Shown in pieces: positions 1 to 64,000 of a stretch of DNA of 64,000 nucleotides. The position numbers and the translations under genes are program-made. A model generated the notes under the pieces. That model did no database searches. It saw nothing but the letters and a program-made list of their open reading frames with translations, and was not told the origin of the DNA. This stretch comes from an uncultured Clostridia bacterium (GTDB lineage: Bacteria; Bacillota; Clostridia; Christensenellales; Borkfalkiaceae), in contig CALVIN010000003.1 of the NCBI GenBank assembly GCA_944330115.1, positions 1 through 64,000 of the forward strand, written 5' to 3'. Each line of letters starts with the position of its first letter. The stretch's first letter is position 1.

Positions 1-345
1 CGGTCACCGCTCGGGCGTGCATATGCCCTCGCTCATCTCACAATGCGCAAACAGCGCGTGTGTGCTGTTTGCAGAAGTGCATTGTTCGTCCCTCTTCGCG
101 CGACCTTAAGGGCCCACGAAGCGTATAGCCGCGCGAATTCACCCTGCTGCGCGAGCGAAGCGCTGCTCTGCCGAGGCTCCCGAAGGGAAACGGCAGATGC
201 GCAGGTATGCGCAAATGTGGGCCTGCGGCGGCGGGAAACCCGCCTTGCAACATTATTTGTTTTAGAATTTTTGCGCTTTGCAGGGTAAACCTGCTCGCGC
301 TTATCCGCTCAATTTGCCTGCCGACCAAAAGGCAATGCAAATATT
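1..345 (+). repeat. Dispersed structured repeat, modules C (1-90) and A (91-345)
   Basis: No convincing gene lies in the first 862 bases. Positions 1-90 match 57256-57340 (module C, a nested hairpin whose inner and outer stems differ between copies). Positions 91-345 are a module A copy that resembles 16766-17040 almost throughout. Hairpin 3 has stem TTCGCGCGAC (95-104) against GCCGCGCGAA (128-137) with a 23-nt loop carrying TTAAGGGCCCACGAAG, and hairpin 5 is GGCGGG-AAA-CCCGCC (230-244). Hairpins 1 and 2 are absent here, replaced by module C. A 100-residue frame on the minus strand reads through the copy, but the same peptide pattern recurs wherever the repeat lies, so it is not a gene. Confidence 0.85.
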
Positions 346-439
346 GTATTGCGCTTGACGGCTGAAATAAATTCAGCCTCGCGCCATTATTTATTTGGAA
401 AATTGCGCTTCAGCAGGGCACGCCCTGCTTGCGACATAA

Positions 440-870
440 GTTATTTTGAAATACCCCTCCCGATTTGCCCTGCTCCGCTTTTCGACAAATCTACCTCCCC
501 TTTGAGGGGAGGTGGCATATACGAGCACCGCGAGTATATGACGGTGGGGTTTCACCGCACGCTTGTAGAAAGCAAATAAAGATAAGCGACGAAAAATATC
601 CCCTCGTTTCCCCTTTAGGGGAAGTGGCATATATAAGCATCGCGAGTATATGACTAAAGGGTTAAAAAACACGGCGCTAATAATTAACCCTTCCGCCCCG
701 TCCGCACTTGTGCGGACGGGCACCTTCCCTTCAGGGACGGCAAGAGAAACCCCACCCTACCCTCCCCTCAAAGGGGAGGTATTTTTTTGTCTTATTGGTA
801 CCTCCCCTCAAAGGGGAGGTATATTGTCCGCTTTCCCTCGTCTACCCTCAAAGGGGAGATGTCTATTCTG
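440..870. repeat. Module B repeats with tandem CCTCCCC palindromes
   Basis: A full module B copy (453-552) shows an outer ACCCCTCC...GGTGGGGT pairing that encloses a GATTTGCC...CAAATC hairpin, a CCTCCCC-TTTGA-GGGGAGG palindrome and a CATATAC...GTATATG hairpin. A degenerate copy follows (596-663). Three more palindromes lie at 761-780, 801-820 and about 844-857, the first two exactly 40 bases apart. A separate 10-bp hairpin CCCGTCCGCA/TGCGGACGGG with a CTTG loop sits at 697-720. The last degenerate palindrome runs into the 3' end of the vanW-family gene. Confidence 0.8.
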
Positions 871-2068
871 CCTTTGAATACTTCTTTTCGGGGAGGTATT
901 TATCTTTGCGGATGAGCCTGGTGGTGGCAGCGCCGCCACGGGTGGAAGTTAAATAACACTCGCTCTCCACAACGCCGCCGTCGCCGCCCGTCACTACCGA
1001 CTGCAGCGAATATTCGGCGCCGTCGGGCAGGCCGTAGAGCTCGCACCGCACATAGTATGTGCCCGTTAAAACGCGGATATATACGGGGCAATCGGTGGTG
1101 TTTACAAACTTTAAGTCGCTGTAGGTGCCGCTGACCATGGCGTCGCGCGAGGGGCTGACGTAGCTCACCGCCAGCGTGTGCGGGTGGTATTCGGTGACCT
1201 TCAGCCCGGCGAGCAGGGCGGCGTTATACAGCGTTGTGCTCACCTGGCACACCCCTCCGCCCACGCCGTAGACAAACCTGCCGTCCTCGATTATCTTTGC
1301 CCGCCTGAAGCCGCTTTTTAAAGTGCGCGCGCCCACGCGGCCGTTGAAGGAAAAGCTGCCGCCCGGAGGCAGCACGCAGCCGCTTATCTTTTGACCCGCC
1401 AGCTTTATATTTGAAACGCGCGGCGAATTTTCGCAGTCGAAATAGGTGGTGTACGCCGAGAGGCGCGCCGTTTTTGCGGTAAGCTCGGCAAGGCTGCCCT
1501 TTACCGCACGGCGGGCGACGTTTAGCCGCACGGGCGCAAAGTTTTGCCCGTACTCCCTGCCGCCGAGAGAGGACAGGATATCCCGCCGCAGCGCCTCGCT
1601 GTCGGCACACGCGCCGCCCTGCCCCTCGTCGTAGCAAAAAGCCTCGCCCTCGCCGGGATTGAAGTGCGCGCTCGGCTCCACCAGCTCCTTGAATTCGGCG
1701 GCACATATGCCCGAAATAACGGCGTCGAGGCAGTTTAAATAGCACCGCGGCCGCACCTTATACTCCCCCGCCCGCGCAATGCCTGCCACCACCTCGGCGG
1801 CGTTATCATTAAAGGATATTTCGGGATATGCATAGCTGTATATATGCTCATCCGAGGATATGATAAGCTCCCTGCCCGCCATATCCGCGACGATATCCTC
1901 CCGCACCGCAGCCACCGCACAGCGCGGCGCCATGCCGCCCACGTTGATGCCGTTTATAAAGGTGCCGTGCGGAAGGGTACGCCGCCACGCGCACGCGCAA
2001 AAAATAAAGCCCGCGGCGAGCGCGGGCAATATTAAACATGATATAAACCTTTTTAAATAACCTTTCAC
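863..2068 (-). CDS. VanW family protein, exported or membrane-anchored
   Basis: The 401-residue product starts with an uncleaved or lipoprotein-like hydrophobic segment (about residues 8-27, FISCLILPALAAGFIFCACA). A peptidoglycan-binding-4-like middle region comes next, then the VanW domain with the typical block GGGVCQVSTTLYNAALLAGL followed by HPHTLAVSYV. VanW-family function is unproven; cell-envelope or peptidoglycan work is usually assumed. Translation starts at GTG, overlapping the stop of the PHP gene by 4 bases, so it is the third gene of recF-PHP-vanW. The last dozen codons (KYLPEKKYSKAE) come from a degenerate module B palindrome, so the C-terminus was probably remodelled by repeat insertion. 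Confidence 0.88.
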   Translation of the reverse strand: MKGYLKRFISCLILPALAAGFIFCACAWRRTLPHGTFINGINVGGMAPRCAVAAVREDIVADMAGRELIISSDEHIYSYAYPEISFNDNAAEVVAGIARAGEYKVRPRCYLNCLDAVISGICAAEFKELVEPSAHFNPGEGEAFCYDEGQGGACADSEALRRDILSSLGGREYGQNFAPVRLNVARRAVKGSLAELTAKTARLSAYTTYFDCENSPRVSNIKLAGQKISGCVLPPGGSFSFNGRVGARTLKSGFRRAKIIEDGRFVYGVGGGVCQVSTTLYNAALLAGLKVTEYHPHTLAVSYVSPSRDAMVSGTYSDLKFVNTTDCPVYIRVLTGTYYVRCELYGLPDGAEYSLQSVVTGGDGGVVESECYLTSTRGGAATTRLIRKDKYLPEKKYSKAE

Positions 2069-2892
2069 GATATGTTAAGCGCCGCGAGCAGTTTTTCCGA
2101 GGGATAGAACTCGGGCGTGCCCACAGAGCGGCTGCCCTCCGCATAGTGCGTATCCGAGCCGCCCGTGACGAGCAGGGAGAGCTGCGCGGCCACCCCCTTG
2201 AAATATGCCGTCTCTTTATCAGTATGCCCCGAATACACCGCCTCTATGCCGCACAGGCCGCACTCTTTGAGATGAGTTATGAGTTTATACTTTTCGTCGG
2301 CGTCCAGCGTGATGCGCCCGGGGTGGGCGAGCGACGAGAGGCCGCCGCACTTTGCTATAACTTCGAGTGAGTACTCGGGCGAGGGCCTGCCGAGCGCCGA
2401 ATAGGCGGGGCGGCCGGGGGCGAGCATATCGGCATAGAACGCCGAGGGCGACGGGGCGTAGCCCTTGCGGGCGGCGGCGCGCGCTATATACATGGTGTGC
2501 ACAGGGGATAGGTCGCACTTTCTTTCGCGCAGGATGTCGCCGAAGTCGAGATTGATGCCCCGCTTTTTTAATTTTGAGAGAATATCGGCGGTGCGCGCCA
2601 TGGCGCCCTCCCTTACGAAGTTTTCAAACTTTTTATACTCGGCGCAACTATCGTCCATGTTGTAGCCCAGAATGTGCACCTTTACCTCGGTATATGCCGA
2701 GATCTCTATGCCGCGCACGCACTTTATGCCCCGCTCGCGGCAGGCCGCAAAGAACTGCGAAGTGCCGTTCATATTGTCGTGATCGGTGAGCGCGGCGAGC
2801 TGCACGCCGTTTTTTACGCACATTGCGACGATATCTTCGGGCGATATCAGCCCGTCGGAAAAGTATGAATGAATGTGAAGGTCTGCCCTCAT
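2065..2892 (-). CDS. PHP-domain phosphoesterase (TrpH/YciV type)
   Basis: This 275-residue protein begins MRADLHIHSYFSDG, the PHP motif 1 (HxHxxxSDG), followed by LTDHDN (motif 2) and later LAHPG and GSDTH, the remaining metal ligands. The family hydrolyses phosphodiesters or nucleoside 3',5'-bisphosphates (RNase AM type) with Mn or Fe; the substrate cannot be read from sequence. Its start overlaps the recF stop as ATGA and its stop overlaps the vanW start as GTGA, so the three genes are probably translationally coupled. Length is normal for the family. Confidence 0.87.
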   Translation of the reverse strand: MRADLHIHSYFSDGLISPEDIVAMCVKNGVQLAALTDHDNMNGTSQFFAACRERGIKCVRGIEISAYTEVKVHILGYNMDDSCAEYKKFENFVREGAMARTADILSKLKKRGINLDFGDILRERKCDLSPVHTMYIARAAARKGYAPSPSAFYADMLAPGRPAYSALGRPSPEYSLEVIAKCGGLSSLAHPGRITLDADEKYKLITHLKECGLCGIEAVYSGHTDKETAYFKGVAAQLSLLVTGGSDTHYAEGSRSVGTPEFYPSEKLLAALNIS

Positions 2893-3974
2893 CTCTTTAT
2901 CGCACCCCCTTCTATCCTTATTTTATTGGCCTCGCGGCCGTAGAGCACACGCTCGGCGTGCGTGCAGGTGAGTATGGTCTGCATGCCCTGCGCGCGGTTT
3001 ACCAGCTTTTTGCGGCGGGGAAGGTCGAGCTCGCTCATCACGTCGTCCAGAATGAGCACGGGGTATTCGCCCGAGAGCTGCCTGAATATCTCCATTTCGG
3101 CGAGCTTTACCGAGAGCGCCGCCGTGCGCGTCTGCCCCTGCGAGGCGTAGTGCTTGGCGTCCTGGCCGTTTATTATAAAGTCCAGATCGTCCCTGTGCGG
3201 CCCCACCGTGGTGAAGCCGAGGCGGATGTCCTTTTCGTAATTTCTCTTAAGCTCGGCAAATATTACCTCTTTGAGCTCCTCGTCGTCGCCCTGATACCTC
3301 TTTTCGGGGCGGACTATAAGCTCCTCGGCGCCGTCGGTAAGGTTTGCGTGCTCCTCCTTTGCGAGGGGGGCCAGCCGCTCGATGAAGTCGGCGCGGTGCC
3401 TTGTGACTATGGCGGCGTACTTTGCCAGCTGCTCGTCCCACACGGGGAGGGTATCATACACCAGCGCCGTATCCCTGTCCTTTAAAAGGTTGTTGCGCTG
3501 CTCCAAAATTTTGTTGTAGCGCAGAAGCGCCGTGTAATAGCTCTTTGAGAGCTGGGAGATGGAGATGTTCAAAAAGCGCCTGCGCTCGTCGGGGCCGTCC
3601 TGAATGAGCCGCAGCTCGGACGGGGAGAAGAACACGCTGAATATGTTGCCCAATAGGTCGGCGTTGCGCGCTATTCTGTTGCCGTTTACGCGCACCTCGC
3701 GCCCGCTCTCGAAGATGGTCGCCGAAATATTCACGTCGCCGTACCTGCCGCAGGCGAGCGCCGATATCTCGGCAGAAGTTTCGCCCTGCTTTATGAGCTG
3801 CTTATCGCGCCTGGCGCGCGGCGACACCCCCGTGCAGAGATAGAATACGGCCTCGGCGCAGTTGGTCTTGCCCTGCGCGTTTTTGCCGTAGAGCACGTTG
3901 AGCCCCTCGGTGAAGGTAAAATTTTCCGAGCTGTAATTTCTGAAATTTTTGAGCGACAAATTTTTTATATGCAT
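2889..3974 (-). CDS. recF: DNA replication and repair protein RecF
   Basis: The 361-residue SMC-like ATPase acts at gapped DNA to help RecO/RecR load RecA. Visible motifs are the N-terminal LKNFRNY block, Walker A YGKNAQGKTN (about residues 29-38), the SEL-type signature region with DERRRFLN, and Walker B VLILDDVMSELD near residue 310. It is first in a minus-strand operon with the PHP and VanW genes, and it is divergent from dnaA across 190 bases. In most Bacillota the order is dnaA-dnaN-recF on one strand. Here dnaN is absent and recF is inverted relative to dnaA. Confidence 0.96.
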   Translation of the reverse strand: MHIKNLSLKNFRNYSSENFTFTEGLNVLYGKNAQGKTNCAEAVFYLCTGVSPRARRDKQLIKQGETSAEISALACGRYGDVNISATIFESGREVRVNGNRIARNADLLGNIFSVFFSPSELRLIQDGPDERRRFLNISISQLSKSYYTALLRYNKILEQRNNLLKDRDTALVYDTLPVWDEQLAKYAAIVTRHRADFIERLAPLAKEEHANLTDGAEELIVRPEKRYQGDDEELKEVIFAELKRNYEKDIRLGFTTVGPHRDDLDFIINGQDAKHYASQGQTRTAALSVKLAEMEIFRQLSGEYPVLILDDVMSELDLPRRKKLVNRAQGMQTILTCTHAERVLYGREANKIRIEGGAIKR

Positions 3975-4013
3975 TTTTTTATCAAAACACTTTATTTTAA
4001 GCGCGCGTTGTAG

Positions 4014-4019
4014 TATAAT
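4014..4019 (+). promoter_or_regulatory. Possible dnaA promoter (-10) with downstream direct repeats
   Basis: TATAAT lies 146 bases before the dnaA start; the -35 region 17 bases upstream is weak (TTTATT). Downstream, TTATAACACA occurs twice (4102-4111 and 4117-4126), 15 bases apart. These resemble DnaA boxes with one extra base but do not match TTATNCACA, so a role in autoregulation or origin function is a guess. Confidence 0.4.
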
Positions 4020-4164
4020 CTATGAACGAGGCGCCTTTTTGCGCCCCACGGCAATGCCATTACATACCCCGAATACGGGGATACGGGCTATTTAAAGTAA
4101 ATTATAACACAAAATATTATAACACAGAATTTAAAAATATCAAAGGAACTTACAGGCAAAACTT

Positions 4165-5520
4165 ATGACGGCAAAGGCAAACTTCGATTTTATTTACAAC
4201 CCCATAAAGGAGAAGATGCGCGAACTTATTTCGCACATAAACTACACCACCTTTATCGAAAAGCTGGTGCCGGTGGATATCGACGGGCGCTTTATCGTGC
4301 TTGAAGCCCCCTCCGAGGGCATAGCCAGCTACATAACCACCACCCTTGCCGAAAAGATGCGCGAGGCCATTTTAGAGGCCAACGTGGGCATCACCGACTT
4401 CCGCCTTAAGGTGGAGGGCTCGGACAAGTACGCCTATAACAGCCCCGAGGACGAGCTTAAAAACTTCAGCGCGCCCACCAACCTCGATCCCAAATACACC
4501 TTCGAGAGCTTTGTTGTGGGCCCCAACAACGAGTATGTGTTTGCCGCGGCGCAGTCGGTAGCCGAAGACCCCGCGGGCACCTACAACCCGCTGTTCATCT
4601 ACGGCGGCACGGGCCTGGGCAAGACGCACCTCATGCAGGCGATAGCCAACAAGATAGTGCGCGAAAAGCCCTATTTAAAGGTAATATACGTCACCTGCGA
4701 AAAGTTCGTAAACGAAATAATCGACAATATGTTCACCGGCCGCGGCGCCGACACGCGCGACAAGGGCAGCAAACTGAGGCAGCACTACCGCTCGGCCGAC
4801 GTGCTTATAGTTGACGACATACAGTTCATAGAGGGCAAAAAGGCCGTTCAGGAGGAATTTTTCCACACCTTCAACGAGCTTGTGGCAAAGGGCAAGCAGA
4901 TAATCATCTCCTCCGACCACTCGCCCAAGGAGCTGGCCGCGCTTGAAGAGAGGCTTAAAACGCGCTTTTCGGGCGGACTGCTGTTTGACATACTTCCCCC
5001 CGACTACGAGACAAAGGTGGCCATTTTAAAGCGCAAGGCCTTTGAAAAGAAGTGCATAGTGCCCGACGACGTTTTGAACTTTTTAGCAAAGGACAGCGGC
5101 GACGACGTGCGTACGCTTGAGGGCAGGCTCACAAAGGTGATATTCGCCTCCCGCCTGCACGAGGAGCCCATAACCGTGCAGCTTGCGCGCAACGCATTGA
5201 GCGAGGCCGTGCCCGAGGACGGCAACGAGGAGATAACGCCCGACACGGTGATAAACGCCGTGACAGGCTTTTACCACATAGAGCGCGCCGACATAACCGG
5301 CAAGAGCAAGAAAAAAGAGGTCGTCATTCCCCGCCAGATATGCTGCTATCTGATGTGCGAACTACTTTCACTCCCCCTCGTTTCGATAGGCAAGGAGCTG
5401 GGCGGCAGGGACCACACCACCATGCTGTATTCGCGCGACAAGGTCGAGGAGATGTGCCGCACCAACGACAGGATAGCCAAGGACGTCGACGACATAAAAA
5501 ATATAATACTCAAAAAATAA
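4165..5520 (+). CDS. dnaA: Chromosomal replication initiator DnaA
   Basis: The 451-residue AAA+ initiator binds DnaA boxes and opens oriC. The order is an N-terminal helicase-interaction domain (1-about 90), AAA+ domain with Walker A GGTGLGKTHL (about 148-157) and Walker B VLIVDDIQFIEG, sensor region, and a C-terminal helix-turn-helix with GKELGGRDHTTMLYS, which contacts DnaA boxes. The SD is poor: AAAGGA is 17 bases upstream. A hairpin terminator follows the gene, and mnmG comes next rather than dnaN. Its presence suggests that the origin is nearby, but no cluster of consensus boxes was found in the flanking spacers. Confidence 0.97.
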   Translation: MTAKANFDFIYNPIKEKMRELISHINYTTFIEKLVPVDIDGRFIVLEAPSEGIASYITTTLAEKMREAILEANVGITDFRLKVEGSDKYAYNSPEDELKNFSAPTNLDPKYTFESFVVGPNNEYVFAAAQSVAEDPAGTYNPLFIYGGTGLGKTHLMQAIANKIVREKPYLKVIYVTCEKFVNEIIDNMFTGRGADTRDKGSKLRQHYRSADVLIVDDIQFIEGKKAVQEEFFHTFNELVAKGKQIIISSDHSPKELAALEERLKTRFSGGLLFDILPPDYETKVAILKRKAFEKKCIVPDDVLNFLAKDSGDDVRTLEGRLTKVIFASRLHEEPITVQLARNALSEAVPEDGNEEITPDTVINAVTGFYHIERADITGKSKKKEVVIPRQICCYLMCELLSLPLVSIGKELGGRDHTTMLYSRDKVEEMCRTNDRIAKDVDDIKNIILKK

Positions 5521-5650
5521 TTTTTAATTAAATTAAATTAAATTAAAATCAAATTAAATTATTTTTTTAATTATTTATTTGCAATTTATTTTTAATATAT
5601 ATATTACAGAAATTCCCGCTTTACAAAAAATGGCGGGAATTTTTGCGAGG
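5521..5650 (+). terminator. A/T low-complexity tract and dnaA terminator
   Basis: Positions 5521-5605 are almost pure A/T with repeated TTAAA units. A hairpin with stem AATTCCCGC (5611-5619) and GCGGGAATT (5633-5641) followed by a T run forms a rho-independent terminator just ahead of mnmG. The A/T tract could also serve as a DNA-unwinding element, but no consensus DnaA boxes flank it. Confidence 0.75.
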
Positions 5651-5655
5651 CACAC

Positions 5656-7512
5656 ATGATACCTGAATTTGAAGAAGGACAGTTCGACGTTGTGGTAGTG
5701 GGCGCGGGGCACGCAGGGTGCGAAGCTGCGCTTGCCTGCGCGCGCACGGGGCTTAAAACGGCCATGCTCACGCTCAATTTAGACAGCATAGCATTTATGG
5801 CGTGCAACCCCTCGGTGGGCGGCACGGCAAAGGGGCACCTCGTGCGCGAGATCGACGCGCTCGGCGGGCAGATGGGCATAAATGCCGACAAGACCGCCCT
5901 GCAGATGCGCATGCTCAACGTGGGCAAGGGCGCGGCGGTGCAGTCATTAAGGTGCCAGTCCGACAAGAATGCCTATCACACCGAGATGAAGCGCACATTA
6001 GAGCACACCCCCAACCTGCGCATAGTTCAGGGCGAGGCCGCCGAGATACTCACAAGAGAGGGCAGGGTGCGCGGCGTTAAGACGACCTACGGCGGCGTAT
6101 TTTACTGCAAGGCCGCCATACTTGCCACGGGCGTGTATTTAAATGCCGAAACCATTACGGGCGACGTGGTAAAGAGCAGCGGACCCAACGGCTTTGCCCC
6201 CGCCACCGCGCTCACCAAAAACCTGATGGAGCTGGGCTACAACGTGCGCCGATTTAAGACGGGCACGCCCGCAAGGCTCGACGGGCGCACGGTGGACTTC
6301 GGCAAGTGCGAAGTACAGTACGGCGACGACGACGTGCTGCCCTTTTCGTTCATGACGGAAGGGCACATACAAAACAAGCTGCCCTGCTACCTCACCTACA
6401 CAAACGAGCGCACGCACAGGATAATACTCGGCAATCTGGACCGCTCGCCGCTGTATAACGGCACCATACTCTCCACGGGGCCGAGGTATTGCCCCTCGAT
6501 AGAGACAAAGGTGGTGCGCTTTGCCGACAAGGAGAGGCACCAGCTGTTTTTGGAGCCCGAAGGGGCAGATACGCTGGAGGTGTATGTGCAGGGCATGTCG
6601 TCCTCCCTCCCCCACGACATTCAGGTGGAAATGTACCACACGGTTGCGGGGCTGGAGCACTGCGACATAATGCGCTACGCCTATGCGATAGAGTATGACT
6701 GCATCGACACGCTCGATATTTACCCCACCCTCGAATTCAAAAAAGTAGAGGGGCTTTACACGGCGGGGCAGATAAACGGCACCTCGGGCTATGAGGAGGC
6801 CGCGGCGCAGGGACTTATGGCGGGGCTGAACGCCAGCCTTAAAATACGCAGCAAGCAGCCGCTGATATTGGGGCGCGACGAGGCATATATAGGCGTGCTG
6901 ATAGACGACCTCGTGACCAAAGGCACCGACGAGCCCTACCGCATGATGACCTCCCGCGCCGAGCACAGGCTGGAGATACGGCAGGACAACGCCGACTTCC
7001 GCCTTACTCAGAAGGGATATGACTGCGGCCTTGTGACCGAGGAGAGGTATAAGAAATACCTTGAGAGGAAGGCCGAGTATGAGAGCGCTTTAAAGCAGCT
7101 TGAAGGGCGCATACCCGCGGCGCAGGCCGACGAATTTTTGAAGGGGATCGGCCTCGACGGGACGGAAAAGCCGCTGAGCTTTGCCGACATGATAAGAAGG
7201 GGCGCCACGTTGAAGCAGATAGAGCGGGAGTTTTGCCCGCTTGAAGGCTGCGGCGAGAGTGCGGCGCAGTCGGCGGAGATATATATAAAGTACGAGGGAT
7301 ATTTAAAAAAGGGCCTCGAGCAGATAGCGCGCGCACGCAAATTGGAGGAGAAAAAGCTGCCCTATGACCTCGACTATATGAAGATAGAGGGGCTGAGGCT
7401 TGAGGCGCGCGAAAAGCTGAACAAAATAAAGCCCGCCTCTTTGGGGCAGGCCTCGAGGATATCGGGCGTAAACCCCGCCGATATCGCCGTGCTCATACTG
7501 TATTTAAAATAA
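5656..7512 (+). CDS. mnmG: tRNA uridine-34 carboxymethylaminomethyl synthase subunit MnmG
   Basis: The 618-residue FAD enzyme works with MnmE to install cmnm5 on wobble uridine of several tRNAs. The FAD-binding motif GAGHAGCEAALA lies near residue 15, followed by the diagnostic NPSVGGTAKGHLVREIDALGG block. The catalytic-region GTPARLDGRT, the second nucleotide site GQINGTSGYEEAAAQG, and the helical C-terminal domain that contacts MnmE and tRNA follow. Length is normal. GAGG lies 5 bases before the ATG. Closeness to dnaA is common in bacteria. A 15-bp hairpin terminator follows. Confidence 0.96.
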   Translation: MIPEFEEGQFDVVVVGAGHAGCEAALACARTGLKTAMLTLNLDSIAFMACNPSVGGTAKGHLVREIDALGGQMGINADKTALQMRMLNVGKGAAVQSLRCQSDKNAYHTEMKRTLEHTPNLRIVQGEAAEILTREGRVRGVKTTYGGVFYCKAAILATGVYLNAETITGDVVKSSGPNGFAPATALTKNLMELGYNVRRFKTGTPARLDGRTVDFGKCEVQYGDDDVLPFSFMTEGHIQNKLPCYLTYTNERTHRIILGNLDRSPLYNGTILSTGPRYCPSIETKVVRFADKERHQLFLEPEGADTLEVYVQGMSSSLPHDIQVEMYHTVAGLEHCDIMRYAYAIEYDCIDTLDIYPTLEFKKVEGLYTAGQINGTSGYEEAAAQGLMAGLNASLKIRSKQPLILGRDEAYIGVLIDDLVTKGTDEPYRMMTSRAEHRLEIRQDNADFRLTQKGYDCGLVTEERYKKYLERKAEYESALKQLEGRIPAAQADEFLKGIGLDGTEKPLSFADMIRRGATLKQIEREFCPLEGCGESAAQSAEIYIKYEGYLKKGLEQIARARKLEEKKLPYDLDYMKIEGLRLEAREKLNKIKPASLGQASRISGVNPADIAVLILYLK

Positions 7513-7569
7513 AATACAATTTTAATTTATTTTATATTTGATTTTTTTGTATAATATTTTTAATATTTT

Positions 7570-7612
7570 AAGCGCGCCTGCGGCAAAAATTGCCGCAGGC
7601 GCGCTTTATTTT
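7570..7612 (+). terminator. mnmG terminator
   Basis: A perfect 15-bp stem, AGCGCGCCTGCGGCA (7571-7585) with TGCCGCAGGCGCGCT (7591-7605), has loop AAAAT and is followed by TTATTTT. Confidence 0.85.
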
Positions 7613-7630
7613 AAAAATACGGTATTTTAT

Positions 7631-7695
7631 TTCGACATTATTTTATATATTATTTAATTATTTAATAAATTGCGCGCGCATACTGCCGCTATAAT
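7631..7695 (+). promoter_or_regulatory. Putative spoIIE control region: Spo0A-box-like site and -10
   Basis: TTCGACA at 7631-7637 is the complement of TGTCGAA, the core of a Spo0A box. TATAAT at 7690-7695 ends only 6 bases before the spoIIE ATG, with no recognisable -35 17 bases upstream (ATTGCG region). In Bacillus, spoIIE is activated by phosphorylated Spo0A from sites upstream of an atypically spaced sigma-A promoter, so the arrangement is suggestive. A single 7-mer match can occur by chance. Confidence 0.4.
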
Positions 7696-7701
7696 GGCGG
7701 T

Positions 7702-9987
7702 ATGCCACTTAAAATAAACGTTAAAAGCGCATTTTTATATCTCATTTTTGCCGCCGCGTGCATATTTTTGAACGGCGCGGCAAGCGGCGTGCCGCTTTCG
7801 CTCGGGCTGTATTTTTCGCTTCTGATATGCGGCGGAAATATGATAGCCTGCCCGGTGATATACATAGCGTGCTCGGCGGTGCACTTCAGCCTTGCCGCCT
7901 TTTTGTGCTCGCTCGCCGAGGCGGCGATACCCCTTGCCGTCACCTTTATGTACCGCCGCACGGGCAGGAAAATAAAGTTTGAGGCGGCGCTCTTTTTTAT
8001 TGCGGCGCTTGCGCCCTTTGTGGGGCTTTCAGACTGGGACGCACCCGCGCTGGAGATGCTGGGCAGCCCCTACCTTTCGCGCGCGGTTGCGGCCGCCGCG
8101 GCGGCACTATTGTTTTTACTGAGCTATAAGTGCGTGTATGCCTGCATATTCAGGCTGGGCAGGTGCCGCCTTAAAGGGGACGAGCTGTTTTGCATTGCGG
8201 CGGTGTGCGCCGTGGCGGGCACGGGCTTTTTTAACCTTGCGGGCGATATAGCCTACTGCGCGCTGGCGGCACTCGTTCTCTCCCTTTCGGCGCGCTTTTT
8301 TAAGGGCCCAGCCGCCCTATTTGCCGCGCTTGCCGCGGGCACACCCCCGTCGCTTGCCGCCCTGTCGCTGCAGCCGCTCACCGTATGCGTGTGCATATGC
8401 GCCCTCTCCCTCTTATTTGCAAGGGCGGGCAGATTTGCCGCTCCCGCGTGCGTGTGCGTGCTGATGTGCGCCTGTGGGTGGTTTGCGGGGTGGTATGCCG
8501 AGCTCACCCCCGCCATTGTGCGGGCGGCGGCCATACTTGTATGCTGCGTGCTGGCGGCCATACCTTCGGAAAGGCGGTTGAGCGGGCTGATGGACAAGGT
8601 GATGGTAAAGAGGGCGCTCACCGATACGGCGATAAACCGCGAGCGGGAGCGCACGGGCGAAAAGCTGTTTAAGATGAGCGACGTGTTCCGCGAGGTGGAG
8701 TGCGCCTTTAAGGACATGAACGAGGCCGCCGACGAGACTGGTGCGAAGAATCGGGTGGTCACAGAGCTGAAAGAGCGGCTGTGCAAAACCTGCCAGAAGA
8801 GGCCGCGCTGCGAAAAGAGCGTGGTGTATAAGGGCTTTGCCTCGCTTGTAGACGCGGGCGCGATGAAGGGCAAGGTAAACCTCATCGACCTGCCGCCCGC
8901 CGTGACGCAGAACTGCATAATGCCGACGGAAGTTATCGACGCGCTCAACGCCCTGCTTGTGGAATACCGCCGCTTTATGACCGAGGCCGAGAACGCGCGC
9001 GCGGGAAGGCAGCTGCTCGCCGACCAGGCGAGGGGAATTGCCGCAGTATTAAAAAACAACGCCGTGGAGCTGTGCAACAACAGGCGCTCCGACGAGAGCG
9101 GACGGGGCATAGTGCGCGCCCTCGGCATAGCCGGCATCGCCTGCCCCGAGGCCTATTACAGCGCCGAGACCGACGAGATATATGCCGTAGTCGTGGGCGC
9201 CGACCTTTCGGCGGTGTGCGCCGCACTTTCGCGCGCGACGGGCAGGACGTATATGCTCAAAGACAAGACCGAGCTCGGCGGCGAAAAGAGCTGCTGCGTG
9301 TTCTGCCGCCCGCCAAAATACGACGCGGTATTCGGCGTAGCCGCCGTAAAAAAGCGGGGCGAGAGCGCCTCGGGCGACACGCACTCGGTGATACGAATAA
9401 ACGAACACAGGTTTTTGATGGCGCTTTCCGACGGAATGGGCAGCGGGGAATACGCGCGCAAGATATCGCGCACGGCGATATCGCTCATCGAGGCCTTTTA
9501 CCGCGCGGAGATGCCCGAGGGCACCGTGCTCGACACGATAAATAAGCTGCTGGCCTTTTCGCGCGAGGAGCGCTTTGCGTGCATAGATATCTGCTCGGTC
9601 GATTTAAACAACGGGGCGGCGGAGTTTGTAAAAATCGGTTCGCCCATAGCGCTCATTCTGCGCGAGGAGGGCATACAGATCTTGGAGGGCGAGAGCCTGC
9701 CGCTGGGCATATTGGACAGCCTGCGCCCCACCGTATCGCAGGACAAGCTGCACGACGGCGACATGCTTATATTTATGAGCGACGGCATCACCTCCGCCTT
9801 TTGCTCCACGCCCGAACTGATAGATTTTTTGCGGCCGCTGAAGCCGCTCAACCCGCAGAACCTTGCCGACCTGCTGCTTGAAGGGGCGCTTGCGCGCACA
9901 AAGGGCCGCGCCGAGGACGACATGACCGTCCTCTGCACCCGCATTTTTGCGGCCGAGAGCGCGCGGGAAAGCGTGCGAACGGCGTAA
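7702..9987 (+). CDS. spoIIE: Stage II sporulation protein E, membrane PP2C phosphatase
   Basis: The 761-residue protein has about ten hydrophobic segments in its first 290 residues, a central linker (about 300-540) and a C-terminal PP2C/SpoIIE phosphatase domain. Phosphatase motifs visible are LSDGMGSGEYARK, FMSDGITS and a terminal DDMTVL, which carry metal-binding aspartates. In Bacillus, SpoIIE sits at the polar septum and dephosphorylates SpoIIAA-P, which releases sigma F in the forespore. No SD is evident: only GGCGG precedes the ATG, and a TATAAT abuts it, so a leaderless mRNA or another start is possible. A strong hairpin terminator follows. Confidence 0.94.
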   Translation: MPLKINVKSAFLYLIFAAACIFLNGAASGVPLSLGLYFSLLICGGNMIACPVIYIACSAVHFSLAAFLCSLAEAAIPLAVTFMYRRTGRKIKFEAALFFIAALAPFVGLSDWDAPALEMLGSPYLSRAVAAAAAALLFLLSYKCVYACIFRLGRCRLKGDELFCIAAVCAVAGTGFFNLAGDIAYCALAALVLSLSARFFKGPAALFAALAAGTPPSLAALSLQPLTVCVCICALSLLFARAGRFAAPACVCVLMCACGWFAGWYAELTPAIVRAAAILVCCVLAAIPSERRLSGLMDKVMVKRALTDTAINRERERTGEKLFKMSDVFREVECAFKDMNEAADETGAKNRVVTELKERLCKTCQKRPRCEKSVVYKGFASLVDAGAMKGKVNLIDLPPAVTQNCIMPTEVIDALNALLVEYRRFMTEAENARAGRQLLADQARGIAAVLKNNAVELCNNRRSDESGRGIVRALGIAGIACPEAYYSAETDEIYAVVVGADLSAVCAALSRATGRTYMLKDKTELGGEKSCCVFCRPPKYDAVFGVAAVKKRGESASGDTHSVIRINEHRFLMALSDGMGSGEYARKISRTAISLIEAFYRAEMPEGTVLDTINKLLAFSREERFACIDICSVDLNNGAAEFVKIGSPIALILREEGIQILEGESLPLGILDSLRPTVSQDKLHDGDMLIFMSDGITSAFCSTPELIDFLRPLKPLNPQNLADLLLEGALARTKGRAEDDMTVLCTRIFAAESARESVRTA

Positions 9988-10225
9988 ATAAATTAAAAAT
10001 TAAATTTTTTGATTTATTGTTTTTATATTTTTTTATCCACAATAAATTAAAAATTATATAATCAAATAAAAATATTAAAGGCAGCCGCGCGTGATTTGCG
10101 CGGCTGCCCTGTTTTAAAATTAAATAAAATTAAAAATAAAATATAAATTTTTAAACATTAAATAAAATTAAATTATTATTTAATTAAATTTATTTTTATT
10201 TTTTATGCGGGTATTTTTATAAAAA
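9988..10225. terminator. Convergent spacer: shared terminator and lone DnaA box
   Basis: The 238-base A/T-rich spacer separates convergent spoIIE and malQ. A perfect 11-bp stem GGCAGCCGCGC (10080-10090) with GCGCGGCTGCC (10098-10108), flanked by A-rich and T-rich runs, can stop transcription from both sides. A consensus DnaA box TTATCCACA lies at 10033-10041. It is the only intergenic consensus copy noticed in the window, so no origin is claimed. Confidence 0.7.
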
Positions 10226-11749
10226 TCATTCCCTGGCGCTTGATTTTACGGCGGCGCGCACCCATGCAGCAACCCTGCGGCCGGGGACCTCTTCGAGCCT
10301 GAACTGCCAGTTGCCCGAGGAGGTTGAGGGGACGTTCATGCGGGCGGAATTATCCAGCCCGAGGATATCCTGTATTGGCACAATGCACATATCCGACTTG
10401 GTGCCGAGCGCGCACTTTACCAACGCGCGGGCGGCTTCGGCACGGGAGACCACGGGATAGCTTATGCCCTCGTACTTCAAAGCCGAGCGCAGCAGCTTTT
10501 TGAACTGCATAAAGCGCTCTTCGCTCATGCCTAAAATAAAGCCATAGGCCGTGTCGTTATCGTGCGTGCCCGTGTAGGTCACGGTGTTTTCTTCGATATA
10601 TTGGGGCAGGTATTCGTTTTTGGCGTTGCCGTCGAAGGCGAACATCATTATCTTCATGCCGGGGAAGCCCGTTGCGTCGCGAAGAGCCACCACTCCCTCG
10701 TCTATTATGCCGAGGTCCTCGGCTATTATCTTCACATTGCCGAGGGCGCTTTCGGCCGCCCTGAACAGCTTGATGCCGGGGCCCTTGCGCCACTCGCCCA
10801 CCTCTGCCGTGGGCGCGCCTTCGGGAATGGCATAGAACCTGTCGAAGCCGCGGAAGTGATCGATGCGCACAATGTCGTACAGCTCGCACGAGCGCCTTAT
10901 CCTGTCCGTCCACCACGCAAAATTCTGCTCCTCGTTGGCGGCCCAGTCGTAGAGCGGGTTGCCCCACAGCTGGCCTGTGGCCGAGAAGTAGTCGGGCGGA
11001 ACGCCCGCCACCTCGGTGGGATTGAGGTCCTCATCCAACAAGAAGAGTTCGGGGTGCGCCCATACGTCGGAGGAATCGTCGGCGACGTACAGCGGGATAT
11101 CGCCCACCAGCTCTATGCCCTTGCCATTTGCATATTTTTTGAGCGCCTTCCACTCGCGCAAGAACTCATACTGCAAAAACTGCCAGAAGCAGTATTCCTT
11201 TTTGTATAAATTTTCGCGCAGCTCGCTTATGGCCAGCTCTTCCTTATATTTATAGGCGCGCGGCCAGTCGCGGTAAGTGCCGCCGTATATCGATTTGAGC
11301 GACATGAACAGCGCGTAGTCGTCGAACAGCCCGCTCTTTACAAACTGCTTGAAGGCCTTATCCTCGATATTGAACCTGCCGTAGGCAAGGCGGAGCGTTG
11401 CATATCTGCGGGAATACAGCTCGCCGTAGTTCACTTTTCCCGCGGGCATCTCTGCCGCGGCAAGCTCCTCCTCGGTTAAAAGGCCCATATCGCACAGCGT
11501 GGGCAGGTCGATAAAGTAGGGGTTGCCCGAGTTGCAGCACACCGACTGGTAGGGCGAATCGCCGTAGCCCGTCTGCACGAGGGGAAGTATCTGCCAATAT
11601 TTAATTTTGCTCCTCTCCAAAAAATCAACAAAATTGTAAGCCTCTTTGCCGAGCGAACCTATGCCGTATTTCCCGGGGAGCGAGGAGATATGGCAGAGTA
11701 TGCCCGCGCCGCGCAAAAAAGCGCCCTTTTTTTCGCCTGTAGTATTCAT
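10226..11749 (-). CDS. malQ: 4-alpha-glucanotransferase (amylomaltase, GH77)
   Basis: The 507-residue cytoplasmic enzyme transfers maltosyl and longer units between alpha-1,4-glucans in maltodextrin or glycogen metabolism. The start shows the GH77 pattern (ILCHISSLPGKYGIGSLG), then GDSPYQSVC. The catalytic nucleophile lies in VRIDHFRGF, the acid/base in IIAEDLGII, and the third carboxylate in YTGTHDND. Length is normal. It lies 74 bases after dapL on the same strand with no strong terminator between, so the two may be co-transcribed. No other glycogen genes are in view. Confidence 0.95.
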   Translation of the reverse strand: MNTTGEKKGAFLRGAGILCHISSLPGKYGIGSLGKEAYNFVDFLERSKIKYWQILPLVQTGYGDSPYQSVCCNSGNPYFIDLPTLCDMGLLTEEELAAAEMPAGKVNYGELYSRRYATLRLAYGRFNIEDKAFKQFVKSGLFDDYALFMSLKSIYGGTYRDWPRAYKYKEELAISELRENLYKKEYCFWQFLQYEFLREWKALKKYANGKGIELVGDIPLYVADDSSDVWAHPELFLLDEDLNPTEVAGVPPDYFSATGQLWGNPLYDWAANEEQNFAWWTDRIRRSCELYDIVRIDHFRGFDRFYAIPEGAPTAEVGEWRKGPGIKLFRAAESALGNVKIIAEDLGIIDEGVVALRDATGFPGMKIMMFAFDGNAKNEYLPQYIEENTVTYTGTHDNDTAYGFILGMSEERFMQFKKLLRSALKYEGISYPVVSRAEAARALVKCALGTKSDMCIVPIQDILGLDNSARMNVPSTSSGNWQFRLEEVPGRRVAAWVRAAVKSSARE

Positions 11750-11822
11750 CTGATGCCCTTACGTTTTTATTACTGTAAAATACCTTAAAATGCCGTTAGT
11801 TTGGGGATATGTGCGGGGCAAT

Positions 11823-13007
11823 TTACTTTGAGAGCAAGTTTTTTATGCGCTCCATCGCCTCGGCGGTGACTTCCTTGCTGCCGAACGCCGTAAGGCGGAA
11901 GAAGCCCTCGCCGTTTACGCCGAAGCCCGCGCCGGGCGTGCCCACCACCTGCGCTTCTTTTAAAAGATAATCGAAGAACTCCCAGCTCTTCATGCCGTTG
12001 GGGCACTTGAACCAGATGTAGGGCGAGTGTTCGCCGCCGGTGAACCATACGCCGAGCGCGCGCAGCGTGCCGGCAATCACCTTTGCGTTCTCTTCATAAT
12101 ATGCAAGGTTTTGCGCTATCTGTTCCCTACCCTCGGGCGTGAATACCGCCGCGGCGGCGCGCTGAACTATGTAGGGCACGCCGTTGAACTTGGTGGTCTG
12201 ACGCCTGAGCCACATCTTGTTGGCGGAAAGGCCGTCCTTTACTATATCTTCGGGCACTACGGTATAGCCGCAGCGCGTACCCGTGAAGCCCGCCATTTTG
12301 GAGAACGAGCAGAACTCTATGGCGCAGGTCTTTGCGCCCTCCACCTGGTATATCGAGCGGGCGAGCGCGTCGTCCTTTATAAAGCACTCGTAGGCGGCGT
12401 CGTACAGTATTATCGCGCCCTTTGCGTTTGCGTAGTTCACCCACTCTTTGAGCTGCGCCTTTGTGTATGCCGCGCCCGTGGGATTGTTGGGCGAGCATAT
12501 ATAGATGATATCGGCGTTCACCGAATAGTCGGGCATGGGCAAGAAGCCGTTTTCGGCGTTGGCGTTGGCATAAATTATCTTGCGCCCCGCCATTACGTTG
12601 GTATCGACATATACGGGATATACGGGGTCGGGCACGAGCACGACGTTGTCCTTAGAGAATATGTCGAGTATGTTGCCGAGGTCGGACTTGGCGCCGTCGG
12701 AGACGAATATCTCGTCGTTTTTGAGCTGCACTCCGCGCTCGGCATAGTAGGAAGCTATCGCCTCCTTCAGAAAGGGGTAGCCCTGTTCGGGGCCGTAGCC
12801 GCGGAAGGTCTCCTTTTTGCCCATCTCGTCGACGGCGGCGTGCAGCGCCGCGATGACTGCGGGGGCAAGGGGCAATGTTACGTCGCCTATGCCGAGGCGG
12901 AGCACCTTTTTTTCGGGGTGGGCGGCCTGGTATGCCGCAACCTTTTTTGCCACCGTGGAGAAGAGGTAACTGTCGTTTACGTTGGAATAGTTTGTGTTGA
13001 GCTGCAT
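11823..13007 (-). CDS. dapL: LL-diaminopimelate aminotransferase
   Basis: The 394-residue PLP class I/II aminotransferase converts tetrahydrodipicolinate and glutamate to LL-diaminopimelate in one step, bypassing the succinylase and acetylase routes. The PLP lysine is in CSFSKMAGFTGTRCG, and the conserved YICSPNNPTGAAYT and YDAAYECF blocks are present. The N-terminal NDSYLFSTVAKKVAAYQ is typical of DapL. Its product is the substrate of DapF, encoded 2 kb upstream with pyrG between. GGTGA lies just ahead of the ATG. The amino donor glutamate comes from the GOGAT genes nearby. Confidence 0.95.
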   Translation of the reverse strand: MQLNTNYSNVNDSYLFSTVAKKVAAYQAAHPEKKVLRLGIGDVTLPLAPAVIAALHAAVDEMGKKETFRGYGPEQGYPFLKEAIASYYAERGVQLKNDEIFVSDGAKSDLGNILDIFSKDNVVLVPDPVYPVYVDTNVMAGRKIIYANANAENGFLPMPDYSVNADIIYICSPNNPTGAAYTKAQLKEWVNYANAKGAIILYDAAYECFIKDDALARSIYQVEGAKTCAIEFCSFSKMAGFTGTRCGYTVVPEDIVKDGLSANKMWLRRQTTKFNGVPYIVQRAAAAVFTPEGREQIAQNLAYYEENAKVIAGTLRALGVWFTGGEHSPYIWFKCPNGMKSWEFFDYLLKEAQVVGTPGAGFGVNGEGFFRLTAFGSKEVTAEAMERIKNLLSK

Positions 13008-13152
13008 ATTTTTTCACCGTACGCGCCGTGGCGCGCCCTATAAATTTAAATCTTTTTTATAAATTTTTGCCCTTGAAAATGCGGTATGAGAGGGCGCATA
13101 TATGCGTTAGTTGCGGCATATATGCGGGGCAATTTAAAAATTTGCAAATGTA

Positions 13153-13186
13153 AAGCGCCGCACCGCTCCTGGTGCGGCGCTTTTTT
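13153..13186 (-). terminator. pyrG terminator
   Basis: A 12-bp stem AAGCGCCGCACC (13153-13164) with GGTGCGGCGCTT (13171-13182) is followed by a T-rich stretch on both strands. It separates pyrG from dapL on the minus strand. Confidence 0.75.
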
Positions 13187-13203
13187 CACCGTAAAATAAA
13201 AAC

Positions 13204-14811
13204 TTACTTTCTGTGCTTTGCGCGATACTTCACCGAAGCTGCGATGAAGTCGCGGAAGAGCGGGTGCGCCGACTGGGGGCGCGACTTGAACTCGGGGTGG
13301 AACTGAACGCCCACATAGAAGTCGTTGGCGGGTATCTCCACCGCCTCCACCAAAAGCCCCGAGGGGGACGTGCCGGCTATCTTCATGCCGTGCGCCTCTA
13401 CCTCCTCGCGGTATTCGTTGTTGAACTCGTATCTGTGGCGGTGGCGCTCGGAAATCTCGTCCTTGCCATACGCCTTTTTCATCTTTTCGCCTATTACCTT
13501 GCAGGGGTATGCGCCGAGGCGCATGGTGCCGCCCATCTTAACGCCGTGCTGGTCGGGCATGAGGTCTATCACGCAGTGAGCGGAGTCGGGATCGAACTCC
13601 GAGGAGTTGGCGTCTTTATAGCCGAGCACGTTGCGGGCAAATTCCACAACGGCCGTCTGCATACCGAGGCAGATGCCGAGATAGGGCACGTTGTTTTCGC
13701 GCGCGTACTTTGCGCACAGTATCTTGCCCTCTATGCCGCGGTTGCCGAAGCCGCCGGGCACGAGTATGCCGTCGACGTCGCCCAGAACTTCGCCGATATT
13801 TTCCTCGGTGAGCATTTCGCTGTCTACCCACTTTATATCTACCTTCGCCGCGTTTTCATATCCCGCGTGCGCGAGCGCCTCGGCAACGGAGAGGTAGGCG
13901 TCGTGCAGCTGCACATATTTGCCGCAGAGCGCAATTTTTACCGTCTTGTCGCGCGCGGCGATGCGGGCGAGCATCTTGTTCCACTCGGTGAGGTCGATGA
14001 CGCGCGGATCGAGCTTTAACCTTTCGCACACTATCTGCGAGAAGTTGCTCTCTTCGAGCATGATGGGCGCCTGATAGAGCACGGGCAGGGTGAGATTTTC
14101 GATGCAGCACTCGGGTGCGACGTTGCAGAACATGGATATCTTGGTGCGCACGTCCTTGGGCATGTGCGCGTCTACGCGGGCGATTATTATATCGGGGGAG
14201 ATGCCCATGCCCTGGAGCTCCTTTACAGAGTGCTGGGTGGGCTTTGACTTGAACTCCTCCGAACCGGAGATGTAGGGCACGAGCGTTACGTGTATGAAGC
14301 AGCAGTTATCGCGCCCCACTTCGCGCGCGACCTGCCTTATCGCCTCGATGAAGGGCTGGCTCTCTATGTCGCCTATCGTGCCGCCTATCTCGGTTATTAC
14401 GACGTCTGCGCCCGTCGTCTTGCCGACGTTGTATATAAAGGTCTTTATCTCGTCGGTGATATGCGGAATGACCTGCACCGTCTGGCCGAGGTATTCGCCG
14501 TTGCGCTCCTTGTTGAGCACGTTCCAATATACCTTGCCGGTGGTGAGGTTGGAATACTTATTCAAGTTTTCGTCGATGAACCTTTCGTAGTGGCCGAGGT
14601 CGAGGTCGGTCTCCGCGCCGTCGTCGGTGACGAACACTTCGCCGTGCTGATAGGGGCTCATCGTGCCGGGGTCGATATTTATGTATGGATCGAGCTTCTG
14701 CGAAGCCACCTTATACCCCCTGCACTTCAAGAGCCTGCCGAGCGACGCCGCCGTTATTCCCTTGCCGAGACCGGAAACCACACCGCCTGTTACAAAGATG
14801 TATTTAGTCAT
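13204..14811 (-). CDS. pyrG: CTP synthase
   Basis: The 535-residue enzyme aminates UTP to CTP using glutamine and ATP. The synthase domain opens with [20 protein letters not shown], and CTP-binding [12 protein letters not shown] follows. The C-terminal class I glutaminase domain has the nucleophile in [11 protein letters not shown] and the HPEFKSRP catalytic His/Glu. Length is standard. It has its own strong promoter and a G/C hairpin directly before the SD (GGGGAG), so control at initiation or in the leader is likely. It is surrounded by glutamine and glutamate genes. Confidence 0.97.
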
Positions 14812-14903
14812 AAAAGATTTCTCCCCACCCGCCGCGGCGGGCTTGCATTCCGCAAATGTATTTCAATTTTACCTATTATAACACACCGCCCGCATTATGG
14901 CAA
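14812..14903 (-). promoter_or_regulatory. pyrG promoter and leader
   Basis: On the minus strand, TTGCCA (14898-14903) and TATAAT (14875-14880) are separated by 17 bases. The roughly 55-base leader contains the hairpin CCCGCC-GC-GGCGGG next to the SD, which could limit ribosome access. Confidence 0.75.
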
Positions 14904-14961
14904 ACGCCTGCGGCGATTTATAAACTAATATTTTTGGCAGGGAGCGCCCTTTTGAGAGCGG

Positions 14962-15034
14962 GCGGCTATATAGCCGCGGTGCGGCTTTATGACAGTAAAG
15001 CGGGCTGCGCGGCAATTTTTGCCGCGCAGCCCGC
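14962..15034 (-). terminator. dapF terminator hairpins
   Basis: A 16-bp stem (15000-15015 with 15019-15034, loop TTT, left arm GCGGGCTGCGCGGCAA) lies downstream of dapF on the minus strand. A 16-base palindrome GCGGCTATATAGCCGC follows at 14962-14977. Confidence 0.8.
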
Positions 15035-15089
15035 GCCTTATCGCAAATTATTAAGATATCGTAAGCCGCCGCAGCCGTGTGGCCGCCGC

Positions 15090-15929
15090 TTACACCTCTA
15101 TTTCGCCGGTGAACACAAGCTCGGCGCCGCCCTCCATGAATACCGTATCGTCGGTATAGGTTATGCGCAGCTCGCCGCCGAGGAGATATACCGATATCTC
15201 GGTATTCTTTTGGCAGTAGCCGTTCAAAACGGCGGCAACTGCCGAGGCGCACGCACCCGTGCCGCAGGCGAGCGTTTCGCCGCTGCCGCGCTCCCAGACG
15301 CGCATCTTAAGCCTGTTTTTATCTATCACGCGCACGAACTCGGTGTTTATGCGCTCGGGGAAGGCGGGGTGACACTCGAAGAGAGGGCCGTAGTGCTCCA
15401 GCCCCACCCTGTCGGGATCTTCAAACACTACGCAGTGCGGGTTGCCCATCGAAACGAGCGTCGCGCCGAAGGTTCTGCCGTCCACCTCTATGGGGACGTT
15501 GACCACCTCTTCGCCCGAAAAGGTGCTGGGGATATCCTCCCCCCTCAACACGGGCGCGCCCATATCCACGCGCGCCGAGTGCACTTTGCCGTCGGCGCCC
15601 TTGTGGAGGGCGAGCGTCTTTATGCCCGAGAGCGTCTCTATCCTTATGCTGTCGCCCTTTACATAGCCTAAATCGTGGGCGAGCTTGCCCACGCAGCGTA
15701 TGCCGTTGCCGCACATCTTGCCCTCGGAACCGTCGAGGTTGAACATCCTCATGCGGCAGTCGGCAACCTTTGAGGGGCAGAGCAGTATTACGCCGTCGCC
15801 GCCTATGCCGAAGTGCCTGTCGGAAAGCTTTATTGCAAGCTCCTCGGGGTTTTCTACGGGCTCGCGCATGCAGTCGAAGTATATATAGTCGTTGCCGATG
15901 CCCTGCATCTTATAAAATTTTTTAAGCAT
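15090..15929 (-). CDS. dapF: Diaminopimelate epimerase
   Basis: The 279-residue PLP-independent racemase converts LL- to meso-diaminopimelate for peptidoglycan and lysine. The two catalytic cysteines lie in GKMCGNGIRC and LACGTGACAS. The substrate-binding QGIGNDYIYFD is at the N-terminus. The ATG at 15929 is chosen because GAGAGA precedes it and the family begins at this point; a frame-extended start 8 codons earlier has less support. It lies 36 bases downstream of the gltB3-type gene and is likely co-transcribed. A long hairpin terminator follows. Confidence 0.95.
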   Translation of the reverse strand: MLKKFYKMQGIGNDYIYFDCMREPVENPEELAIKLSDRHFGIGGDGVILLCPSKVADCRMRMFNLDGSEGKMCGNGIRCVGKLAHDLGYVKGDSIRIETLSGIKTLALHKGADGKVHSARVDMGAPVLRGEDIPSTFSGEEVVNVPIEVDGRTFGATLVSMGNPHCVVFEDPDRVGLEHYGPLFECHPAFPERINTEFVRVIDKNRLKMRVWERGSGETLACGTGACASAVAAVLNGYCQKNTEISVYLLGGELRITYTDDTVFMEGGAELVFTGEIEV

Positions 15930-15965
15930 GATATCTCTCTCACAGATGCGCAAATGCGCAATATT

Positions 15966-16694
15966 TTAGTTGTTTGTATACATCTGCTTGTAGGGATTTG
16001 CAGAGTTGGGAGTGAGCACAAAGAAGTTGTGCTTTAACAGCTCCTCCGCGGAATATTCGGGGAAGAAGTTGCACCACTCCCTTACGAGCGCGCACAGCTC
16101 CTCGATATCCTCGCCCCACTTCTTTTCGGCCGCAACCTGCGTGGGAAGCGACTTGGGCAGCTCGTCGCAGCGCAGATACATCACGCCGCCGTGCATGCCG
16201 GTGCCGCAGAAGTTGTTTATTATGGGAAGGCCGTCCTTGTTCTGGCCGAGCACGACTATCACGCCGCCCGCCTGGTATTCGCCGAGGAAGGAGCCCGCCC
16301 TGCCGCCTATCACTATCGCGGGCTTGAAGTCCATATACGCCTTCATGTGTATGCCCGCGCGATAGCCGGTGTTGTCGCGGATATATATCCTGCCGCCGCG
16401 CATGGCATATCCCGTGGCGTCGCCCGCGCTGCCGTATACGACTATCTTGCCGCTGTTCATGGTGTCGCCCGTGGCCTCCTGCACGTTGCCGTGCACTATC
16501 ACCTCGCAGCCGTTCATGTACGCCCCGAGGGCGTTGCCGGGCACGCCGTTTATTACGATGCGCTTGCCCGAGAGGCCGTCGGCGATGTAACGCTGGCCTA
16601 CCACGCCGTTTAAAGTTATATCGGTATCCTTGCTTTCGCGCACTATTCTGTTGAGCTCCTGAAAGTGAACATTTTCGTCAACGTTGATTTCCAT
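15966..16694 (-). CDS. Glutamate synthase GXGXG (alpha-subunit C-terminal) domain protein
   Basis: The 242-residue protein is a stand-alone version of the GltB C-terminal beta-helix, with repeats such as LSGKRIVINGVPGNALGAY and GNVQEATGDTMNSGKIVVYG, and GGRAGSFLGEYQAGG. In large GOGATs this domain supports the ammonia tunnel and the FMN domain. Here it is a separate gene, as in archaeal-type split GOGAT. The start at 16694 has GGAG 8 bases upstream. The frame stays open upstream through a module A repeat, but that extension repeats elsewhere in the window and is not coding. It probably assembles with the products of 20863-22368 and 22365-23486. Confidence 0.88.
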   Translation of the reverse strand: MEINVDENVHFQELNRIVRESKDTDITLNGVVGQRYIADGLSGKRIVINGVPGNALGAYMNGCEVIVHGNVQEATGDTMNSGKIVVYGSAGDATGYAMRGGRIYIRDNTGYRAGIHMKAYMDFKPAIVIGGRAGSFLGEYQAGGVIVVLGQNKDGLPIINNFCGTGMHGGVMYLRCDELPKSLPTQVAAEKKWGEDIEELCALVREWCNFFPEYSAEELLKHNFFVLTPNSANPYKQMYTNN

Positions 16695-16708
16695 AAAAAA
16701 AACTCCGT

Positions 16709-17085
16709 TCACAAATTTTTTGCGCGGGCCGCGCGCAAAAAATTTCGTGATTTTGAGGGGCTCTGCCCCTCTTCGCGCGACCTTAAGGGCCCACGAAGCA
16801 TATAGTCGCGCGAATTCACCCCGGTGAGCCGCAAGTATGCGCAAATTGAGTCCTGCGGCGGCGGGAAACCCGCCTTGCGACGTTATTTGTTTTAGAATTT
16901 TTGCGCTTTGCAGGATAAACCTGCTCGCGCTTATCCGCTCAATTCGCCTGCCGTACAAAAGGCACTGCAAACAGGGGCGCGCTTGACGGCTGAAATAAAT
17001 TCAGCCTTGCGCACATTATTTGTCTTAAAAATTCAGACCGAATTTAGTACCTCCCCTTTGAGGGGAGGGTAGGGTGGGGTTTCAC
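16709..17085 (+). repeat. Module A repeat followed by a module B end
   Basis: This is one of the most complete copies. Hairpin 1 (16713-16745) has a 14-bp stem AAATTTTTTGCGCG and loop GGCCG. Hairpin 2 (16755-16771) is GAGGGGC-TCT-GCCCCTC, and hairpin 3 (16772-16814) has stem TTCGCGCGAC with a 23-nt loop. Hairpin 5 is GGCGGG-AAA-CCCGCC (16860-16874). A CCTCCCC palindrome follows at 17048-17070. It fills the spacer between the FAD oxidoreductase stop and the GXGXG gene start, with hairpin 1 only 18 bases before that start codon. Confidence 0.85.
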
Positions 17086-17110
17086 GCGGCGCAGCCGCTA
17101 TCTACTCAAC

Positions 17111-18340
17111 TCACACTCTGTGGGCGAGTTTTTGCTTGCGCACTTCCTTGGGGAATGCCAGAAGCCGGGGCTCATGCTCAAGCAAAGCAAAATCAACCTC
17201 GGAAAGGGGCGTCTTTTGCCTGATGAGCGAGGTGTATATGCCCGCGCGCAAAAAGTCGTTTATGAGTATAAATCCCACGAGGTAGCCGTCCTTTACAAAC
17301 AGCTTTTTATACACATTGCCGTGTATATCGGCTATCACCTCCCCTTCGTACACGCCCGCCGTGAGGACGTGCGTATCGAAGAAGCCTATGGCGTTCATGG
17401 GTATGGCGTCGGTGTGCGACGCTATGCCGCCCGCCATGTTTACGCCCGCTATACTGCCCTGGAAGTATGCGTTGGGCAGCAGTGCGAGTATGCGGTTTGC
17501 GCCTATGGAACTATCAAACCCCTCGGCGCAGTCGCCCGCGGCGTACACATCGGCAAGACTGGTGCGCATGCCCTTATCCACCACTATGCCGCGGTTTACC
17601 TCGCCGCCCGCGTCCTTGACAAGGTCGGTGTTGGGGCGCACGCCCACGGCCACCACGAGTATATCGAAATCTATCTCTTTGCCGCTCTTAAGATATGCGC
17701 GGTTGCCCTCAAATCTGGCTGCGCTGTCCGAAAGGTAGAACTTCACGCCGCGCTCTTCCAGCCCGCGCTGCACTATGGCCGCGCCCTCGGCGTCGAGTAT
17801 GGAGGGCAGGATCCTGTCGGCCATGTCCACCACCGACACGCTCTTTACGCGCTGAAGTATGCCCTCTACGCACTTCAAGCCGATGAGGCCCGCGCCGATT
17901 ACCAGCACACTCTTTTCGGGGGAGAGGGCGCCCTCGAGGGCGAGCATGTCGTCCATAGTCATGAACGAGAATTTGCTCTCCACCTTATCCAGCCCCTCCA
18001 TGGGCGGCACGAACGGGCGGGAGCCCGTGGCGACGAGCAGTTTATCGTACTTCAGTTTTTTGCCGTCGTCTAAAAATACCGTCTTTGAGGGAGCGTCTAT
18101 CTTTGTTGCGCGCCTGCCGTACAGCACCGAAACGTTGTTCTTGCCGTAGAAATCGGCGGGGCGGTAGTTCATATTTTCAAGCTTCACGCGCCCTAACAGA
18201 TAATAGGAGATGAGCGGCCTGCCGTACACCTGATAATTTTCGGCGGAGACGACGGTTATATCGCCCTCGCCGTCGACAGAGCGTATGCCCTCGATGCAGG
18301 CAGCGGCGGCTATTGAATTGCCGATGATCACATATTTCAT
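17111..18340 (-). CDS. NAD(P)/FAD-dependent oxidoreductase, GOGAT-associated
   Basis: The 409-residue flavoprotein belongs to the NADH oxidase/nitrite reductase-like pyridine nucleotide-disulfide family. FAD motif VIIGNSIAAAACIEGIR is at the N-terminus, NAD motif VLVIGAGLIGLKCVEG near residue 145, and the second FAD motif ADVYAAGDCAEG near 275. No CxxxxC redox disulfide is seen. Its place between a ferredoxin and the GOGAT domains suggests it passes electrons from NAD(P)H through the ferredoxin to the FMN synthase subunit, but the partner is an inference. It lies about 60 bases after the ferredoxin gene. Confidence 0.85.
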   Translation of the reverse strand: MKYVIIGNSIAAAACIEGIRSVDGEGDITVVSAENYQVYGRPLISYYLLGRVKLENMNYRPADFYGKNNVSVLYGRRATKIDAPSKTVFLDDGKKLKYDKLLVATGSRPFVPPMEGLDKVESKFSFMTMDDMLALEGALSPEKSVLVIGAGLIGLKCVEGILQRVKSVSVVDMADRILPSILDAEGAAIVQRGLEERGVKFYLSDSAARFEGNRAYLKSGKEIDFDILVVAVGVRPNTDLVKDAGGEVNRGIVVDKGMRTSLADVYAAGDCAEGFDSSIGANRILALLPNAYFQGSIAGVNMAGGIASHTDAIPMNAIGFFDTHVLTAGVYEGEVIADIHGNVYKKLFVKDGYLVGFILINDFLRAGIYTSLIRQKTPLSEVDFALLEHEPRLLAFPKEVRKQKLAHRV

Positions 18341-18401
18341 GGTAGTATATCCCGTATATTTGTATGCGAACGGCAGCCATGCCGCCCGCGGCTTACAGAA
18401 T

Positions 18402-18848
18402 TCAGTCCCTCTCCTCGAACACTATTGCGTTGTTGGGGCAGTTTTTAACGCAGTTTGGCTCGCCCATGATATTATCGGTGCACAGCGCGCACTTTTGGGC
18501 GGCCTTGCCGTCTGGAGCGGGCATTATAGCGCCGAAGGGGCACACGAGCACGCAGGTGTAGCAGCCCACGCACTTATCCTTGTTGATGCGCACGACGCCG
18601 TATTCGTCCTTTGAAAGGGCGCCGGCTATGCAGCTTTTAACGCATATGGCGTTTGTGCAGTGGCGGCAGTTTACGGCAAAGTGTATCTGACTGCCGTCGT
18701 CGCCCTCCACCTTTATGCGGGGAATAAACTCGTTCGTCCTTCCCTTGAGCTTGAACATGGCGTCGAGCCCGGAATTTGCATACATGCACTCATATTCGCA
18801 GAGATGACAGCCGAGGCACCACTCCTCGTTTACATATATTCTTTTCAT
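18402..18848 (-). CDS. Poly-[4Fe-4S] ferredoxin (CooF/HycB-like), GOGAT-associated
   Basis: The 148-residue iron-sulfur protein has 16 cysteines in four groups: CLGCHLCEYEC at the start, CRHCTNAICVKSC, CVGCYTCVLVC and CALCTDNIMGEPNCVKNC. These can hold four [4Fe-4S] clusters. Such subunits shuttle electrons between a flavoprotein and a catalytic subunit. The ATG at 18848 is chosen because GAGG lies about 9 bases upstream; an alternative start seven codons earlier is weaker. With the downstream oxidoreductase it probably forms the reductase arm of the split glutamate synthase. Confidence 0.88.
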   Translation of the reverse strand: MKRIYVNEEWCLGCHLCEYECMYANSGLDAMFKLKGRTNEFIPRIKVEGDDGSQIHFAVNCRHCTNAICVKSCIAGALSKDEYGVVRINKDKCVGCYTCVLVCPFGAIMPAPDGKAAQKCALCTDNIMGEPNCVKNCPNNAIVFEERD

Positions 18849-19259
18849 CAAAAAACCTCGTTTACGCAAATTTCCGCGCCTGCACGCAGCCTGTTGTTTG
18901 GTTTAAAATTTATTGTATTGCCGCTTTTTTTTAACCCTTCTGTCGCGGCTATGCCGCGACATCTCCCCTGAAGGGGAGACGAGAGGGGGCACCACTCCCC
19001 CGCCCATAGCGGACTTGGAGAGGCGAGCAAGACAAGGCGTTTACCGCCTCCCCTGCCCATAGTGACTTCATAGATACGAGCAAGACGCGGCGCGCGAGGA
19101 AAAATATCCACCGCAACACGCCCATCAAAACTTCAGAGAAGCGAGCAGGTCGCGGAGCGGGCGGAAGCTGCGAAGAAGTTTACAAAGACGTAAATGACTG
19201 AGCAGACCCGTAACCGCGACAATGAGATGCGAAGCTTATATGAAGTTTAGCGGCTCTAA
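18849..19259. repeat. Gene-free spacer with a module B remnant and three 37-bp direct repeats
   Basis: No gene is supported in these 411 bases between purA and the ferredoxin gene. A partial CTCCCCTGAAGGGGAG palindrome lies at about 18963-18980. Three imperfect direct repeats of about 37 bases start at 19003, 19056 and 19121, each with CCCAT...ACTT..AGA..CGAGCA and a G/C-rich end. Their origin is unknown. Confidence 0.55.
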
Positions 19260-20540
19260 TCAGAACATTTTTATGCAAGCCTCACGCTCCGCCCCCACCG
19301 ACACATACCTTATGCGGCAGTCGCAGAGCTTTTCGATGAGGCGGATATAGTCGAGCGCCTCTTTGGGGAGATCTTCGGGCTTTTTGCAGTGAGAAATGTC
19401 GCAATTCCAGCCCTTTACCTTTTCAAATACCGGCTTGCAGTAGTCGAGCACGTCGGTGAAGGGAAACTCGTCGAGCACCTTGCCGTCGAGCTCGTAGTGG
19501 GTGCATATCTCTATCTCTTCATAGTCGTCCAACACGTCGAGCTTGGTGAGCGCTATTTCATCGGCGCCCTGGCAGCGTATGCCGTAGCGGGAGGCGACCA
19601 CGTCGAAGGGGCCCACCCTTCTGGGCCTGCCGGTGGCGGCGCCGTATTCGCCGCCGAGCTCGCGCAGTTTTTCGGCCTTTTCACCGAAATATTCGCAGGT
19701 GAAGGGGCCTGCGCCCACGCAGCTTGAATAGGCCTTCATTATTCCTATCGACTTATCGAGCTTTAAGTTGGGCACGCCGGCGCCTATGGGCGCGTATGCC
19801 GCTATCGTTGAGGAGCTCGAGGTGTAGGGCACTATGCCGTAGTCGATATCCCTGAGCGCGCCGAGCTGCGCCTCGAACATTATCTTTTTGCCCGCCTTGT
19901 GCGCCTCGTTGAGGTATACGCCCGTATCGGTGATATACTCCTTCAAGGGCTCGCCGTATGTAACGAAATAGTCTATCATGTCCTCCACCTTTACGGGGTC
20001 GTAGCCATAGGCGGTGACGGTGAGATTTTTCCATGCGACGATGTCGGGCAGGCGCTTGAACATGAGCTTGGTGTTTAAAAGTTCGCCCATGCGGAAGGCC
20101 TTTTTCATGTACTTATCGGCATATACGGGCGCGATGCCGCGGCGGGTAGAGCCGTAGGGCTTGCCCGTTGCCTTGGAGAGGCGGTCCTCCTCCATTACGT
20201 CCTGCAACACGTTGTAGGGCATGGTTATTACCGCCTTGTCGCTTATCTTTAAATTTTCGGGCGTGATTTTTATGCCTGCGTCGCGCAGACGGTCAATTTC
20301 GCCGCACAGGTGCTTTAAATCGATGACCATGCCGCAGCCGAGCACGTTTACCACGTCCTCGCGCAGGATGCCCGAGGGGAGAAGATTTAAAATAAACTTT
20401 CCCTTTTCGTTGATGACGGTGTGCCCGGCGTTGTTTCCGCCCTGATAGCGGCACACTATGTCGAAGTCGCGCGACAGAAGGTCGACCATTCTGCCCTTGC
20501 CTTCATCGCCCCAGTTGATACCACAGATACTTGTCAACAT
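19260..20540 (-). CDS. purA: Adenylosuccinate synthetase
   Basis: The 426-residue enzyme joins IMP and aspartate with GTP hydrolysis, the first committed step to AMP. The P-loop-like GINWGDEGKGRMVDLLS at the N-terminus, NNAGHTV, and the TGRPRRVGPFD loop with ATGRPRR for IMP binding are present. The usual GAQWGDEGKGK is slightly changed. It lies inside the split GOGAT cluster but is flanked by repeats on both sides, which suggests it has its own transcription or was brought in by rearrangement. Confidence 0.95.
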   Translation of the reverse strand: MLTSICGINWGDEGKGRMVDLLSRDFDIVCRYQGGNNAGHTVINEKGKFILNLLPSGILREDVVNVLGCGMVIDLKHLCGEIDRLRDAGIKITPENLKISDKAVITMPYNVLQDVMEEDRLSKATGKPYGSTRRGIAPVYADKYMKKAFRMGELLNTKLMFKRLPDIVAWKNLTVTAYGYDPVKVEDMIDYFVTYGEPLKEYITDTGVYLNEAHKAGKKIMFEAQLGALRDIDYGIVPYTSSSSTIAAYAPIGAGVPNLKLDKSIGIMKAYSSCVGAGPFTCEYFGEKAEKLRELGGEYGAATGRPRRVGPFDVVASRYGIRCQGADEIALTKLDVLDDYEEIEICTHYELDGKVLDEFPFTDVLDYCKPVFEKVKGWNCDISHCKKPEDLPKEALDYIRLIEKLCDCRIRYVSVGAEREACIKMF

Positions 20541-20635
20541 GATTAAGGTTTCCTTATAAATTTTATCTTTTACCCCGGCTCTCTAACGGGGCATTATTCC
20601 ATATGTTAAAGCGGCACTTCGCCGCAATTAAAATA

Positions 20636-20851
20636 TTTTTGCGAGTAAGGTTCCCCTGTGTAAAATTCCAAATAAATATCCTGCGCAAGCAGGGTTCCCC
20701 TGCGCCAGCGCGACCCAATTTGTCGCGCAAGCGAGCTCACCAAGGTGAATTTGCGCGACTATACGCTCCGTGGGCCCTTAAGGTCGCGCGAAGAGGGGCA
20801 GCGCCCCTCAAAATCACGAAAAATATAACTCTCGGCCAGAGTTATATTTTT
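20636..20851 (-). repeat. Module A repeat
   Basis: This minus-oriented copy lies directly after the FMN synthase gene. Hairpin 1 (20819-20851) has a different 14-bp stem, AAAAATATAACTCT with AGAGTTATATTTTT, yet the same pentaloop (CGGCC on plus). Hairpin 2 is GAGGGGC-AGC-GCCCCTC (20793-20809). Hairpin 3 pairs TTTGCGCGAC (20750-20759) with GTCGCGCGAA (20783-20792) across 23 nt, including a G-T wobble. Hairpin 5 is GCAGGG/CCCTGC (20689-20703). Hairpin 1 with its T run is also a good terminator for the gene. Confidence 0.85.
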
Positions 20852-20862
20852 GTGAGCCCTTT

Positions 20863-22368
20863 TTACTCGCCTGCGTGTTTTATGCCGAGTATTCTCAGCT
20901 CCGTCTCATTGAGTCCCACGCCGCGCAGCATCAGCCTGTTGCCGCGGAGGGCCTCTATCGAGTTGATGCCCATGCCGCCCATCATCTCCTGTATTTCATG
21001 CGTCCATGCGTGCACGAGGTTTACCAGCCTCTGTTTGCCGATATCGGGATTGAGGCGCTTTACGAGGTCGGGGCGCTGGGTGGCTATGCCCCAGTTGCAC
21101 TTGCCCGCGTGGCAGCTGCGGCAGAGGTGACAGCCGAGGGCCATTACCGCCGCGGTGGCTATGTAGCAGGCGTCCGCGCCGAGCGCTATTGCCTTTACCA
21201 CGTCGGAACTCGAATGAATGGAGCCGCCCACCACTATCGAGACGCTGTCGCGTATGCCCTCCTGGCGGAGGCGCTCATCGACCTGCGCAAGGGCGAGCTC
21301 TATGGGGATGCCCACATTGTCGCGTATTCTTGTGGGAGCCGCGCCCGTGCCGCCGCGGTAGCCGTCTATAGCTATTATATCGGCGCCGCTTCTGGCAATG
21401 CCCGAGGCTATCGCCGCAACGTTGTGCACGGCGGCAACCTTTACTATTACGGGCTTGGTGTATGCGGTAGCCTCCTTTAAGCTGTATATCAGCTGGCGGA
21501 GGTCCTCTATCGAATAGATGTCGTGATGGGGCGCGGGAGAGATTGCATCGACGCCCTTGGGTATCATGCGCGTCTTTGAAACGTCGTCGGATATCTTCAT
21601 TCCGGGCAGATGCCCGCCTATGCCGGGCTTTGCGCCCTGGCCCATCTTTATCTCTATCGCGGCGGCCGTCATAAGATACTGCTCGTGCACGCCGAACCTG
21701 CCCGAGGCCACCTGCACTATGGTATTTTTGCCGTATTTATAAAAATCGGTGTGCAGGCCGCCCTCGCCGGTGTTGTAGTAAATGCCCAGCTCCTCGGCGG
21801 CGCGGGCGAGAGACTCGTGCGCGTTGTAGGAGATGGAGCCGTAGCTCATCGCCGAGAACATTATGGGCGTGGTGAGCTTGAGCTGCGGGGGAAGGGTGTC
21901 CTTCAGCCTGCCGCGGGCGTCCCTCTTTATCTCCACGTCCTTTTTGCCGAGATACACGGTGGTCTCCATGGGCTCGCGCAGGGGGTCGATGGGAGGGTTG
22001 GTGACCTGAGAGGCGTTGACCAAAATTTTATTGAAATATATGGGATTTTCGGTGGGGTTGCCCATGGAGGAGAGAAGAACGCCTCCCGTGGCAGCCTGCC
22101 TGTAAATCTCGTTCATGGCGCGCTGCGGCCAGTTGTAGTTGAGTTTGTAGGTATCGTCGCTCTTTACAATCTTTAAAGCATGCGTGGGGCAGAGGGCGAC
22201 GCAGCGGTGGCAGTTTACGCACTTGGTGCTGTCGGCGATCATCTTGCCGAGGTCTTTATCGTATTTATGAACTTCGTTGGCGCACTGCCTTTCGCATACC
22301 CTGCAGCCTATGCACAGCTCGGTGTTGCGCACCACCTCGTATTCCGGGGGAATAAACATGTCGATCAT
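20863..22368 (-). CDS. Glutamate synthase FMN-domain protein with N-terminal ferredoxin domain
   Basis: The 501-residue protein begins with two [4Fe-4S] motifs, CIGCRVCERQC (from residue 18) and CVNCHRCVALC, followed by the GltB central FMN/2-oxoglutarate domain. Visible motifs are FSAMSYGSIS, NTGEGGLH, GQGAKPGIGGHLPG, ISPAPHHDIYSIEDL, AIDGYRGGTGAAPT and a [3Fe-4S]-type cysteine set in GCHLCRSCHAGKC. It forms glutamate from 2-oxoglutarate and ammonia delivered by the glutaminase subunit. The ATG at 22368 has AAGGAG 7 bases upstream and overlaps the previous stop as ATGA, so the two are translationally coupled. Confidence 0.92.
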   Translation of the reverse strand: MIDMFIPPEYEVVRNTELCIGCRVCERQCANEVHKYDKDLGKMIADSTKCVNCHRCVALCPTHALKIVKSDDTYKLNYNWPQRAMNEIYRQAATGGVLLSSMGNPTENPIYFNKILVNASQVTNPPIDPLREPMETTVYLGKKDVEIKRDARGRLKDTLPPQLKLTTPIMFSAMSYGSISYNAHESLARAAEELGIYYNTGEGGLHTDFYKYGKNTIVQVASGRFGVHEQYLMTAAAIEIKMGQGAKPGIGGHLPGMKISDDVSKTRMIPKGVDAISPAPHHDIYSIEDLRQLIYSLKEATAYTKPVIVKVAAVHNVAAIASGIARSGADIIAIDGYRGGTGAAPTRIRDNVGIPIELALAQVDERLRQEGIRDSVSIVVGGSIHSSSDVVKAIALGADACYIATAAVMALGCHLCRSCHAGKCNWGIATQRPDLVKRLNPDIGKQRLVNLVHAWTHEIQEMMGGMGINSIEALRGNRLMLRGVGLNETELRILGIKHAGE

Positions 22369-23486
22369 CTTACAACTCCTTCGCGCAGGGTATAAATGAC
22401 GGGCTGGCCGCCGGCGGGCGCAAAAATACTGTCGAGCTCGGGCTCGATCACCCTTATGCCGCACTCCTCCGAGGATACGAAGGCAAAGTCGCCCTTTTCG
22501 GCGCATACCATAGAGCGCAGTTTGAGCCTGTCGTTGAGGGCCATGAGGCCGCCGTCAAAGCCGAATATTATGGAGAACGGCCCGTTTATGAGCAGCGAGG
22601 GGAATGCCTTGCGCAAAAATACCTCCTGCCTGCGCTCCTCTTCGCTCTTATCCTCGATAGTCGACCAGAAGGAGGCCGAGATGACCTTTGCCACCTCTTC
22701 AAGAGTCAAGTGCTTTACCCTGAGGAGAAAATCTATTACATATGTTATAACTTCGGTATCGGTCTGCAGGTTGCACTTGTAGCCGAACATCTCTATGTAG
22801 CGGCGGTTGGCGTCGTACGACGAGATCTCGCCGTTGTGCACTACCGAATAGGAGAGCAGCCCGAAGGGGTGCGCGCCGCCCCACCAGCCGGGGGTGTTTG
22901 TGGGATAGCGGCCGTGGCTCGTCCACATATATCCCTCGTACTCCTCGTCCAGAAGGTAGAACCTGCCGATATCTTCGGGGAAGCCCACGCCCTTGAATAT
23001 GCCCATATTTTTGCCGCTGGAGAACACGAATGCTCCCTTTATATCGGAATTTATGCGGTTTACGCACTTTACCACATACTGCTCCTCGTCCAGAAGCGAG
23101 TTGGCAAGGCGCTTGGAGAGCGGGTATAAAAAGTAACGGAATATGAGCGGCTCGCCCGTGATGCCCTTAGTCTTTCTCGTCTTCATCTCGGAGGAATACA
23201 CCACCTCGAAGTGGGCGGCGAGATAGTCCTCGGTCTCCTTGCGGGCGGTGCGGCTGTCGAAAAACAGGTGGAAGGCATAGTAGTCCTTATAGTCGGGATA
23301 TATGCCGTAGCCCGCAAAACCGCCGCCCAGGCCGTTGGAACGGTCGTGCATGGTGGCGATAGAGCGTATTATCTTTTCGCCCGTCATGGGCCTGCCGCTT
23401 CTGTCAATTATGGCGCTTACGGCGCAGCCCGATGGTATTCTTACTTCGCCCTCTACAGGTCGGAACTCATTTTTCGACGTAAACAT
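22365..23486 (-). CDS. Glutamate synthase class II glutamine amidotransferase subunit
   Basis: The 373-residue protein is the stand-alone GltB N-terminal domain. The likely Ntn-type nucleophile is Cys21 in IPSGCAVSAIIDRSG, which would need removal of a short propeptide. SHGRYPTNTPGWWGGAHPF and VHNGEISSYDANRRY are the glutamine-binding blocks, with LQTDTEVITY after. It releases ammonia from glutamine for the coupled FMN subunit. The ATG at 23486 is chosen because GGAG lies 8 bases upstream and the family begins here. It is the first gene of its transcription unit and has a near-consensus promoter. Confidence 0.92.
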   Translation of the reverse strand: MFTSKNEFRPVEGEVRIPSGCAVSAIIDRSGRPMTGEKIIRSIATMHDRSNGLGGGFAGYGIYPDYKDYYAFHLFFDSRTARKETEDYLAAHFEVVYSSEMKTRKTKGITGEPLIFRYFLYPLSKRLANSLLDEEQYVVKCVNRINSDIKGAFVFSSGKNMGIFKGVGFPEDIGRFYLLDEEYEGYMWTSHGRYPTNTPGWWGGAHPFGLLSYSVVHNGEISSYDANRRYIEMFGYKCNLQTDTEVITYVIDFLLRVKHLTLEEVAKVISASFWSTIEDKSEEERRQEVFLRKAFPSLLINGPFSIIFGFDGGLMALNDRLKLRSMVCAEKGDFAFVSSEECGIRVIEPELDSIFAPAGGQPVIYTLREGVVR

Positions 23487-23659
23487 ATCTGCTCCGATGC
23501 GGGAACGCCCGCAAAATACAAAAATAATATATGCTCGCCGCCGCGTAAAAAAATTTTGACAAAGGCAAAAGTTGCGGCCGGAAATTGCGGCCATTTATGC
23601 ACACCTTACGCAGCGCGGCGCTAAATGCGGGGAGCGCCCCGCCTTTACAGTCCTTTGTT

Positions 23660-23688
23660 ATTATATAAAAAACGACACTTCAAGTCAA
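23660..23688 (-). promoter_or_regulatory. Promoter of the glutamate synthase genes
   Basis: On the minus strand TTGACT (23683-23688) and TATAAT (23660-23665) have a 17-bp spacer. A leader of about 165 bases follows, with a GCGGGG-CGCT-CCCCGC hairpin and GCGGGCGTTCCCGC close to the SD. Known nitrogen-control sites were not recognised. Confidence 0.8.
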
Positions 23689-23699
23689 GCGTAAATGTT

Positions 23700-24110
23700 T
23701 GCTAACGGCAATTTAGCAGGCTGAAGAGCGTTCGATAAATTTAATACAAAATATAAGCAGAAATTATAAATACACCCGAAAAGCGAGTGTAAAAGGCAGA
23801 GCGTGCCGCCCTCTATACGCGGTGAGAAGCCGCAGGCGATATGCAGCGGGCGAGGATAATTAAGAGCCGCCGTTGGCGGCAGTACGGCGGCATGAAACAT
23901 ATAAAAGCCGCCGAACTCATATGAGAGCCGCGGCCGGCGATAATATGGCGGAATTAAACATATAAGGGCCGCGGCGCGCAGAAAAATTCTGCGCGCCGCG
24001 GCCCGTCAAGCGGAAAATATTATTTAAAAATAATTTAAAATTTATTTTTTAATTTTTAATTTAATTTATTTTAATTTAAATTTAATTTTATTTTTTCCAT
24101 TGGCGGATGC
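23700..24110. repeat. Gene-free spacer with an 18-bp hairpin and duplicated motif
   Basis: No gene is supported here. The motif GGCGG-AT-AAACATATAA-GCCGC occurs twice (about 23893-23915 and 23946-23974). A perfect 18-bp stem (23966-23983 with 23987-24004, loop AAA, arm starting GGGCCGCGGCGCGC) is one of the strongest hairpins in the window and may end transcription from the ClC gene. An A/T-only tract follows (24018-24100). Confidence 0.6.
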
Positions 24111-24115
24111 GCCGT

Positions 24116-24235
24116 ATGAAACCCCTCCGTCTTTGCCTTGCGCTGCTTCGGCAAATCCACCTCCCATCAGAGGGGAGGTATAAAAGGGTGAGGAGCGTGC
24201 CACTTACTCGTCACACAAAGGGGGAGGTACCAATG
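24116..24235 (-). repeat. Module B repeat
   Basis: The copy reads AAACCCCTCCGTC, a TTTGCC...GGCAAA hairpin, a CCTCCCATCAGAGGGGAGG palindrome, then GGGGGAGGTACC. It lies right after the ClC channel stop codon. Confidence 0.75.
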
Positions 24236-24242
24236 CGGTAAA

Positions 24243-25847
24243 CTACTCCCGCTTTGCGCGCACTATTTCGCCGAGGCAGGCCTTTACATCCTCGTCGGAG
24301 ACGGCCGTGCACTCGAAGGTTATTTTATCGCCTGCGTGCAGCACCGTCTTGCCGTCGGGCACGAAGCGCGAATTTTCGGCACTCACCTCGGTGACCATGC
24401 CGCCCGCGGGCCACAATACCGAGCGTATGCTGCGCCCCTCGGCATAGGAGCCCTCCTCCACCTCCATGCTCACCCTGCGCTTTGCCGCGCCCTGCGCGAT
24501 GTGCTGGTCGTGCACGATGAGTTCGAGGCACTTTTCAAACACCGGTTGGGTGCGGAAGAGCTCGCCCACAATATAGCCTATGCCCACGCCGAGCAGGGCG
24601 GGCAGCAGGCTTTGGAAGCTGCCGGTGAATTCAAATATCATTATGAGCGCCGTAATGGGTGCGCGCACCACGGTGGAGAAATATGCCGCCATGGTGATTA
24701 TTATTATGTAGTCTGCCATGGCCGCGTCCATTCCCGCGCCCGTAAAGCCGCAGCACAGCAGCGCGCCCAATCCCGCGCCCGTGGCGAGCACGGGGACGAA
24801 CACGCCGTAAGGAAGTCCGCAGCCGACTGCAAGTATGGTGGAGATAAAGCGGAAAATCACCACGACGAGCAGCGTTACGGCGACGGACGCGCCGAATATC
24901 GTTTGAAAATCACCATTGTACAGCGAGCCAAGCGACTGAATGAACTCGTGTCCGCCGCCCATGGCGTACCTTGTGATGAGGCCGAACGCACCCGCGACCA
25001 TAAAGGGAATTATGTATTTGCCCGCCCCCTTTAAAAAGGTGACCTTTGCAAAGCCCCTGCGGCAGAGCAGCATGAGGTGATAGAAAAGTATGCCCAAAAG
25101 GGCGGCGCACAGCGCGGCCGCCGCCGTATATAAGTAGCCCATGGGGTCCATGGGCGCAAATTCAAAGGTGGTGAAGGTGAAGCCCACCGAAAAGCCCATT
25201 GCGGCGCGCATTAAGTTGCGCACGGTGACGGCGACGAGCACGCTAACCGCCGAGCAGGTGAACACCTGCGCCGAAAAGGAGCGGAAGGCCTCCTCCATGG
25301 CGAAGATAAGGCCGGTGACGGGCGCGTTGAATGCCGTGGCAAGTCCCGCCGAGGCGCCCGCGGCTATCTGTAATCTTCGCACCATGAGGGGGCGGCGCAG
25401 CGTTGTGCCCACGGCGTCGCCCGCGCAGCCGCCTATCTCGAGCGAGGGGCCCTCGCTGCCGGCGGGCAGGCCCATGAACACGCACGCCACCGACGCGGCG
25501 AGCATGGAACACATCACCACATACCACTTGAAGTGCAGCATGCCGCGCGCGGCGCCCTCTATCTGCGGCACGCCGCTTCCGCGTATCATGGGAATGAGGC
25601 GCGTGGCGGTGCCTATTACTATCGCCCCCGCGGCCAAACCTATAAACAGCAATGGAATAAATGCGGGGTTTTGCACAATTAAAGAGTATAACTCTGTGGA
25701 GAGCTCCTCGCCGATGCCCGTGACTATATTATACAGCGTTACCACCGCGCCCGAAAACAAGCCGGTGAGTATGCCGAGGACGACGAGGTTAAGGCCGTAT
25801 TCCCCCACCGCCTTCAATCGGTTTTTTATGCTCTTTTTGCCGCTCAT
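24243..25847 (-). CDS. ClC-family chloride channel/antiporter with C-terminal RCK_C (TrkA-C) domain
   Basis: The 534-residue membrane protein has about ten to eleven hydrophobic helices and the ClC signature GSGVPQIEGAA, then AGSEGPSLEIGG with the gating glutamate, and GVFVPVLATGAGLG. The last 80 residues form a TrkA-C-like ligand domain (MVTEVSAENSRFVPDG...LHAGDKITFEC) in place of CBS pairs. Such ClCs are usually Cl-/H+ antiporters; the ligand is unknown. The ATG at 25847 follows GGGAGAGG. It has its own promoter and sits between the GOGAT and ammonium-channel genes without an obvious functional link. Confidence 0.92.
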   Translation of the reverse strand: MSGKKSIKNRLKAVGEYGLNLVVLGILTGLFSGAVVTLYNIVTGIGEELSTELYSLIVQNPAFIPLLFIGLAAGAIVIGTATRLIPMIRGSGVPQIEGAARGMLHFKWYVVMCSMLAASVACVFMGLPAGSEGPSLEIGGCAGDAVGTTLRRPLMVRRLQIAAGASAGLATAFNAPVTGLIFAMEEAFRSFSAQVFTCSAVSVLVAVTVRNLMRAAMGFSVGFTFTTFEFAPMDPMGYLYTAAAALCAALLGILFYHLMLLCRRGFAKVTFLKGAGKYIIPFMVAGAFGLITRYAMGGGHEFIQSLGSLYNGDFQTIFGASVAVTLLVVVIFRFISTILAVGCGLPYGVFVPVLATGAGLGALLCCGFTGAGMDAAMADYIIIITMAAYFSTVVRAPITALIMIFEFTGSFQSLLPALLGVGIGYIVGELFRTQPVFEKCLELIVHDQHIAQGAAKRRVSMEVEEGSYAEGRSIRSVLWPAGGMVTEVSAENSRFVPDGKTVLHAGDKITFECTAVSDEDVKACLGEIVRAKRE

Positions 25848-25933
25848 ATCCCTCTCCCGCAAATGCGCGCGCAAAGGCGCAAAAATTTATTTTGATATCA
25901 AATAAAAATGCGCATTTTTTTGTTTACGCGCAC

Positions 25934-25963
25934 ATTATAGCATGCCTTGCGCGGCGTTGTCAA
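25934..25963 (-). promoter_or_regulatory. Promoter of the ClC gene
   Basis: On the minus strand TTGACA (25958-25963) and TATAAT (25934-25939) are 18 bases apart, with an extended -10 (TGC before TATAAT). Confidence 0.8.
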
Positions 25964-25986
25964 AAATATGCCGCAAAAATACAGAA

Positions 25987-26016
25987 GAGCCCGCAGGCAA
26001 AAATGCCTGCGGGCTC
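25987..26016 (-). terminator. Terminator of the Amt-P-II gene
   Basis: A perfect 13-bp stem GAGCCCGCAGGCA/TGCCTGCGGGCTC has a 4-base loop. It lies 36 bases after the stop codon of the ammonium-channel fusion. Confidence 0.85.
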
Positions 26017-26052
26017 CCCTTTTGTATCTATGAGAGAGCGGGGTGAGCAAAT

Positions 26053-27846
26053 TTATTTTGCGGGCGTGGGCTCGGGCTCGTTGGTGAGTGCCTCCACTCC
26101 CGTTTCGCCGGTGCGCACGCGCATGACGTTTTCGATGCCGGAGACGAAGATCTTGCCTGCACCGTACTTGCCGTCGTCGCACACCTTCTGCGCAACCGAT
26201 ACGACGAGCTTGGGATCTACCGTGCTTACGACTATCTCTACCTGCACCTTAGGGATGAGGCGCATGGTGGTTTTAACGCCCCTGTACTGGCCGGTCTTGC
26301 CAGCCTGCGTGCCGCAGCCCATTACGTTGGTCACGGTCATGCCGGTGACGCCTATCTTGGCCATTGCATCCTTTAAAGTGAGGAACTTATCCTGCCCGGT
26401 TATAACGGTTATCTTTGTATACTTGCTCTCATTGGCAGGGGCAAGGTCGATAGCCGCGGGCTTGATGCCGGATATATCCACGTCCTCGCCCTCGCCGTCG
26501 TAGGAAGGTATGGAGGGAACGAAGTCGGGATAGGAGGAAGTGAGGCCGTGCTCGCTGATGTCGAGGCCGATGATCTCCTCCTCGGCGTTGCAGCGGAGGC
26601 CGTTCCACGTTTTGGCGTATTCGGCCACCTTTGCAAAGTTTACAGTCTTATACTTTATCATCACGGGCACATACTTTATCGCCGCGAAGAAGATCATCAT
26701 CCATACTGCCGTCCAGGCAACTATAGAGAGTATGCCGAGGCACTGCACGCCGAGAAGGGATGCGTCGCCCGTGTAGAACAGGCCGTTTTCAACGTCGAAG
26801 AAGCCTACGGCTATTATGCCCCAGATGCCGTTTGCAAAGTGCACGGGCACGGCGCCTACGCAGTCGTCAAGGTGAAGTACGTGCTCCAAAAGCCAGGTGG
26901 CGCCCATAACAAGGAAGCCGGATACTATGCCTATGACGAGAGCGCCTATTATATCCACGTTGGAGCAGCCCGCCGTTACGCCGACGAGGCCGGCGAGAGA
27001 GGCGTTCATGCTCATTACGAGGTCGGGCTTTTTATTGCGTATCCATGTGTATATCATGACGACGAGCAGCGCTACCGAGGGAGCAATGGTCGTGGTGACG
27101 AATATCCTTGCAAGCTGACCGGTTTCGGTAGCGGCGGCGCCGTTGAAGCCGTACCAGCCGAACCAGAGGATGAGCACGCCGAGGGCGCCTATCGTCATGT
27201 TGTGGCCCTGAATGGCGTTTACCTTGACGACCTTGCCCTTTTCATCGCGCTCGAACTTGCCGATACGCGCGCCGAGGAAGATGATGCCTATGAGCGAAGC
27301 CGTGCCGCCTACGCTGTGTATTGCGCCCGAACCTGCGAAGTCGACGAACGCGGGGGTGAGGTTTGCAAGCCAGCCCTGGCTGTTCCAAACCCAGCCTGCC
27401 TCGATGGGATATACCACGAGGGAGATCATCGCCGAGTAGATGCAGTATGCGAGGAAGCGCGTGCGCTCTGCCATGGCGCCCGAAACTATCGTTGCGGCGG
27501 TGGCGCAGAACACGAGGTTGAACACGAAGCTCGAGGCAGTGGTTATAGCCGCCTCATACACCTCGGTGCCGGGGGTGCCTGTGAACAGCGTGTTGAAGCA
27601 GGAGAAGATGTCGAGGTTGGGAACGCCCACAAATCCTGCCACGTAGTCCACTCCCATCATCATGCCGAAGCCGAGGAAGAGGAAGCAGATTGTGCCTATA
27701 CAGAAGTCGACAAAATTCTTGAACAGAATGTTGCCTGTGTTTTTGGCCCGGGTGAAACCCGTTTCCACCATCGCGAAGCCGCATTGCATGAAGAATACGA
27801 ACGCCGCGCCGATGAGCAGCCATGTTGTCCAGGTAAGATTGCCCAT
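26053..27846 (-). CDS. Ammonium channel fused to a P-II nitrogen regulatory protein
   Basis: The 597-residue protein joins an Amt channel (about residues 1-410, eleven helices, GFAMVETGFTRAKNTGNI near the start) to a P-II domain (about 476-597). The twin histidines are in GSGAIHSVGGTASL and AVPVHFANGIWG. The P-II part has GMTVTNVMGCG, the T-loop tyrosine Tyr521 in KTGQYRG, and the C-terminal signature GKYGAGKIFV plus MRVRTGETG. Separate GlnK normally plugs AmtB trimers when nitrogen is plentiful; here the regulator is tethered, so binding of ATP and 2-oxoglutarate could gate the pore in cis. Clear SD GGAGG. It lies downstream of glnN. Confidence 0.95.
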   Translation of the reverse strand: MGNLTWTTWLLIGAAFVFFMQCGFAMVETGFTRAKNTGNILFKNFVDFCIGTICFLFLGFGMMMGVDYVAGFVGVPNLDIFSCFNTLFTGTPGTEVYEAAITTASSFVFNLVFCATAATIVSGAMAERTRFLAYCIYSAMISLVVYPIEAGWVWNSQGWLANLTPAFVDFAGSGAIHSVGGTASLIGIIFLGARIGKFERDEKGKVVKVNAIQGHNMTIGALGVLILWFGWYGFNGAAATETGQLARIFVTTTIAPSVALLVVMIYTWIRNKKPDLVMSMNASLAGLVGVTAGCSNVDIIGALVIGIVSGFLVMGATWLLEHVLHLDDCVGAVPVHFANGIWGIIAVGFFDVENGLFYTGDASLLGVQCLGILSIVAWTAVWMMIFFAAIKYVPVMIKYKTVNFAKVAEYAKTWNGLRCNAEEEIIGLDISEHGLTSSYPDFVPSIPSYDGEGEDVDISGIKPAAIDLAPANESKYTKITVITGQDKFLTLKDAMAKIGVTGMTVTNVMGCGTQAGKTGQYRGVKTTMRLIPKVQVEIVVSTVDPKLVVSVAQKVCDDGKYGAGKIFVSGIENVMRVRTGETGVEALTNEPEPTPAK

Positions 27847-27892
27847 TAAATTTATCCTCCAAAAAAAAGATCTGACAGATTAAAATGTTGCG

Positions 27893-27932
27893 GCAAAAGC
27901 CCGACGAATGCGGGCATATCCCACGCTTTTGC
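27893..27932 (-). promoter_or_regulatory. Leader hairpin before the Amt-P-II gene
   Basis: GCAAAAGC (27893-27900) pairs with GCTTTTGC (27925-27932), enclosing a smaller CCG/CGG hairpin. It lies in the leader about 47 bases before the start codon. It could be a control element or an attenuator remnant; no known riboswitch pattern was recognised. Confidence 0.4.
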
Positions 27933-28041
27933 GGTGCTGTTACACCCCGCCGCACATTTGCAAAAAATATTGTATAATATTATTTAATCTTATATTTAAT
28001 ATAAATAAATATTATATTGTTGCCTAAAAAGGTAACAGTAA

Positions 28042-28081
28042 AGGCGCGCGCCTGTTTGCCTGCGGCAAAAGCCGCGCGCCT
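28042..28081 (-). terminator. glnN terminator
   Basis: A 9-bp outer stem AGGCGCGCG/CGCGCGCCT encloses a second hairpin TTTGCC-TGC-GGCAAA. A T-rich stretch follows on the minus strand. It lies 80 bases after the glutamine synthetase stop. Confidence 0.7.
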
Positions 28082-28161
28082 GCACGTTTTTGATACGTAT
28101 TATATTATTAAATTACGCAAGGGGCTGTTTATACCCGCAGCGGGAGCCGCTTTTCTGCAGC

Positions 28162-30243
28162 TCACTTTACGCTGTAGAGTATTTCGGTGTACGAAGGATA
28201 GGGCCAGTAGTCCTCGGAGGTGAGCGTCTCCATCTCGTCGGCGATCTTCCTCACGGCCTGCATCTGGGGTATCACTTCGTGCGCCATTGCCTTGGATGCG
28301 GGGCGTACGTCCTCCTTGTTTATGCCGGAGAGTATCTTCTCCAGCTTTTTTACCTCCAGGCCGAACTTATCGTTGAGGTCGGAGAGCCTTACGATGAGGT
28401 CCTTCTCCGTTTCGTAGGGGATATTCTGCGATATCGCCTGCTTTGCCGCCACGTTGGAGCACAGCTCTGCGATGTAGTCGGATACGGCGGGAATTATGTC
28501 CTGCTTTGCCATCTTCAGCATGGTGACCGCCTCGATATTTATTATCTTGACGTAGTTCTCCAGCCTTACCATCGCGCGGGCGACTGCCTCCTGCTCGGTG
28601 TATACGCCCTGGTTTACGAACACGTCGATATTCTTCTGCTCGAAGAACACCTCGGTTGCGTCGGCGGTATCCTTGTTGTTGAGAAGGCCGCGCCTCTCGG
28701 CCTCGGGCTCCCATGCGGGGCCGTAGCCGTCGAGGTTGAAGATTATGCGCTTGTGCGCCTTCACCGTTTCGGTGATAAGCTTGCGCGCCGCGCTCTCTAT
28801 GTCCTTTTCGCCCTCGAGCTTATCGGCAAAATCGCTGAAAGCGTCGGCTATTATGGTATTCAAAACTATGTTTGCATCGGCCACGTTTGCCTGCGAACCG
28901 AGCATTCTGAATTCGAACTTGTTGCCCGTGAACGCGAAGGGCGACGTTCTGTTTCTGTCGGATGCGTCCTTGGGGAATATGGGCGACTCGGGCACGCCTA
29001 TCGAGCCCTCCTTTGCGCGGAAGGGAACGTAGTCCTTGCCGTTTGCAATGCTGTCGACAAGGGAGCCGAGCTGATCGCCGAGATATACCGAGATTATCGC
29101 GGGGGGAGCCTCGTTTGCGCCCAGCCTGTGGTCGTTGCCGGCCGAGGCAACGGCGCCGCGGAGTATGCCCTGATAGTCGTCGACGGCCTTTATTACGGCT
29201 GCGAGCACGAGCATGAAGAGGGTGTTCTTTTCGGGGTTGGGGCCGGGATCGAGCAGGTTGAGGCCGGTATCGGTGGACATCGACCAGTTGTTGTGCTTGC
29301 CCGAACCGTTTATGCCCTCGAAGGGCTTTTCGTGAAGCAGGCATATGAGGCCGTGCTTCTGCGCCACCTTTTTCATGAGCTCCATGGTGAGCATGTTGGA
29401 GTCGATGGCGACGTTGGTTGTGGCATATACGGGGGCCATTTCGTGCTGAGCGGGGGCCACCTCGTTGTGCCTCGTTTTGGAAGGTATGCCGAACGACCAC
29501 AGCGTTTCGTCAAGGTCGGCCATAAATTCTGCTATCGTGGGCTTTATGGTGCCGAAGTAGTGATCTTCGAGCTCCTGCCCGCGGAGAACGGGCGCGCCGA
29601 ACAGCGTCCTGCCCGTCATTCTGAGGTCGATGCGCTTGAAATACTCCTCTTCGGAGATGAGGAAATACTCCTGCTCGGGGCCGACGGTGGTGGTCACCTT
29701 TTTGCACTCTATGCCGAATAGCTTTAATATCCTCTTGGCCTGCATGTCGAGCGCCTTCATCGACTTCAATACGGGCGACTTTTTATCGAGCGTCTCGCCC
29801 GTGTAGGATACGAATATCGAGGGGATATACAGCGTAGTGCCCTTTACGAACGCGGGGGACGTGGGGTCCCATGCGGTGTAGCCGCGCGCCATATAGGTTG
29901 CCCTGGAACCGCCCGAAGGGAAGCTGGAGGCGTCGGGCTCGCCGACTATAAGGCTCTTGCCGGTGAGGCGCATTATAACTTTGTCGCCCTCGGGCTCGAT
30001 AAAGCTGTCGTGCTTTTCGGCAGTGAGGCCGGTGAGCGGCTGGAACCAGTGGGTGTAGTGAGTTGCGCCCTTGGAAACAGCCCAGTCCTTCATTGCGGCA
30101 GCCACCGCGCCGGCTATCGATACGTCCAGCTGAGTGCCGGCCTCTATCGTCGCGCGGAGCGATTTGTAAACTTCCTTGGGGAGCCTCTCCTTTTGTACGG
30201 CGTCGTTGAAAACGTTTTCGCCGAACTTTTCGGGAAGATTCAT
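28162..30243 (-). CDS. glnN: Glutamine synthetase type III
   Basis: The 693-residue enzyme makes glutamine from glutamate, ammonia and ATP. It is of the GSIII class: length near 700, N-terminal domain with [16 protein letters not shown] and [12 protein letters not shown], catalytic region with [20 protein letters not shown] and [19 protein letters not shown] enzymes form dodecamers and occur in Bacteroides, cyanobacteria and many Clostridia. With the split GOGAT downstream it completes ammonia assimilation, and the Amt-P-II gene comes directly after it. Clear SD AAAGGAG. A perfect-consensus promoter precedes it. Confidence 0.96.
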
Positions 30244-30351
30244 ATCTGTATTTCTCCTTTAAAAATTATTTATTGTGTAATGTGCGGGGCTCTCTCATCA
30301 TCTCCACAAACGGGAGCAAATTCAACTGCCCGCGCTGTCCCTTTGCGAATA

Positions 30352-30387
30352 CATTGAAATTATAGAATAAATATATTTTGCTGTCAA
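30352..30387 (-). promoter_or_regulatory. glnN promoter and leader
   Basis: On the minus strand TTGACA (30382-30387) and TATAAT (30359-30364) have a 17-bp spacer, a perfect sigma-A consensus. The leader of about 110 bases contains a CGGGCA...TGCTCCCG stem-loop. No GlnR/TnrA-type palindrome was seen. Confidence 0.85.
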
Positions 30388-30455
30388 ACAATATCGGCAA
30401 GGTTGTTTTTCGCAAGTTTTTATAAACAATATAAGAGGAACTTATAAATAGAGGG

Positions 30456-30660
30456 GTTCACAAAAATGCCGCGCGGGCCGCGCGCGGCATTTTTCGTGAG
30501 GTTGAGGAACTAAGTTCCTCTGACGGCATTTTTAAGTGCCCTCGATTATAGAAATGCCGCCATTCACCTCCAGCGAGCTCGCTCGCGCGACAAATTGAGT
30601 CGCGCTGGCGCAGGGGAACCCTGCTTGCGCAAAGTATTTATTTAGAACTTTTGCGGCGCA
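30456..30660 (+). repeat. Module A repeat, variant stems
   Basis: Hairpin 1 (30462-30494) has a 14-bp stem AAAAATGCCGCGCG and loop GGCCG. Hairpin 2 (30504-30520) is GAGGAAC-TAA-GTTCCTC. Hairpin 3 uses CGGCATTT (30524-30531) with AAATGCCG (30552-30559), unrelated to the TTCGCGCGAC stem of other copies, yet its loop still reads TTAAGTGCCCTCGATTATA. Hairpin 5 is GCAGGG/CCCTGC. The copy ends 10 bases from the dinB stop. Confidence 0.85.
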
Positions 30661-30670
30661 GCCGCTCTTC

Positions 30671-31999
30671 TCAATCGTCGTCGGGCGGCGGGACGGGGGC
30701 GGGCTCGGTGTCGTCGAATTTGGCGGGCTTTATGAGGTGCGTGCCCTTTATATCGTTATGCGCCGCCAGAATGTCGTCGGCCATTATGCCGCGCTGCAGC
30801 TTGGAATAGCCGTACTTTTTGCGTATGGCGTCCACCGCGCGCTCGGCGCGCTCGCGCTTCTGATAGCCGCCTCCCACCTCGTCGAAGGTGAGCTGCGTCA
30901 AATTATTGTCGAACCCCGAGACGGTGACGCCGAGGGCGCGCACCTTGAAGGGTTGCGGCACCCTTTCGCAGAACAGCAAATAGGCGTGCTGCGCTATCTC
31001 GCCACACAGCACGGTGGGGCGCACCTTTTTTTGCGCGCTAATGCTCTTGAAATCGGAGTAGCGCACCCAAAGGTGCACGGTGTCGGCCCTGCCGAGGTCG
31101 GCCTCGCGCAGGCGGGCGGCGACGCTTTCGGCAAGCACATATAAATTCTTTTTTATTTCGTCAAGGTTCGTGAGGTCGCTGGGATAGGTGAGCGAGTTGC
31201 CGATAGACTTGAGCTCGCCGCTCTCGCCCATGGGGCGCACCTCCTCGTCGTCCAGCCCGCGGGCGTACTTTACGAGCGTATCGCCCGCCTTGCCGAGCAG
31301 GGAGTGCAGCATGCCATCGGGCGCGTTTGCAAGCGCGCCTATGGTGGCTATGCCCCTCCTCTTCAGCTTTTCGGCCGTCGCCCTGCCCACAAACAGCAAA
31401 TCGCTTACGGGGAGCGGATATATTTTTGTTTTGAAGTCGGTGAACGGTATGGCTGTGGTGCCGTCGGGCTTTTTCAGGTCGGAGCCGAGCTTTGCAAACA
31501 CCTTGTTGAAGGACACGCCCACAGATACCGTTATGCCGAGTTCTGCCTTTACGCGCTCGCGCAAGGTGTCGCCCAGAAAGGTGAGGTATGCGGGCGCGAA
31601 GTGCCTGTTCTCCCCCTCGCCGACGTACATACCCTCGAATTTGGGGAATATCTTTGTGCTGTGAGTTACGTCGAGCCAGCACTCGTCGATGCCGTAGGGC
31701 TCGATGAGGTCGGTATATTCGGCATATATCGCGCGCGCGAGGCGGGAATACTTCATATACTCCTTAAAGTGCGGCGGCACCACCACAAGGCCGGGGCACT
31801 TGCGCTTGGCCTGCCAGATGGGCTCGCCCGTCTTTACGCCGCAGCGCTTGGCCTCTTCGCTCTTGGCGAGAATTATGCCCTTGCGCGCCTCCTCGTCTCC
31901 CCCCACCGCCACGGGCACGCCCAAAAGCTCGGGGTGCAGCTTGCGCTCTACCGAGGCGTAAAAGTTATTCAGGTCGGAATGAATGACTATCCTCTCCAT
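30671..31999 (-). CDS. dinB: DNA polymerase IV (Y-family translesion polymerase)
   Basis: The 442-residue protein opens with HSDLNNFYASVE (first catalytic Asp and steric-gate region) and has EPYGIDECWLDVT, carrying the second metal-binding Asp-Glu pair. The HhH region RGIATIGALAN and a little-finger domain follow. NLTQLTFDE near residue 405 resembles the QLxLF clamp-binding motif. It is somewhat longer than typical DinB because of an insert after SFxKVF-preceding region (about residues 115-135) and a proline/aspartate tail. It starts 3 bases after the upstream membrane-protein gene. No LexA site was recognised. Confidence 0.94.
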   Translation of the reverse strand: MERIVIHSDLNNFYASVERKLHPELLGVPVAVGGDEEARKGIILAKSEEAKRCGVKTGEPIWQAKRKCPGLVVVPPHFKEYMKYSRLARAIYAEYTDLIEPYGIDECWLDVTHSTKIFPKFEGMYVGEGENRHFAPAYLTFLGDTLRERVKAELGITVSVGVSFNKVFAKLGSDLKKPDGTTAIPFTDFKTKIYPLPVSDLLFVGRATAEKLKRRGIATIGALANAPDGMLHSLLGKAGDTLVKYARGLDDEEVRPMGESGELKSIGNSLTYPSDLTNLDEIKKNLYVLAESVAARLREADLGRADTVHLWVRYSDFKSISAQKKVRPTVLCGEIAQHAYLLFCERVPQPFKVRALGVTVSGFDNNLTQLTFDEVGGGYQKRERAERAVDAIRKKYGYSKLQRGIMADDILAAHNDIKGTHLIKPAKFDDTEPAPVPPPDDD

Positions 32000-32002
32000 A
32001 TG

Positions 32003-32932
32003 TCACCGTATATATTGCCGCTTTGCGGCGCGCCTGCCGCGCACCTTGCACCTGTCCGCGCCGAAAAATTTTATTTTTTTGCGCGCAAAGCGGTATTTTT
32101 TGAAGGGGCGCGAAATAAACGCCGCCAGCCTCTTAACATCGGATATAAAGTGCTCGTGCTCCCAATACAGGCACATGACAAAGCCGAGCGGGCAGCCCAA
32201 AATTACGGCGGGGAAGAGCTGCCACAGCGCGGGAGCGTATTCGCCAGAGCCGCCCGAGGGCTTGAACCACGGCGGCACGAAGGCGAGCAAAAAGTCGAGC
32301 ACGGCCGTGCCTTCGAGCGAAAAATAGGGCGCGAACGCCATGCCGCCGTTGCCGTAGGTGAGTATCTCCTTGGCGTCCTCCAGGCCGAGGGCGACGAGCA
32401 CCACCTCGTTGGCTACAATTACGGCAAGGGCGAGTATATAGATGAGGGGCACGAAGATTATGCGGCGGTAATTTAATTTATGCCGCCCGAATATCACCAT
32501 CAGGAGGGGCACCGCCCACAGCACGGTGTGGCAGAAATAGTAGCGCATCGTATCGAAGTCGAACACGCCCGCGTCGTCTATCGACATGGGTATCCAGCTT
32601 GCCGCAATGCCCGAGATGACGCCTATATAGAACATATAGTCGCGCAGCGCGCCGTTCTTTGAGAGAAAGATGAAGGGGAATATCATCGTATTTATGGCGC
32701 ACACGTTTTCGGGAGTTATCGTCTGGATATAGTAGTTGAAGTCGCCCGTGGAATAGGGCGGAAAGAGCATCTTTAAAAAGTGCAGCGCAAAATTTGCGAA
32801 GAGGAGCGCAAAGAGCACTACGTTTTGCACGCGCGCACTCCTATTCCGCAGCACAAAATAGAGCACAAGGAATATTATTATGCCCGAAAGCGGATACATA
32901 TAATAATAAGGATCGGTAAAATCGACTGTCAT
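32003..32932 (-). CDS. YwaF/TMEM164-like integral membrane protein
   Basis: The 309-residue protein has about seven hydrophobic segments, starting with YYYMYPLSGIIIFLVLYFVL, and a basic C-terminal tail (KKYRFARKKIKFFGADRCKV). NFALHFLKMLFPP, CHTVLWAVPLLMVIFGRH and WQLFPAVILGCPLGF recall the TIGR02206/YwaF family, related to TMEM164. Some eukaryotic relatives act as acyltransferases, but the bacterial role is not known. Three bases separate it from dinB, so they are co-transcribed. Confidence 0.75.
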   Translation of the reverse strand: MTVDFTDPYYYMYPLSGIIIFLVLYFVLRNRSARVQNVVLFALLFANFALHFLKMLFPPYSTGDFNYYIQTITPENVCAINTMIFPFIFLSKNGALRDYMFYIGVISGIAASWIPMSIDDAGVFDFDTMRYYFCHTVLWAVPLLMVIFGRHKLNYRRIIFVPLIYILALAVIVANEVVLVALGLEDAKEILTYGNGGMAFAPYFSLEGTAVLDFLLAFVPPWFKPSGGSGEYAPALWQLFPAVILGCPLGFVMCLYWEHEHFISDVKRLAAFISRPFKKYRFARKKIKFFGADRCKVRGRRAAKRQYIR

Positions 32933-33163
32933 TGCCGTATGCGGCCGCCTTTAAAAAAATATGCCGATAAGCGGGCCGCCAGAATAAATCGGAGATATTA
33001 TACCACCTTTATGCGCCGCGCGCAAGGCATACGCAAAATTTCATCTTTGCGGGCGCACGCGGGCAAATATACATTTGTGCACGCGCGCACGTATGCAGGC
33101 GGGCATATATTTTGCATATATGGCGGCAGATATTACAGTTGCGGCGCAACTTTGCCTACATAT

Positions 33164-33192
33164 TTGACACATTCCGCGCAATATGCTAAACT
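33164..33192 (+). promoter_or_regulatory. Promoter of the phosphoesterase gene
   Basis: TTGACA (33164-33169) and TAAACT (33187-33192) are 17 bases apart, about 85 bases before the start codon. The rest of the 346-base divergent spacer (32933-33278) shows no gene. Confidence 0.7.
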
Positions 33193-33278
33193 TTGTATGA
33201 CAAAATAAAAGATACGGGACGCGCCCGGCATATACATCCGAACGGGCACGCAATGAGGAGCGCGCCCGAGGTGGATAG

Positions 33279-34820
33279 ATGACAGAGAAAAACACGGCCG
33301 CACGCAAGGCGAGCATTGCCGCGATAGTACTTGCGGCGCTGTATGCGCTGGAATTTTTCGGCACGGGCATACTTATATTCAAAAATATGTATTACACCTT
33401 CCCCGCGATGCCCTACCTGCTCTCGGCCGTCGCGCCGGTGCCGCTCGCGCTCGCCATACTCAACTTTGTAAAATTCAAAAACCTGCGCATGAGCATAGCT
33501 TTGATATGCGCGGCGGTTGTTATGGCGATAGGGCACTTTTTGTTTGCGGCATATGTGCTGTCTAAACTGATATTCGTGCTTGTGGCGGGGCTGCCGGTAT
33601 ATATAATTTTAGGTATAACGGGGCTGTTTTTATACCTCGTTCTGGCATATCCCAGGCTCAACAAGCTTGGAAAGCGCATCTCGGTATGGGCGATAGGCAT
33701 CGCCATATTCTTCGTGAGCGTGTTCGGCATTTTAAAGCTGCGCATATTTTCCTTTACCTCCGACGGCGTGGTGTTTGCCGTTGAGGACGAATATCAGATA
33801 GCGTGGTCGACCTCAGTCCCCTCCACGGGCAGGGTTGAGATAGGCGGCAGCGTGTTCTATGACGAGGGCGCGGGCGAAAACGAGGTATCCACCCTGCACA
33901 AGATAAGCGTGCCCATGGCGCTTTTGGACGAGGCGAAGGAATATACCATAACCTCCGCACCCGTGTATTCGGAGGCGGCCTACCTTTCGGTGAGCGGCGG
34001 CGAGCGCAGCAGGAGCTATACCTTCCGCCCCGCGGACCCGAATGACGGGCTGCAGATATATAACATAAGCGACAACCACGAGTGCCTGAGCGGCGCGGGA
34101 CAAGCGGGGCAGTACTTCGGCGACGACCTCGACATACTCATTTTAAACGGCGACATTATAAACGACGTATCCACAGAGTGGCAGATATCCCTTATATACA
34201 AGCTGGCAAGCAGGATAACGGCGGGCACGCGCCCGGTGATTTTTGTGCGCGGCAACCACGAGTGCAACGGCAAATATGCCGCCGAACTTCCGCAGTATGT
34301 GGGCAGTTATAACGGCGAGCTTTATTACAACGTGCGGCTGGGCGGGGCGTATTTTATGGTGCTCGACACCAACAACGACATGGCTGACGACAACTTTTTG
34401 ATAACGCCCGCCGCCAATTTTGAAGAGCTGCGCGCGCGGCAGACTGAGTGGCTGAAAAATGTAACCGATTTCGGCGAAGACTGCGAATACAGAATACTGC
34501 TTGCGCACATGGCGTTTGCGCTTGCCGACTATGAGCGCTTCCCCGAGTGGCGCGACGAGCTTGTTGCCGCCACCGACGGCAAGTTTGACGTGTGCATAAG
34601 CGGACACTCGCACATTTTAGACTATGCCGAGGCGGGCACGGGCACGCGGACGAGCTGGCCGATAATACGCGGTTCGCTGCGCAGCAACAAACGCGAGAGC
34701 GGCGAGAGCGTGTGGCCCTATCACTTTACCGGCACGGCGATAGAATGCAAAGACGGCAAAATAACCGCATGGTTTACCAACAGCAACGGCGAAATTTTGC
34801 GCGAAATAAATGTGAAATAA
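33279..34820 (+). CDS. Membrane-anchored calcineurin-like metallophosphoesterase
   Basis: The 513-residue protein has about five hydrophobic segments in the first 155 residues, then an Ig-like domain resembling the N-terminal domain of purple acid phosphatases (AWSTSVPSTGRVEIGG), and a C-terminal phosphoesterase domain. Metal-binding blocks are YNISDNHE, LILNGDIINDV, VRGNHECNG, LLAHMAF and ISGHSHI. The first block has DNH in place of the usual DxH spacing. The catalytic domain is probably outside the cell. Substrate unknown. SD GAGGTGG precedes the ATG. Confidence 0.88.
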   Translation: MTEKNTAARKASIAAIVLAALYALEFFGTGILIFKNMYYTFPAMPYLLSAVAPVPLALAILNFVKFKNLRMSIALICAAVVMAIGHFLFAAYVLSKLIFVLVAGLPVYIILGITGLFLYLVLAYPRLNKLGKRISVWAIGIAIFFVSVFGILKLRIFSFTSDGVVFAVEDEYQIAWSTSVPSTGRVEIGGSVFYDEGAGENEVSTLHKISVPMALLDEAKEYTITSAPVYSEAAYLSVSGGERSRSYTFRPADPNDGLQIYNISDNHECLSGAGQAGQYFGDDLDILILNGDIINDVSTEWQISLIYKLASRITAGTRPVIFVRGNHECNGKYAAELPQYVGSYNGELYYNVRLGGAYFMVLDTNNDMADDNFLITPAANFEELRARQTEWLKNVTDFGEDCEYRILLAHMAFALADYERFPEWRDELVAATDGKFDVCISGHSHILDYAEAGTGTRTSWPIIRGSLRSNKRESGESVWPYHFTGTAIECKDGKITAWFTNSNGEILREINVK

Positions 34821-34872
34821 ATAATTTAATTTTTAATTATATTATATTTTTTAATTTAATAATCCGGCAAAC

Positions 34873-34903
34873 AAAAAACCGCGCAGAAAATGCGCGGTTT
34901 TTT
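34873..34903. terminator. Bidirectional terminator between the phosphoesterase gene and aroA
   Basis: A perfect 13-bp stem AAAAAACCGCGCA/TGCGCGGTTTTTT with a 5-base loop lies between convergent genes. A/T low-complexity tracts flank it on both sides. Confidence 0.88.
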
Positions 34904-34974
34904 ACTATCATTTTTTAATTTAATTTAATTTAATTCAATAATTATTTATTTTATTTTTTATTATTTATTTTAAT

Positions 34975-36279
34975 TTAAGTAATTTGCCTTATAAGATCGT
35001 CGAGGACGGTGAAATATTCGCGGAAGGTCTTTGCGCACACCTCGGCGTCATTTATAACTATTCCCTCCGCGCGCAGGCCGGTTATTGCAAAGCTCATGGC
35101 AACGCGATGATCGCCGAAGGTTTGCAGCTCTGCGGGGCGGGGCGTGCCCGGGAAAATTACAACGCCGCTGCCCTCCTCCCTGCACTCTATGCCCATAGCC
35201 GAGAGGTTGCAAATAATTGCCGCTATCCTGTCGCACTCCTGCCCGCGGATGTGTTCGATGCCGCATATGTGCGTGGGTTTTGAAAAGTAGGGCGCGATCG
35301 CCGCCATGGTGAGCGCCTGGTCGGAAAAGGCCGACATATCCACCTCGCCGCCGTCGAAGCCGCTTTTCATGAGTTCGATGAAGCGCATGTCGCCCTGCAT
35401 GGAATGAGGCATTATGCCCTTTACCTTTATATCGGTGCCGAGTATTCTGTTCATGGCATAGAAGTAGCAGGCTGCGGAGACATCGGGCTCGATATCGTAT
35501 TTGCGCGCCGAATATGTGCCGTCCACAATGTATACGTCGCCCCTTTGAGCGCCCACACGGTAATTATTCCCGAACGAAAGTATAGTCTGCCCGTTCTCCC
35601 CGCGCTCGTCGGCGAGCTGAGCCCATTCCTCGACAGGACCCGCGCCAAACGACCACATTATATCCGCCGTCATATCCACATATTCCATGCCGTGGTTGCC
35701 TGAAGCATTCACGCGCACGCCGCCGGCTGCACACACGCCCGCCATTAAAATGGCAGACATAAACTGACTGCTCTTGGTGATATCAACGGTGATATCCTTT
35801 GCAGGGGTGGAAGTGCCGTAAATTTTAAACGGGAAGCAATTTTTCCGCTCCAAAAACTCGAAATATACGCCCGCCTTTTCGAGCGCCGAAATCAAATCGC
35901 CCATGGGGCGCTTTTTCATCTGCTCGGAGGAGGTGACGGTGAACTCGCCCTCGGAAAAGCCCAAAAGGGCGGTGATAAAGCGCGCCGCCGTGCCCGCGCT
36001 GCCCACATACACCTCGCCGCTCTTTACCGGAAGTTTCCCACCGCATCCTTCGACCGTGACGGTGGTGCCGTCGCGAAAAATTTTGATGCCTAAACTTTTG
36101 AGGCAGTCGATAAAGGTGAGGCAATCGTCAGAGAGCCCCGCGCCGTACAGCGTGGACGTACCGTTTGCAAGCGCCGCGATAAAGAGGGCGCGCGCCGTTA
36201 TGCTCTTGGAGCCGGGAACGCTGACCAAAGCGCTCTTATTTTTTATTTTATTGTAAATACAGGGTACGGAAAAATTCAT
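34975..36279 (-). CDS. aroA: 5-enolpyruvylshikimate-3-phosphate synthase
   Basis: The 434-residue enzyme transfers enolpyruvate from PEP to shikimate-3-phosphate on the way to chorismate. Visible blocks are PGSKSITARALFIAALANG, YVGSAGTAARFITA (the usual GNAGTAxR is changed to GSAGTAAR), the SSQFMSAILMAG region, and the C-terminal HIRGQECDRIAAI with DHRVAMSFAI. The SD is weak. It follows trhP by 120 bases on the same strand. In E. coli and Bacillus, TrhP-type hydroxylation of tRNA needs prephenate, which derives from chorismate, so the linkage may be functional. Confidence 0.95.
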   Translation of the reverse strand: MNFSVPCIYNKIKNKSALVSVPGSKSITARALFIAALANGTSTLYGAGLSDDCLTFIDCLKSLGIKIFRDGTTVTVEGCGGKLPVKSGEVYVGSAGTAARFITALLGFSEGEFTVTSSEQMKKRPMGDLISALEKAGVYFEFLERKNCFPFKIYGTSTPAKDITVDITKSSQFMSAILMAGVCAAGGVRVNASGNHGMEYVDMTADIMWSFGAGPVEEWAQLADERGENGQTILSFGNNYRVGAQRGDVYIVDGTYSARKYDIEPDVSAACYFYAMNRILGTDIKVKGIMPHSMQGDMRFIELMKSGFDGGEVDMSAFSDQALTMAAIAPYFSKPTHICGIEHIRGQECDRIAAIICNLSAMGIECREEGSGVVIFPGTPRPAELQTFGDHRVAMSFAITGLRAEGIVINDAEVCAKTFREYFTVLDDLIRQIT

Positions 36280-36399
36280 ATTTTTATTTCATTAGCCGCG
36301 TTAATTCGGCCATATATACGCACCAATTTAATATTTCTGCACATACGCATATGCAAATATACGCATATAAAAAATTTAAAAAAATAATTTTTTGTCGAT

Positions 36400-37614
36400 T
36401 TAACACTGTTCCACGTGTGACTTCCTGCGCCGCACGATATCGCCCGCCGAGAGGGCGAGGGGGCACTTTACGCGGTAAACTTCCTGCACGCGCTTGCAGT
36501 CGGTAACGGGTGAGCCGTTGGAATCGTACACCTCGCCCACCGTAAAGCTCTTGCCGAAGTTTTGCGAGGGAGTGAGAACCTCGAGCACGTCGCCAAAATA
36601 GAACCTGCCGCGCATTTCAACGAGGGCAAAGCCTTCGGAATAGCCGACGACGTTGCCGATATAGTCGCAGTCGCCCTTGGCCTGGCTGTCGGAATAGTTT
36701 ACCGTGTTCGGGTTTGCGCCGAAGGCGTACGCCTGAGTATAGTCGCGGTGGGCGGCGGTGAGGAGCTCGCGCTCGACTACCGGCGAATAGCCGCCGTCGA
36801 TGCACCTGCGGTAGGCATTTATTACGGTGGCGAGGTAATATTCGCTCTTCATGCGCCCCTCTATCTTGAAGGAGCACACGCCTGCCTCGCGCATTTTATC
36901 GAGGTATGCCGACATGTTGAGGTCCTTTGAATTGAGGATATATGTGCCCCTTTCGTCCTCCTCCATGTCAAGCCAGCCGCTGTCGCTCTTTTCATCAACC
37001 TTGCGTATCGAGTATTTCCAGCGGCAGGCCTGCGCGCACTCTCCGCGGTTGGAGGGGCGGCCGGTGAGGTAGTCCGAAAGAAGGCATCTGCCCGAGTATG
37101 ATATGCACATTGCGCCGTGCACGAAGGCCTCGAGCTCGATATCGGGCACGTATGAGTGTATTTCGGCAATGTCGGCAAGCGGCAGCTCGCGGGCGAGCAC
37201 CACGCGCGAGGCGCCCTGCTCCTGCCAGAACTTTACGGCATACTTATTTGTTACGTTTGCCTGCGTGGAGATGTGCACGGCAAGCTTGGGAGCCGACTTT
37301 TTTGCGGCGTACAGCACGCCCGGATCGGAGATGAGCGCCGCGTCGGCACCGGCCTCCTCAAGAAAGGCAAAGTAATCTTCCATGGCGGCAAGATCATTGT
37401 TGCGCGCATAGATATTTACGGTTACATACACCTTTTTGCCGCGTTCGTGGGCATATATTGCCGCCTCTTTAAACTCTTCGCGCGAAAAATTATCGGCAAA
37501 GGAGCGCAGCGAAAATTCCTTTCCGCCGAGGTATACAGCATCGGCGCCGAAGTAGAGCGCCGTCTTTAATTTTGCAAAATTGCCCGCAGGGGCAAGCAGT
37601 TCAACATTTTTCAT
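36400..37614 (-). CDS. trhP: U32 family peptidase-like tRNA hydroxylase (TrhP type)
   Basis: The 404-residue protein begins MKNVELLAPAGNFAKLK and has the U32 signature region ELEAFVHGAMCISYSGRCLLS followed by CsH-type cysteines (RGECAQACRWKY). U32 proteins such as YrrN/YrrO and TrhP hydroxylate uridine-34 of tRNA to ho5U using prephenate and carry an iron-sulfur cluster. The ATG at 37614 overlaps the trmR stop as ATGA, which fixes the start; the long open extension upstream is out-of-frame trmR sequence. Pairing with the O-methyltransferase matches yrrM-yrrN-yrrO of Bacillus. Confidence 0.88.
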   Translation of the reverse strand: MKNVELLAPAGNFAKLKTALYFGADAVYLGGKEFSLRSFADNFSREEFKEAAIYAHERGKKVYVTVNIYARNNDLAAMEDYFAFLEEAGADAALISDPGVLYAAKKSAPKLAVHISTQANVTNKYAVKFWQEQGASRVVLARELPLADIAEIHSYVPDIELEAFVHGAMCISYSGRCLLSDYLTGRPSNRGECAQACRWKYSIRKVDEKSDSGWLDMEEDERGTYILNSKDLNMSAYLDKMREAGVCSFKIEGRMKSEYYLATVINAYRRCIDGGYSPVVERELLTAAHRDYTQAYAFGANPNTVNYSDSQAKGDCDYIGNVVGYSEGFALVEMRGRFYFGDVLEVLTPSQNFGKSFTVGEVYDSNGSPVTDCKRVQEVYRVKCPLALSAGDIVRRRKSHVEQC

Positions 37615-38264
37615 AACTGTTTTTTCACCGAAACGGCCATGCCGTCGCCCACCTTTACCACGGCCGTGACCAGCTCGCCGTCCGCCGTCACCGCCGAGAG
37701 GTATTCCTCTATGTGCTGCGCAAGCATTTTGCGCTTTTTTGGCACTTCGGCCTCGCCGCTCGCCCAGCCATACAGCAACACGTCGTCGGCAAGCAGCACG
37801 CCGCCGAAAGAGAGCAGCTCTTTGAGGCGGGGGAGATACTTTACATACTGCACCTTGGCGCAGTCTAAAAATATCATATCGAACTGCCCCGAGAGGGTGG
37901 AAATTACCTCGCCCGCGTCGCCCAAAATTGCGCAAACGCGCGGGGATATGCCCAAACTATTGAAGTTTTGCACGGCCTCGTCATAAAATTTTTGCTCGCG
38001 CTCCACGGTGGTTATGTGCGCATGCGGGCATGCGAGGGCGAGCGCCGCCGAAGTTATGCCCACGGCCGTGCCCAGCTCGAGCACGCGGCGCGGCTTTATG
38101 GCAGCCGCCTGGGCGAGCACAAAGCAGAGGGTATCGTCTGCGGCGACGGGAATTTCGCGCGAAAAGGCGCTCTCGCGCGCGGCGGCAAGCTCCGGCGTAA
38201 GCTGCGGAGTATTCCACCTGTCTTTTGAAGAGGTGTTGCGGTGGGCATATGAGAATTCTTGCAT
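37611..38264 (-). CDS. trmR: SAM-dependent O-methyltransferase, likely tRNA 5-hydroxyuridine methyltransferase
   Basis: The 217-residue class I methyltransferase has RRVLELGTAVGITSAALA (SAM motif I), TTVERE, and FDMIFLDCAKVQYVKYLPRL, typical of O-methyltransferase family 3. Bacillus TrmR (YrrM) methylates ho5U34 to mo5U34 in tRNA. Coupling by a 4-base overlap to the U32 gene supports this role. There is no clear SD before the ATG. It lies 126 bases after the RNase J gene on the same strand. Confidence 0.82.
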   Translation of the reverse strand: MQEFSYAHRNTSSKDRWNTPQLTPELAAARESAFSREIPVAADDTLCFVLAQAAAIKPRRVLELGTAVGITSAALALACPHAHITTVEREQKFYDEAVQNFNSLGISPRVCAILGDAGEVISTLSGQFDMIFLDCAKVQYVKYLPRLKELLSFGGVLLADDVLLYGWASGEAEVPKKRKMLAQHIEEYLSAVTADGELVTAVVKVGDGMAVSVKKQL

Positions 38265-38390
38265 ATATTTTAAAAATATTTAAGTTTCCGCCGCTTGGCG
38301 GCGGTAAATATACGGCGGCCGCACGGCCGCTATATCCGGTACGCGCTTCCGCGCACAATGGCGGGGCGGCTTACTCAGCCTTACTTCGCC

Positions 38391-40436
38391 TTACAGCTCC
38401 ACGACTACGGGAACTATCATGGGCGACTGCTTTGTCTTTTTGAGGAGGTAGTTTTTGAGCGTCTTTTTGATGGCGCGCTTCAGCTCGTCTACAGAGCCTA
38501 TCGAGAGGTCGTAGCCCTCGATGGCGTTTTTTATCACCTCGCGCACCTCGGTTATATAGTCCTTGTGGAAGCCGAATATAAAGCCGCGGCTGTTTACGGC
38601 GGGTTCGCCTATCACCTCGCCGCCCGACACCACCACCGATACGATGAACAGGCCGTCGGAGGCGAGCTGGCGCCTGTCCTGCATTACCGTGGAGGTCTTT
38701 TCGTCCTCTATGCCGTCGCCGTCGATGAGGCGGGAGCCCGAGGGCACGTTGTCGCCGCGGCGAAGCGTTGAGGAGGTGAGCATGACGCAGTTGCCTATGT
38801 CGGGCAAAAAGATGTTGCTCTCCTTCATGCCGAGCTCGAGGGCGAGCTGCGCGTGCTTTTTGAGGTGGCGGTATTCGCCGTGCACGGGTATGAAGAACTT
38901 GGGCTTTAACAGCCTGTGCATTATTTTGTGCTCTTCGCGGCAGGCGTGGCCGGATACGTGTATATTTTCAAGGCTCTCATACACGACGTTGGCGCCCTTG
39001 CGGTAGAGGTTGTTTATTACGTTATATATGCCCTTTTCGTTGCCGGGTATGGGCGAGGCGGAGATTATTATGGTGTCGTTTTCGCCCACCGTTACGGAGG
39101 GGTTTTCGCCGTTGGCCATGCGGGTGAGCGCGCTCATCGGCTCGCCCTGGCTGCCCGTGGAAACTATTACGAGCTGGCTGTCGGGTATCTTTTTGGTGCG
39201 CGACACGTCTAAAAGTACCCCTTCGGGGATCTTCAGATCGCCGATATTTTCGGCGGCGTCGACGACGTTGAGCATGCTCCTGCCAGAGAGGGCCACCTTG
39301 CGGCCGTATTTTACGGCGAGGTCGATTATCTGTTGCAGCCTGTGCACGTTTGAGGCGAATGTGGCTATTATTATCCTTCGCGTGCGGTTTTCATTGAACA
39401 ACCTGTCGAGCGTGCTGCCCACCGTCTTTTCGCTCATTGTGTAGCCGGGGCGCTCGATATTGGTGCTCTCGCCGAGGTAGCAGAGCACGCCGCGCTCGCC
39501 TATTTCGGCTATCGTCTTTAAATCTATGGGTTCGCCCGCGACGGGGGTAAGGTCAATCTTAAAGTCGCCGCTGTGGAATATGAGGCCCTGCGGCGTATCT
39601 ATGGCGAGCGCCACCGCGCCCGCTATGGAGTGGTTTACGTTTACAAACAGCACTTCAAACGCGCCCAGCTTTACCCTGTCGCCGGGGGAGACGATTATCT
39701 CCTGCGCGTCGTTTATGCGGTGTTCGCGCAGCTTGTTATCGACGAGCGCAAGCGTGAGGCGCGTGCCGTATACGGGCGCCTTTATTTCGCGCAAAAAGTA
39801 GGGCACCCCGCCTATGTGGTCCTCGTGGCCGTGCGTAAGTAGCAGTCCGCGCACCTTGTGCTTGTTTGCCACAAGGTAGGAGATATCGGGCGCGACGAGG
39901 TCGATGCCGGGCAGCTCCTCCGAGGGGAATATTATGCCCGCGTCGATAATTATTATGTCGTCGCCGTACTCTATCGCCGTCATATTTTTGCCTATTTCGC
40001 CAACGCCGCCCAAAAAGATTATCTTTATCTGCTTTTCGCGGCGGGAACGCGTCTTTTTTGCGGGCTTTTCGGCAACATCTTCGGCTGCGGCGCTCTCTGC
40101 GGCCTTTGCGCGCTTTTTAGAGACCTTTGCGGGCTTTTCGGCCTTTTCGCTCTTTTCTGACTTGGCCGCCTTTGCCTTGGCGGGCTTTGACGCCCTTTCG
40201 GCCCTCTGAGCACCTGAGGCGCGCGTCCTCTTTTTGGGCTGCATTTCGGCCTGCTCTTCGCGCACGGCGGGTTCGTATGCCTTTTCGGGCTGCTCTGCCT
40301 GCGGCATATCGTTGGCGTTGCCGAGGTATAAAAACTGTGATAATCCGCCCGTGGCTTTAAGGGGCGTGCCCTCGGAAGGTTTGCCTATGCGCCCCGTGCG
40401 CAATTTTTTTGAACTTTTACTCTTTTCCTTTTCCAA
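38391..40436 (-). CDS. rnj: Ribonuclease J with a basic N-terminal extension
   Basis: The 681-residue metallo-beta-lactamase/beta-CASP nuclease degrades and processes RNA by 5'-exo and endonuclease action. The core starts near KQIKIIFLGGVGEIGKNM, with metal ligands in LLTHGHEDHIGG and the later GHACREEH and FIPVHGEYRH, and the C-terminal domain follows. About 135 residues of Lys/Ala/Glu-rich low-complexity sequence precede the core, as in some actinobacterial RNase J. The start TTG at 40436 is preferred because GGAG lies 8 bases upstream; a TTG 14 codons earlier lacks an SD. It heads the trmR-trhP-aroA group. Confidence 0.92.
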   Translation of the reverse strand: MEKEKSKSSKKLRTGRIGKPSEGTPLKATGGLSQFLYLGNANDMPQAEQPEKAYEPAVREEQAEMQPKKRTRASGAQRAERASKPAKAKAAKSEKSEKAEKPAKVSKKRAKAAESAAAEDVAEKPAKKTRSRREKQIKIIFLGGVGEIGKNMTAIEYGDDIIIIDAGIIFPSEELPGIDLVAPDISYLVANKHKVRGLLLTHGHEDHIGGVPYFLREIKAPVYGTRLTLALVDNKLREHRINDAQEIIVSPGDRVKLGAFEVLFVNVNHSIAGAVALAIDTPQGLIFHSGDFKIDLTPVAGEPIDLKTIAEIGERGVLCYLGESTNIERPGYTMSEKTVGSTLDRLFNENRTRRIIIATFASNVHRLQQIIDLAVKYGRKVALSGRSMLNVVDAAENIGDLKIPEGVLLDVSRTKKIPDSQLVIVSTGSQGEPMSALTRMANGENPSVTVGENDTIIISASPIPGNEKGIYNVINNLYRKGANVVYESLENIHVSGHACREEHKIMHRLLKPKFFIPVHGEYRHLKKHAQLALELGMKESNIFLPDIGNCVMLTSSTLRRGDNVPSGSRLIDGDGIEDEKTSTVMQDRRQLASDGLFIVSVVVSGGEVIGEPAVNSRGFIFGFHKDYITEVREVIKNAIEGYDLSIGSVDELKRAIKKTLKNYLLKKTKQSPMIVPVVVEL

Positions 40437-40478
40437 TATATTATCTCCGAAGCGCCGAAGCTTCCGGCGCCGCAACAA

Positions 40479-40954
40479 AACAAGGCCCGCGGCAGTTGCG
40501 TATGATTATTTCCCGGGCTTGTGCGCCCGCAAGATGATCTGCGGGCATTAAAAAATAAAATTAAAAATAAAATTTAAAAACAACACCTGATTTTTGCAAT
40601 TTCCGATAAATTGCAGCAATTAAAAAATAATTTATTTTTTTGATTTTAAATAAAAAATATTGTATTTTTAATTGAGGGCGCCGCAAATTTTAAGGCGCCG
40701 CGCCGCCTTTTTGCCGTATTTGCGCAAAATATCGCAATATTTTGCGCAAATACGCCCGTTACCGAAGATATACAAAACCGTGCCGTATGATTTTTAATTG
40801 ATTTTTTTAAAGCAATTTCAAATTGAAATAAATAATTTTAAATTAAATTAAAATTAAATAAAATGCCGATGAAATCAAAACAAATCAAATAAAATTCAAA
40901 TAAAAGGGGTCGATAAAAAAACTATCAACCCCCCGATCCGTAAAATGTTTTATT
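40479..40954. terminator. Gene-free spacer with strong hairpins
   Basis: A perfect 17-bp stem (40716-40732 with 40737-40753, loop CGCA, arm GTATTTGCGCAAAATAT) is the main feature. GGCGCC pairs with itself at about 40678-40700. A GGGGTCGATA/TATCAACCCC hairpin with one mismatch (about 40906-40932) ends transcription of the 710-residue protein gene on the minus strand. The remainder is A/T low-complexity sequence. Confidence 0.75.
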
Positions 40955-43087
40955 TTACTTATTTTTGCTTACGTCCTTTACGAGCCCGTCCTCGATGAGT
41001 TCCTCCATGCTCTCATAGGGATACATGGCGGCGTAGTCGCGCTCCTGAATGTTGCGCTTTTCGCCGTTGCGCTTTGCGAGCATGTCGTCGATGAGGCGGA
41101 TAGCCTTTTTGACGCCGAGAGGGCTCTTTATCTTTACCATCATGGGCGTGCCGTGCATCGACTTATTGCCGGACACGTCGACCTGATGATATACCGAAGT
41201 TTTGTATTCGTTGGGGTCGAGGTTGAGATACAGGCAGAGCGTCTTGCCCCTTATTTTGAGCTTGGCTATCGTCTCCCTGCCCTTGTTGAAGCGCTCGGCG
41301 CCCCACGCCACCGATGAATTTACCTTTTTATAGGCGAGCATGGCGTTTTTGATCTGGCCGTAATAGCGCTTTACGTCGTCGGAGCTCTGTATTATCCTTG
41401 CGATGAAGCTGCGGTTGTACTTCATCATATTTGCAAAGTCAACGCCGCCCTCGGCAAGTTCGCCGTCGGGCTGGGCCTCGCCCTCGGCAGTCTGCTCGTC
41501 GACGTCGTCGAAGATGTTTTCCATCACCTCGTCGGCGGGCTCCTCTTCGACTGCGTTTTCATCGACGATGTCGCTCACCGTCACGAGCGCGGGCTCTTCC
41601 TCGGCCTCGTCGGACTCGCTCTCTTCGGCGGGCTGTGCTGCCGCAACGGCAACTGCCGCGCCGCCCGCGAGCATGCCCTTTATCTCCTCGAGCTGGCGGT
41701 TGATCTCGGCCATCTCTTCCTTTATTTCGGCAATGTCGTTGTCGTATTCGCCGACATACTCCTCGTCGTCCACCTCTTCGGGCATGAGCAGCTCGTCGAT
41801 GCGGCCGGTGAGGTCGTCTATCTTGCGGTTTATTTCAACGACGTCCTTTGCGTATTTATCTTCCTCGGTGACGAGCGCGGCCGCGCTTATGCCTGCCACG
41901 GCCTCTTTGATTTCGGCAAGCTTGCTGTCGAGCTCGCCGAGCGTCTGCTCGTTCGACTTTGCCACGCTCTCAGAAACGCCGTCGGTTATCTTCTTCAAGC
42001 CGTCGTCGTCGATGACTATATCGAAGTCGTCGTCGAGGGGAACGGTCTCGGCCGACTGCACGGTCTGCGTGCGCTCGTCGTTTATCTTTTCGGCCACGCC
42101 GTTTATTATGGCGTCGTAATCTATCTCGGTCGCGGGCACGGAGGCGAGCACGGCGGCGGCAACCTTATCGGCGATCTCGTCGCTGTCGACCTCGGGCATC
42201 ACGTTGGAGAGGGCGGCCGCCGTTTTATCGGCTATAACGTCCTCGTTTACGCCGCTTGCAACAAGTTTTTCGGATACGAGGCGGGCGAGTTCGTCGGTAT
42301 CGACGGCCTCGGCGTCGGCTGCGGCCAGCTCGTCATACCCGCTCTTTTCGGCGAGTTTTTTGGCTATGCCGTCGTAATCGAGCTTGTCGGCAACGGCCTC
42401 GGCAAGCGAGCGGCAGCCCTCGTCGTCGACGACTATGTCGAAATCGTTGGGGTAGAGCGCGCCCACCTTGCGGGCGATGTCGTCGGCAAGGGCGTCGGTA
42501 TCTATCTGTGCGGAGAGCTCGACGGGAGTGCCGTCGGCAGAGCCTACTACCGCGGGAGGTATCACTATCTGGTCGGCGATCTTAGAGGCTATGTAGTCGG
42601 CAGGTATGACCTCCTGGGGCATGCACTCGGCAACGCGCTTTGCTATATCCTCGTAGTCGAGCGCGGAGATGAGCTCCTTTTCGACAAACTTATCGGCAAG
42701 GCGCTCGGCAAGTTCGTCGTAGTCGACGTGCGCCTTTACGGCGGGCATCTCTTCACCCTCGGCGGGCTTGGAGTAGCCAACGACGTACTTCATCATCTTT
42801 TCTTCGAGAGAGGTTATCATGGATGACAGCTTTACGAATATGCTCTCGCACTGGGCGGAGACATACTTTATCTCATTTTTGAGCTGAGCGTTTTCTTCGA
42901 GCAGTTTTTGCAATATGCTGCCGCTCTGAGTGCCGATATACGCCGTCTCTTTGGCGGAACCGGTGCCTGCAAGCAGCTTATCGAGCTTATCCGAAAGTTC
43001 GGCCTGGCGCTGAAGAATTACGTCGGCCTTGGTGGCATAGTTGCCCGTCTGACGCTCGCTGTCGCCCTTTTTGTTGAAAATCGACAT
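40955..43087 (-). CDS. Acidic repeat protein with a conserved C-terminal domain, function unknown
   Basis: The 710-residue protein has no signal peptide or membrane segment. After an N-terminal coiled coil (about 20-100, QRQAELSDKLDKLLAG), residues about 115-400 contain roughly ten copies of an amphipathic unit of the form D-Y-D-E-L-A-x-x-L-A-x-x-F/I (YDELAERLADKF, YEDIAKRVAECM, TDELARLVSEKL, SDEIADKVAAAV, YDAIINGVAEKI). Another coiled coil and an acidic Glu/Ala/Asp stretch follow. Residues 558-710 form a basic domain starting NRSFIARIIQSSDDVKRYYG with KVNSSVAWGAERFNKG and LKIRGKTLCLYLNLDP. I recall similar C-terminal domains in uncharacterised clostridial proteins but know no function. A scaffold role is a guess. 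Confidence 0.85.
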   Translation of the reverse strand: MSIFNKKGDSERQTGNYATKADVILQRQAELSDKLDKLLAGTGSAKETAYIGTQSGSILQKLLEENAQLKNEIKYVSAQCESIFVKLSSMITSLEEKMMKYVVGYSKPAEGEEMPAVKAHVDYDELAERLADKFVEKELISALDYEDIAKRVAECMPQEVIPADYIASKIADQIVIPPAVVGSADGTPVELSAQIDTDALADDIARKVGALYPNDFDIVVDDEGCRSLAEAVADKLDYDGIAKKLAEKSGYDELAAADAEAVDTDELARLVSEKLVASGVNEDVIADKTAAALSNVMPEVDSDEIADKVAAAVLASVPATEIDYDAIINGVAEKINDERTQTVQSAETVPLDDDFDIVIDDDGLKKITDGVSESVAKSNEQTLGELDSKLAEIKEAVAGISAAALVTEEDKYAKDVVEINRKIDDLTGRIDELLMPEEVDDEEYVGEYDNDIAEIKEEMAEINRQLEEIKGMLAGGAAVAVAAAQPAEESESDEAEEEPALVTVSDIVDENAVEEEPADEVMENIFDDVDEQTAEGEAQPDGELAEGGVDFANMMKYNRSFIARIIQSSDDVKRYYGQIKNAMLAYKKVNSSVAWGAERFNKGRETIAKLKIRGKTLCLYLNLDPNEYKTSVYHQVDVSGNKSMHGTPMMVKIKSPLGVKKAIRLIDDMLAKRNGEKRNIQERDYAAMYPYESMEELIEDGLVKDVSKNK

Positions 43088-43163
43088 AAGTACACCTCTC
43101 TTCTTTCGGCGCAGGCTGTTTATTTAAGCATATTCCCGCGCGTTTTGACTTGCTTACGCAATA

Positions 43164-43192
43164 ATTTTACAACAAAAAAAGACGATTGTAAA
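43164..43192 (-). promoter_or_regulatory. Promoter of the acidic repeat protein gene
   Basis: On the minus strand TTTACA (43187-43192) and TAAAAT (43164-43169) have a 17-bp spacer, about 70 bases before the SD AGAGAGG and ATG. The remaining 43193-43375 shows nothing else. Confidence 0.65.
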
Positions 43193-43381
43193 TATAATTT
43201 CCCGAACTTTTTGTAAAATCGGCCAAAAATTTTTGAATTGGGGCGCGGATATGCACGATTTAACGAACCGCCGCCCGCAAATAGCAACGCCCGCGACCAT
43301 AGCCTTGCGTGCGCGCCGCAAAGGGGGCCCGGCACTTTGGCGCATTAAATCAAAAAAGTTTGCAAATTTTGCTCTATGCAG

Positions 43382-43410
43382 TTGAATTTTTTGCAGGCGT
43401 GTAGTATAAT
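43382..43410 (+). promoter_or_regulatory. serC-serA promoter
   Basis: TTGAAT (43382-43387) and TATAAT (43405-43410) have a 17-bp spacer. A leader of about 97 bases precedes serC. Confidence 0.8.
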
Positions 43411-43513
43411 GAGTTTATTATACGAAACAGACCAAATACGCGGCGCCTTGATCCGAGCCGCCCGCGCGACATTTCGTAAACACTTTTGCAAATATATTAA
43501 GGGAGATAAAAAT

Positions 43514-44587
43514 ATGAGAGTTTACAACTTTTCAGCAGGTCCTTCCACACTGCCTTTGAACGTTTTGGAGCAGGCGCAGAAGGAATTTCTCGATTTTGCG
43601 GGCACAGGCATGTCGGTCACCGAGATATCGCACCGCGACAAGGCGTTCGACGCCATAGTAAAAGAGGCCGAGAGCCTTGTGAGAGAGCTTTTGAACGTAC
43701 CCGACGACTATGCCGTAATATTCGTTCAGGGCGGCGCCTCCACCCAATTTGCCGCGATACCCTTAAACCTCATGCACCACGGCAAGGCCGACTATATAGT
43801 CACCGGCAACTTTGCAAAGAAGGCATGGCAGGAGGGCCAGATATACGGCGAGGCCGTAAAGATAGGCGACAGCTCCGACAAGACCTATACATATATCCCC
43901 GACGTGGATAAATTGAATTACTCCGATGACGCCGACTATGTGCACATCACCTCGAACAACACCATATTCGGCACGAGATATACAAAATTCCCCGAGTGCA
44001 AGGCTCCCCTTGTGGCGGATATGTCCTCCGAGATATTCTCGCGCGAGGTGGACGTGAGCAAGTTCGGCGTTATATACGCAGGCGCGCAGAAGAACCTTGC
44101 CCCCGCGGGCGTTACAATAGTCATAGCCAAGCGCGACCTCATACAGGATCCTTTGAAGATCTGCCCCACCATGTTAAAGTGGAAGGTGCAGGACGAGAAC
44201 GGCTCGCTCTACAACACCCCTCCCTGCTTTTCGATATATATGGCCGACCTTGTGCTGCGCGACCTGAAAGCTAAGGGCGGCGTGAAGGCCATGAACGAGG
44301 TGGACGTATATAAGGCAGGGCTGTTGTATGACTTTATCGACAATTCCTCGCTGTTCAAGAACAACGTTGTTAAGGAATACCGCTCGATAATGAACGTGCC
44401 CTTCGTTACCCCTTCGGCCGAGCTCGACGCAAAGTTCATAGCCGAGGCAAAGAAGGCGGGCCTTGTATCGTTGAAGGGACACAGGCTTGTGGGCGGCATG
44501 AGGGCCTCCATCTACAACGCAATGCCCGTTGAGGGCGTTAAGGCGCTCATCGAATTCATGAAGAAATTTGAGCTTGAAAATAAGTAA
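43514..44587 (+). CDS. serC: Phosphoserine aminotransferase
   Basis: The 357-residue PLP enzyme converts 3-phosphohydroxypyruvate and glutamate to phosphoserine. The N-terminus VYNFSAGPSTLP is diagnostic, GGASTQFAAIP binds the PLP phosphate, and the Schiff-base lysine is in YAGAQKNLAPAG. The C-terminal GHRLVGGMRASIYNAMP is also typical. The ATG at 43514 has AAGGGAGA upstream; an open extension before it has no family similarity. It lies 20 bases ahead of serA in the same operon. The phosphatase serB is not in view. Confidence 0.96.
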   Translation: MRVYNFSAGPSTLPLNVLEQAQKEFLDFAGTGMSVTEISHRDKAFDAIVKEAESLVRELLNVPDDYAVIFVQGGASTQFAAIPLNLMHHGKADYIVTGNFAKKAWQEGQIYGEAVKIGDSSDKTYTYIPDVDKLNYSDDADYVHITSNNTIFGTRYTKFPECKAPLVADMSSEIFSREVDVSKFGVIYAGAQKNLAPAGVTIVIAKRDLIQDPLKICPTMLKWKVQDENGSLYNTPPCFSIYMADLVLRDLKAKGGVKAMNEVDVYKAGLLYDFIDNSSLFKNNVVKEYRSIMNVPFVTPSAELDAKFIAEAKKAGLVSLKGHRLVGGMRASIYNAMPVEGVKALIEFMKKFELENK

Positions 44588-44607
44588 GATAAGGGAGAAC
44601 AAATAAA

Positions 44608-45771
44608 ATGGCCAAACAGATACTTAAACTGAACGCCATAAGCCCGCTTGCCGACGCGATATTTGCCGGCTACGGCTACGGCGACAGCTGCGAAAACCCC
44701 GACGGCATAATGGTGCGCTCCGCACAGATGGCCGACTACCCCGTAGGTGACAAGCTTGTAGCCGTTGCCCGCGCGGGCGCTGGTACCAACAACATACCCG
44801 TTGCCGACTACGCCGAAAAGGGCATAGTAGTGTTCAACACCCCCGGCGCCAACGCCAACGCCGTAAAGGAACTCGTTATATGCGAGCTGCTGCTCGGCGG
44901 CAGGAAGATAACCGACGCCATCGACTGGGTAAAAACCTTAAAGAGCGAGGGCGACAATGTGGGCAAGCTCGTTGAAAAGGGCAAGTCGAAGTTTGTGGGC
45001 AGCGAAATAAAGGGCAAGATGCTGGGCGTTATAGGCCTGGGCGCGATAGGCGTTGAAGTTGCCAACGCGGCATACGGCCTGGGCATGGAGGTGTGCGGCA
45101 CCGACCCCTACCTCTCCACGCTCAACGCGCTTGCGCTCTCTCCCCACATTAAAGTTGTGCCCGCGCGCGAAGATATATACAAGCAGGCCGACTTTATAAC
45201 CATGCACGTGCCCCTCACCCCCGACACAAAGGGCATGATAAACAAAGACACCATTTCGCAGATGAAGGACGGCGTGGTAATTATTAACGACAGCCGCGGC
45301 GAACTTGTAAACACCGACGACATGATAGCCGCGCTTGAAAGCGGCAAGGTGGGCAGGTATATAACCGACTTCCCCAACGCAAAGCTGATAGGCGTTAAAA
45401 ACTGCATATGCGTGCCCCATCTGGGCGCGAGCACGCCCGAGGCCGAGGACAACTGCGCAGTTATGGCCGCACACCAGCTGGTGGACTACATCGAAAACGG
45501 CAACATAACCAACAGCGTGAACTACCCCAACGTTTCGCTTGCGCGCGACGAGGGCAAGGGCAGGGTGTGCATACTGCACCGCAACGTAAAGAACATAATA
45601 ACCAAATTCACCTCGGCGATATCCGAACAGCAGCTGAACATTGCGCACATGGCAAGCTCCAGCCGCGGCGAATACGCCTGCTCGATACTCGAGATCGACG
45701 GCGCCATTCCCGAAAAGACCATCGAGGCGATAACCAAAGTAGAGGGCGTGCTGCGCGTGCGCTCGCTGTAA
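44608..45771 (+). CDS. serA: D-3-phosphoglycerate dehydrogenase
   Basis: The 387-residue NAD enzyme oxidises 3-phosphoglycerate, the first step of serine synthesis. The Rossmann motif is GVIGLGAIGVEVANAAYGLG. The D-2-hydroxyacid dehydrogenase signature (HVPLTPDTKGMINKD) and the catalytic His in CVPHLGASTPEAE are present. A C-terminal ACT domain (about 315-387, VCILHRNVKNIITKF) suggests serine feedback control. Length is that of the short clostridial type. SD GGGAGA. A terminator hairpin follows. Confidence 0.96.
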   Translation: MAKQILKLNAISPLADAIFAGYGYGDSCENPDGIMVRSAQMADYPVGDKLVAVARAGAGTNNIPVADYAEKGIVVFNTPGANANAVKELVICELLLGGRKITDAIDWVKTLKSEGDNVGKLVEKGKSKFVGSEIKGKMLGVIGLGAIGVEVANAAYGLGMEVCGTDPYLSTLNALALSPHIKVVPAREDIYKQADFITMHVPLTPDTKGMINKDTISQMKDGVVIINDSRGELVNTDDMIAALESGKVGRYITDFPNAKLIGVKNCICVPHLGASTPEAEDNCAVMAAHQLVDYIENGNITNSVNYPNVSLARDEGKGRVCILHRNVKNIITKFTSAISEQQLNIAHMASSSRGEYACSILEIDGAIPEKTIEAITKVEGVLRVRSL

Positions 45772-45802
45772 GTTAAAAATTTAAACGCAATTTTAAGGGC
45801 GC

Positions 45803-45839
45803 CGCCGCGCAATACCCTGCGCGGCGACGCTATATTTTT
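45803..45839 (+). terminator. serA terminator
   Basis: The stem CGCCGCGC (45803-45810) with GCGCGGCG (45819-45826) is followed by ACGCTATATTTTT. Confidence 0.75.
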
Positions 45840-45931
45840 ACCGCCCCCCACATTTGATTTTGCCGCCCTACCCTTTGGAATAAAACGGGCCGCCGTGGGC
45901 ATAATTATCTTAAAAAAACGGAGGTATAAAC

Positions 45932-46042
45932 ATGTCCCGTAAAAAGAAAAAGATGCCCAAACTTACCGACAGGCAATACAGCGAATACATCGCCGCGCTG
46001 CGCGCCCGCGACGAAAAGGAAGGACAGGCGCCCGAAAACTGA
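45932..46042 (+). CDS. Small basic protein of 36 residues, function unknown
   Basis: The reading frame begins MSRKKKKMPKLTDRQY and ends EGQAPEN, with TGA at 46040-46042. A strong SD (GGAGG, 7 bases from the ATG) and a perfect terminator 10 bases after the stop argue that it is translated. The N-terminus is lysine-rich and the middle is predicted helical (DRQYSEYIAALRARDE). It has its own short unit after serA. A 15-base direct repeat, AAAACGGGCCGCCGT, flanks it (45882-45896 and 46102-46116). I do not recognise a family. Confidence 0.7.
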   Translation: MSRKKKKMPKLTDRQYSEYIAALRARDEKEGQAPEN

Positions 46043-46051
46043 ATATATGCG

Positions 46052-46078
46052 CGCCCCGCAAGAGCGGGGCGTTTTTTT
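46052..46078 (+). terminator. Terminator of the small-protein gene
   Basis: A perfect 8-bp stem CGCCCCGC/GCGGGGCG with loop AAGA is followed by seven T. Confidence 0.92.
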
Positions 46079-46201
46079 GCGCCCTGCACGGCCGCATATG
46101 CAAAACGGGCCGCCGTATTTGTAAATTGCATGTATATGTGCACGGTTTTGTGAACATTTATGAAAAGTGAATGAATATAGTTTTTAAGTGCGGAAATTCC
46201 G

Positions 46202-46254
46202 TTGACTTGCGTTTGAACGGTGCATATACTGTTTAAATAGTTATCAGTTGATAA
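46202..46254 (+). promoter_or_regulatory. Promoter and palindromic operator of the marR-ABC operon
   Basis: TTGACT (46202-46207) and TATACT (46225-46230) have a 17-bp spacer. The palindrome TTATCA-GT-TGATAA (46241-46254) covers the region just past the expected start of transcription. Such a place and symmetry fit autorepression by the MarR protein encoded next. Confidence 0.8.
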
Positions 46255-46320
46255 GTATTTTTGCCCGCGGGCAGGCCGCAGCGCCGCAAAAACACGAAAA
46301 TTATTTATAAGGAGCAGGCA

Positions 46321-46770
46321 ATGAACGAAGACAATTATGCCGAAAGGGCAGCCTCGCTGTTCTTCAGGTTCAAAGACAGCATGCACCGCTTAAAGCCGCC
46401 CGGCTCGGGCAACCTTTTCACCGTGCTGGGCGGGCTTGCAGAGTTTGAAGCGCGCTTCAAGCGCCCGGTCACCGTTTCGGAGATAGCGCGCTTTTCGGGG
46501 CTGGCGATATCCAACGTGAGCAGGCTGCTGCGCCCCTTCGAGGAGAAGGGACTTATACAGAAGGTGAAAAGCGGCCGCACGGTGAGCGTGGCGGTGACAA
46601 GAGAGGGGCACAGGGTTCTGGACGGATTCAATCGGAACTTTATGCAGGACATTGCGCTGGCGCTGAGCGCGCTGAGCGAGGACGAGCGCGAGAGCTTTAT
46701 ATCGTGCGGAGAAAAGATGATGAACAAATTAGACGAACTAAAAACTTCACGGGAGAAGGCAGATGTTTAA
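46321..46770 (+). CDS. MarR-family transcriptional regulator
   Basis: The 149-residue winged-helix repressor has the DNA-recognition region VTVSEIARFSGLAISNVSRLLR followed by EEKGLIQKVKSGRTVSVAVT, the wing, and dimerisation helices at both ends. The ATG at 46321 follows AAGGAGCAGGC; the frame is open upstream but without support. Its last codons overlap the first exporter gene by 8 bases. It probably represses its own operon through the palindrome at 46241-46254, with release by a drug-like or metabolite ligand. Confidence 0.88.
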   Translation: MNEDNYAERAASLFFRFKDSMHRLKPPGSGNLFTVLGGLAEFEARFKRPVTVSEIARFSGLAISNVSRLLRPFEEKGLIQKVKSGRTVSVAVTREGHRVLDGFNRNFMQDIALALSALSEDERESFISCGEKMMNKLDELKTSREKADV

Positions 46771-48502
46771 ACTTTATAAAAATCTGAAGGCGCTCGACTG
46801 GGCGCTCGTGGCGCTTATCGTGGGCGTGACGGTGGCGCAGGTGTTCTTCACCATGCAGCTCACCGACCAGGTCTCGGCGATAGTGAGCGCGATACTCGGC
46901 GTGGTGACGGGCGCGGGGAGCACGGCCGACATATGGCGCGAGGGCGGCTTTATGCTGCTGTACGCCGTGTGCAGCTCGCTCTGCTCGGTAGCTTCGGGCA
47001 TATCGGCCTCGTGCGTGGCCAGCCGCCTTTCGGCGACGCTGAGAAGCAAGGTGTATGCAAAGGTAGAGAGCTTTTCGATAGCCGAAATAAACAAGTTCTC
47101 CACCGCCTCGCTGATAACCAGGACGACCAACGACATCCAGCAGATACACATGGCCAACATAATGGTGCTGCGCATGCTGATATTTGCGCCGATAATGGCG
47201 ATTTGGGCGATATGCAAGATAAACGCCTCCAGCGCCGAGCTCACGATAGCTACGGCCGTGGCGGTGATAGTGCTTGTTGTGTGCATAATAGCCGTCATGG
47301 CGGCGGTGATGCCCAAGTTCAAGCTCATGCAAAAGCTCACCGACAGGCTCAACGGCGTCACGCGCGAAAACCTCACCGGCATAAGGGTGGTGCGTGCCTA
47401 CAACGCCGAGAAATACCAGGAGAACAAGTTTGAAAGGGCCAACGACGCCTTCACAAAGACGCAGCTGTTCACAGGCCGCGTGATGGCGCTGATGAGCCCC
47501 ATAATGATGCTGATAATGAACGGCCTTACGCTGGCAATATACTGGATAGGCGCGTCGCTGATAAACGCGGGCGAGATAGACTACCCCACGATAACTTCCT
47601 TCATGATGCTCGCGTCGCAGGTGATAATGTCGTTTTTGATGCTGCTGATGATGTTCATACTGCTCCCCCGCGCGCAGGTTGCTGCAAAGAGGATAAACGC
47701 GGTGCACGAAACTCCCCTCTCCATCTCCGATCCCGAGGAAGAAAAACCCGTCACCGAGACGGGCACGGTGGAATTTAAAGACGTGAGCTTCCGCTACCCC
47801 GACGCCGACGCCGACGTGTTCGAGCACATCTCCTTCCGCGCCGAAAAGGGGCAGACGGTCGCCTTTATCGGCAGCACGGGCAGCGGCAAATCTACCCTTA
47901 TAAACCTCGTGCCCCGCTTTTACGACGCGACCGAGGGCGAAGTGCTCGTCGACGGCGTAAACGTAAAGGACTTAAAGCAGAGCACGCTGCGCTCTAAAAT
48001 AGGCTATGTGCCCCAGAAGGGCGTGCTCTTTTCGGGCACGGTGGCCGAAAATATAGGCTTCGGCGGCGTGACCGACAGGGATACCATAGTAAACGCCGCA
48101 AAGATAGCCGAGGCCGACTCCTTCATAGAGGAGATGCCCGAAAAGTACGACAGCCCGATATCTCAGGGAGGCAAGAACGTTTCGGGCGGACAGAAACAGA
48201 GGATATCGATAGCGCGCGCCGTGGCAACAAAGCCGGAGATAATGATCTTTGACGACAGCTTTTCGGCGCTCGACTACAAGACCGACAAGAAGGTGCGCGA
48301 AAACCTGAAAGAGGGCCTTGCGGGCGCCACCACCCTCATCGTTGCGCAGCGCATAGGCACGATAATGGACGCCGACAAGATAATAGTGCTCGACAACGGC
48401 AAGGCAGTGGGCGCGGGCACGCACAGAGAGCTGCTTGAAAACTGCCCCGTATACCGCGAGATAGCCCTTTCGCAGCTTTCGAAGGAGGAACTTGGCTTAT
48501 GA
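46763..48502 (+). CDS. ABC exporter half-transporter with degenerate catalytic site
   Basis: The 579-residue protein has six membrane helices (about 1-310) and a nucleotide-binding domain with Walker A GSTGSGKSTL, signature VSGGQKQRIS and Walker B IMIFDDSFSALD. The catalytic glutamate after Walker B is aspartate and the switch histidine is glutamine (VAQRIGTI). These are hallmarks of the degenerate half of heterodimeric exporters such as TM287/288 and BmrCD. The partner is the next gene, which overlaps as ATGA. Control by the adjacent MarR suggests export of a toxic or signalling compound. Confidence 0.93.
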   Translation: MFKLYKNLKALDWALVALIVGVTVAQVFFTMQLTDQVSAIVSAILGVVTGAGSTADIWREGGFMLLYAVCSSLCSVASGISASCVASRLSATLRSKVYAKVESFSIAEINKFSTASLITRTTNDIQQIHMANIMVLRMLIFAPIMAIWAICKINASSAELTIATAVAVIVLVVCIIAVMAAVMPKFKLMQKLTDRLNGVTRENLTGIRVVRAYNAEKYQENKFERANDAFTKTQLFTGRVMALMSPIMMLIMNGLTLAIYWIGASLINAGEIDYPTITSFMMLASQVIMSFLMLLMMFILLPRAQVAAKRINAVHETPLSISDPEEEKPVTETGTVEFKDVSFRYPDADADVFEHISFRAEKGQTVAFIGSTGSGKSTLINLVPRFYDATEGEVLVDGVNVKDLKQSTLRSKIGYVPQKGVLFSGTVAENIGFGGVTDRDTIVNAAKIAEADSFIEEMPEKYDSPISQGGKNVSGGQKQRISIARAVATKPEIMIFDDSFSALDYKTDKKVRENLKEGLAGATTLIVAQRIGTIMDADKIIVLDNGKAVGAGTHRELLENCPVYREIALSQLSKEELGL

Positions 48503-50286
48503 GTCCCAGACCTGCAAAATACAACGGTGCGCCCATGAATAAGGGCGAATTCACCAAAAATATAGGCAAACTTGCGGTGTTCATGAAGCGCTACCTGCCG
48601 CCGATAATAATTTCGCTCATCTTCACGGTGGGTTCTACGCTCCTCTCGATATTCGCGCCGCAGATACTTTCAGACCTTGTGAACGTCATATCGGGCGGCG
48701 TGCCCATCGATATGAACGAGGTGACGCGCTTTGCAATAATACTGATAGTATTCTACCTTTCAAACGCGCTGTGCACATACGTTTCGAGCTTTATAATGAC
48801 GACCGTGTCGCAGAAGATGTGCCGCGCGCTGCGCTCGGACATATCGCAGAAGATAAACAAGGTGCCCTTAAAGTACTTCGACTCGCACGCATACGGCGAT
48901 ACGCTCTCGCGCGTGACCAACGACGTGGATACCATAGGCAACTCCATGCAGCAGGCGGTATCCATGGTGGTGCAGTCGGTGTGCATGCTGATAGGCGTGC
49001 TGATAGCCATGTTCGTGAGCTGCTGGCAGCTTGCGCTCACCGTGCTGATAATAGTGCCCTTTATGGCCGTGCTGCTCTTTATTATAATGAAGTTCTCGCA
49101 GCCGCAGTTCAGAAAGCAGCAGGACGAACTTGCAGTTCTGAACGGCAAGGTTGAGGAAAATTACTCCGGCCAGCTCGTCATCAAGGCGTTCAACGCCGAG
49201 GGGCGCACGGGCAGCGACTTTGAAAATACCAATGCAAGGCTCAAAAAGAGCACATTCCTTTCGCAGGCGCTCTCGGGCATAATGCAGCCCGCGATGAACT
49301 TCATCTCCTACTTTGCCTACGCCGCGGTGTGCGTGGTTGCGGGCATACTCATAACAAATGCGGGCAGCGGCGTTACGTTCGGCACCCTCTCGGCATTCCT
49401 CGTGTATGTAAACCTCTTCCAGAGCCCCCTCTCGCAGATAGCGCAGGCGGCCAACGTGCTGCAGAGCGCGGCAGCGGCGAGCGGCAGGGTGTTCGCCTTC
49501 CTCGAAGAGGAGGAGCTTGAGGACGAGAGCGGCAAGGAGCGCAAATTAAAGGACGGCGTGCGCGGCGAAGTGGAATTCAGGCACGTGCGCTTCGGCTATA
49601 ACGACGACAGAATAATAATACCCGACTTCTCGGCAAAGGTGCAGCCCGGCTGGAAGGTGGCGATAGTCGGCCCCACGGGCGCGGGCAAGACCACCATGGT
49701 AAACCTTTTGATGCGCTTTTACGAGGTAAACAGCGGCGACATTCTCATCGACGGCGTCTCCATAAAGGATATGCCGCGCGAGGAGGTGCACGATCTGTTC
49801 GGCATGGTGCTGCAGGATACGTGGATGTTCGAGGGCACGCTGCGCGAGAATATAGTATACTCCAAGCAGGCCACCGACGAGCAGGTGCGCGCCGCGTGCG
49901 ACGCCGCGGGCATAACGCACTACATCACCACCCAGCCGGGCGGGCTCGACCACTATGTTGAAAACGGCGACGAGATCTCGGGCGGACAGAAACAGCTGAT
50001 AACCATAGCGCGCGCCATGATAGAGAATGCGCCCATGCTCATACTCGACGAGGCGACCTCCAACGTGGATACGCGCACCGAGGAGATAATTCAGACGGCG
50101 ATGGATAATTTAACGCGCGGCAGAACGAGTTTTGTTATAGCGCACAGGCTCTCCACAATAAAGAACGCCGACCTGATACTTGTTATGCGCGACGGCAACA
50201 TCGTCGAGCAGGGCAAGCACGAGGAACTGCTAGAGAGGGGCGGCTTCTACGCCTCGCTTTACAACTCGCAGTTTGCCGGCGAATGA
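48499..50286 (+). CDS. ABC exporter half-transporter with canonical catalytic site
   Basis: The 595-residue protein has a membrane domain (about 25-335) and a nucleotide-binding domain with Walker A GPTGAGKTTM, signature ISGGQKQLIT, Walker B MLILDEATSNVD and switch VIAHRLSTI, so it keeps the glutamate and histidine that the partner lacks. ATP hydrolysis by the pair would occur at one site. The start overlapping the previous stop and preceded by AAGGAGG is chosen; a Met 13 codons later is possible. Confidence 0.94.
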   Translation: MSPRPAKYNGAPMNKGEFTKNIGKLAVFMKRYLPPIIISLIFTVGSTLLSIFAPQILSDLVNVISGGVPIDMNEVTRFAIILIVFYLSNALCTYVSSFIMTTVSQKMCRALRSDISQKINKVPLKYFDSHAYGDTLSRVTNDVDTIGNSMQQAVSMVVQSVCMLIGVLIAMFVSCWQLALTVLIIVPFMAVLLFIIMKFSQPQFRKQQDELAVLNGKVEENYSGQLVIKAFNAEGRTGSDFENTNARLKKSTFLSQALSGIMQPAMNFISYFAYAAVCVVAGILITNAGSGVTFGTLSAFLVYVNLFQSPLSQIAQAANVLQSAAAASGRVFAFLEEEELEDESGKERKLKDGVRGEVEFRHVRFGYNDDRIIIPDFSAKVQPGWKVAIVGPTGAGKTTMVNLLMRFYEVNSGDILIDGVSIKDMPREEVHDLFGMVLQDTWMFEGTLRENIVYSKQATDEQVRAACDAAGITHYITTQPGGLDHYVENGDEISGGQKQLITIARAMIENAPMLILDEATSNVDTRTEEIIQTAMDNLTRGRTSFVIAHRLSTIKNADLILVMRDGNIVEQGKHEELLERGGFYASLYNSQFAGE

Positions 50287-51090
50287 GCACAAAATGTGTA
50301 GCTCATATGACCTTTTCCGCGCAAAAAGAGCAGTTTGCATGCGGTAATTTATTTGCTCTTTTGATGCGCGGTTACGGAGCCGCCGCAGGCAATTGCCTGC
50401 GGCGGCATTTTTATGCAGTGGTTTTGCGCATGCGCAGTTTTTTTTGTTGAGTATTTTTTATTTTTTCAATATTTATTTTCTGCCCGAAATATTTGATATT
50501 TTTTGCCAAATTTTTAATATTTTTTAATTATTTATTTAATTGCGCGCGGGCGCATTTAAATAGGCATATAAAATAAAAAAATGCGCCGCCTTTTTTGCCG
50601 GACGGCGCATATGTTGCAAAAATAATATCTGAATCAAAGCAGAATTTTACGCCCCTTGCCATTGCAGAGGGAGTGGCGGGCGCTGCCTGCACGGCGGCGC
50701 ATATATCCTTAAAAATTACGGCAAAAATCTTGCCGAAAATTGTCGAAAAGGCGCGGATATGTGCGCAAAAATATGGCCTTTTAAACACATCACTCCGCGA
50801 TAAAGTGAGCGGCGGCGCACATTGGATCGCATGAAAAATAAGGCATATGTGTTAAATTTAATATGTTTTTTATTTTGCATTTTACACATATGCCGCATAT
50901 TTAATTTATATTTAATTTAAATTATATACATATGCGGCGCATTTAGATTGATTTATTTTACGTTAAGCACATATGTTTTACGCGCCACCTCACCCCTCCG
51001 CCGCGCCCGCGCATATGCCTTTGAACGCACATTGTATTATTTTTTATTTTTTGATATTTTTTGCAGAAAAATAATTGCAATTTTTTGCAG
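50287..51090. terminator. Gene-free spacer with exporter-operon terminator
   Basis: No gene is convincing in these 800 bases. A perfect 28-base palindrome (50379-50406, GCCGCCGCAGGCAA and its complement) followed by ATTTTTA ends the exporter operon. A GAGC...GCTC hairpin lies at the stop codon. Several copies of CATATG-containing short palindromes and A/T low-complexity tracts fill the rest. Overlapping frames of 79 and 86 residues on opposite strands at 50528-50834 have no SD or known similarity. Confidence 0.7.
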
Positions 51091-51092
51091 GT

Positions 51093-51340
51093 GAAACCCC
51101 ACCCTACCCTCCCCTCGAAGGGGAGGTAAGCCGAAGGCGAAGAGGGGTTATTCTAAAATAACTTATGTCGCAAGCAGGGTTTCCCTGCGCAGCAGGACTC
51201 AATTTGCGCATACCTGCGCCTCAGCAGGGTGAATTCGCGCGACTATACTCTTCGGGGGCCCTTAAGGTCGCGCGAAGAGGGGCAGCGCCCCTCAAAATCA
51301 CGAAATTTTTTGCGCGCGGCCCGCGCAAAAAATTTGTGAA
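51093..51340 (-). repeat. Module A repeat followed by module B palindrome
   Basis: Hairpin 1 (51303-51335) has the same 14-bp stem as the copy at 16713. Hairpin 2 is GAGGGGC-AGC-GCCCCTC (51277-51293). Hairpin 3 pairs TTCGCGCGAC (51234-51243) with GTCGCGCGAA (51267-51276) over a 23-nt loop. Hairpin 5 is GCAGGG-TTT-CCCTGC (51174-51188). A CCTCCCC palindrome lies at about 51108-51127. It begins 10 bases after the SpoIVA-like stop codon on the minus strand, so hairpin 1 doubles as a terminator. Confidence 0.85.
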
Positions 51341-51344
51341 TCCC

Positions 51345-52493
51345 TTACAGTATTATACAAATCACCCCGCCCTTGCCTTCGTTGGTCATGCGGGTGATGG
51401 CCTTTTTCAACTTATTCTTTGTGTCGTCCTGAATGGAGTTTACCTTTGCGGCCAGCCCCTCCTTTACCATGCTCTTTAACGAGCGGCCGAACACATCGGT
51501 GTTCCACGTCGCCTCGGGGTCGGTTTCAAAGCCCTTCATCATGCCCGTAACGAGGCTCTGGCTCTGAGCGCCCTCGCCCATTATGGGGCTCACTTCGCCA
51601 GCGACGTCCACCCTTATTATGTGGTACGAAGGCGCCGAGGCGCGCAGGCGTATGCCCACCGAGTTGCCCTGCTTTACCACCTCGGGCTGCTCGTATATAA
51701 GGTCATCTTCGGCGGGCGAAACTATGCCGTAGCCGTTTACTCGGGCGCAATTTAGCGCATCGCGCACCTTTTCAAAGCTATTTTTCGCCTCGGCGGCGGA
51801 GCGGACGTAGCGCATCAGCGAATACTCCCCCTCTATCTTGTCGCCGGCGATCTCGGAGAGCATTGAAAAGAATATGCCGTCCTGCGCGGCGCACTTTATT
51901 TTTGCGCCGCCCGTGGCGAAGTCGTACTCCACCTCTATCGCGGGCGACCAATACTCCGCGCCCGCGCACAGCCCGTCGAGCGCCGAAATATCCTTGAATT
52001 TTTTGATATTTGCGCACCTTTCGCGCACGCGCGAGATGAGTTCGGATATGGCCGAACTTTCGGCGGGCAAAAAGCCCATCCACTCGGGTATATCCACCCC
52101 CACCGTGCGCACGGCAAATTCGCCCGAGAGCGCGCGCAGCAGCATATTGAGCGCAGACCTATCCCACGTTTGCGGGCGCAGACACTCGCACCCGTACGTA
52201 TTTTTAAGCTCCTCGGCGTTGGGGGCGACTATGATAAACGGCCTGCCCGCCGCGGCCTCGGCATAATTTATATCGCCCGCTGCGGCCCCTTCGCCGCCGC
52301 TTACGTCGCCCTCCGCGTTCGCGCCGCCATAGCCCGCGGCAAATATAACGGCGCCGCCCTTTGAAAGGTCGTCGCAAAAATCAAGTCCTCCCTCCGCCTT
52401 TAGCGCGGCGAGAAGTTCACCGTCGCCGCAGACGGCCACGGCCTTTCCGTTGAGCCGCGCCGCAAGTCCTGCACAAATATCGCTATCGAGCAT
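51345..52493 (-). CDS. SpoIVA-like spore coat protein lacking the ATPase P-loop
   Basis: The 382-residue protein matches the middle and C-terminal parts of stage IV sporulation protein A: VDIPEWM near 133, a helical middle domain, then LIYEQPEVVKQGN, GIRLRASAPSYHIIRVDV, FGRSLKSMVKEGL and the end MTNEGKGGVICIIL. Full SpoIVA is about 490 residues with an N-terminal TRAFAC-type ATPase used to polymerise the coat base. Here only about 120 residues precede the middle domain; VAVCGDGELLAAL stands where GxxxxGKST is expected, and most of the ATPase fold is missing. GRPFIIVAPNAEE keeps the late ATPase strand. SD GGAGG. A GTATACAAAA stretch upstream (52513-52522) loosely recalls a sigma-E -10. Confidence 0.85.
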   Translation of the reverse strand: MLDSDICAGLAARLNGKAVAVCGDGELLAALKAEGGLDFCDDLSKGGAVIFAAGYGGANAEGDVSGGEGAAAGDINYAEAAAGRPFIIVAPNAEELKNTYGCECLRPQTWDRSALNMLLRALSGEFAVRTVGVDIPEWMGFLPAESSAISELISRVRERCANIKKFKDISALDGLCAGAEYWSPAIEVEYDFATGGAKIKCAAQDGIFFSMLSEIAGDKIEGEYSLMRYVRSAAEAKNSFEKVRDALNCARVNGYGIVSPAEDDLIYEQPEVVKQGNSVGIRLRASAPSYHIIRVDVAGEVSPIMGEGAQSQSLVTGMMKGFETDPEATWNTDVFGRSLKSMVKEGLAAKVNSIQDDTKNKLKKAITRMTNEGKGGVICIIL

Positions 52494-52598
52494 ACCATCC
52501 TCCGCAAACTGTTTTGTATACGCTATTTTATTTTGCCCGCACCGTATTTAGAACTGCCGCCGTGCATAAAAAATATTCGGCAAATTTTAATTTAACTA

Positions 52599-52645
52599 TT
52601 GACAAGGCGGTAAATGCGTGCTATATTATATTTAGAAAAACTAAA
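52599..52645 (+). promoter_or_regulatory. Promoter and possible operator of the padR gene
   Basis: TTGACA (52599-52604) and TATATT (52622-52627) have a 17-bp spacer. The inverted repeat TTTAG-AAAAA-CTAAA (52631-52645) lies at the expected transcription start and may be bound by the PadR protein. Confidence 0.75.
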
Positions 52646-52676
52646 CATTATGCACACTAAATTAAAGGAGTTCATG

Positions 52677-53006
52677 ATGCAGTCGGGAGAATACATAAAG
52701 GGCTTTACCGAAATAATCGCCTGCTCGCTTTTGAGCGAGGGCGACGACTATATATACAACATGGTGAACAGAATAAACGCCCGCGGCGGCGTGCGCATAA
52801 CCAACCCCTCCATGCTGATGACGATGAAAAAGCTCACCGAGGAGGGCAAGGTGCGCAGCTACCCGGCGGCGGGCGCGAAGGGCGGCGACAGAAAGTATTA
52901 TTCGCTCACCGAGCTGGGGAGGGAATTTTATTTGCGGAACGCCGGACAGTACCTTACCGCGGTGGATGCGCTGCGGCAGCTCATCGAAGGAGGACTAAAA
53001 AAATGA
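52677..53006 (+). CDS. PadR-family transcriptional regulator
   Basis: The 109-residue winged-helix protein reads MQSGEYIKGFTEIIACSLLS, then YIYNMVNRINARGG, ITNPSMLMTMKKLTEEGKV and GGDRKYYSLTELGREF, the PadR pattern. AAAGGAG lies 6 bases before the ATG at 52677. The stop overlaps the next start as ATGA. PadR proteins of this kind usually repress their own operon with a small membrane protein. Confidence 0.9.
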   Translation: MQSGEYIKGFTEIIACSLLSEGDDYIYNMVNRINARGGVRITNPSMLMTMKKLTEEGKVRSYPAAGAKGGDRKYYSLTELGREFYLRNAGQYLTAVDALRQLIEGGLKK

Positions 53007-54325
53007 AGGAGCGCGAGATAAACCGCGAGATAAAAGGGCGCGTTGCCGCCGTGATGAGGGCATACGGCGTGCGCGGGAAGGAACTTAAAAAGCAACTTAC
53101 GGCTCTATGCAACGACGAATACAGGGAACGCATGATAGGCGGGGCGGAGAGTGCCGAAATTGCCCTGCAGGGCGCGCTTGATGTTGTGAAAGACGAGGTG
53201 CGCGGGCACATACCCAAGAGAAACCCCTTTGCCTTTGCTTTGGGCACGGGCGCGCTGTTTTTTGCGCTCGCCCTTTTAGAGATGCTCACCTCAACGCTCT
53301 TTCCGAAGAGTTTTGCGTTTTCCGCGTTTGAATTTTACAGCGTAGCCGCCTGCGTTGCGGCGGCGGCAATACTTGTATACGCCGCGGCCACCTATAAACT
53401 GCGCGGCCCGCTCGACTTTATAATACCCCTGCTGATATTTGCGGGCAGGCTGGCAACGGCCGTGCAGCTGTACGGCTTCGACCACTACGTCGCGCCCGAC
53501 GGCTACTTTACCGCCGACTATCTGTACCCGGGCGCAATAGCGCTCACCGAGTACCGCAGCGACGACTTCGGACAGACCTACCGCATTGCGGATACCGCCA
53601 CGGCGGTAAGCCTCGACTTCTATATAGCGGCGGCCGCACTCATCGCGGGCGCGGTGCTTTATGCGCTGCGCGCCAACGGAAGGCTGCAAGCAAAGAGAAG
53701 GGGCACCATAGCGGGGCGCGTGAGGGGCGCGCTGGCAGGCTACGGCATTACAAGCGGAAAGTTGGAGCGCGAGATGATATCGGCCTGCAGCGACGAATAT
53801 TCGGCGAGGCTTGCCGAGGGCGCGAGCGCGGACGAGGCGCTGGAGCTTGCCACGGCGGAAGTTGACGGCATGGCGCAGCGCGCGGTGAAGGCAAAAAATA
53901 AATTTGCCTTTGCGCTTAAAGTGAGCGCCGTGTACGCCGCGGCGGCGGTGTTTGAGGTATTTGTACACTGGTTTTGCGTGGGGCAGCTGTATATCTACGG
54001 CATGGAGAGCGCGCTGGGCGTGCTGCTAGCCGCGGGGCTGCTTATTTACTGCGCGATAACTCACCAAAGTCACGCGCTGCACGACTATATTTTTATAACA
54101 GTTCTCGGGCTGTGCTGGCTGCTGCCGTGCGCGCAGATATTCCCCTACGCCTTTATCCCCGACTATGTGCCGAACTGCTCGGCATGGTACAGCTCGCCCT
54201 TCGTTATAGAAGTGAGCTGGGACACCAACGGAACAGACGTGATAACTCTGAATATGCTGATATCCTTTATGGCGTTGATAGCCTCCGCCGCAATGGCGGT
54301 AATTTCAAAGAAAGCCGCAAAATAA
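53003..54325 (+). CDS. PadR-associated membrane protein with two tandem repeats of one module
   Basis: The 440-residue protein consists of two homologous halves (about 1-222 and 225-440). Each begins with a soluble helical segment, IKGRVAAVMRAYGVRGKELKK and GRVRGALAGYGITSGKLERE, followed by CNDEYRERM or CSDEYSARL, then four or so membrane helices (FAFALGTGALFFALALLEML, FAFALKVSAVYAAAAVFEVF). The soluble part resembles the prefix domain found with PadR and permease genes. Function is unknown. It is coupled to the PadR gene by overlap. Confidence 0.8.
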   Translation: MKEREINREIKGRVAAVMRAYGVRGKELKKQLTALCNDEYRERMIGGAESAEIALQGALDVVKDEVRGHIPKRNPFAFALGTGALFFALALLEMLTSTLFPKSFAFSAFEFYSVAACVAAAAILVYAAATYKLRGPLDFIIPLLIFAGRLATAVQLYGFDHYVAPDGYFTADYLYPGAIALTEYRSDDFGQTYRIADTATAVSLDFYIAAAALIAGAVLYALRANGRLQAKRRGTIAGRVRGALAGYGITSGKLEREMISACSDEYSARLAEGASADEALELATAEVDGMAQRAVKAKNKFAFALKVSAVYAAAAVFEVFVHWFCVGQLYIYGMESALGVLLAAGLLIYCAITHQSHALHDYIFITVLGLCWLLPCAQIFPYAFIPDYVPNCSAWYSSPFVIEVSWDTNGTDVITLNMLISFMALIASAAMAVISKKAAK

Positions 54326-54689
54326 ATAATAAAAAATTATTTCTAAAATAAATTATTTAATTTACGCGTGCGGGCGGGGCAAATTGCCCCGCCCGCACGC
54401 GTAAAACAACGCACCATGCGTTAAATAAAGGGTGAAATAACGGCGCTGGGCAAACTTTGTTTGCCCCGCGCCGTTAAATTCAAAAATAAATTAAAATAAA
54501 AATAATTAAATTAAATAATTACCCGCCCCTCGAAGGGCCGAGCTATTCTCTATATTTACCTCCCCTCGAAGAGGAGGTGTCACAAAGTGACGGAGGTGTT
54601 CCATTTTCAAGCCTGTGAAACCCCTCCGTCTTTGCCTCGCTCCGTTCGGCAAATCCACCTCCCCTCAAAGGGGAGGTACCAAATGCGGT
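54326..54689. repeat. Terminator-like hairpins and module B repeats
   Basis: A G/C hairpin (about 54365-54403, GCGTGCGGGCGGGGC with its complement) may end transcription of the membrane-protein gene. A second one with GGCGCGGGGCAAA lies at about 54442-54474. Module B follows: a palindrome at 54556-54580, AAACCCCTCCGTC (54617-54629), a TTTGCC...GGCAAA hairpin and a CCTCCCC palindrome with GGTACC (54658-54680). No gene is seen. Confidence 0.7.
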
Positions 54690-54722
54690 AAAAATTCCGC
54701 TCTGGCCGAGAGCGGAATTTTT
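54690..54722 (-). terminator. ATP-grasp gene terminator, hairpin 1 type
   Basis: A perfect 14-bp stem AAAAATTCCGCTCT/AGAGCGGAATTTTT with loop GGCCG has exactly the geometry of hairpin 1 in module A, but hairpins 2-5 are missing. It lies 10 bases after the stop codon. Confidence 0.85.
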
Positions 54723-54732
54723 GTAAACTGTT

Positions 54733-55926
54733 TTATATCTCCTTGGTTAAAAGCACATCTTTATAGAAGGCGTCCATCTCTTCCTTGGTTTTGAAGTTTG
54801 CAAGATACATGGTGTTGCCCATGGCGGCGGCGAGGGCGTCGGGTATCCTGCCCACCTCCTTTATGTTGGCGGCATACTTTGCCTCTATCTGCTCGCCGCT
54901 GTACATAAAGGGCTTGCCGTCGCGCCTGCCGGCGTATGCGCAATAGAATTTTTCGCCCGTGGGAACGAGGGTGCTGTCGTAGACGATCATGTCCGCCCAG
55001 ATCTTATAAACGTCGGTGGAGTTGGCGTAGTCCATCATGTCGGGCGAGAACCCGCCGCAGGGGCGCATGTTCACCTCGAGGGCTATAACGTCGCCCTTTT
55101 TGCCGAGGTACTGGTCCTTGGTGAGGCGGAAGAATTCGAAGTGCACGAACCTGCTCTTTACGCCGAAGGCCTTTACCGTGCGGCGGCCTGCGTCCCTTAC
55201 GTCGGGCGAAAGCTCGTTTACTATATAATAGATGCTGTTGCCGTTGGTGTTTACTATGTCCATTATCGACATGGGCGTTACGTTGCCCGTTTCAAATATG
55301 GGCTCGCCCTTGGAATTTATTATCGCGTCGTAGGAGTTGACCTCGGCCTCGACGAATTCCTCCATTATATACTCGACGGGCGGCTTTTCGTTGAGGAAGT
55401 TTTTGAGGTCGTCGTCGCAGGCGAGCTTCCACGTATCGTTTGCGCCCACGCCGTTATCGGGCTTTACTATTACGGGATAGCCGACCTTATCGATAAACTT
55501 TTTGCACTCGTCATAGCCCGTCACCATGCAGTAACGCGCGGTGACCACCCCCGCCTTTTTGTAATACTCCTTCATGCCCGACTTGAACTTTATGCGGGGC
55601 ATGTCGTCGTTTTTAAAGCCCGAGCACACGTTGAAATCGGTGCGCAGCTGCGCGTCGAGCTCCAGCCAATACTCGTTGTTGCTCTCGATGAAGTCGATCT
55701 TGCCGTATTTGAAGGCAAAGAGCGCCACGGCGCGGTAAACTTCGTCGTAGTTTTTGAGCGAATGTACCCAATAATACTCGGCAAGGCTGTCTTTGAGTTC
55801 GGGCGCGAGGTAGTCGTAGGGGCAGTCGCCTATGCCCAGCACGTCGAAGCCGTTGTTTTTGAGCTCACGGCAGAACTTCCAATAGTTTGTGGGGAAGTTG
55901 GGCGAGATGAATACAAAGTTTTTCAT
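54733..55926 (-). CDS. ATP-grasp ligase-like protein
   Basis: The 397-residue protein begins KNFVFISPNFPTNYWKFCRE and carries an ATP-grasp fold: GYPVIVKPDNGVGAND (ATP-binding strand and loop), YIMEEFVEAEVNSYDA, and IALEVNMRPCGGFSPDMM with the metal-binding Glu/Asn. Such enzymes join a carboxylate to an amine or thiol through an acyl phosphate. No partner carrier protein is seen, and the substrate is unknown. It is last in a minus-strand group with two esterase-like genes and a lipase-like gene. SD AGGGAGA. Confidence 0.85.
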   Translation of the reverse strand: MKNFVFISPNFPTNYWKFCRELKNNGFDVLGIGDCPYDYLAPELKDSLAEYYWVHSLKNYDEVYRAVALFAFKYGKIDFIESNNEYWLELDAQLRTDFNVCSGFKNDDMPRIKFKSGMKEYYKKAGVVTARYCMVTGYDECKKFIDKVGYPVIVKPDNGVGANDTWKLACDDDLKNFLNEKPPVEYIMEEFVEAEVNSYDAIINSKGEPIFETGNVTPMSIMDIVNTNGNSIYYIVNELSPDVRDAGRRTVKAFGVKSRFVHFEFFRLTKDQYLGKKGDVIALEVNMRPCGGFSPDMMDYANSTDVYKIWADMIVYDSTLVPTGEKFYCAYAGRRDGKPFMYSGEQIEAKYAANIKEVGRIPDALAAAMGNTMYLANFKTKEEMDAFYKDVLLTKEI

Positions 55927-56064
55927 AGTGTTTATTTCTCCCTTTAACGCTTTAATTCGTTAAATTATTTATTGAAAAACAAAACATACAGCCGGCACCG
56001 CAAATTTATATGCACGGCAGCGCCTGCGCGGCGCCCGCTGTACGCCATTTACCAAGTTAAAAAT

Positions 56065-56817
56065 TTAATATTCGAGCAGTTTGGGCAAAAAGTATGCCGC
56101 CTGCACGAACCACCAGTCCCAATCGTGGCGGCAGTCGCTGCCCCAGAAGTCCACCCAGGCGTTTATGCCCTTGCTCTTTAAAATTTCGGCAAATTTTGAG
56201 GTACTGTCGAGCGTTTCGTTCTCCCACGCGCCGCGGCCGACGCACAGCACTATCCTGCCCGAGTTGTACTTTTGGATATAGGGGTGGTCGACGGGCATGC
56301 CCGCTACGAACTGCTGGGGGGAGTTCATGTAGGTGAGGTCGTCGCTGTAGCCGCCCATGCAGTATTCGGTGGAATACACGCCGCTGAGAGCAAGGAGGCT
56401 GTCGAACACGTCGGGATAGCGGAAAAAGAGCGTTGCCGCGTGCAGCGCGCCCAAGCTGAGCCCCGCGACGAGGAAGCGTATCTCCCAGCCGTTGGCGCAG
56501 GTGTTTATGTGGGAGAAGTGCGGAATTGCCTCCTCCATTATATAGTTTATCCACGCCTCGTGGCGGCACATGCGCGCACGCGGATCGCCGTGGCCGACTA
56601 TCGTTTCGCTGTCGATACTGTCGATGGTGAACACCTGTATGCGGCCGTCCTCGATATAGGGGGCGTATACGTCGAGCATGTGCATGTCTTCGAACTCATA
56701 GAATCTGCCGCTCTGGCAGGGTATGACGAGCACAGGCTTGCCGCGCGTGCCGTAAATTTTGTACTCCATATCGCGTCCCAAGTGCCGCGAATAAAATTTT
56801 CCGTAATTTATTTGCAT
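56065..56817 (-). CDS. Esterase-like alpha/beta hydrolase
   Basis: The 250-residue protein reads MQINYGKFYSRHLGRDMEYK, then KPVLVIPCQSGRFYEFEDM, the nucleophile elbow LVAGLSLGALHAA (Ser in GLSLG), and the late histidine in CRHDWDWW. It belongs to the esterase D/putative esterase group. No signal peptide. SD GGAG. It lies 138 bases before the ATP-grasp gene, and its upstream spacer holds two module A repeats. Substrate unknown. Confidence 0.85.
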   Translation of the reverse strand: MQINYGKFYSRHLGRDMEYKIYGTRGKPVLVIPCQSGRFYEFEDMHMLDVYAPYIEDGRIQVFTIDSIDSETIVGHGDPRARMCRHEAWINYIMEEAIPHFSHINTCANGWEIRFLVAGLSLGALHAATLFFRYPDVFDSLLALSGVYSTEYCMGGYSDDLTYMNSPQQFVAGMPVDHPYIQKYNSGRIVLCVGRGAWENETLDSTSKFAEILKSKGINAWVDFWGSDCRHDWDWWFVQAAYFLPKLLEY

Positions 56818-56825
56818 AGTAAACT

Positions 56826-57118
56826 CCTCACGAAAATCTCGCGCGGGCCGCGCACGATATTTTCCGTGAATTTAAGAGGCTCTGCCTCTCTTCGCGCGAC
56901 CTTAAGGGCCCACGGAGCGTATAGTCGCGCGAATTCACTCCGCTCAGGCGCAGGTATGCGCAAATTGAGTCCTGCTGCGGCGGGAAACCCGCCTTGCGAC
57001 ATAAGTTATTTGGGAATACCCCTCCCGATTTGCCTTGCTCCGCTTCGGCAAATCTACCGCCCCTTCGAGGGGAGGTGGCGCATACGAACATAGTGAGTAT
57101 GTGACGGAGGGGTTTCAT
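56826..57118 (+). repeat. Module A plus module B repeat
   Basis: Hairpin 1 (56832-56864) keeps 14 pairs with two mismatches and loop GGCCG. Hairpin 2 is AGAGGC-TCT-GCCTCT (56875-56889). Hairpin 3 is TTCGCGCGAC (56891-56900) with GTCGCGCGAA (56924-56933), 23-nt loop. Hairpin 5 is GGCGGG-AAA-CCCGCC. Module B runs 57017-57118 with an ACCCCTCC...GGAGGGGT closing pair. Together it closely matches the layout at 91-552. It starts 9 bases before the esterase gene start. Confidence 0.85.
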
Positions 57119-57124
57119 TATTGT

Positions 57125-57566
57125 TCGCTTATATGAGCCTGTAAAACCCCACCCTACCCGTCTCGTGGTGCGTGCGGTGTATTACCGCATGGATCTGCCG
57201 TTTCCCGCAAGCGGGAACCCCTCGGCAGAGTGTCGTCGCATACGCTCCTCGCGCGGTCACTGCTCGGGCGTGCATATGCCCTCGCTCATCTCGCTCGGCA
57301 CGCACAGCGGGTGTCCGCTGTGCTATGAAATGCCTCGCTCGTCCCTCAAAGGAGAGGTACCACTGCGGCAAAAATTCTGAATAAATACTCTGCGCAAGCA
57401 GGGTTCCCCTGCGCCAGCGCGACTCAATTTGTCGCGCAAGCGAGCTCACTGGAGGTGAATGGCGGCATTTCTGATAATCGGGGGCCCTTATAAATGCCGC
57501 CAGAGGAACTTAGTTCCTCAAATTCAAGGAAAATATCGCGCACGGCCTGCGCGAGATTTTCGTGAA
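57125..57566 (-). repeat. Module B, C and A repeats in inverse orientation
   Basis: Module C (57256-57340) matches 1-90. Its inner stem CACAGCGG-GTGT-CCGCTGTG replaces CAAACAGC/GCTGTTTG of the first copy. Module A: hairpin 3 uses GGCGGCATTT (57461-57470) and AAATGCCGCC (57492-57501), hairpin 2 GAGGAAC-TTA-GTTCCTC (57503-57519), hairpin 1 57529-57561 with one mismatch and loop CGGCC. With 56826-57118 it forms an inverted pair that fills the 754-base spacer. Confidence 0.85.
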
Positions 57567-57571
57567 CCCTT

Positions 57572-58327
57572 TTACTCCCCTTCAAATCCCAAAGCGGGGA
57601 AAAATACGGGGAGCTGGCGCTGCCACGAGGCCTCGCAATGGGTGCCGTAGGGCACGATGCGAGAAGTTACGAACACGCCCTTTTCGATGAGGTCGGCGGC
57701 AACTTCGGCGAAGATGCGGCGCTGGCCGGCGTGGTTTTTGAACTCCTTGCTGCCGTAGTCCATATAAAGCTGCGTGGCCCTGCCGAACTTTGCCTTTGTT
57801 AAAAATTCGGGCGTGCCGCCTCCTATCCACAGGCTGGGCGAGAGAGCCGCCCCGCGCGAAAAATAGCGGTTGTATACGGCCAGCGCATACATGGTCATCA
57901 GCCCGCCCATCGAGCTGCCGCCTATCGCGGTATTTGCTCTATCTGGCAGGGTGCGGAAGTTTTCATCGATATACGGCTTGAACTCGCCCACGAGCCAGTC
58001 CATATACTTTTTGCCCCTGCCGCGTATCACAGCGCCGCCGAAGTTGAAGTTTATGGGGGAATACTCCGAGAGCCTGCCGTTGCCCTCGTGATCGCACTCC
58101 ACGGCGGCTATTATCAGCTTTGTGTTTGTGTAGTCGAGATATTCGCCTATGCCCCAGCTCTTGCCGTAGGTGGCGTCTTCATCGAAGAAGAGGTTGTGCC
58201 CGTCGAACATATACATGACGGGATAGCGGCGGTCCTCCTCGTTATAGCCGTTGGGCAGATACACATACGCCCTGCGCGTGCGCTCGCCCGTGAGCTTGGG
58301 GATGGTTATGTCCCATTTTATTACCAT
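57572..58327 (-). CDS. Putative esterase (esterase D/Fes-like alpha/beta hydrolase)
   Basis: The 251-residue protein has RRAYVYLPNGYNEEDRRYPVMYM, FDGHNLFFDE, the nucleophile elbow AIGGSSMGGLMTM and the catalytic histidine in YGTHCEASWQRQLP. The C-terminal HxxxxW pattern is typical of the esterase family that includes enterochelin esterases and acetyl-xylan esterases. No signal peptide, so it acts inside the cell. It lies 37 bases after the lipase-like gene. Substrate unknown. Confidence 0.87.
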   Translation of the reverse strand: MVIKWDITIPKLTGERTRRAYVYLPNGYNEEDRRYPVMYMFDGHNLFFDEDATYGKSWGIGEYLDYTNTKLIIAAVECDHEGNGRLSEYSPINFNFGGAVIRGRGKKYMDWLVGEFKPYIDENFRTLPDRANTAIGGSSMGGLMTMYALAVYNRYFSRGAALSPSLWIGGGTPEFLTKAKFGRATQLYMDYGSKEFKNHAGQRRIFAEVAADLIEKGVFVTSRIVPYGTHCEASWQRQLPVFFPALGFEGE

Positions 58328-58364
58328 ACGATGCCTCGAAATTCAGGTTGGAATGTCTGTAATT

Positions 58365-59285
58365 TTATTTGAGCCCGGCGTGGTCGAATATAAAGGTGAG
58401 CACGTCGGAGCAGGCGGCGTTGCGGCAGATATCGTTGAGTATCTCGTGGCGCGCGCCCGTGTATAATTTGAGCGTCACGTCCTTTACGCCCGCTTCGATA
58501 TACTTATCGTACGTCTTTTGCACGCCCTTGCCGTAGCCGCCGACGGGGTCGTCCTCGCCCGAAACTATGAGTATGGGCAGGTTGCGGTTTACCGAATAGA
58601 AGGCGCCCTTTGAGCACGCCTTTTTTATTATGTTGAACAGCCCCATATAGCCGCCGCAGGTGAAGCCGAAGCCGCAGTTTTTATCGGCGACGTAGTTTTT
58701 TACGTTCTTTTTATCCACGGAGAGCCACTCATAGCCCGTGCGCGCCGGCCTGAACTTGCGGTTGTACGAGCCGAAGGCAAGCAGTTTTATCAGCTTGCTC
58801 TTGTGGTCCCAGCCCTTTATGCGCGCCACGATGCGCGTTATGAGGCGGGCGAAGAAGAGCGTTGCGCTCCCCTGATAGCCGGTGCCCATTATTATCGCGC
58901 CGGCAAACTGGCTGCCCCTGCGCGCGATGTATTCGCGGCAGAAGAAGGAGCCCATGCTGTGCCCCATAACGAAGCAGGGCACGCCGGGAGCTATGGCACG
59001 GGCGCGGGAGGTGAGTTCGGCGATGTCCTTTAACACTATCTCGTCGCCGTCCTTGGGGAAGTGGCCGAAGTCGCCCTTGGCTGTGCCGCCGTGGCCGAGG
59101 TGGTCCTCCGCGCATACGAGTATCCCGCGCATTGAAGCCTGCTCGGCAAACGCCGAATAGCGCGCGGCATACTCCTCCATGCCGTGTATTATCTGCAAAA
59201 TGGCAACTATTTCGCCGTGAGGGCGCCATAGCACGGCGTGGACGGTATGCTCGCCGTCGGCCGAAGGATAATAAATTTCTTCCAT
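58365..59285 (-). CDS. Alpha/beta hydrolase, monoacylglycerol lipase-like
   Basis: The 306-residue protein has LQIIHGMEEYAARYS (oxyanion HGxxE), EDHLGHGGT, nucleophile elbow FVMGHSMGSFFCRE, the acid in VSGEDDPVGGYG and the histidine in GARHEILND. This is the serine aminopeptidase S33/monoglyceride lipase pattern. It is first in the group that leads to two esterases and the ATP-grasp protein. SD AAGGGG. Confidence 0.88.
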   Translation of the reverse strand: MEEIYYPSADGEHTVHAVLWRPHGEIVAILQIIHGMEEYAARYSAFAEQASMRGILVCAEDHLGHGGTAKGDFGHFPKDGDEIVLKDIAELTSRARAIAPGVPCFVMGHSMGSFFCREYIARRGSQFAGAIIMGTGYQGSATLFFARLITRIVARIKGWDHKSKLIKLLAFGSYNRKFRPARTGYEWLSVDKKNVKNYVADKNCGFGFTCGGYMGLFNIIKKACSKGAFYSVNRNLPILIVSGEDDPVGGYGKGVQKTYDKYIEAGVKDVTLKLYTGARHEILNDICRNAACSDVLTFIFDHAGLK

Positions 59286-59407
59286 GTAAATGCCCCTTAA
59301 ACAGTTAAAAACTTACTTTTTGCAATTATAATTTTTAAAAATTATATCACCGATGTGAAATATTTGCAACAAATTGAGCCTTTTACAGCCGTTTTAGTAT
59401 AAAAAGG

Positions 59408-60418
59408 TCAGATATATTTTTTAAATTGCTCTATATTTTTCGGCGAAATTTCCCGCTCGCCGCGCTCTATCTCGCCGACTATCTGCTGCACGAGGCAGTT
59501 TAGCGTGGCGGGAGCGCACACGCGCGCGCCGTAGCCGGATATCACGCCGTTTACGAGGTCGGCCTCGCACCGCCTGCCCGCCTTTAAGTCGTAATACATT
59601 CCCGAGACGAGCGAGCGGTGCTTTTTCATGGCGACGGGTATGAGCGCGTTTGCGACGGCGCGCTTTAAGCAATTTTTGTATGAAAAGAGGACGGAAATAT
59701 CATACCCCTGCACCTTGCCGGGGCGTATGCCGCACGCCTTTGCCACCGAAAAGCACTCGTTGAGTATGGCGTGCGCCACCCTGCGGGCGTACTTGTCGTC
59801 GCATATCTGCCCGTATGTGAGGCCGCTTATCGCCGAAAGACCCGAAAAGGCGCAGTTTATGGCGAGCTTTGACCAGCGCGCGCCTATGAAGTTGCTCTCA
59901 ATCGAAACTTTGCCCATCAGCGAGAGCACGGCCTTTACCGCCTCCAGCTTTTGCGAGTTGTTATAAAGCGTGCCGAGGGCGAACTCCAGCCCGTCGGTGC
60001 GGGTGGTGAGCTTTGCCTCGCCCCGCCCCACAAAGGTGGCGCCCCACGACACGGCGCAGCCGCAGCAGCGCTCTTCGCCCACCACCGCCGCGACCGAGGG
60101 CTCGGGCAGGCCGTTCTGCGTGGTGCACACCACGCTGTCCTCCTTTATGTAGGGCAGCAGAAAGCGCAGAATTTCGGCGTTGTGCCGCTGCTTTGTCATT
60201 AAAAATATAATGTCGTACTGCCCCTGCATCTCCTCGGGGAGGAGGGCATGCACGGGCACCGTAAAATCTACCGTGCCCGTTATGTGCGCGCCGCCCGCCT
60301 TTAGTGCCGCAACGTGCTCGCGGTTGCGCGTGATGAGGTCGGCCTCGCCGCCGTTTTTTGCTATGAATGCGCCCAGAACGGTGCCCATTGCGCCCGCTCC
60401 GTAAATTGCCACTCTCAT
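59408..60418 (-). CDS. panE: Ketopantoate reductase-like protein
   Basis: The 336-residue NADP enzyme starts VAIYGAGAMGTVLGAFIAKNGG (Rossmann) and has TTQNGLPEP with LLTKQ-type region (IIFLMTKQRHN), NFIGARWSKLAINCAFSGLSA carrying the catalytic lysine, and a C-terminal helical domain. It reduces 2-dehydropantoate to pantoate for CoA synthesis, though many homologues act on other 2-keto acids. No panB or panC is nearby. Its start overlaps the GH3 stop by 4 bases, so it is co-translated with a glycosidase; this makes the pantothenate role less certain. Confidence 0.82.
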   Translation of the reverse strand: MRVAIYGAGAMGTVLGAFIAKNGGEADLITRNREHVAALKAGGAHITGTVDFTVPVHALLPEEMQGQYDIIFLMTKQRHNAEILRFLLPYIKEDSVVCTTQNGLPEPSVAAVVGEERCCGCAVSWGATFVGRGEAKLTTRTDGLEFALGTLYNNSQKLEAVKAVLSLMGKVSIESNFIGARWSKLAINCAFSGLSAISGLTYGQICDDKYARRVAHAILNECFSVAKACGIRPGKVQGYDISVLFSYKNCLKRAVANALIPVAMKKHRSLVSGMYYDLKAGRRCEADLVNGVISGYGARVCAPATLNCLVQQIVGEIERGEREISPKNIEQFKKYI

Positions 60419-62760
60419 TTATCTTTCTCCCGTCCTGTAATAAGTTTTATGAGCCCCTTAAAAAAGCGGCCGTTGCAGATATCCACAAACCCGTGCGCCC
60501 TTGCAAGGCAAAAGCCTGCATACTGCATTGCCGAACGCACGGTGATGTATCTGAACGTGAGCATGGCGGTCTGCCCGCTCGCCGTGCAGAAGATATCGGC
60601 AAGTTTATATATCAGCCTGCCCGCCGCGCCGCGCGCACATTTAAGATCGATGAGCGGGCTGTGCAGCGTTATCTCCTTTTTCTCCCGCCTGCCTGCATTG
60701 TTTTCGGTATTTTCTGCCGCGGGCGCCCTGTTGCCGCGCGCCGCGCTCAATATCCGCACCCGTTCGGCGGCAGAGTTGCCCTCCCCGGGAAGGGCGCCAT
60801 CGATATACATCTGCCCCTCCAACCTGAAATCGCGCGAGGAGGAGCCAACTTTTACGCCGTATTCGCCGCCGAACACCTCAAACCTGCCCTCCCCCTCGCA
60901 ATAGACGCGCAGGGCGGAGATATCGGGGACGAGCGTAACCGTGCGCTCTTCGCCCGCGGCGAGGTACACCTTTTTGAAGGCGGCGAGCTGCTTTTCGGCC
61001 ACGGCCGCGCCGCACTCCGGCAGGGACATATACAGCTGAACAACCTCCGCGCCGCCCGCGCTGCCTGTATTTTTTATTTTGAAGCTGACCTGCCCGTCGT
61101 TGCACGCAAGGCCGCTGTATTCAAACTTCGTGTACGACAGCCCGTGCCCGAAGGGGTATTTTACCGCAAAACCGGCGGCGTCGTAATATCTGTAGCCGAC
61201 GAAAATATCCTCGGCATAGTCGCACCCGTATGCGTCGGCCGTCATGTCACCGCCGCAGGGCACGTCGGCATAAGAGAGCGGGAAGGTCTGGGCGAGCTTG
61301 CCGGAGGGGACGCTTTCGCCGCACAGCAGCGAGGCCGCGGCAACGCCGCTTCCCGCACCCGTGAGGGGCATATACAGCACGGCGTCGGCATACCTGTCCC
61401 AGCCGCAGTCTACCGCGCTGCCCGCGCACAGCACCACCGTTATTCTAGCGCCCGCGCCGTGCATTTCGCGCAGCAGCCGCACCTGACATTCGGGGAGGGC
61501 GAGGGTAGCTCTGTCGGCGCCCTCGGCGTCCTCTGAATCGGTAAGGCCCATAAAATATATCACCCTGCCCGTGCGTGCGGCCAGCGCAAGCGCGCGGGAG
61601 TGCAGTTTTTTGCTGTATTTGCCGTCAGTGCGGTACCCGCGTTCGGCGGATACATCAAACTTTTGCTTTAAGCAGTCGATAAAATTCTGCGCGCCGGCGT
61701 CGTTCACATGCGAGGAACCGCCGCCCTGAACGTGCGGCTCGAAGGCGAGGCCGCCTATCACCGCCACCCCTTCGCCCCGCTTTAAGGGGAGCATGCCGTC
61801 GTTTTTTAAAAGCACGGCGCACTCCGTTGCTGCGCGGGCGGCAAAAGCCGAGTGTTCGGCCCCGTCGAAGGGAGCGCCCGCGGGGCGGGCGTACTTTTTT
61901 GCAAAGTGCGAGAGGCGGGCAATGCAGGCGTCGATATCCTCCTCGGCAAGTTCGCCGCGCTCCACCGCACTTACTATCTCTTCGGGGGTGAAGTTGCAGC
62001 GGGGCATTTCGAGGTCCTCCCCAGCCCTTACGCCTGCGGCGCGGTCGCTCGTGCCCACCCAGTCGGATACGACTATGCCGTCGAAGCCCCATTCGCCGCG
62101 CAGGATATCGGTTATCAGCCGCCCGTTTTGCGAGCAGTATGTGCCGTTTACCTTGTTGTATGCCGTCATAACGGCGGACGCGCCGCCCCGCCTTACGGCT
62201 GCCTCGAACGGGGCGAGGTATATCTCCCTGAGCGCGCGGGCGGAGACGTTGCTTGAATATACCGTGCGCGCCCATTCGCGGTTGTTGCAGCAGAAGTGCT
62301 TTACGCAGCACGCCACCCCCTCAGACTGCACGCCGCGCACATAGTTTGCCGCAAGCTCGCCAGCAAGGTATGCGTCCTCGGAGAGGTATTCAAAATTACG
62401 GCCGCAGAGAGGGTTGCGCTTTATGTTTACGCCCGGGCCGAGCAGCACGTTTACGCCGAAGTACGCCGCCTCCTCGCCGAGGCGCTCGCCCGCGGCGCGC
62501 ACAAGTTCGCCGTTCCACGAACAGCCGAGCGCGGCGAGCGTGGGGAAGCATGTGGCGGGGAGGGAATTTTTTAAATCGAAGTTGTATGTGCCGCCCGCCT
62601 GAACGCGCAGCCCGTGCGGGCCGTCGGCAAAGCGGAGGGGCGCAATGCCCTCTTCCTCCCACCCGCGGGAGTGCCAGAAGTCGGCCCCCGTGAGCATGCA
62701 TGCCTTTTTATAGAGGAGCGCGCGGCCGTGCGCCCCCTTTGGAATATCTTTCATACACAT
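60415..62760 (-). CDS. Glycoside hydrolase family 3 beta-glucosidase-like protein
   Basis: The 781-residue enzyme has an N-terminal TIM-barrel with RFADGPHGLR, KRNPLCGRNFEYLSEDAYL, VKHFCCNNRE and the nucleophile Asp233 in GIVVSDWVGT. An alpha/beta sandwich (GGGSSHVN...) and a fibronectin-III-like domain (KYPFGHGLSYTKFEYSGL) follow. The last 120 residues form a tail seen in clostridial intracellular GH3 enzymes, with a hydrophobic SAMQYAGFCLARAHGF stretch. No signal peptide, so it probably cleaves imported oligosaccharides or glycosides. A second in-frame ATG is at 62754; neither start has a clear SD. Confidence 0.92.
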   Translation of the reverse strand: MCMKDIPKGAHGRALLYKKACMLTGADFWHSRGWEEEGIAPLRFADGPHGLRVQAGGTYNFDLKNSLPATCFPTLAALGCSWNGELVRAAGERLGEEAAYFGVNVLLGPGVNIKRNPLCGRNFEYLSEDAYLAGELAANYVRGVQSEGVACCVKHFCCNNREWARTVYSSNVSARALREIYLAPFEAAVRRGGASAVMTAYNKVNGTYCSQNGRLITDILRGEWGFDGIVVSDWVGTSDRAAGVRAGEDLEMPRCNFTPEEIVSAVERGELAEEDIDACIARLSHFAKKYARPAGAPFDGAEHSAFAARAATECAVLLKNDGMLPLKRGEGVAVIGGLAFEPHVQGGGSSHVNDAGAQNFIDCLKQKFDVSAERGYRTDGKYSKKLHSRALALAARTGRVIYFMGLTDSEDAEGADRATLALPECQVRLLREMHGAGARITVVLCAGSAVDCGWDRYADAVLYMPLTGAGSGVAAASLLCGESVPSGKLAQTFPLSYADVPCGGDMTADAYGCDYAEDIFVGYRYYDAAGFAVKYPFGHGLSYTKFEYSGLACNDGQVSFKIKNTGSAGGAEVVQLYMSLPECGAAVAEKQLAAFKKVYLAAGEERTVTLVPDISALRVYCEGEGRFEVFGGEYGVKVGSSSRDFRLEGQMYIDGALPGEGNSAAERVRILSAARGNRAPAAENTENNAGRREKKEITLHSPLIDLKCARGAAGRLIYKLADIFCTASGQTAMLTFRYITVRSAMQYAGFCLARAHGFVDICNGRFFKGLIKLITGREKDK

Positions 62761-62872
62761 TTATTTTAACACATGGCGGGCCGTAATGCAACAGCTAAAT
62801 TAGAGGCCGCTTTGCCGCGGGCGCATAACGCGCGCATTTGTGCGCATACTTAATTGCAAGGAGATGTAATTT

Positions 62873-63118
62873 ATGATAATTGCTAACTTTATCGCCTATA
62901 TCCTCTGCATAATAGGCGCACTCAACTGGGGGCTTTACGGCATATTTGACTTCAACCTCGTCAGCTGGATATTCCAAGGCCCGAGGACGGCGGGTTCGAT
63001 AACGCTGTACGTGATAATAGCCGTGGCGGCGCTTTGGCTGATAATATCGCCCATAATAAGCGGGCGCGGCCTTATGCTCTCGCGCACGGAGATGCACGAC
63101 AATAAGGCACACAGGTAA
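62873..63118 (+). CDS. DUF378 small membrane protein
   Basis: The 81-residue protein has two hydrophobic helices and the DUF378 pattern: IAYILCIIGALNWGLYGIFDFNLVSWIF in the first helix and ITLYVIIAVAALWLI in the second. Function is unknown. SD AAGGAGATG lies before the ATG. It stands alone, divergent from the GH3 gene. Confidence 0.85.
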   Translation: MIIANFIAYILCIIGALNWGLYGIFDFNLVSWIFQGPRTAGSITLYVIIAVAALWLIISPIISGRGLMLSRTEMHDNKAHR

Positions 63119-63136
63119 CTTAAAAAGGCAAAAAAT

Positions 63137-63167
63137 AAGGCCCGTATTTATACGGACCTTGTTTTTT
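63137..63167 (+). terminator. DUF378 gene terminator
   Basis: The stem AAGGCCCGTAT/ATACGGACCTT with one mismatch is followed by GTTTTTTT. Confidence 0.85.
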
Positions 63168-63200
63168 TATTTGCAGAATTTTTTGCGGAGATATACCGGA

Positions 63201-63351
63201 AATGAAACCCCTCCGGGTTTCGCTGACGCTCAACCCACCTCCACTCGAAGGGGAGGTACTTTGGCGCTTACTCTCCCTCCACTCGAAGGGGAGGTACTTT
63301 GGCGCTTACTCTCCCTCCCGCTCAATGGGGAGGTGATTGGGCGCTTACTGC
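63201..63351 (-). repeat. Module B with three tandem 38-bp units
   Basis: AAACCCCTCC is followed by a hairpin GGGTT...AACCC that replaces the TTTGCC/GGCAAA stem of other copies. Then three units of exactly 38 bases start at 63238, 63276 and 63314, each with CCTCC..CTC.A.GGGGAGG and GGCGCTTACT. The stop codon of the MarR gene lies within the third unit. Confidence 0.8.
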
Positions 63352-63791
63352 ACCCCGCCGAAGCGGCGCATAAGTTCGCTCTCGCTGTCGGCAGTTATTT
63401 TTAAGAGGGCGGTGAGGTTGGAGATATTCTCCTCTCCCAGCACCTCGACATACTTATCGAAATAGCCCTCGAGATAGGTGTGCTTATCCAGAAGGTGCTG
63501 CCTGCCCGCGTCCGTAAGGGTTACGAGCATCTTGCGCCTGTCATCGGCGGCGACCTCCATGGCAACAAAGCCCTTGCCGCGCAGGGTGCGCAATATGTTT
63601 GCCGTGCGGGCGCGGCTGAGGTGCATCTTTTCGCTTATTTCTCCGGGCGTGAGCGTTTTGCCGGCCGAGGCGAGGCACTCCAAAAGCGCCGTTTCGCCCA
63701 CCAAAAATTCGCGCAGGTACAGCATTATATCCATGCTGTACATACGCCACAGCTGCGCCATCAAGGCGTCGCGTAAATTCTTTTTATCCAT
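63345..63791 (-). CDS. MarR-family transcriptional regulator
   Basis: The 148-residue winged-helix protein has KTLTPGEISEKMHLSRARTANI as recognition region, then LRGKGFVAMEVAADDRRKMLVTLTDAGRQ, the typical DxRxxxxxLT wing. The ATG at 63791 follows GGGGAGA; the longer open frame upstream has no support. The final codons and TAA lie in a tandem repeat. It follows an FtsX-like permease gene on the same strand and may control it. Confidence 0.9.
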   Translation of the reverse strand: MDKKNLRDALMAQLWRMYSMDIMLYLREFLVGETALLECLASAGKTLTPGEISEKMHLSRARTANILRTLRGKGFVAMEVAADDRRKMLVTLTDAGRQHLLDKHTYLEGYFDKYVEVLGEENISNLTALLKITADSESELMRRFGGVQ

Positions 63792-63842
63792 AAACTTTCT
63801 CCCCGAAAGCGCGCGGTGCGCGCGTGTATTTTTATGGCAAGA

Positions 63843-63873
63843 GCGGCGCCCGTGTTTAAAGCGCGGGCGCCGC
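63843..63873. other. 10-bp G/C hairpin between permease and marR genes
   Basis: GCGGCGCCCG (63843-63852) pairs with CGGGCGCCGC (63864-63873). There is no T run on the minus strand, so it may be an attenuating or protective structure and not a full terminator. Confidence 0.55.
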
Positions 63874-63879
63874 GCCATA

Positions 63880-64000
63880 TCATTCGTTTGACTTCAACGA
63901 TTCGGCCATATCTATCTTATACAGTTTTATGAGCATGAAGGCATATACCAGAATAGCAAAGCCGAGAGTTATTAAAAACGCCCACAGGAAGCTGAGCGGC
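63880..64000 (-). CDS. FtsX-like ABC permease, C-terminal end only
   Basis: Forty residues of a frame that enters from beyond the window end in TGA at 63880-63882. They read as one membrane helix (LSFLWAFLITLGFAILVYAF) followed by LIKLYKIDMAESLKSNE. The helix plus KxxKIDMAESLKSxE ending is typical of FtsX/MacB-type permeases of Bacillota. Only the end is visible, so the class is provisional. Confidence 0.6.
   Translation of the reverse strand, partial: PLSFLWAFLITLGFAILVYAFMLIKLYKIDMAESLKSNE

Follow-up and report, generated by a model that had tools for sequence, protein, structure and literature searches.

A Dispersed Intergenic Repeat of Five Hairpins in a Genus of Clostridia That May Be Maintained as Folded DNA

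Introduction

REP palindromes reportedly measure 20-40 bp and carry GTAG or CGTC tags. REP, BIME, and REPIN elements with TnpA-REP (RAYT) serve as the nearest working analogy for the intergenic repeat described here, although, of the two features that define them, the repeat lacks the tag and this genome lacks the transposase. The systems are alike in being high-copy intergenic palindromes that occur singly, in clusters, in inverted pairs, and as mosaics (PMC8266576, PMC6006769). For REPs of the perfect-palindrome type, the same sources describe a loop that is read and a stem that must pair (PMC8266576, PMC6006769), with loop bases read and cleavage lowered by stem mismatches (PMC8266576). Unlike a REP, our element is ~198 nt long and has five hairpins (H1-H5), and the stretch 5' of H1, the one hairpin scanned for tags, contains GTAG in 3 and CGTC in 1 of 144 copies. 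It further differs in that no Y1 transposase was matched in the genome under study (G000) or in its relatives G005, G013, G015, G029, and G034, one being present in the copy-rich G027.

BOX, ERIC, RUP, and Correia-type mini-elements are dispersed, foldable intergenic elements of 100-200 nt with sub-modules. Compared by description, the repeat is like them in its dispersal, foldability, and sub-modules and unlike them in that its stems are replaced while its linkers are kept, in its abutment to gene edges, and in its restriction to one genus among the genomes searched. Integron attC sites are folded single-strand DNA sites, conserved in structure and free in sequence, that lie just after stop codons. 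Our element shares the conserved structure, the free sequence, and the site after stop codons; unlike attC, it lies about equally often 5' of start codons, in both orientations, and at many unlinked places. Here, we analyze this repeat, module A, starting from a window of 64,000 nt (the whole stretch of DNA analyzed) from an uncultured Clostridia bacterium. With guarded confidence, we favor reading module A as a genus-specific DNA element, five hairpins joined by conserved unpaired linkers, that became dispersed by spreading as folded DNA.

Architecture of the Element

Module A is a ~198-nt intergenic repeat whose units follow a fixed order from the gene-proximal end: H1 (TTCAC..GTGA), H2, H3, the linker TTCAC, H4, the linker AAATTG, H5, and an AT-rich tail that terminates near TTTAGAA. 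The window contains six full copies and one partial copy, which are listed here with the hairpins of one full copy and a solitary hairpin.

90..268, plus strand: partial copy from H3 (95-137) onward, broken by another repeat, with H1 and H2 replaced
16708..16897, plus strand: full copy comprising H1-H5 and the AT-rich tail, on the 5' side of gene 15966-16694 (minus strand) and 14 nt from its predicted start codon
16708..16750, plus strand: H1 of this copy, a hairpin bounded by TTCAC..GTGA and, judged from its sequence, the gene-proximal end
16755..16771, plus strand: H2, GAGGGGC/GCCCCTC
16772..16814, plus strand: H3, TTCGCGCGAC/GTCGCGCGAA with the loop TTAAGGGCCC, followed by the TTCAC linker
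16830..16842, plus strand: H4, a small predicted hairpin with a GCA..TGC core (pairs counted), followed by the AAATTG linker
16860..16874, plus strand: H5, GGCGGG/CCCGCC
20662..20856, minus strand: full copy, H3 at 20750-20792, gene 20863-22368 (minus strand) ending with its stop codon 7 nt from H1
30457..30651, plus strand: full copy, H3 at 30524-30559 with GGCATTT-type stems, no gene edge close to the H1 side (213 nt)
51150..51340, minus strand: full copy, H3 at 51234-51276, gene 51345-52493 (minus strand) ending with its stop codon 5 nt from H1
54690..54722, no strand assigned: H1-like hairpin standing alone, with the stop codon of gene 54733-55926 (minus strand) 11 nt away
56827..57017, plus strand: full copy, left half of an inverted pair, H3 at 56891-56933, H1 ~10 nt from the ATG of ORF 56065-56817 (minus strand), or 58 nt if the later start picked by the gene finder (56769) is used
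57371..57566, minus strand: full copy first flagged, right half of the inverted pair, H3 at 57461-57501 with GGCGGCATTT stems, gene 57572-58327 (minus strand) ending with its stop codon 5 nt from H1

The seven copies of H3 reported in the first-pass annotation are all present where it had placed them, and the sequence confirms that their stems can be unrelated (TTCGCGCGAC in some copies and GGCGGCATTT in others) and that H2 and H5 switch stems in the same manner. The pairing it described for the H3 arms is perfect in five of the seven copies, whereas those at 95-137 and 20750-20792 each contain one mismatch, in the 3' arm (GCCGCGCGAA) and the 5' arm (TTTGCGCGAC), respectively. The loop quoted as TAAGGGCCC for the copy at 30524-30559 in fact reads TAAGTGCCCTCGATTAT (in the longer stretch, TAAGTGCCC).

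Covariation of the Stems

The conserved loops and changing stems had been proposed to reflect a functional folded molecule, and a larger alignment upholds this proposal: pairing is held by massive compensatory change, far above that in shuffled controls. Alignment A1 consists of 40 of 62 extracted copies (17 from the own genome and 23 from relatives, L047 among those included and near-identical own copies omitted) and was scored at 40 pairs in five helices. Paired cells make up 93.7% of 1,585 compared with 73.0% in shuffles, both sides have changed in 37 of the 40 base pairs compared with 24.1, and 303 cells are doubly changed and compensated compared with 85.3, a count that none of 500 shuffles reached. 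Controls with a slid register paired in 46.0% of cells at most, and in H3 the paired fraction is 99.7%. Copy L074, in which H1 is misaligned, was retained in this count and excluded from the covariance model, the RNase P comparison, and the model-fitted and identity counts. Among the 135 copies in which H3 could be scored, there are 46 distinct H3 stems, and 123 of the 135 stems have no mismatch over 9 bp. Most likely, foldability and not the sequence of the stems is under selection.

RNA or DNA

Given that covariation alone cannot separate RNA from DNA, wobble pairs were used as the discriminator. We counted them without an alignment, the register being set by Watson-Crick pairs only, in 144 distinct copies (the 62 extracted copies and 91 of 109 model matches, with duplicates removed), of which 9 were unscorable for H3, 15 for H2, and 4 for H1. 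H3, scored in 135 of the 144 copies, contains 1,202 Watson-Crick, 4 G-T, 5 A-C, and 4 other pairs; H2 contains 745 Watson-Crick, 2 G-T, 11 A-C, and 16 other pairs; and H1 contains 1,605 Watson-Crick, 39 G-T, 43 A-C, and 273 other pairs, the last number probably being inflated by bulges. H2 and H3 together have 6 G-T among 1,953 Watson-Crick and G-T pairs (1,947 Watson-Crick), which differs from the 4.0% of the stricter set of terminator-like hairpins described below with a Fisher p of 4.5e-13. Over H1, H2, and H3 together, 45 G-T compare with 59 A-C pairs (p = 0.20), and neither strand is therefore favored.

The RNA control was RNase P of the same genus, 26 sequences from as many genomes (a 27th match was truncated and omitted), put through the same aligner and folded with RNAalifold. 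Its G-U pairs account for 9.1% of standard pairs (6.6% at covarying pairs) and its A-C pairs for 0.6%, whereas the element analyzed by the same route (39 rows) has 1.03% G-U and 1.87% A-C (15 and 29 pairs, respectively). Terminator-like hairpins in the same sequences have 6.1% G-U in a set of 124 that contained at least one element hairpin, or 4.0% in a set of 75 built more strictly. Minimum-energy folds of the first ~118 nt of the element (H1-H3) give 3.1% and 4.1% G-U on the two strands, below the 13.1% of shuffled sequences and the 10.5% of folded RNase P. One result is contrary: in the model-fitted alignment of 109 matches, G-U pairs outnumber A-C pairs (61 to 31), G-U still amounting to 1.9%, and an alignment fitted in this way may be biased toward G-U.

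These counts bear on the reading of the first-pass annotation, which took the molecule to be an RNA. A multi-hairpin RNA of ~200 nt, or a UTR element whose structure acts within the mRNA, would be consistent with the strong covariation, with the excess of G-U over A-C in the model-fitted alignment, and with the frequent position of H1 just after stop codons or 5' of ribosome-binding sites, where transcription is expected; moreover, an element acting as RNA from one strand at some sites and from the other strand elsewhere would likewise disfavor wobble pairs. Yet G-U is almost absent relative to the RNase P and terminators of the genus, the unfitted counts show no excess of G-T over A-C, copies occur in both orientations relative to genes, and no Rfam model matches at its gathering score anywhere in the window, so that we consider an RNA unlikely. 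The near-absence of wobble pairs points to palindromes maintained as DNA, and the RNA reading is not supported.

Replacement of Stems and Conservation of Linkers

The H3 loop had been described as conserved on non-homologous stems, and this description holds for a short core: in 40 copies from the own genome, a typed pattern for the core is matched exactly in 25 and nearly in 14 and is absent in 1, and the core persists across at least three stem classes of that genome. It does not extend to the whole loop, which is barely more conserved than the arms (identity of 0.69 vs. 0.66 in the own genome and 0.61 vs. 0.62 in other species, from 39 aligned copies). When all rows of the 39 copies are considered, the most conserved stretches are the unpaired linkers TTCAC (0.95) and AAATTG (0.84); the H4 region is level with the linkers in other species (0.86) and has an identity of 0.55 in the own genome.

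Mosaic copies occur at orthologous or paralogous places. At one gene start shared by three genomes, H1 is constant and H2-H4 are different in one genome; three copies within one genome have H1, H5, and the H3 loop core in common but not all of their H2 and H3 stems; and in the gap near 16.7 kb the relative G029 carries a copy at the matching position whose H1, H2, and H3 stems are different. Transition-like changes make up 0.44 of base-pair changes in the element compared with 0.59 in RNase P, and arm swaps (A-T to T-A, G-C to C-G) make up 34% of differing pairs compared with 19%, a low transition share and an abundance of swaps being what block replacement would give.

Such replacement could also arise by template switching during DNA replication, a described mechanism (PMC8794818) in which one arm is copied onto the other; the stems would then need no function, and recombination would spread the copies. 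Stems that change in blocks with few intermediates and the high share of arm swaps are in keeping with this explanation, which we nevertheless regard as improbable: the inverted loops expected as its by-product are absent, H3 loops having the same orientation in 135 of 135 copies, the linkers remain conserved, and dispersal and gene-edge placement would go unexplained. Because template switching should also invert loops, exchange between copies of a DNA element is the simpler account of the mosaics.

Placement at Gene Edges

Distances to gene edges were determined for 40 own copies and 91 model matches with a purpose-made gene finder trained on the window. In the own copies, the median distance to the edge of a coding sequence is 9 nt from the H1 end (n = 40) and 413 nt from the H5 end (n = 39); in copies on named contigs, the medians are 23 nt (n = 87) and 294 nt (n = 74), and H1 is the nearer end in 60 of 70. 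H1 lies at most 9 nt from a stop codon in 45 of the 131 copies (one overlaps by 4) and 7-27 nt before a start in 33, and in 53 neither a predicted stop nor a predicted start edge is within 30 nt. This pile-up of H1 ends at predicted gene edges exceeds chance, with 65 of 109 copies having H1 within 30 nt of an edge as opposed to a mean of 15.8 and a maximum of 23 over 200 trials of random placement in the same gaps. None of 36 copies of a control repeat (CCTCCCC..GGGGAGG) is located within this distance.

On the H1 side, the nearest gene presents its stop codon to the element in 23 of the 40 copies from the own genome and in 43 of the 87 at named loci, and its start codon in 17 of 40 and 44 of 87, respectively. 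Stops and starts are thus faced about equally, and placement therefore seems to be independent of the direction of transcription. That the cluster is a transcription terminator or mRNA 3'-end stabilizer selected site by site, a role as terminators having reportedly been found for hairpin clusters, is the least probable explanation, given that the stop-facing copies and a TTTT at most 9 nt after H1 in 52 of the 127 copies with an H1 end found (of 144) are countered by the start-facing copies, by a five-T run after H1 in only 9 of 127, and by terminator-like hairpins (by eye) farther off at some filled sites.

In two start-side copies (L021 and L027), the last bases of H1, GTGAGG, are found at the expected ribosome-binding site of the next gene, and from this sequence match the element itself may supply that site. 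Solitary H1-like hairpins without H2-H5 are located beside stop codons in the window (54690-54722) and in L096 (10561-10616), which suggests that H1 outlasts the loss of the remaining element.

Distribution in the Genus and Order

Module A is a high-copy element in its own genome (1.77 Mb in 15 contigs). BLAST searches with two copies as queries returned 75 and 39 matches, totals that include partial matches and reverse self-matches of H1, and a covariance model built on 39 copies matched at least 52 (all 52 scored candidates passed). Within the genus, 34 of the 37 genomes gave a match to the model; among the other genera of the order, 0 of 24 did. An exact pattern identified at least 107 stretches in a public genome collection; because part of H4 is fixed in this pattern, that H4 sequence is overrepresented among loci L132-L211. 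Among the 80 loci listed, nearly all from MAGs, the labels are Clostridia, Clostridiales, Eubacteriales, or Candidatus Coproplasma (five named species), and the host genus is probably Candidatus Coproplasma. Neither a viral collection searched with one pattern nor plasmid and phage collections searched with one copy produced a match, and none of the open-licence papers listed in literature searches dealt with repeats in this genus. Tandem copies with a period of ~190 nt occur, as do inverted pairs with H1 outward, of which the own genome has at least five.

Mobility and Candidate Enzymes

The occupation of syntenic gaps is species specific. In the stretch syntenic between the window and G029 (from ~position 950, so that the partial copy at 90-268 lies outside it and was omitted), each has five gaps occupied by six copies, and of the nine gaps occupied in all, one is common to both; a second gap in G029 holds a solitary H1. 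At one site, the empty allele reads AAAAAATAA followed by TTTTT and the filled allele AAAAAATAG followed by TTCACG, with the junction at the stop codon. The element is probably mobile. Of the features that mark a MITE of a DDE insertion sequence, we observed by eye one possible AT-rich target-site duplication, no firm one, and no terminal inverted repeat. Measured against the direction of most genes, the copies prefer neither strand (34 vs. 38, 19 being ambiguous, and 14 vs. 14, 12 being ambiguous), whereas single-strand transposons that use the lagging strand should show a bias.

In the own genome (assembly rated 95.6% complete), there is no match to Y1, Y2, reverse transcriptase, TnpB, IS110, or DDE_Tnp_1. 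G005, G013, G015, G027, G029, and G034 are all copy-rich. Y1_Tnp is matched in 11 of 41 genomes, once in G027 and also in several copy-poor genomes, and its absence from G000 and from the five other genomes named in the Introduction led us to reject mobilization by a RAYT/IS200 enzyme. Retro-mobilization was likewise rejected: reverse transcriptases occur in 13 of 37 genomes, two in G013 and none in G000, G005, G015, G027, G029, or G034. TnpB has matches in 4 of 37 genomes, all below the cut-off, DDE_Tnp_1 in 2 of 37 (1 above the cut-off), IS110 in 1 of 37, and Y2 in 1 of 37, the Y2 negative being weak because the search matched 0 of 14 control genomes. We also clustered 590 predicted proteins encoded beside copies; no transposase was recognized by eye among the clusters listed (at most 25, those present in four or more loci, judged on their first members).

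Proposed Mechanism and Significance

Under the favored reading of module A as a dispersed DNA element, we infer its movement, a protein that reads it, and the cause of its pile-up at gene edges as follows. The element would spread as folded DNA, either extruded or single-stranded, and a protein would read the linkers and loop cores and need the stems only to be paired. Because pairing alone would be needed, stems could drift freely as complementary pairs while the linkers stay. Recombination or gene conversion would shuffle sets of stems between copies, and insertion or retention would be favored just outside the minimal gene, immediately downstream of the stop codon or immediately upstream of the ribosome-binding site. 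As a more tentative extension, module A might represent a new kind of mobile DNA, a folded five-hairpin array with free stems that is recognized by its linkers and loops and inserted at gene edges by an enzyme that is not one of the known single-strand transposases.

Our analysis suggests that covariation, which is usually read as a sign of functional RNA, can arise from DNA, and that counts of wobble and A-C pairs, with RNAs of the same genomes as a control, can distinguish the two. With a nearly exact abutment on stop codons and ribosome-binding sites and none of the six mobility-enzyme families searched in the genome, what drives such repeats becomes a concrete and searchable question.

Other Repeats in the Same Intergenic Regions

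A second, smaller family of palindromic repeats, CCTCCCC..GGGGAGG, often with AACCCCTCCGTC, is found in the same intergenic regions as module A and forms close tandem copies near 755-867 and 63232-63341. A ~94-nt repeat (CGGTCACYGCTCGGGCGTGCATATGCCCTCGCTCATCTC...) is present at 1-94 and 57254-57347 of the window, and a relative of it replaces H1 and H2 in L022. A CTGCCG..CGGCAG-type repeat is nested in the H4 part of L020 and within H1 of L044. The window, which has ~55% G+C, also contains intergenic runs of nearly pure A/T composed of AATTAAATT words.

481-867, 24147-24185, 51087-51134, 54538-54684, 57044-57114, 63224-63341: CCTCCCC..GGGGAGG repeats
5505-5593, 10113-10210, 24013-24101, 34814-34976, 40821-40906: runs of nearly pure A/T
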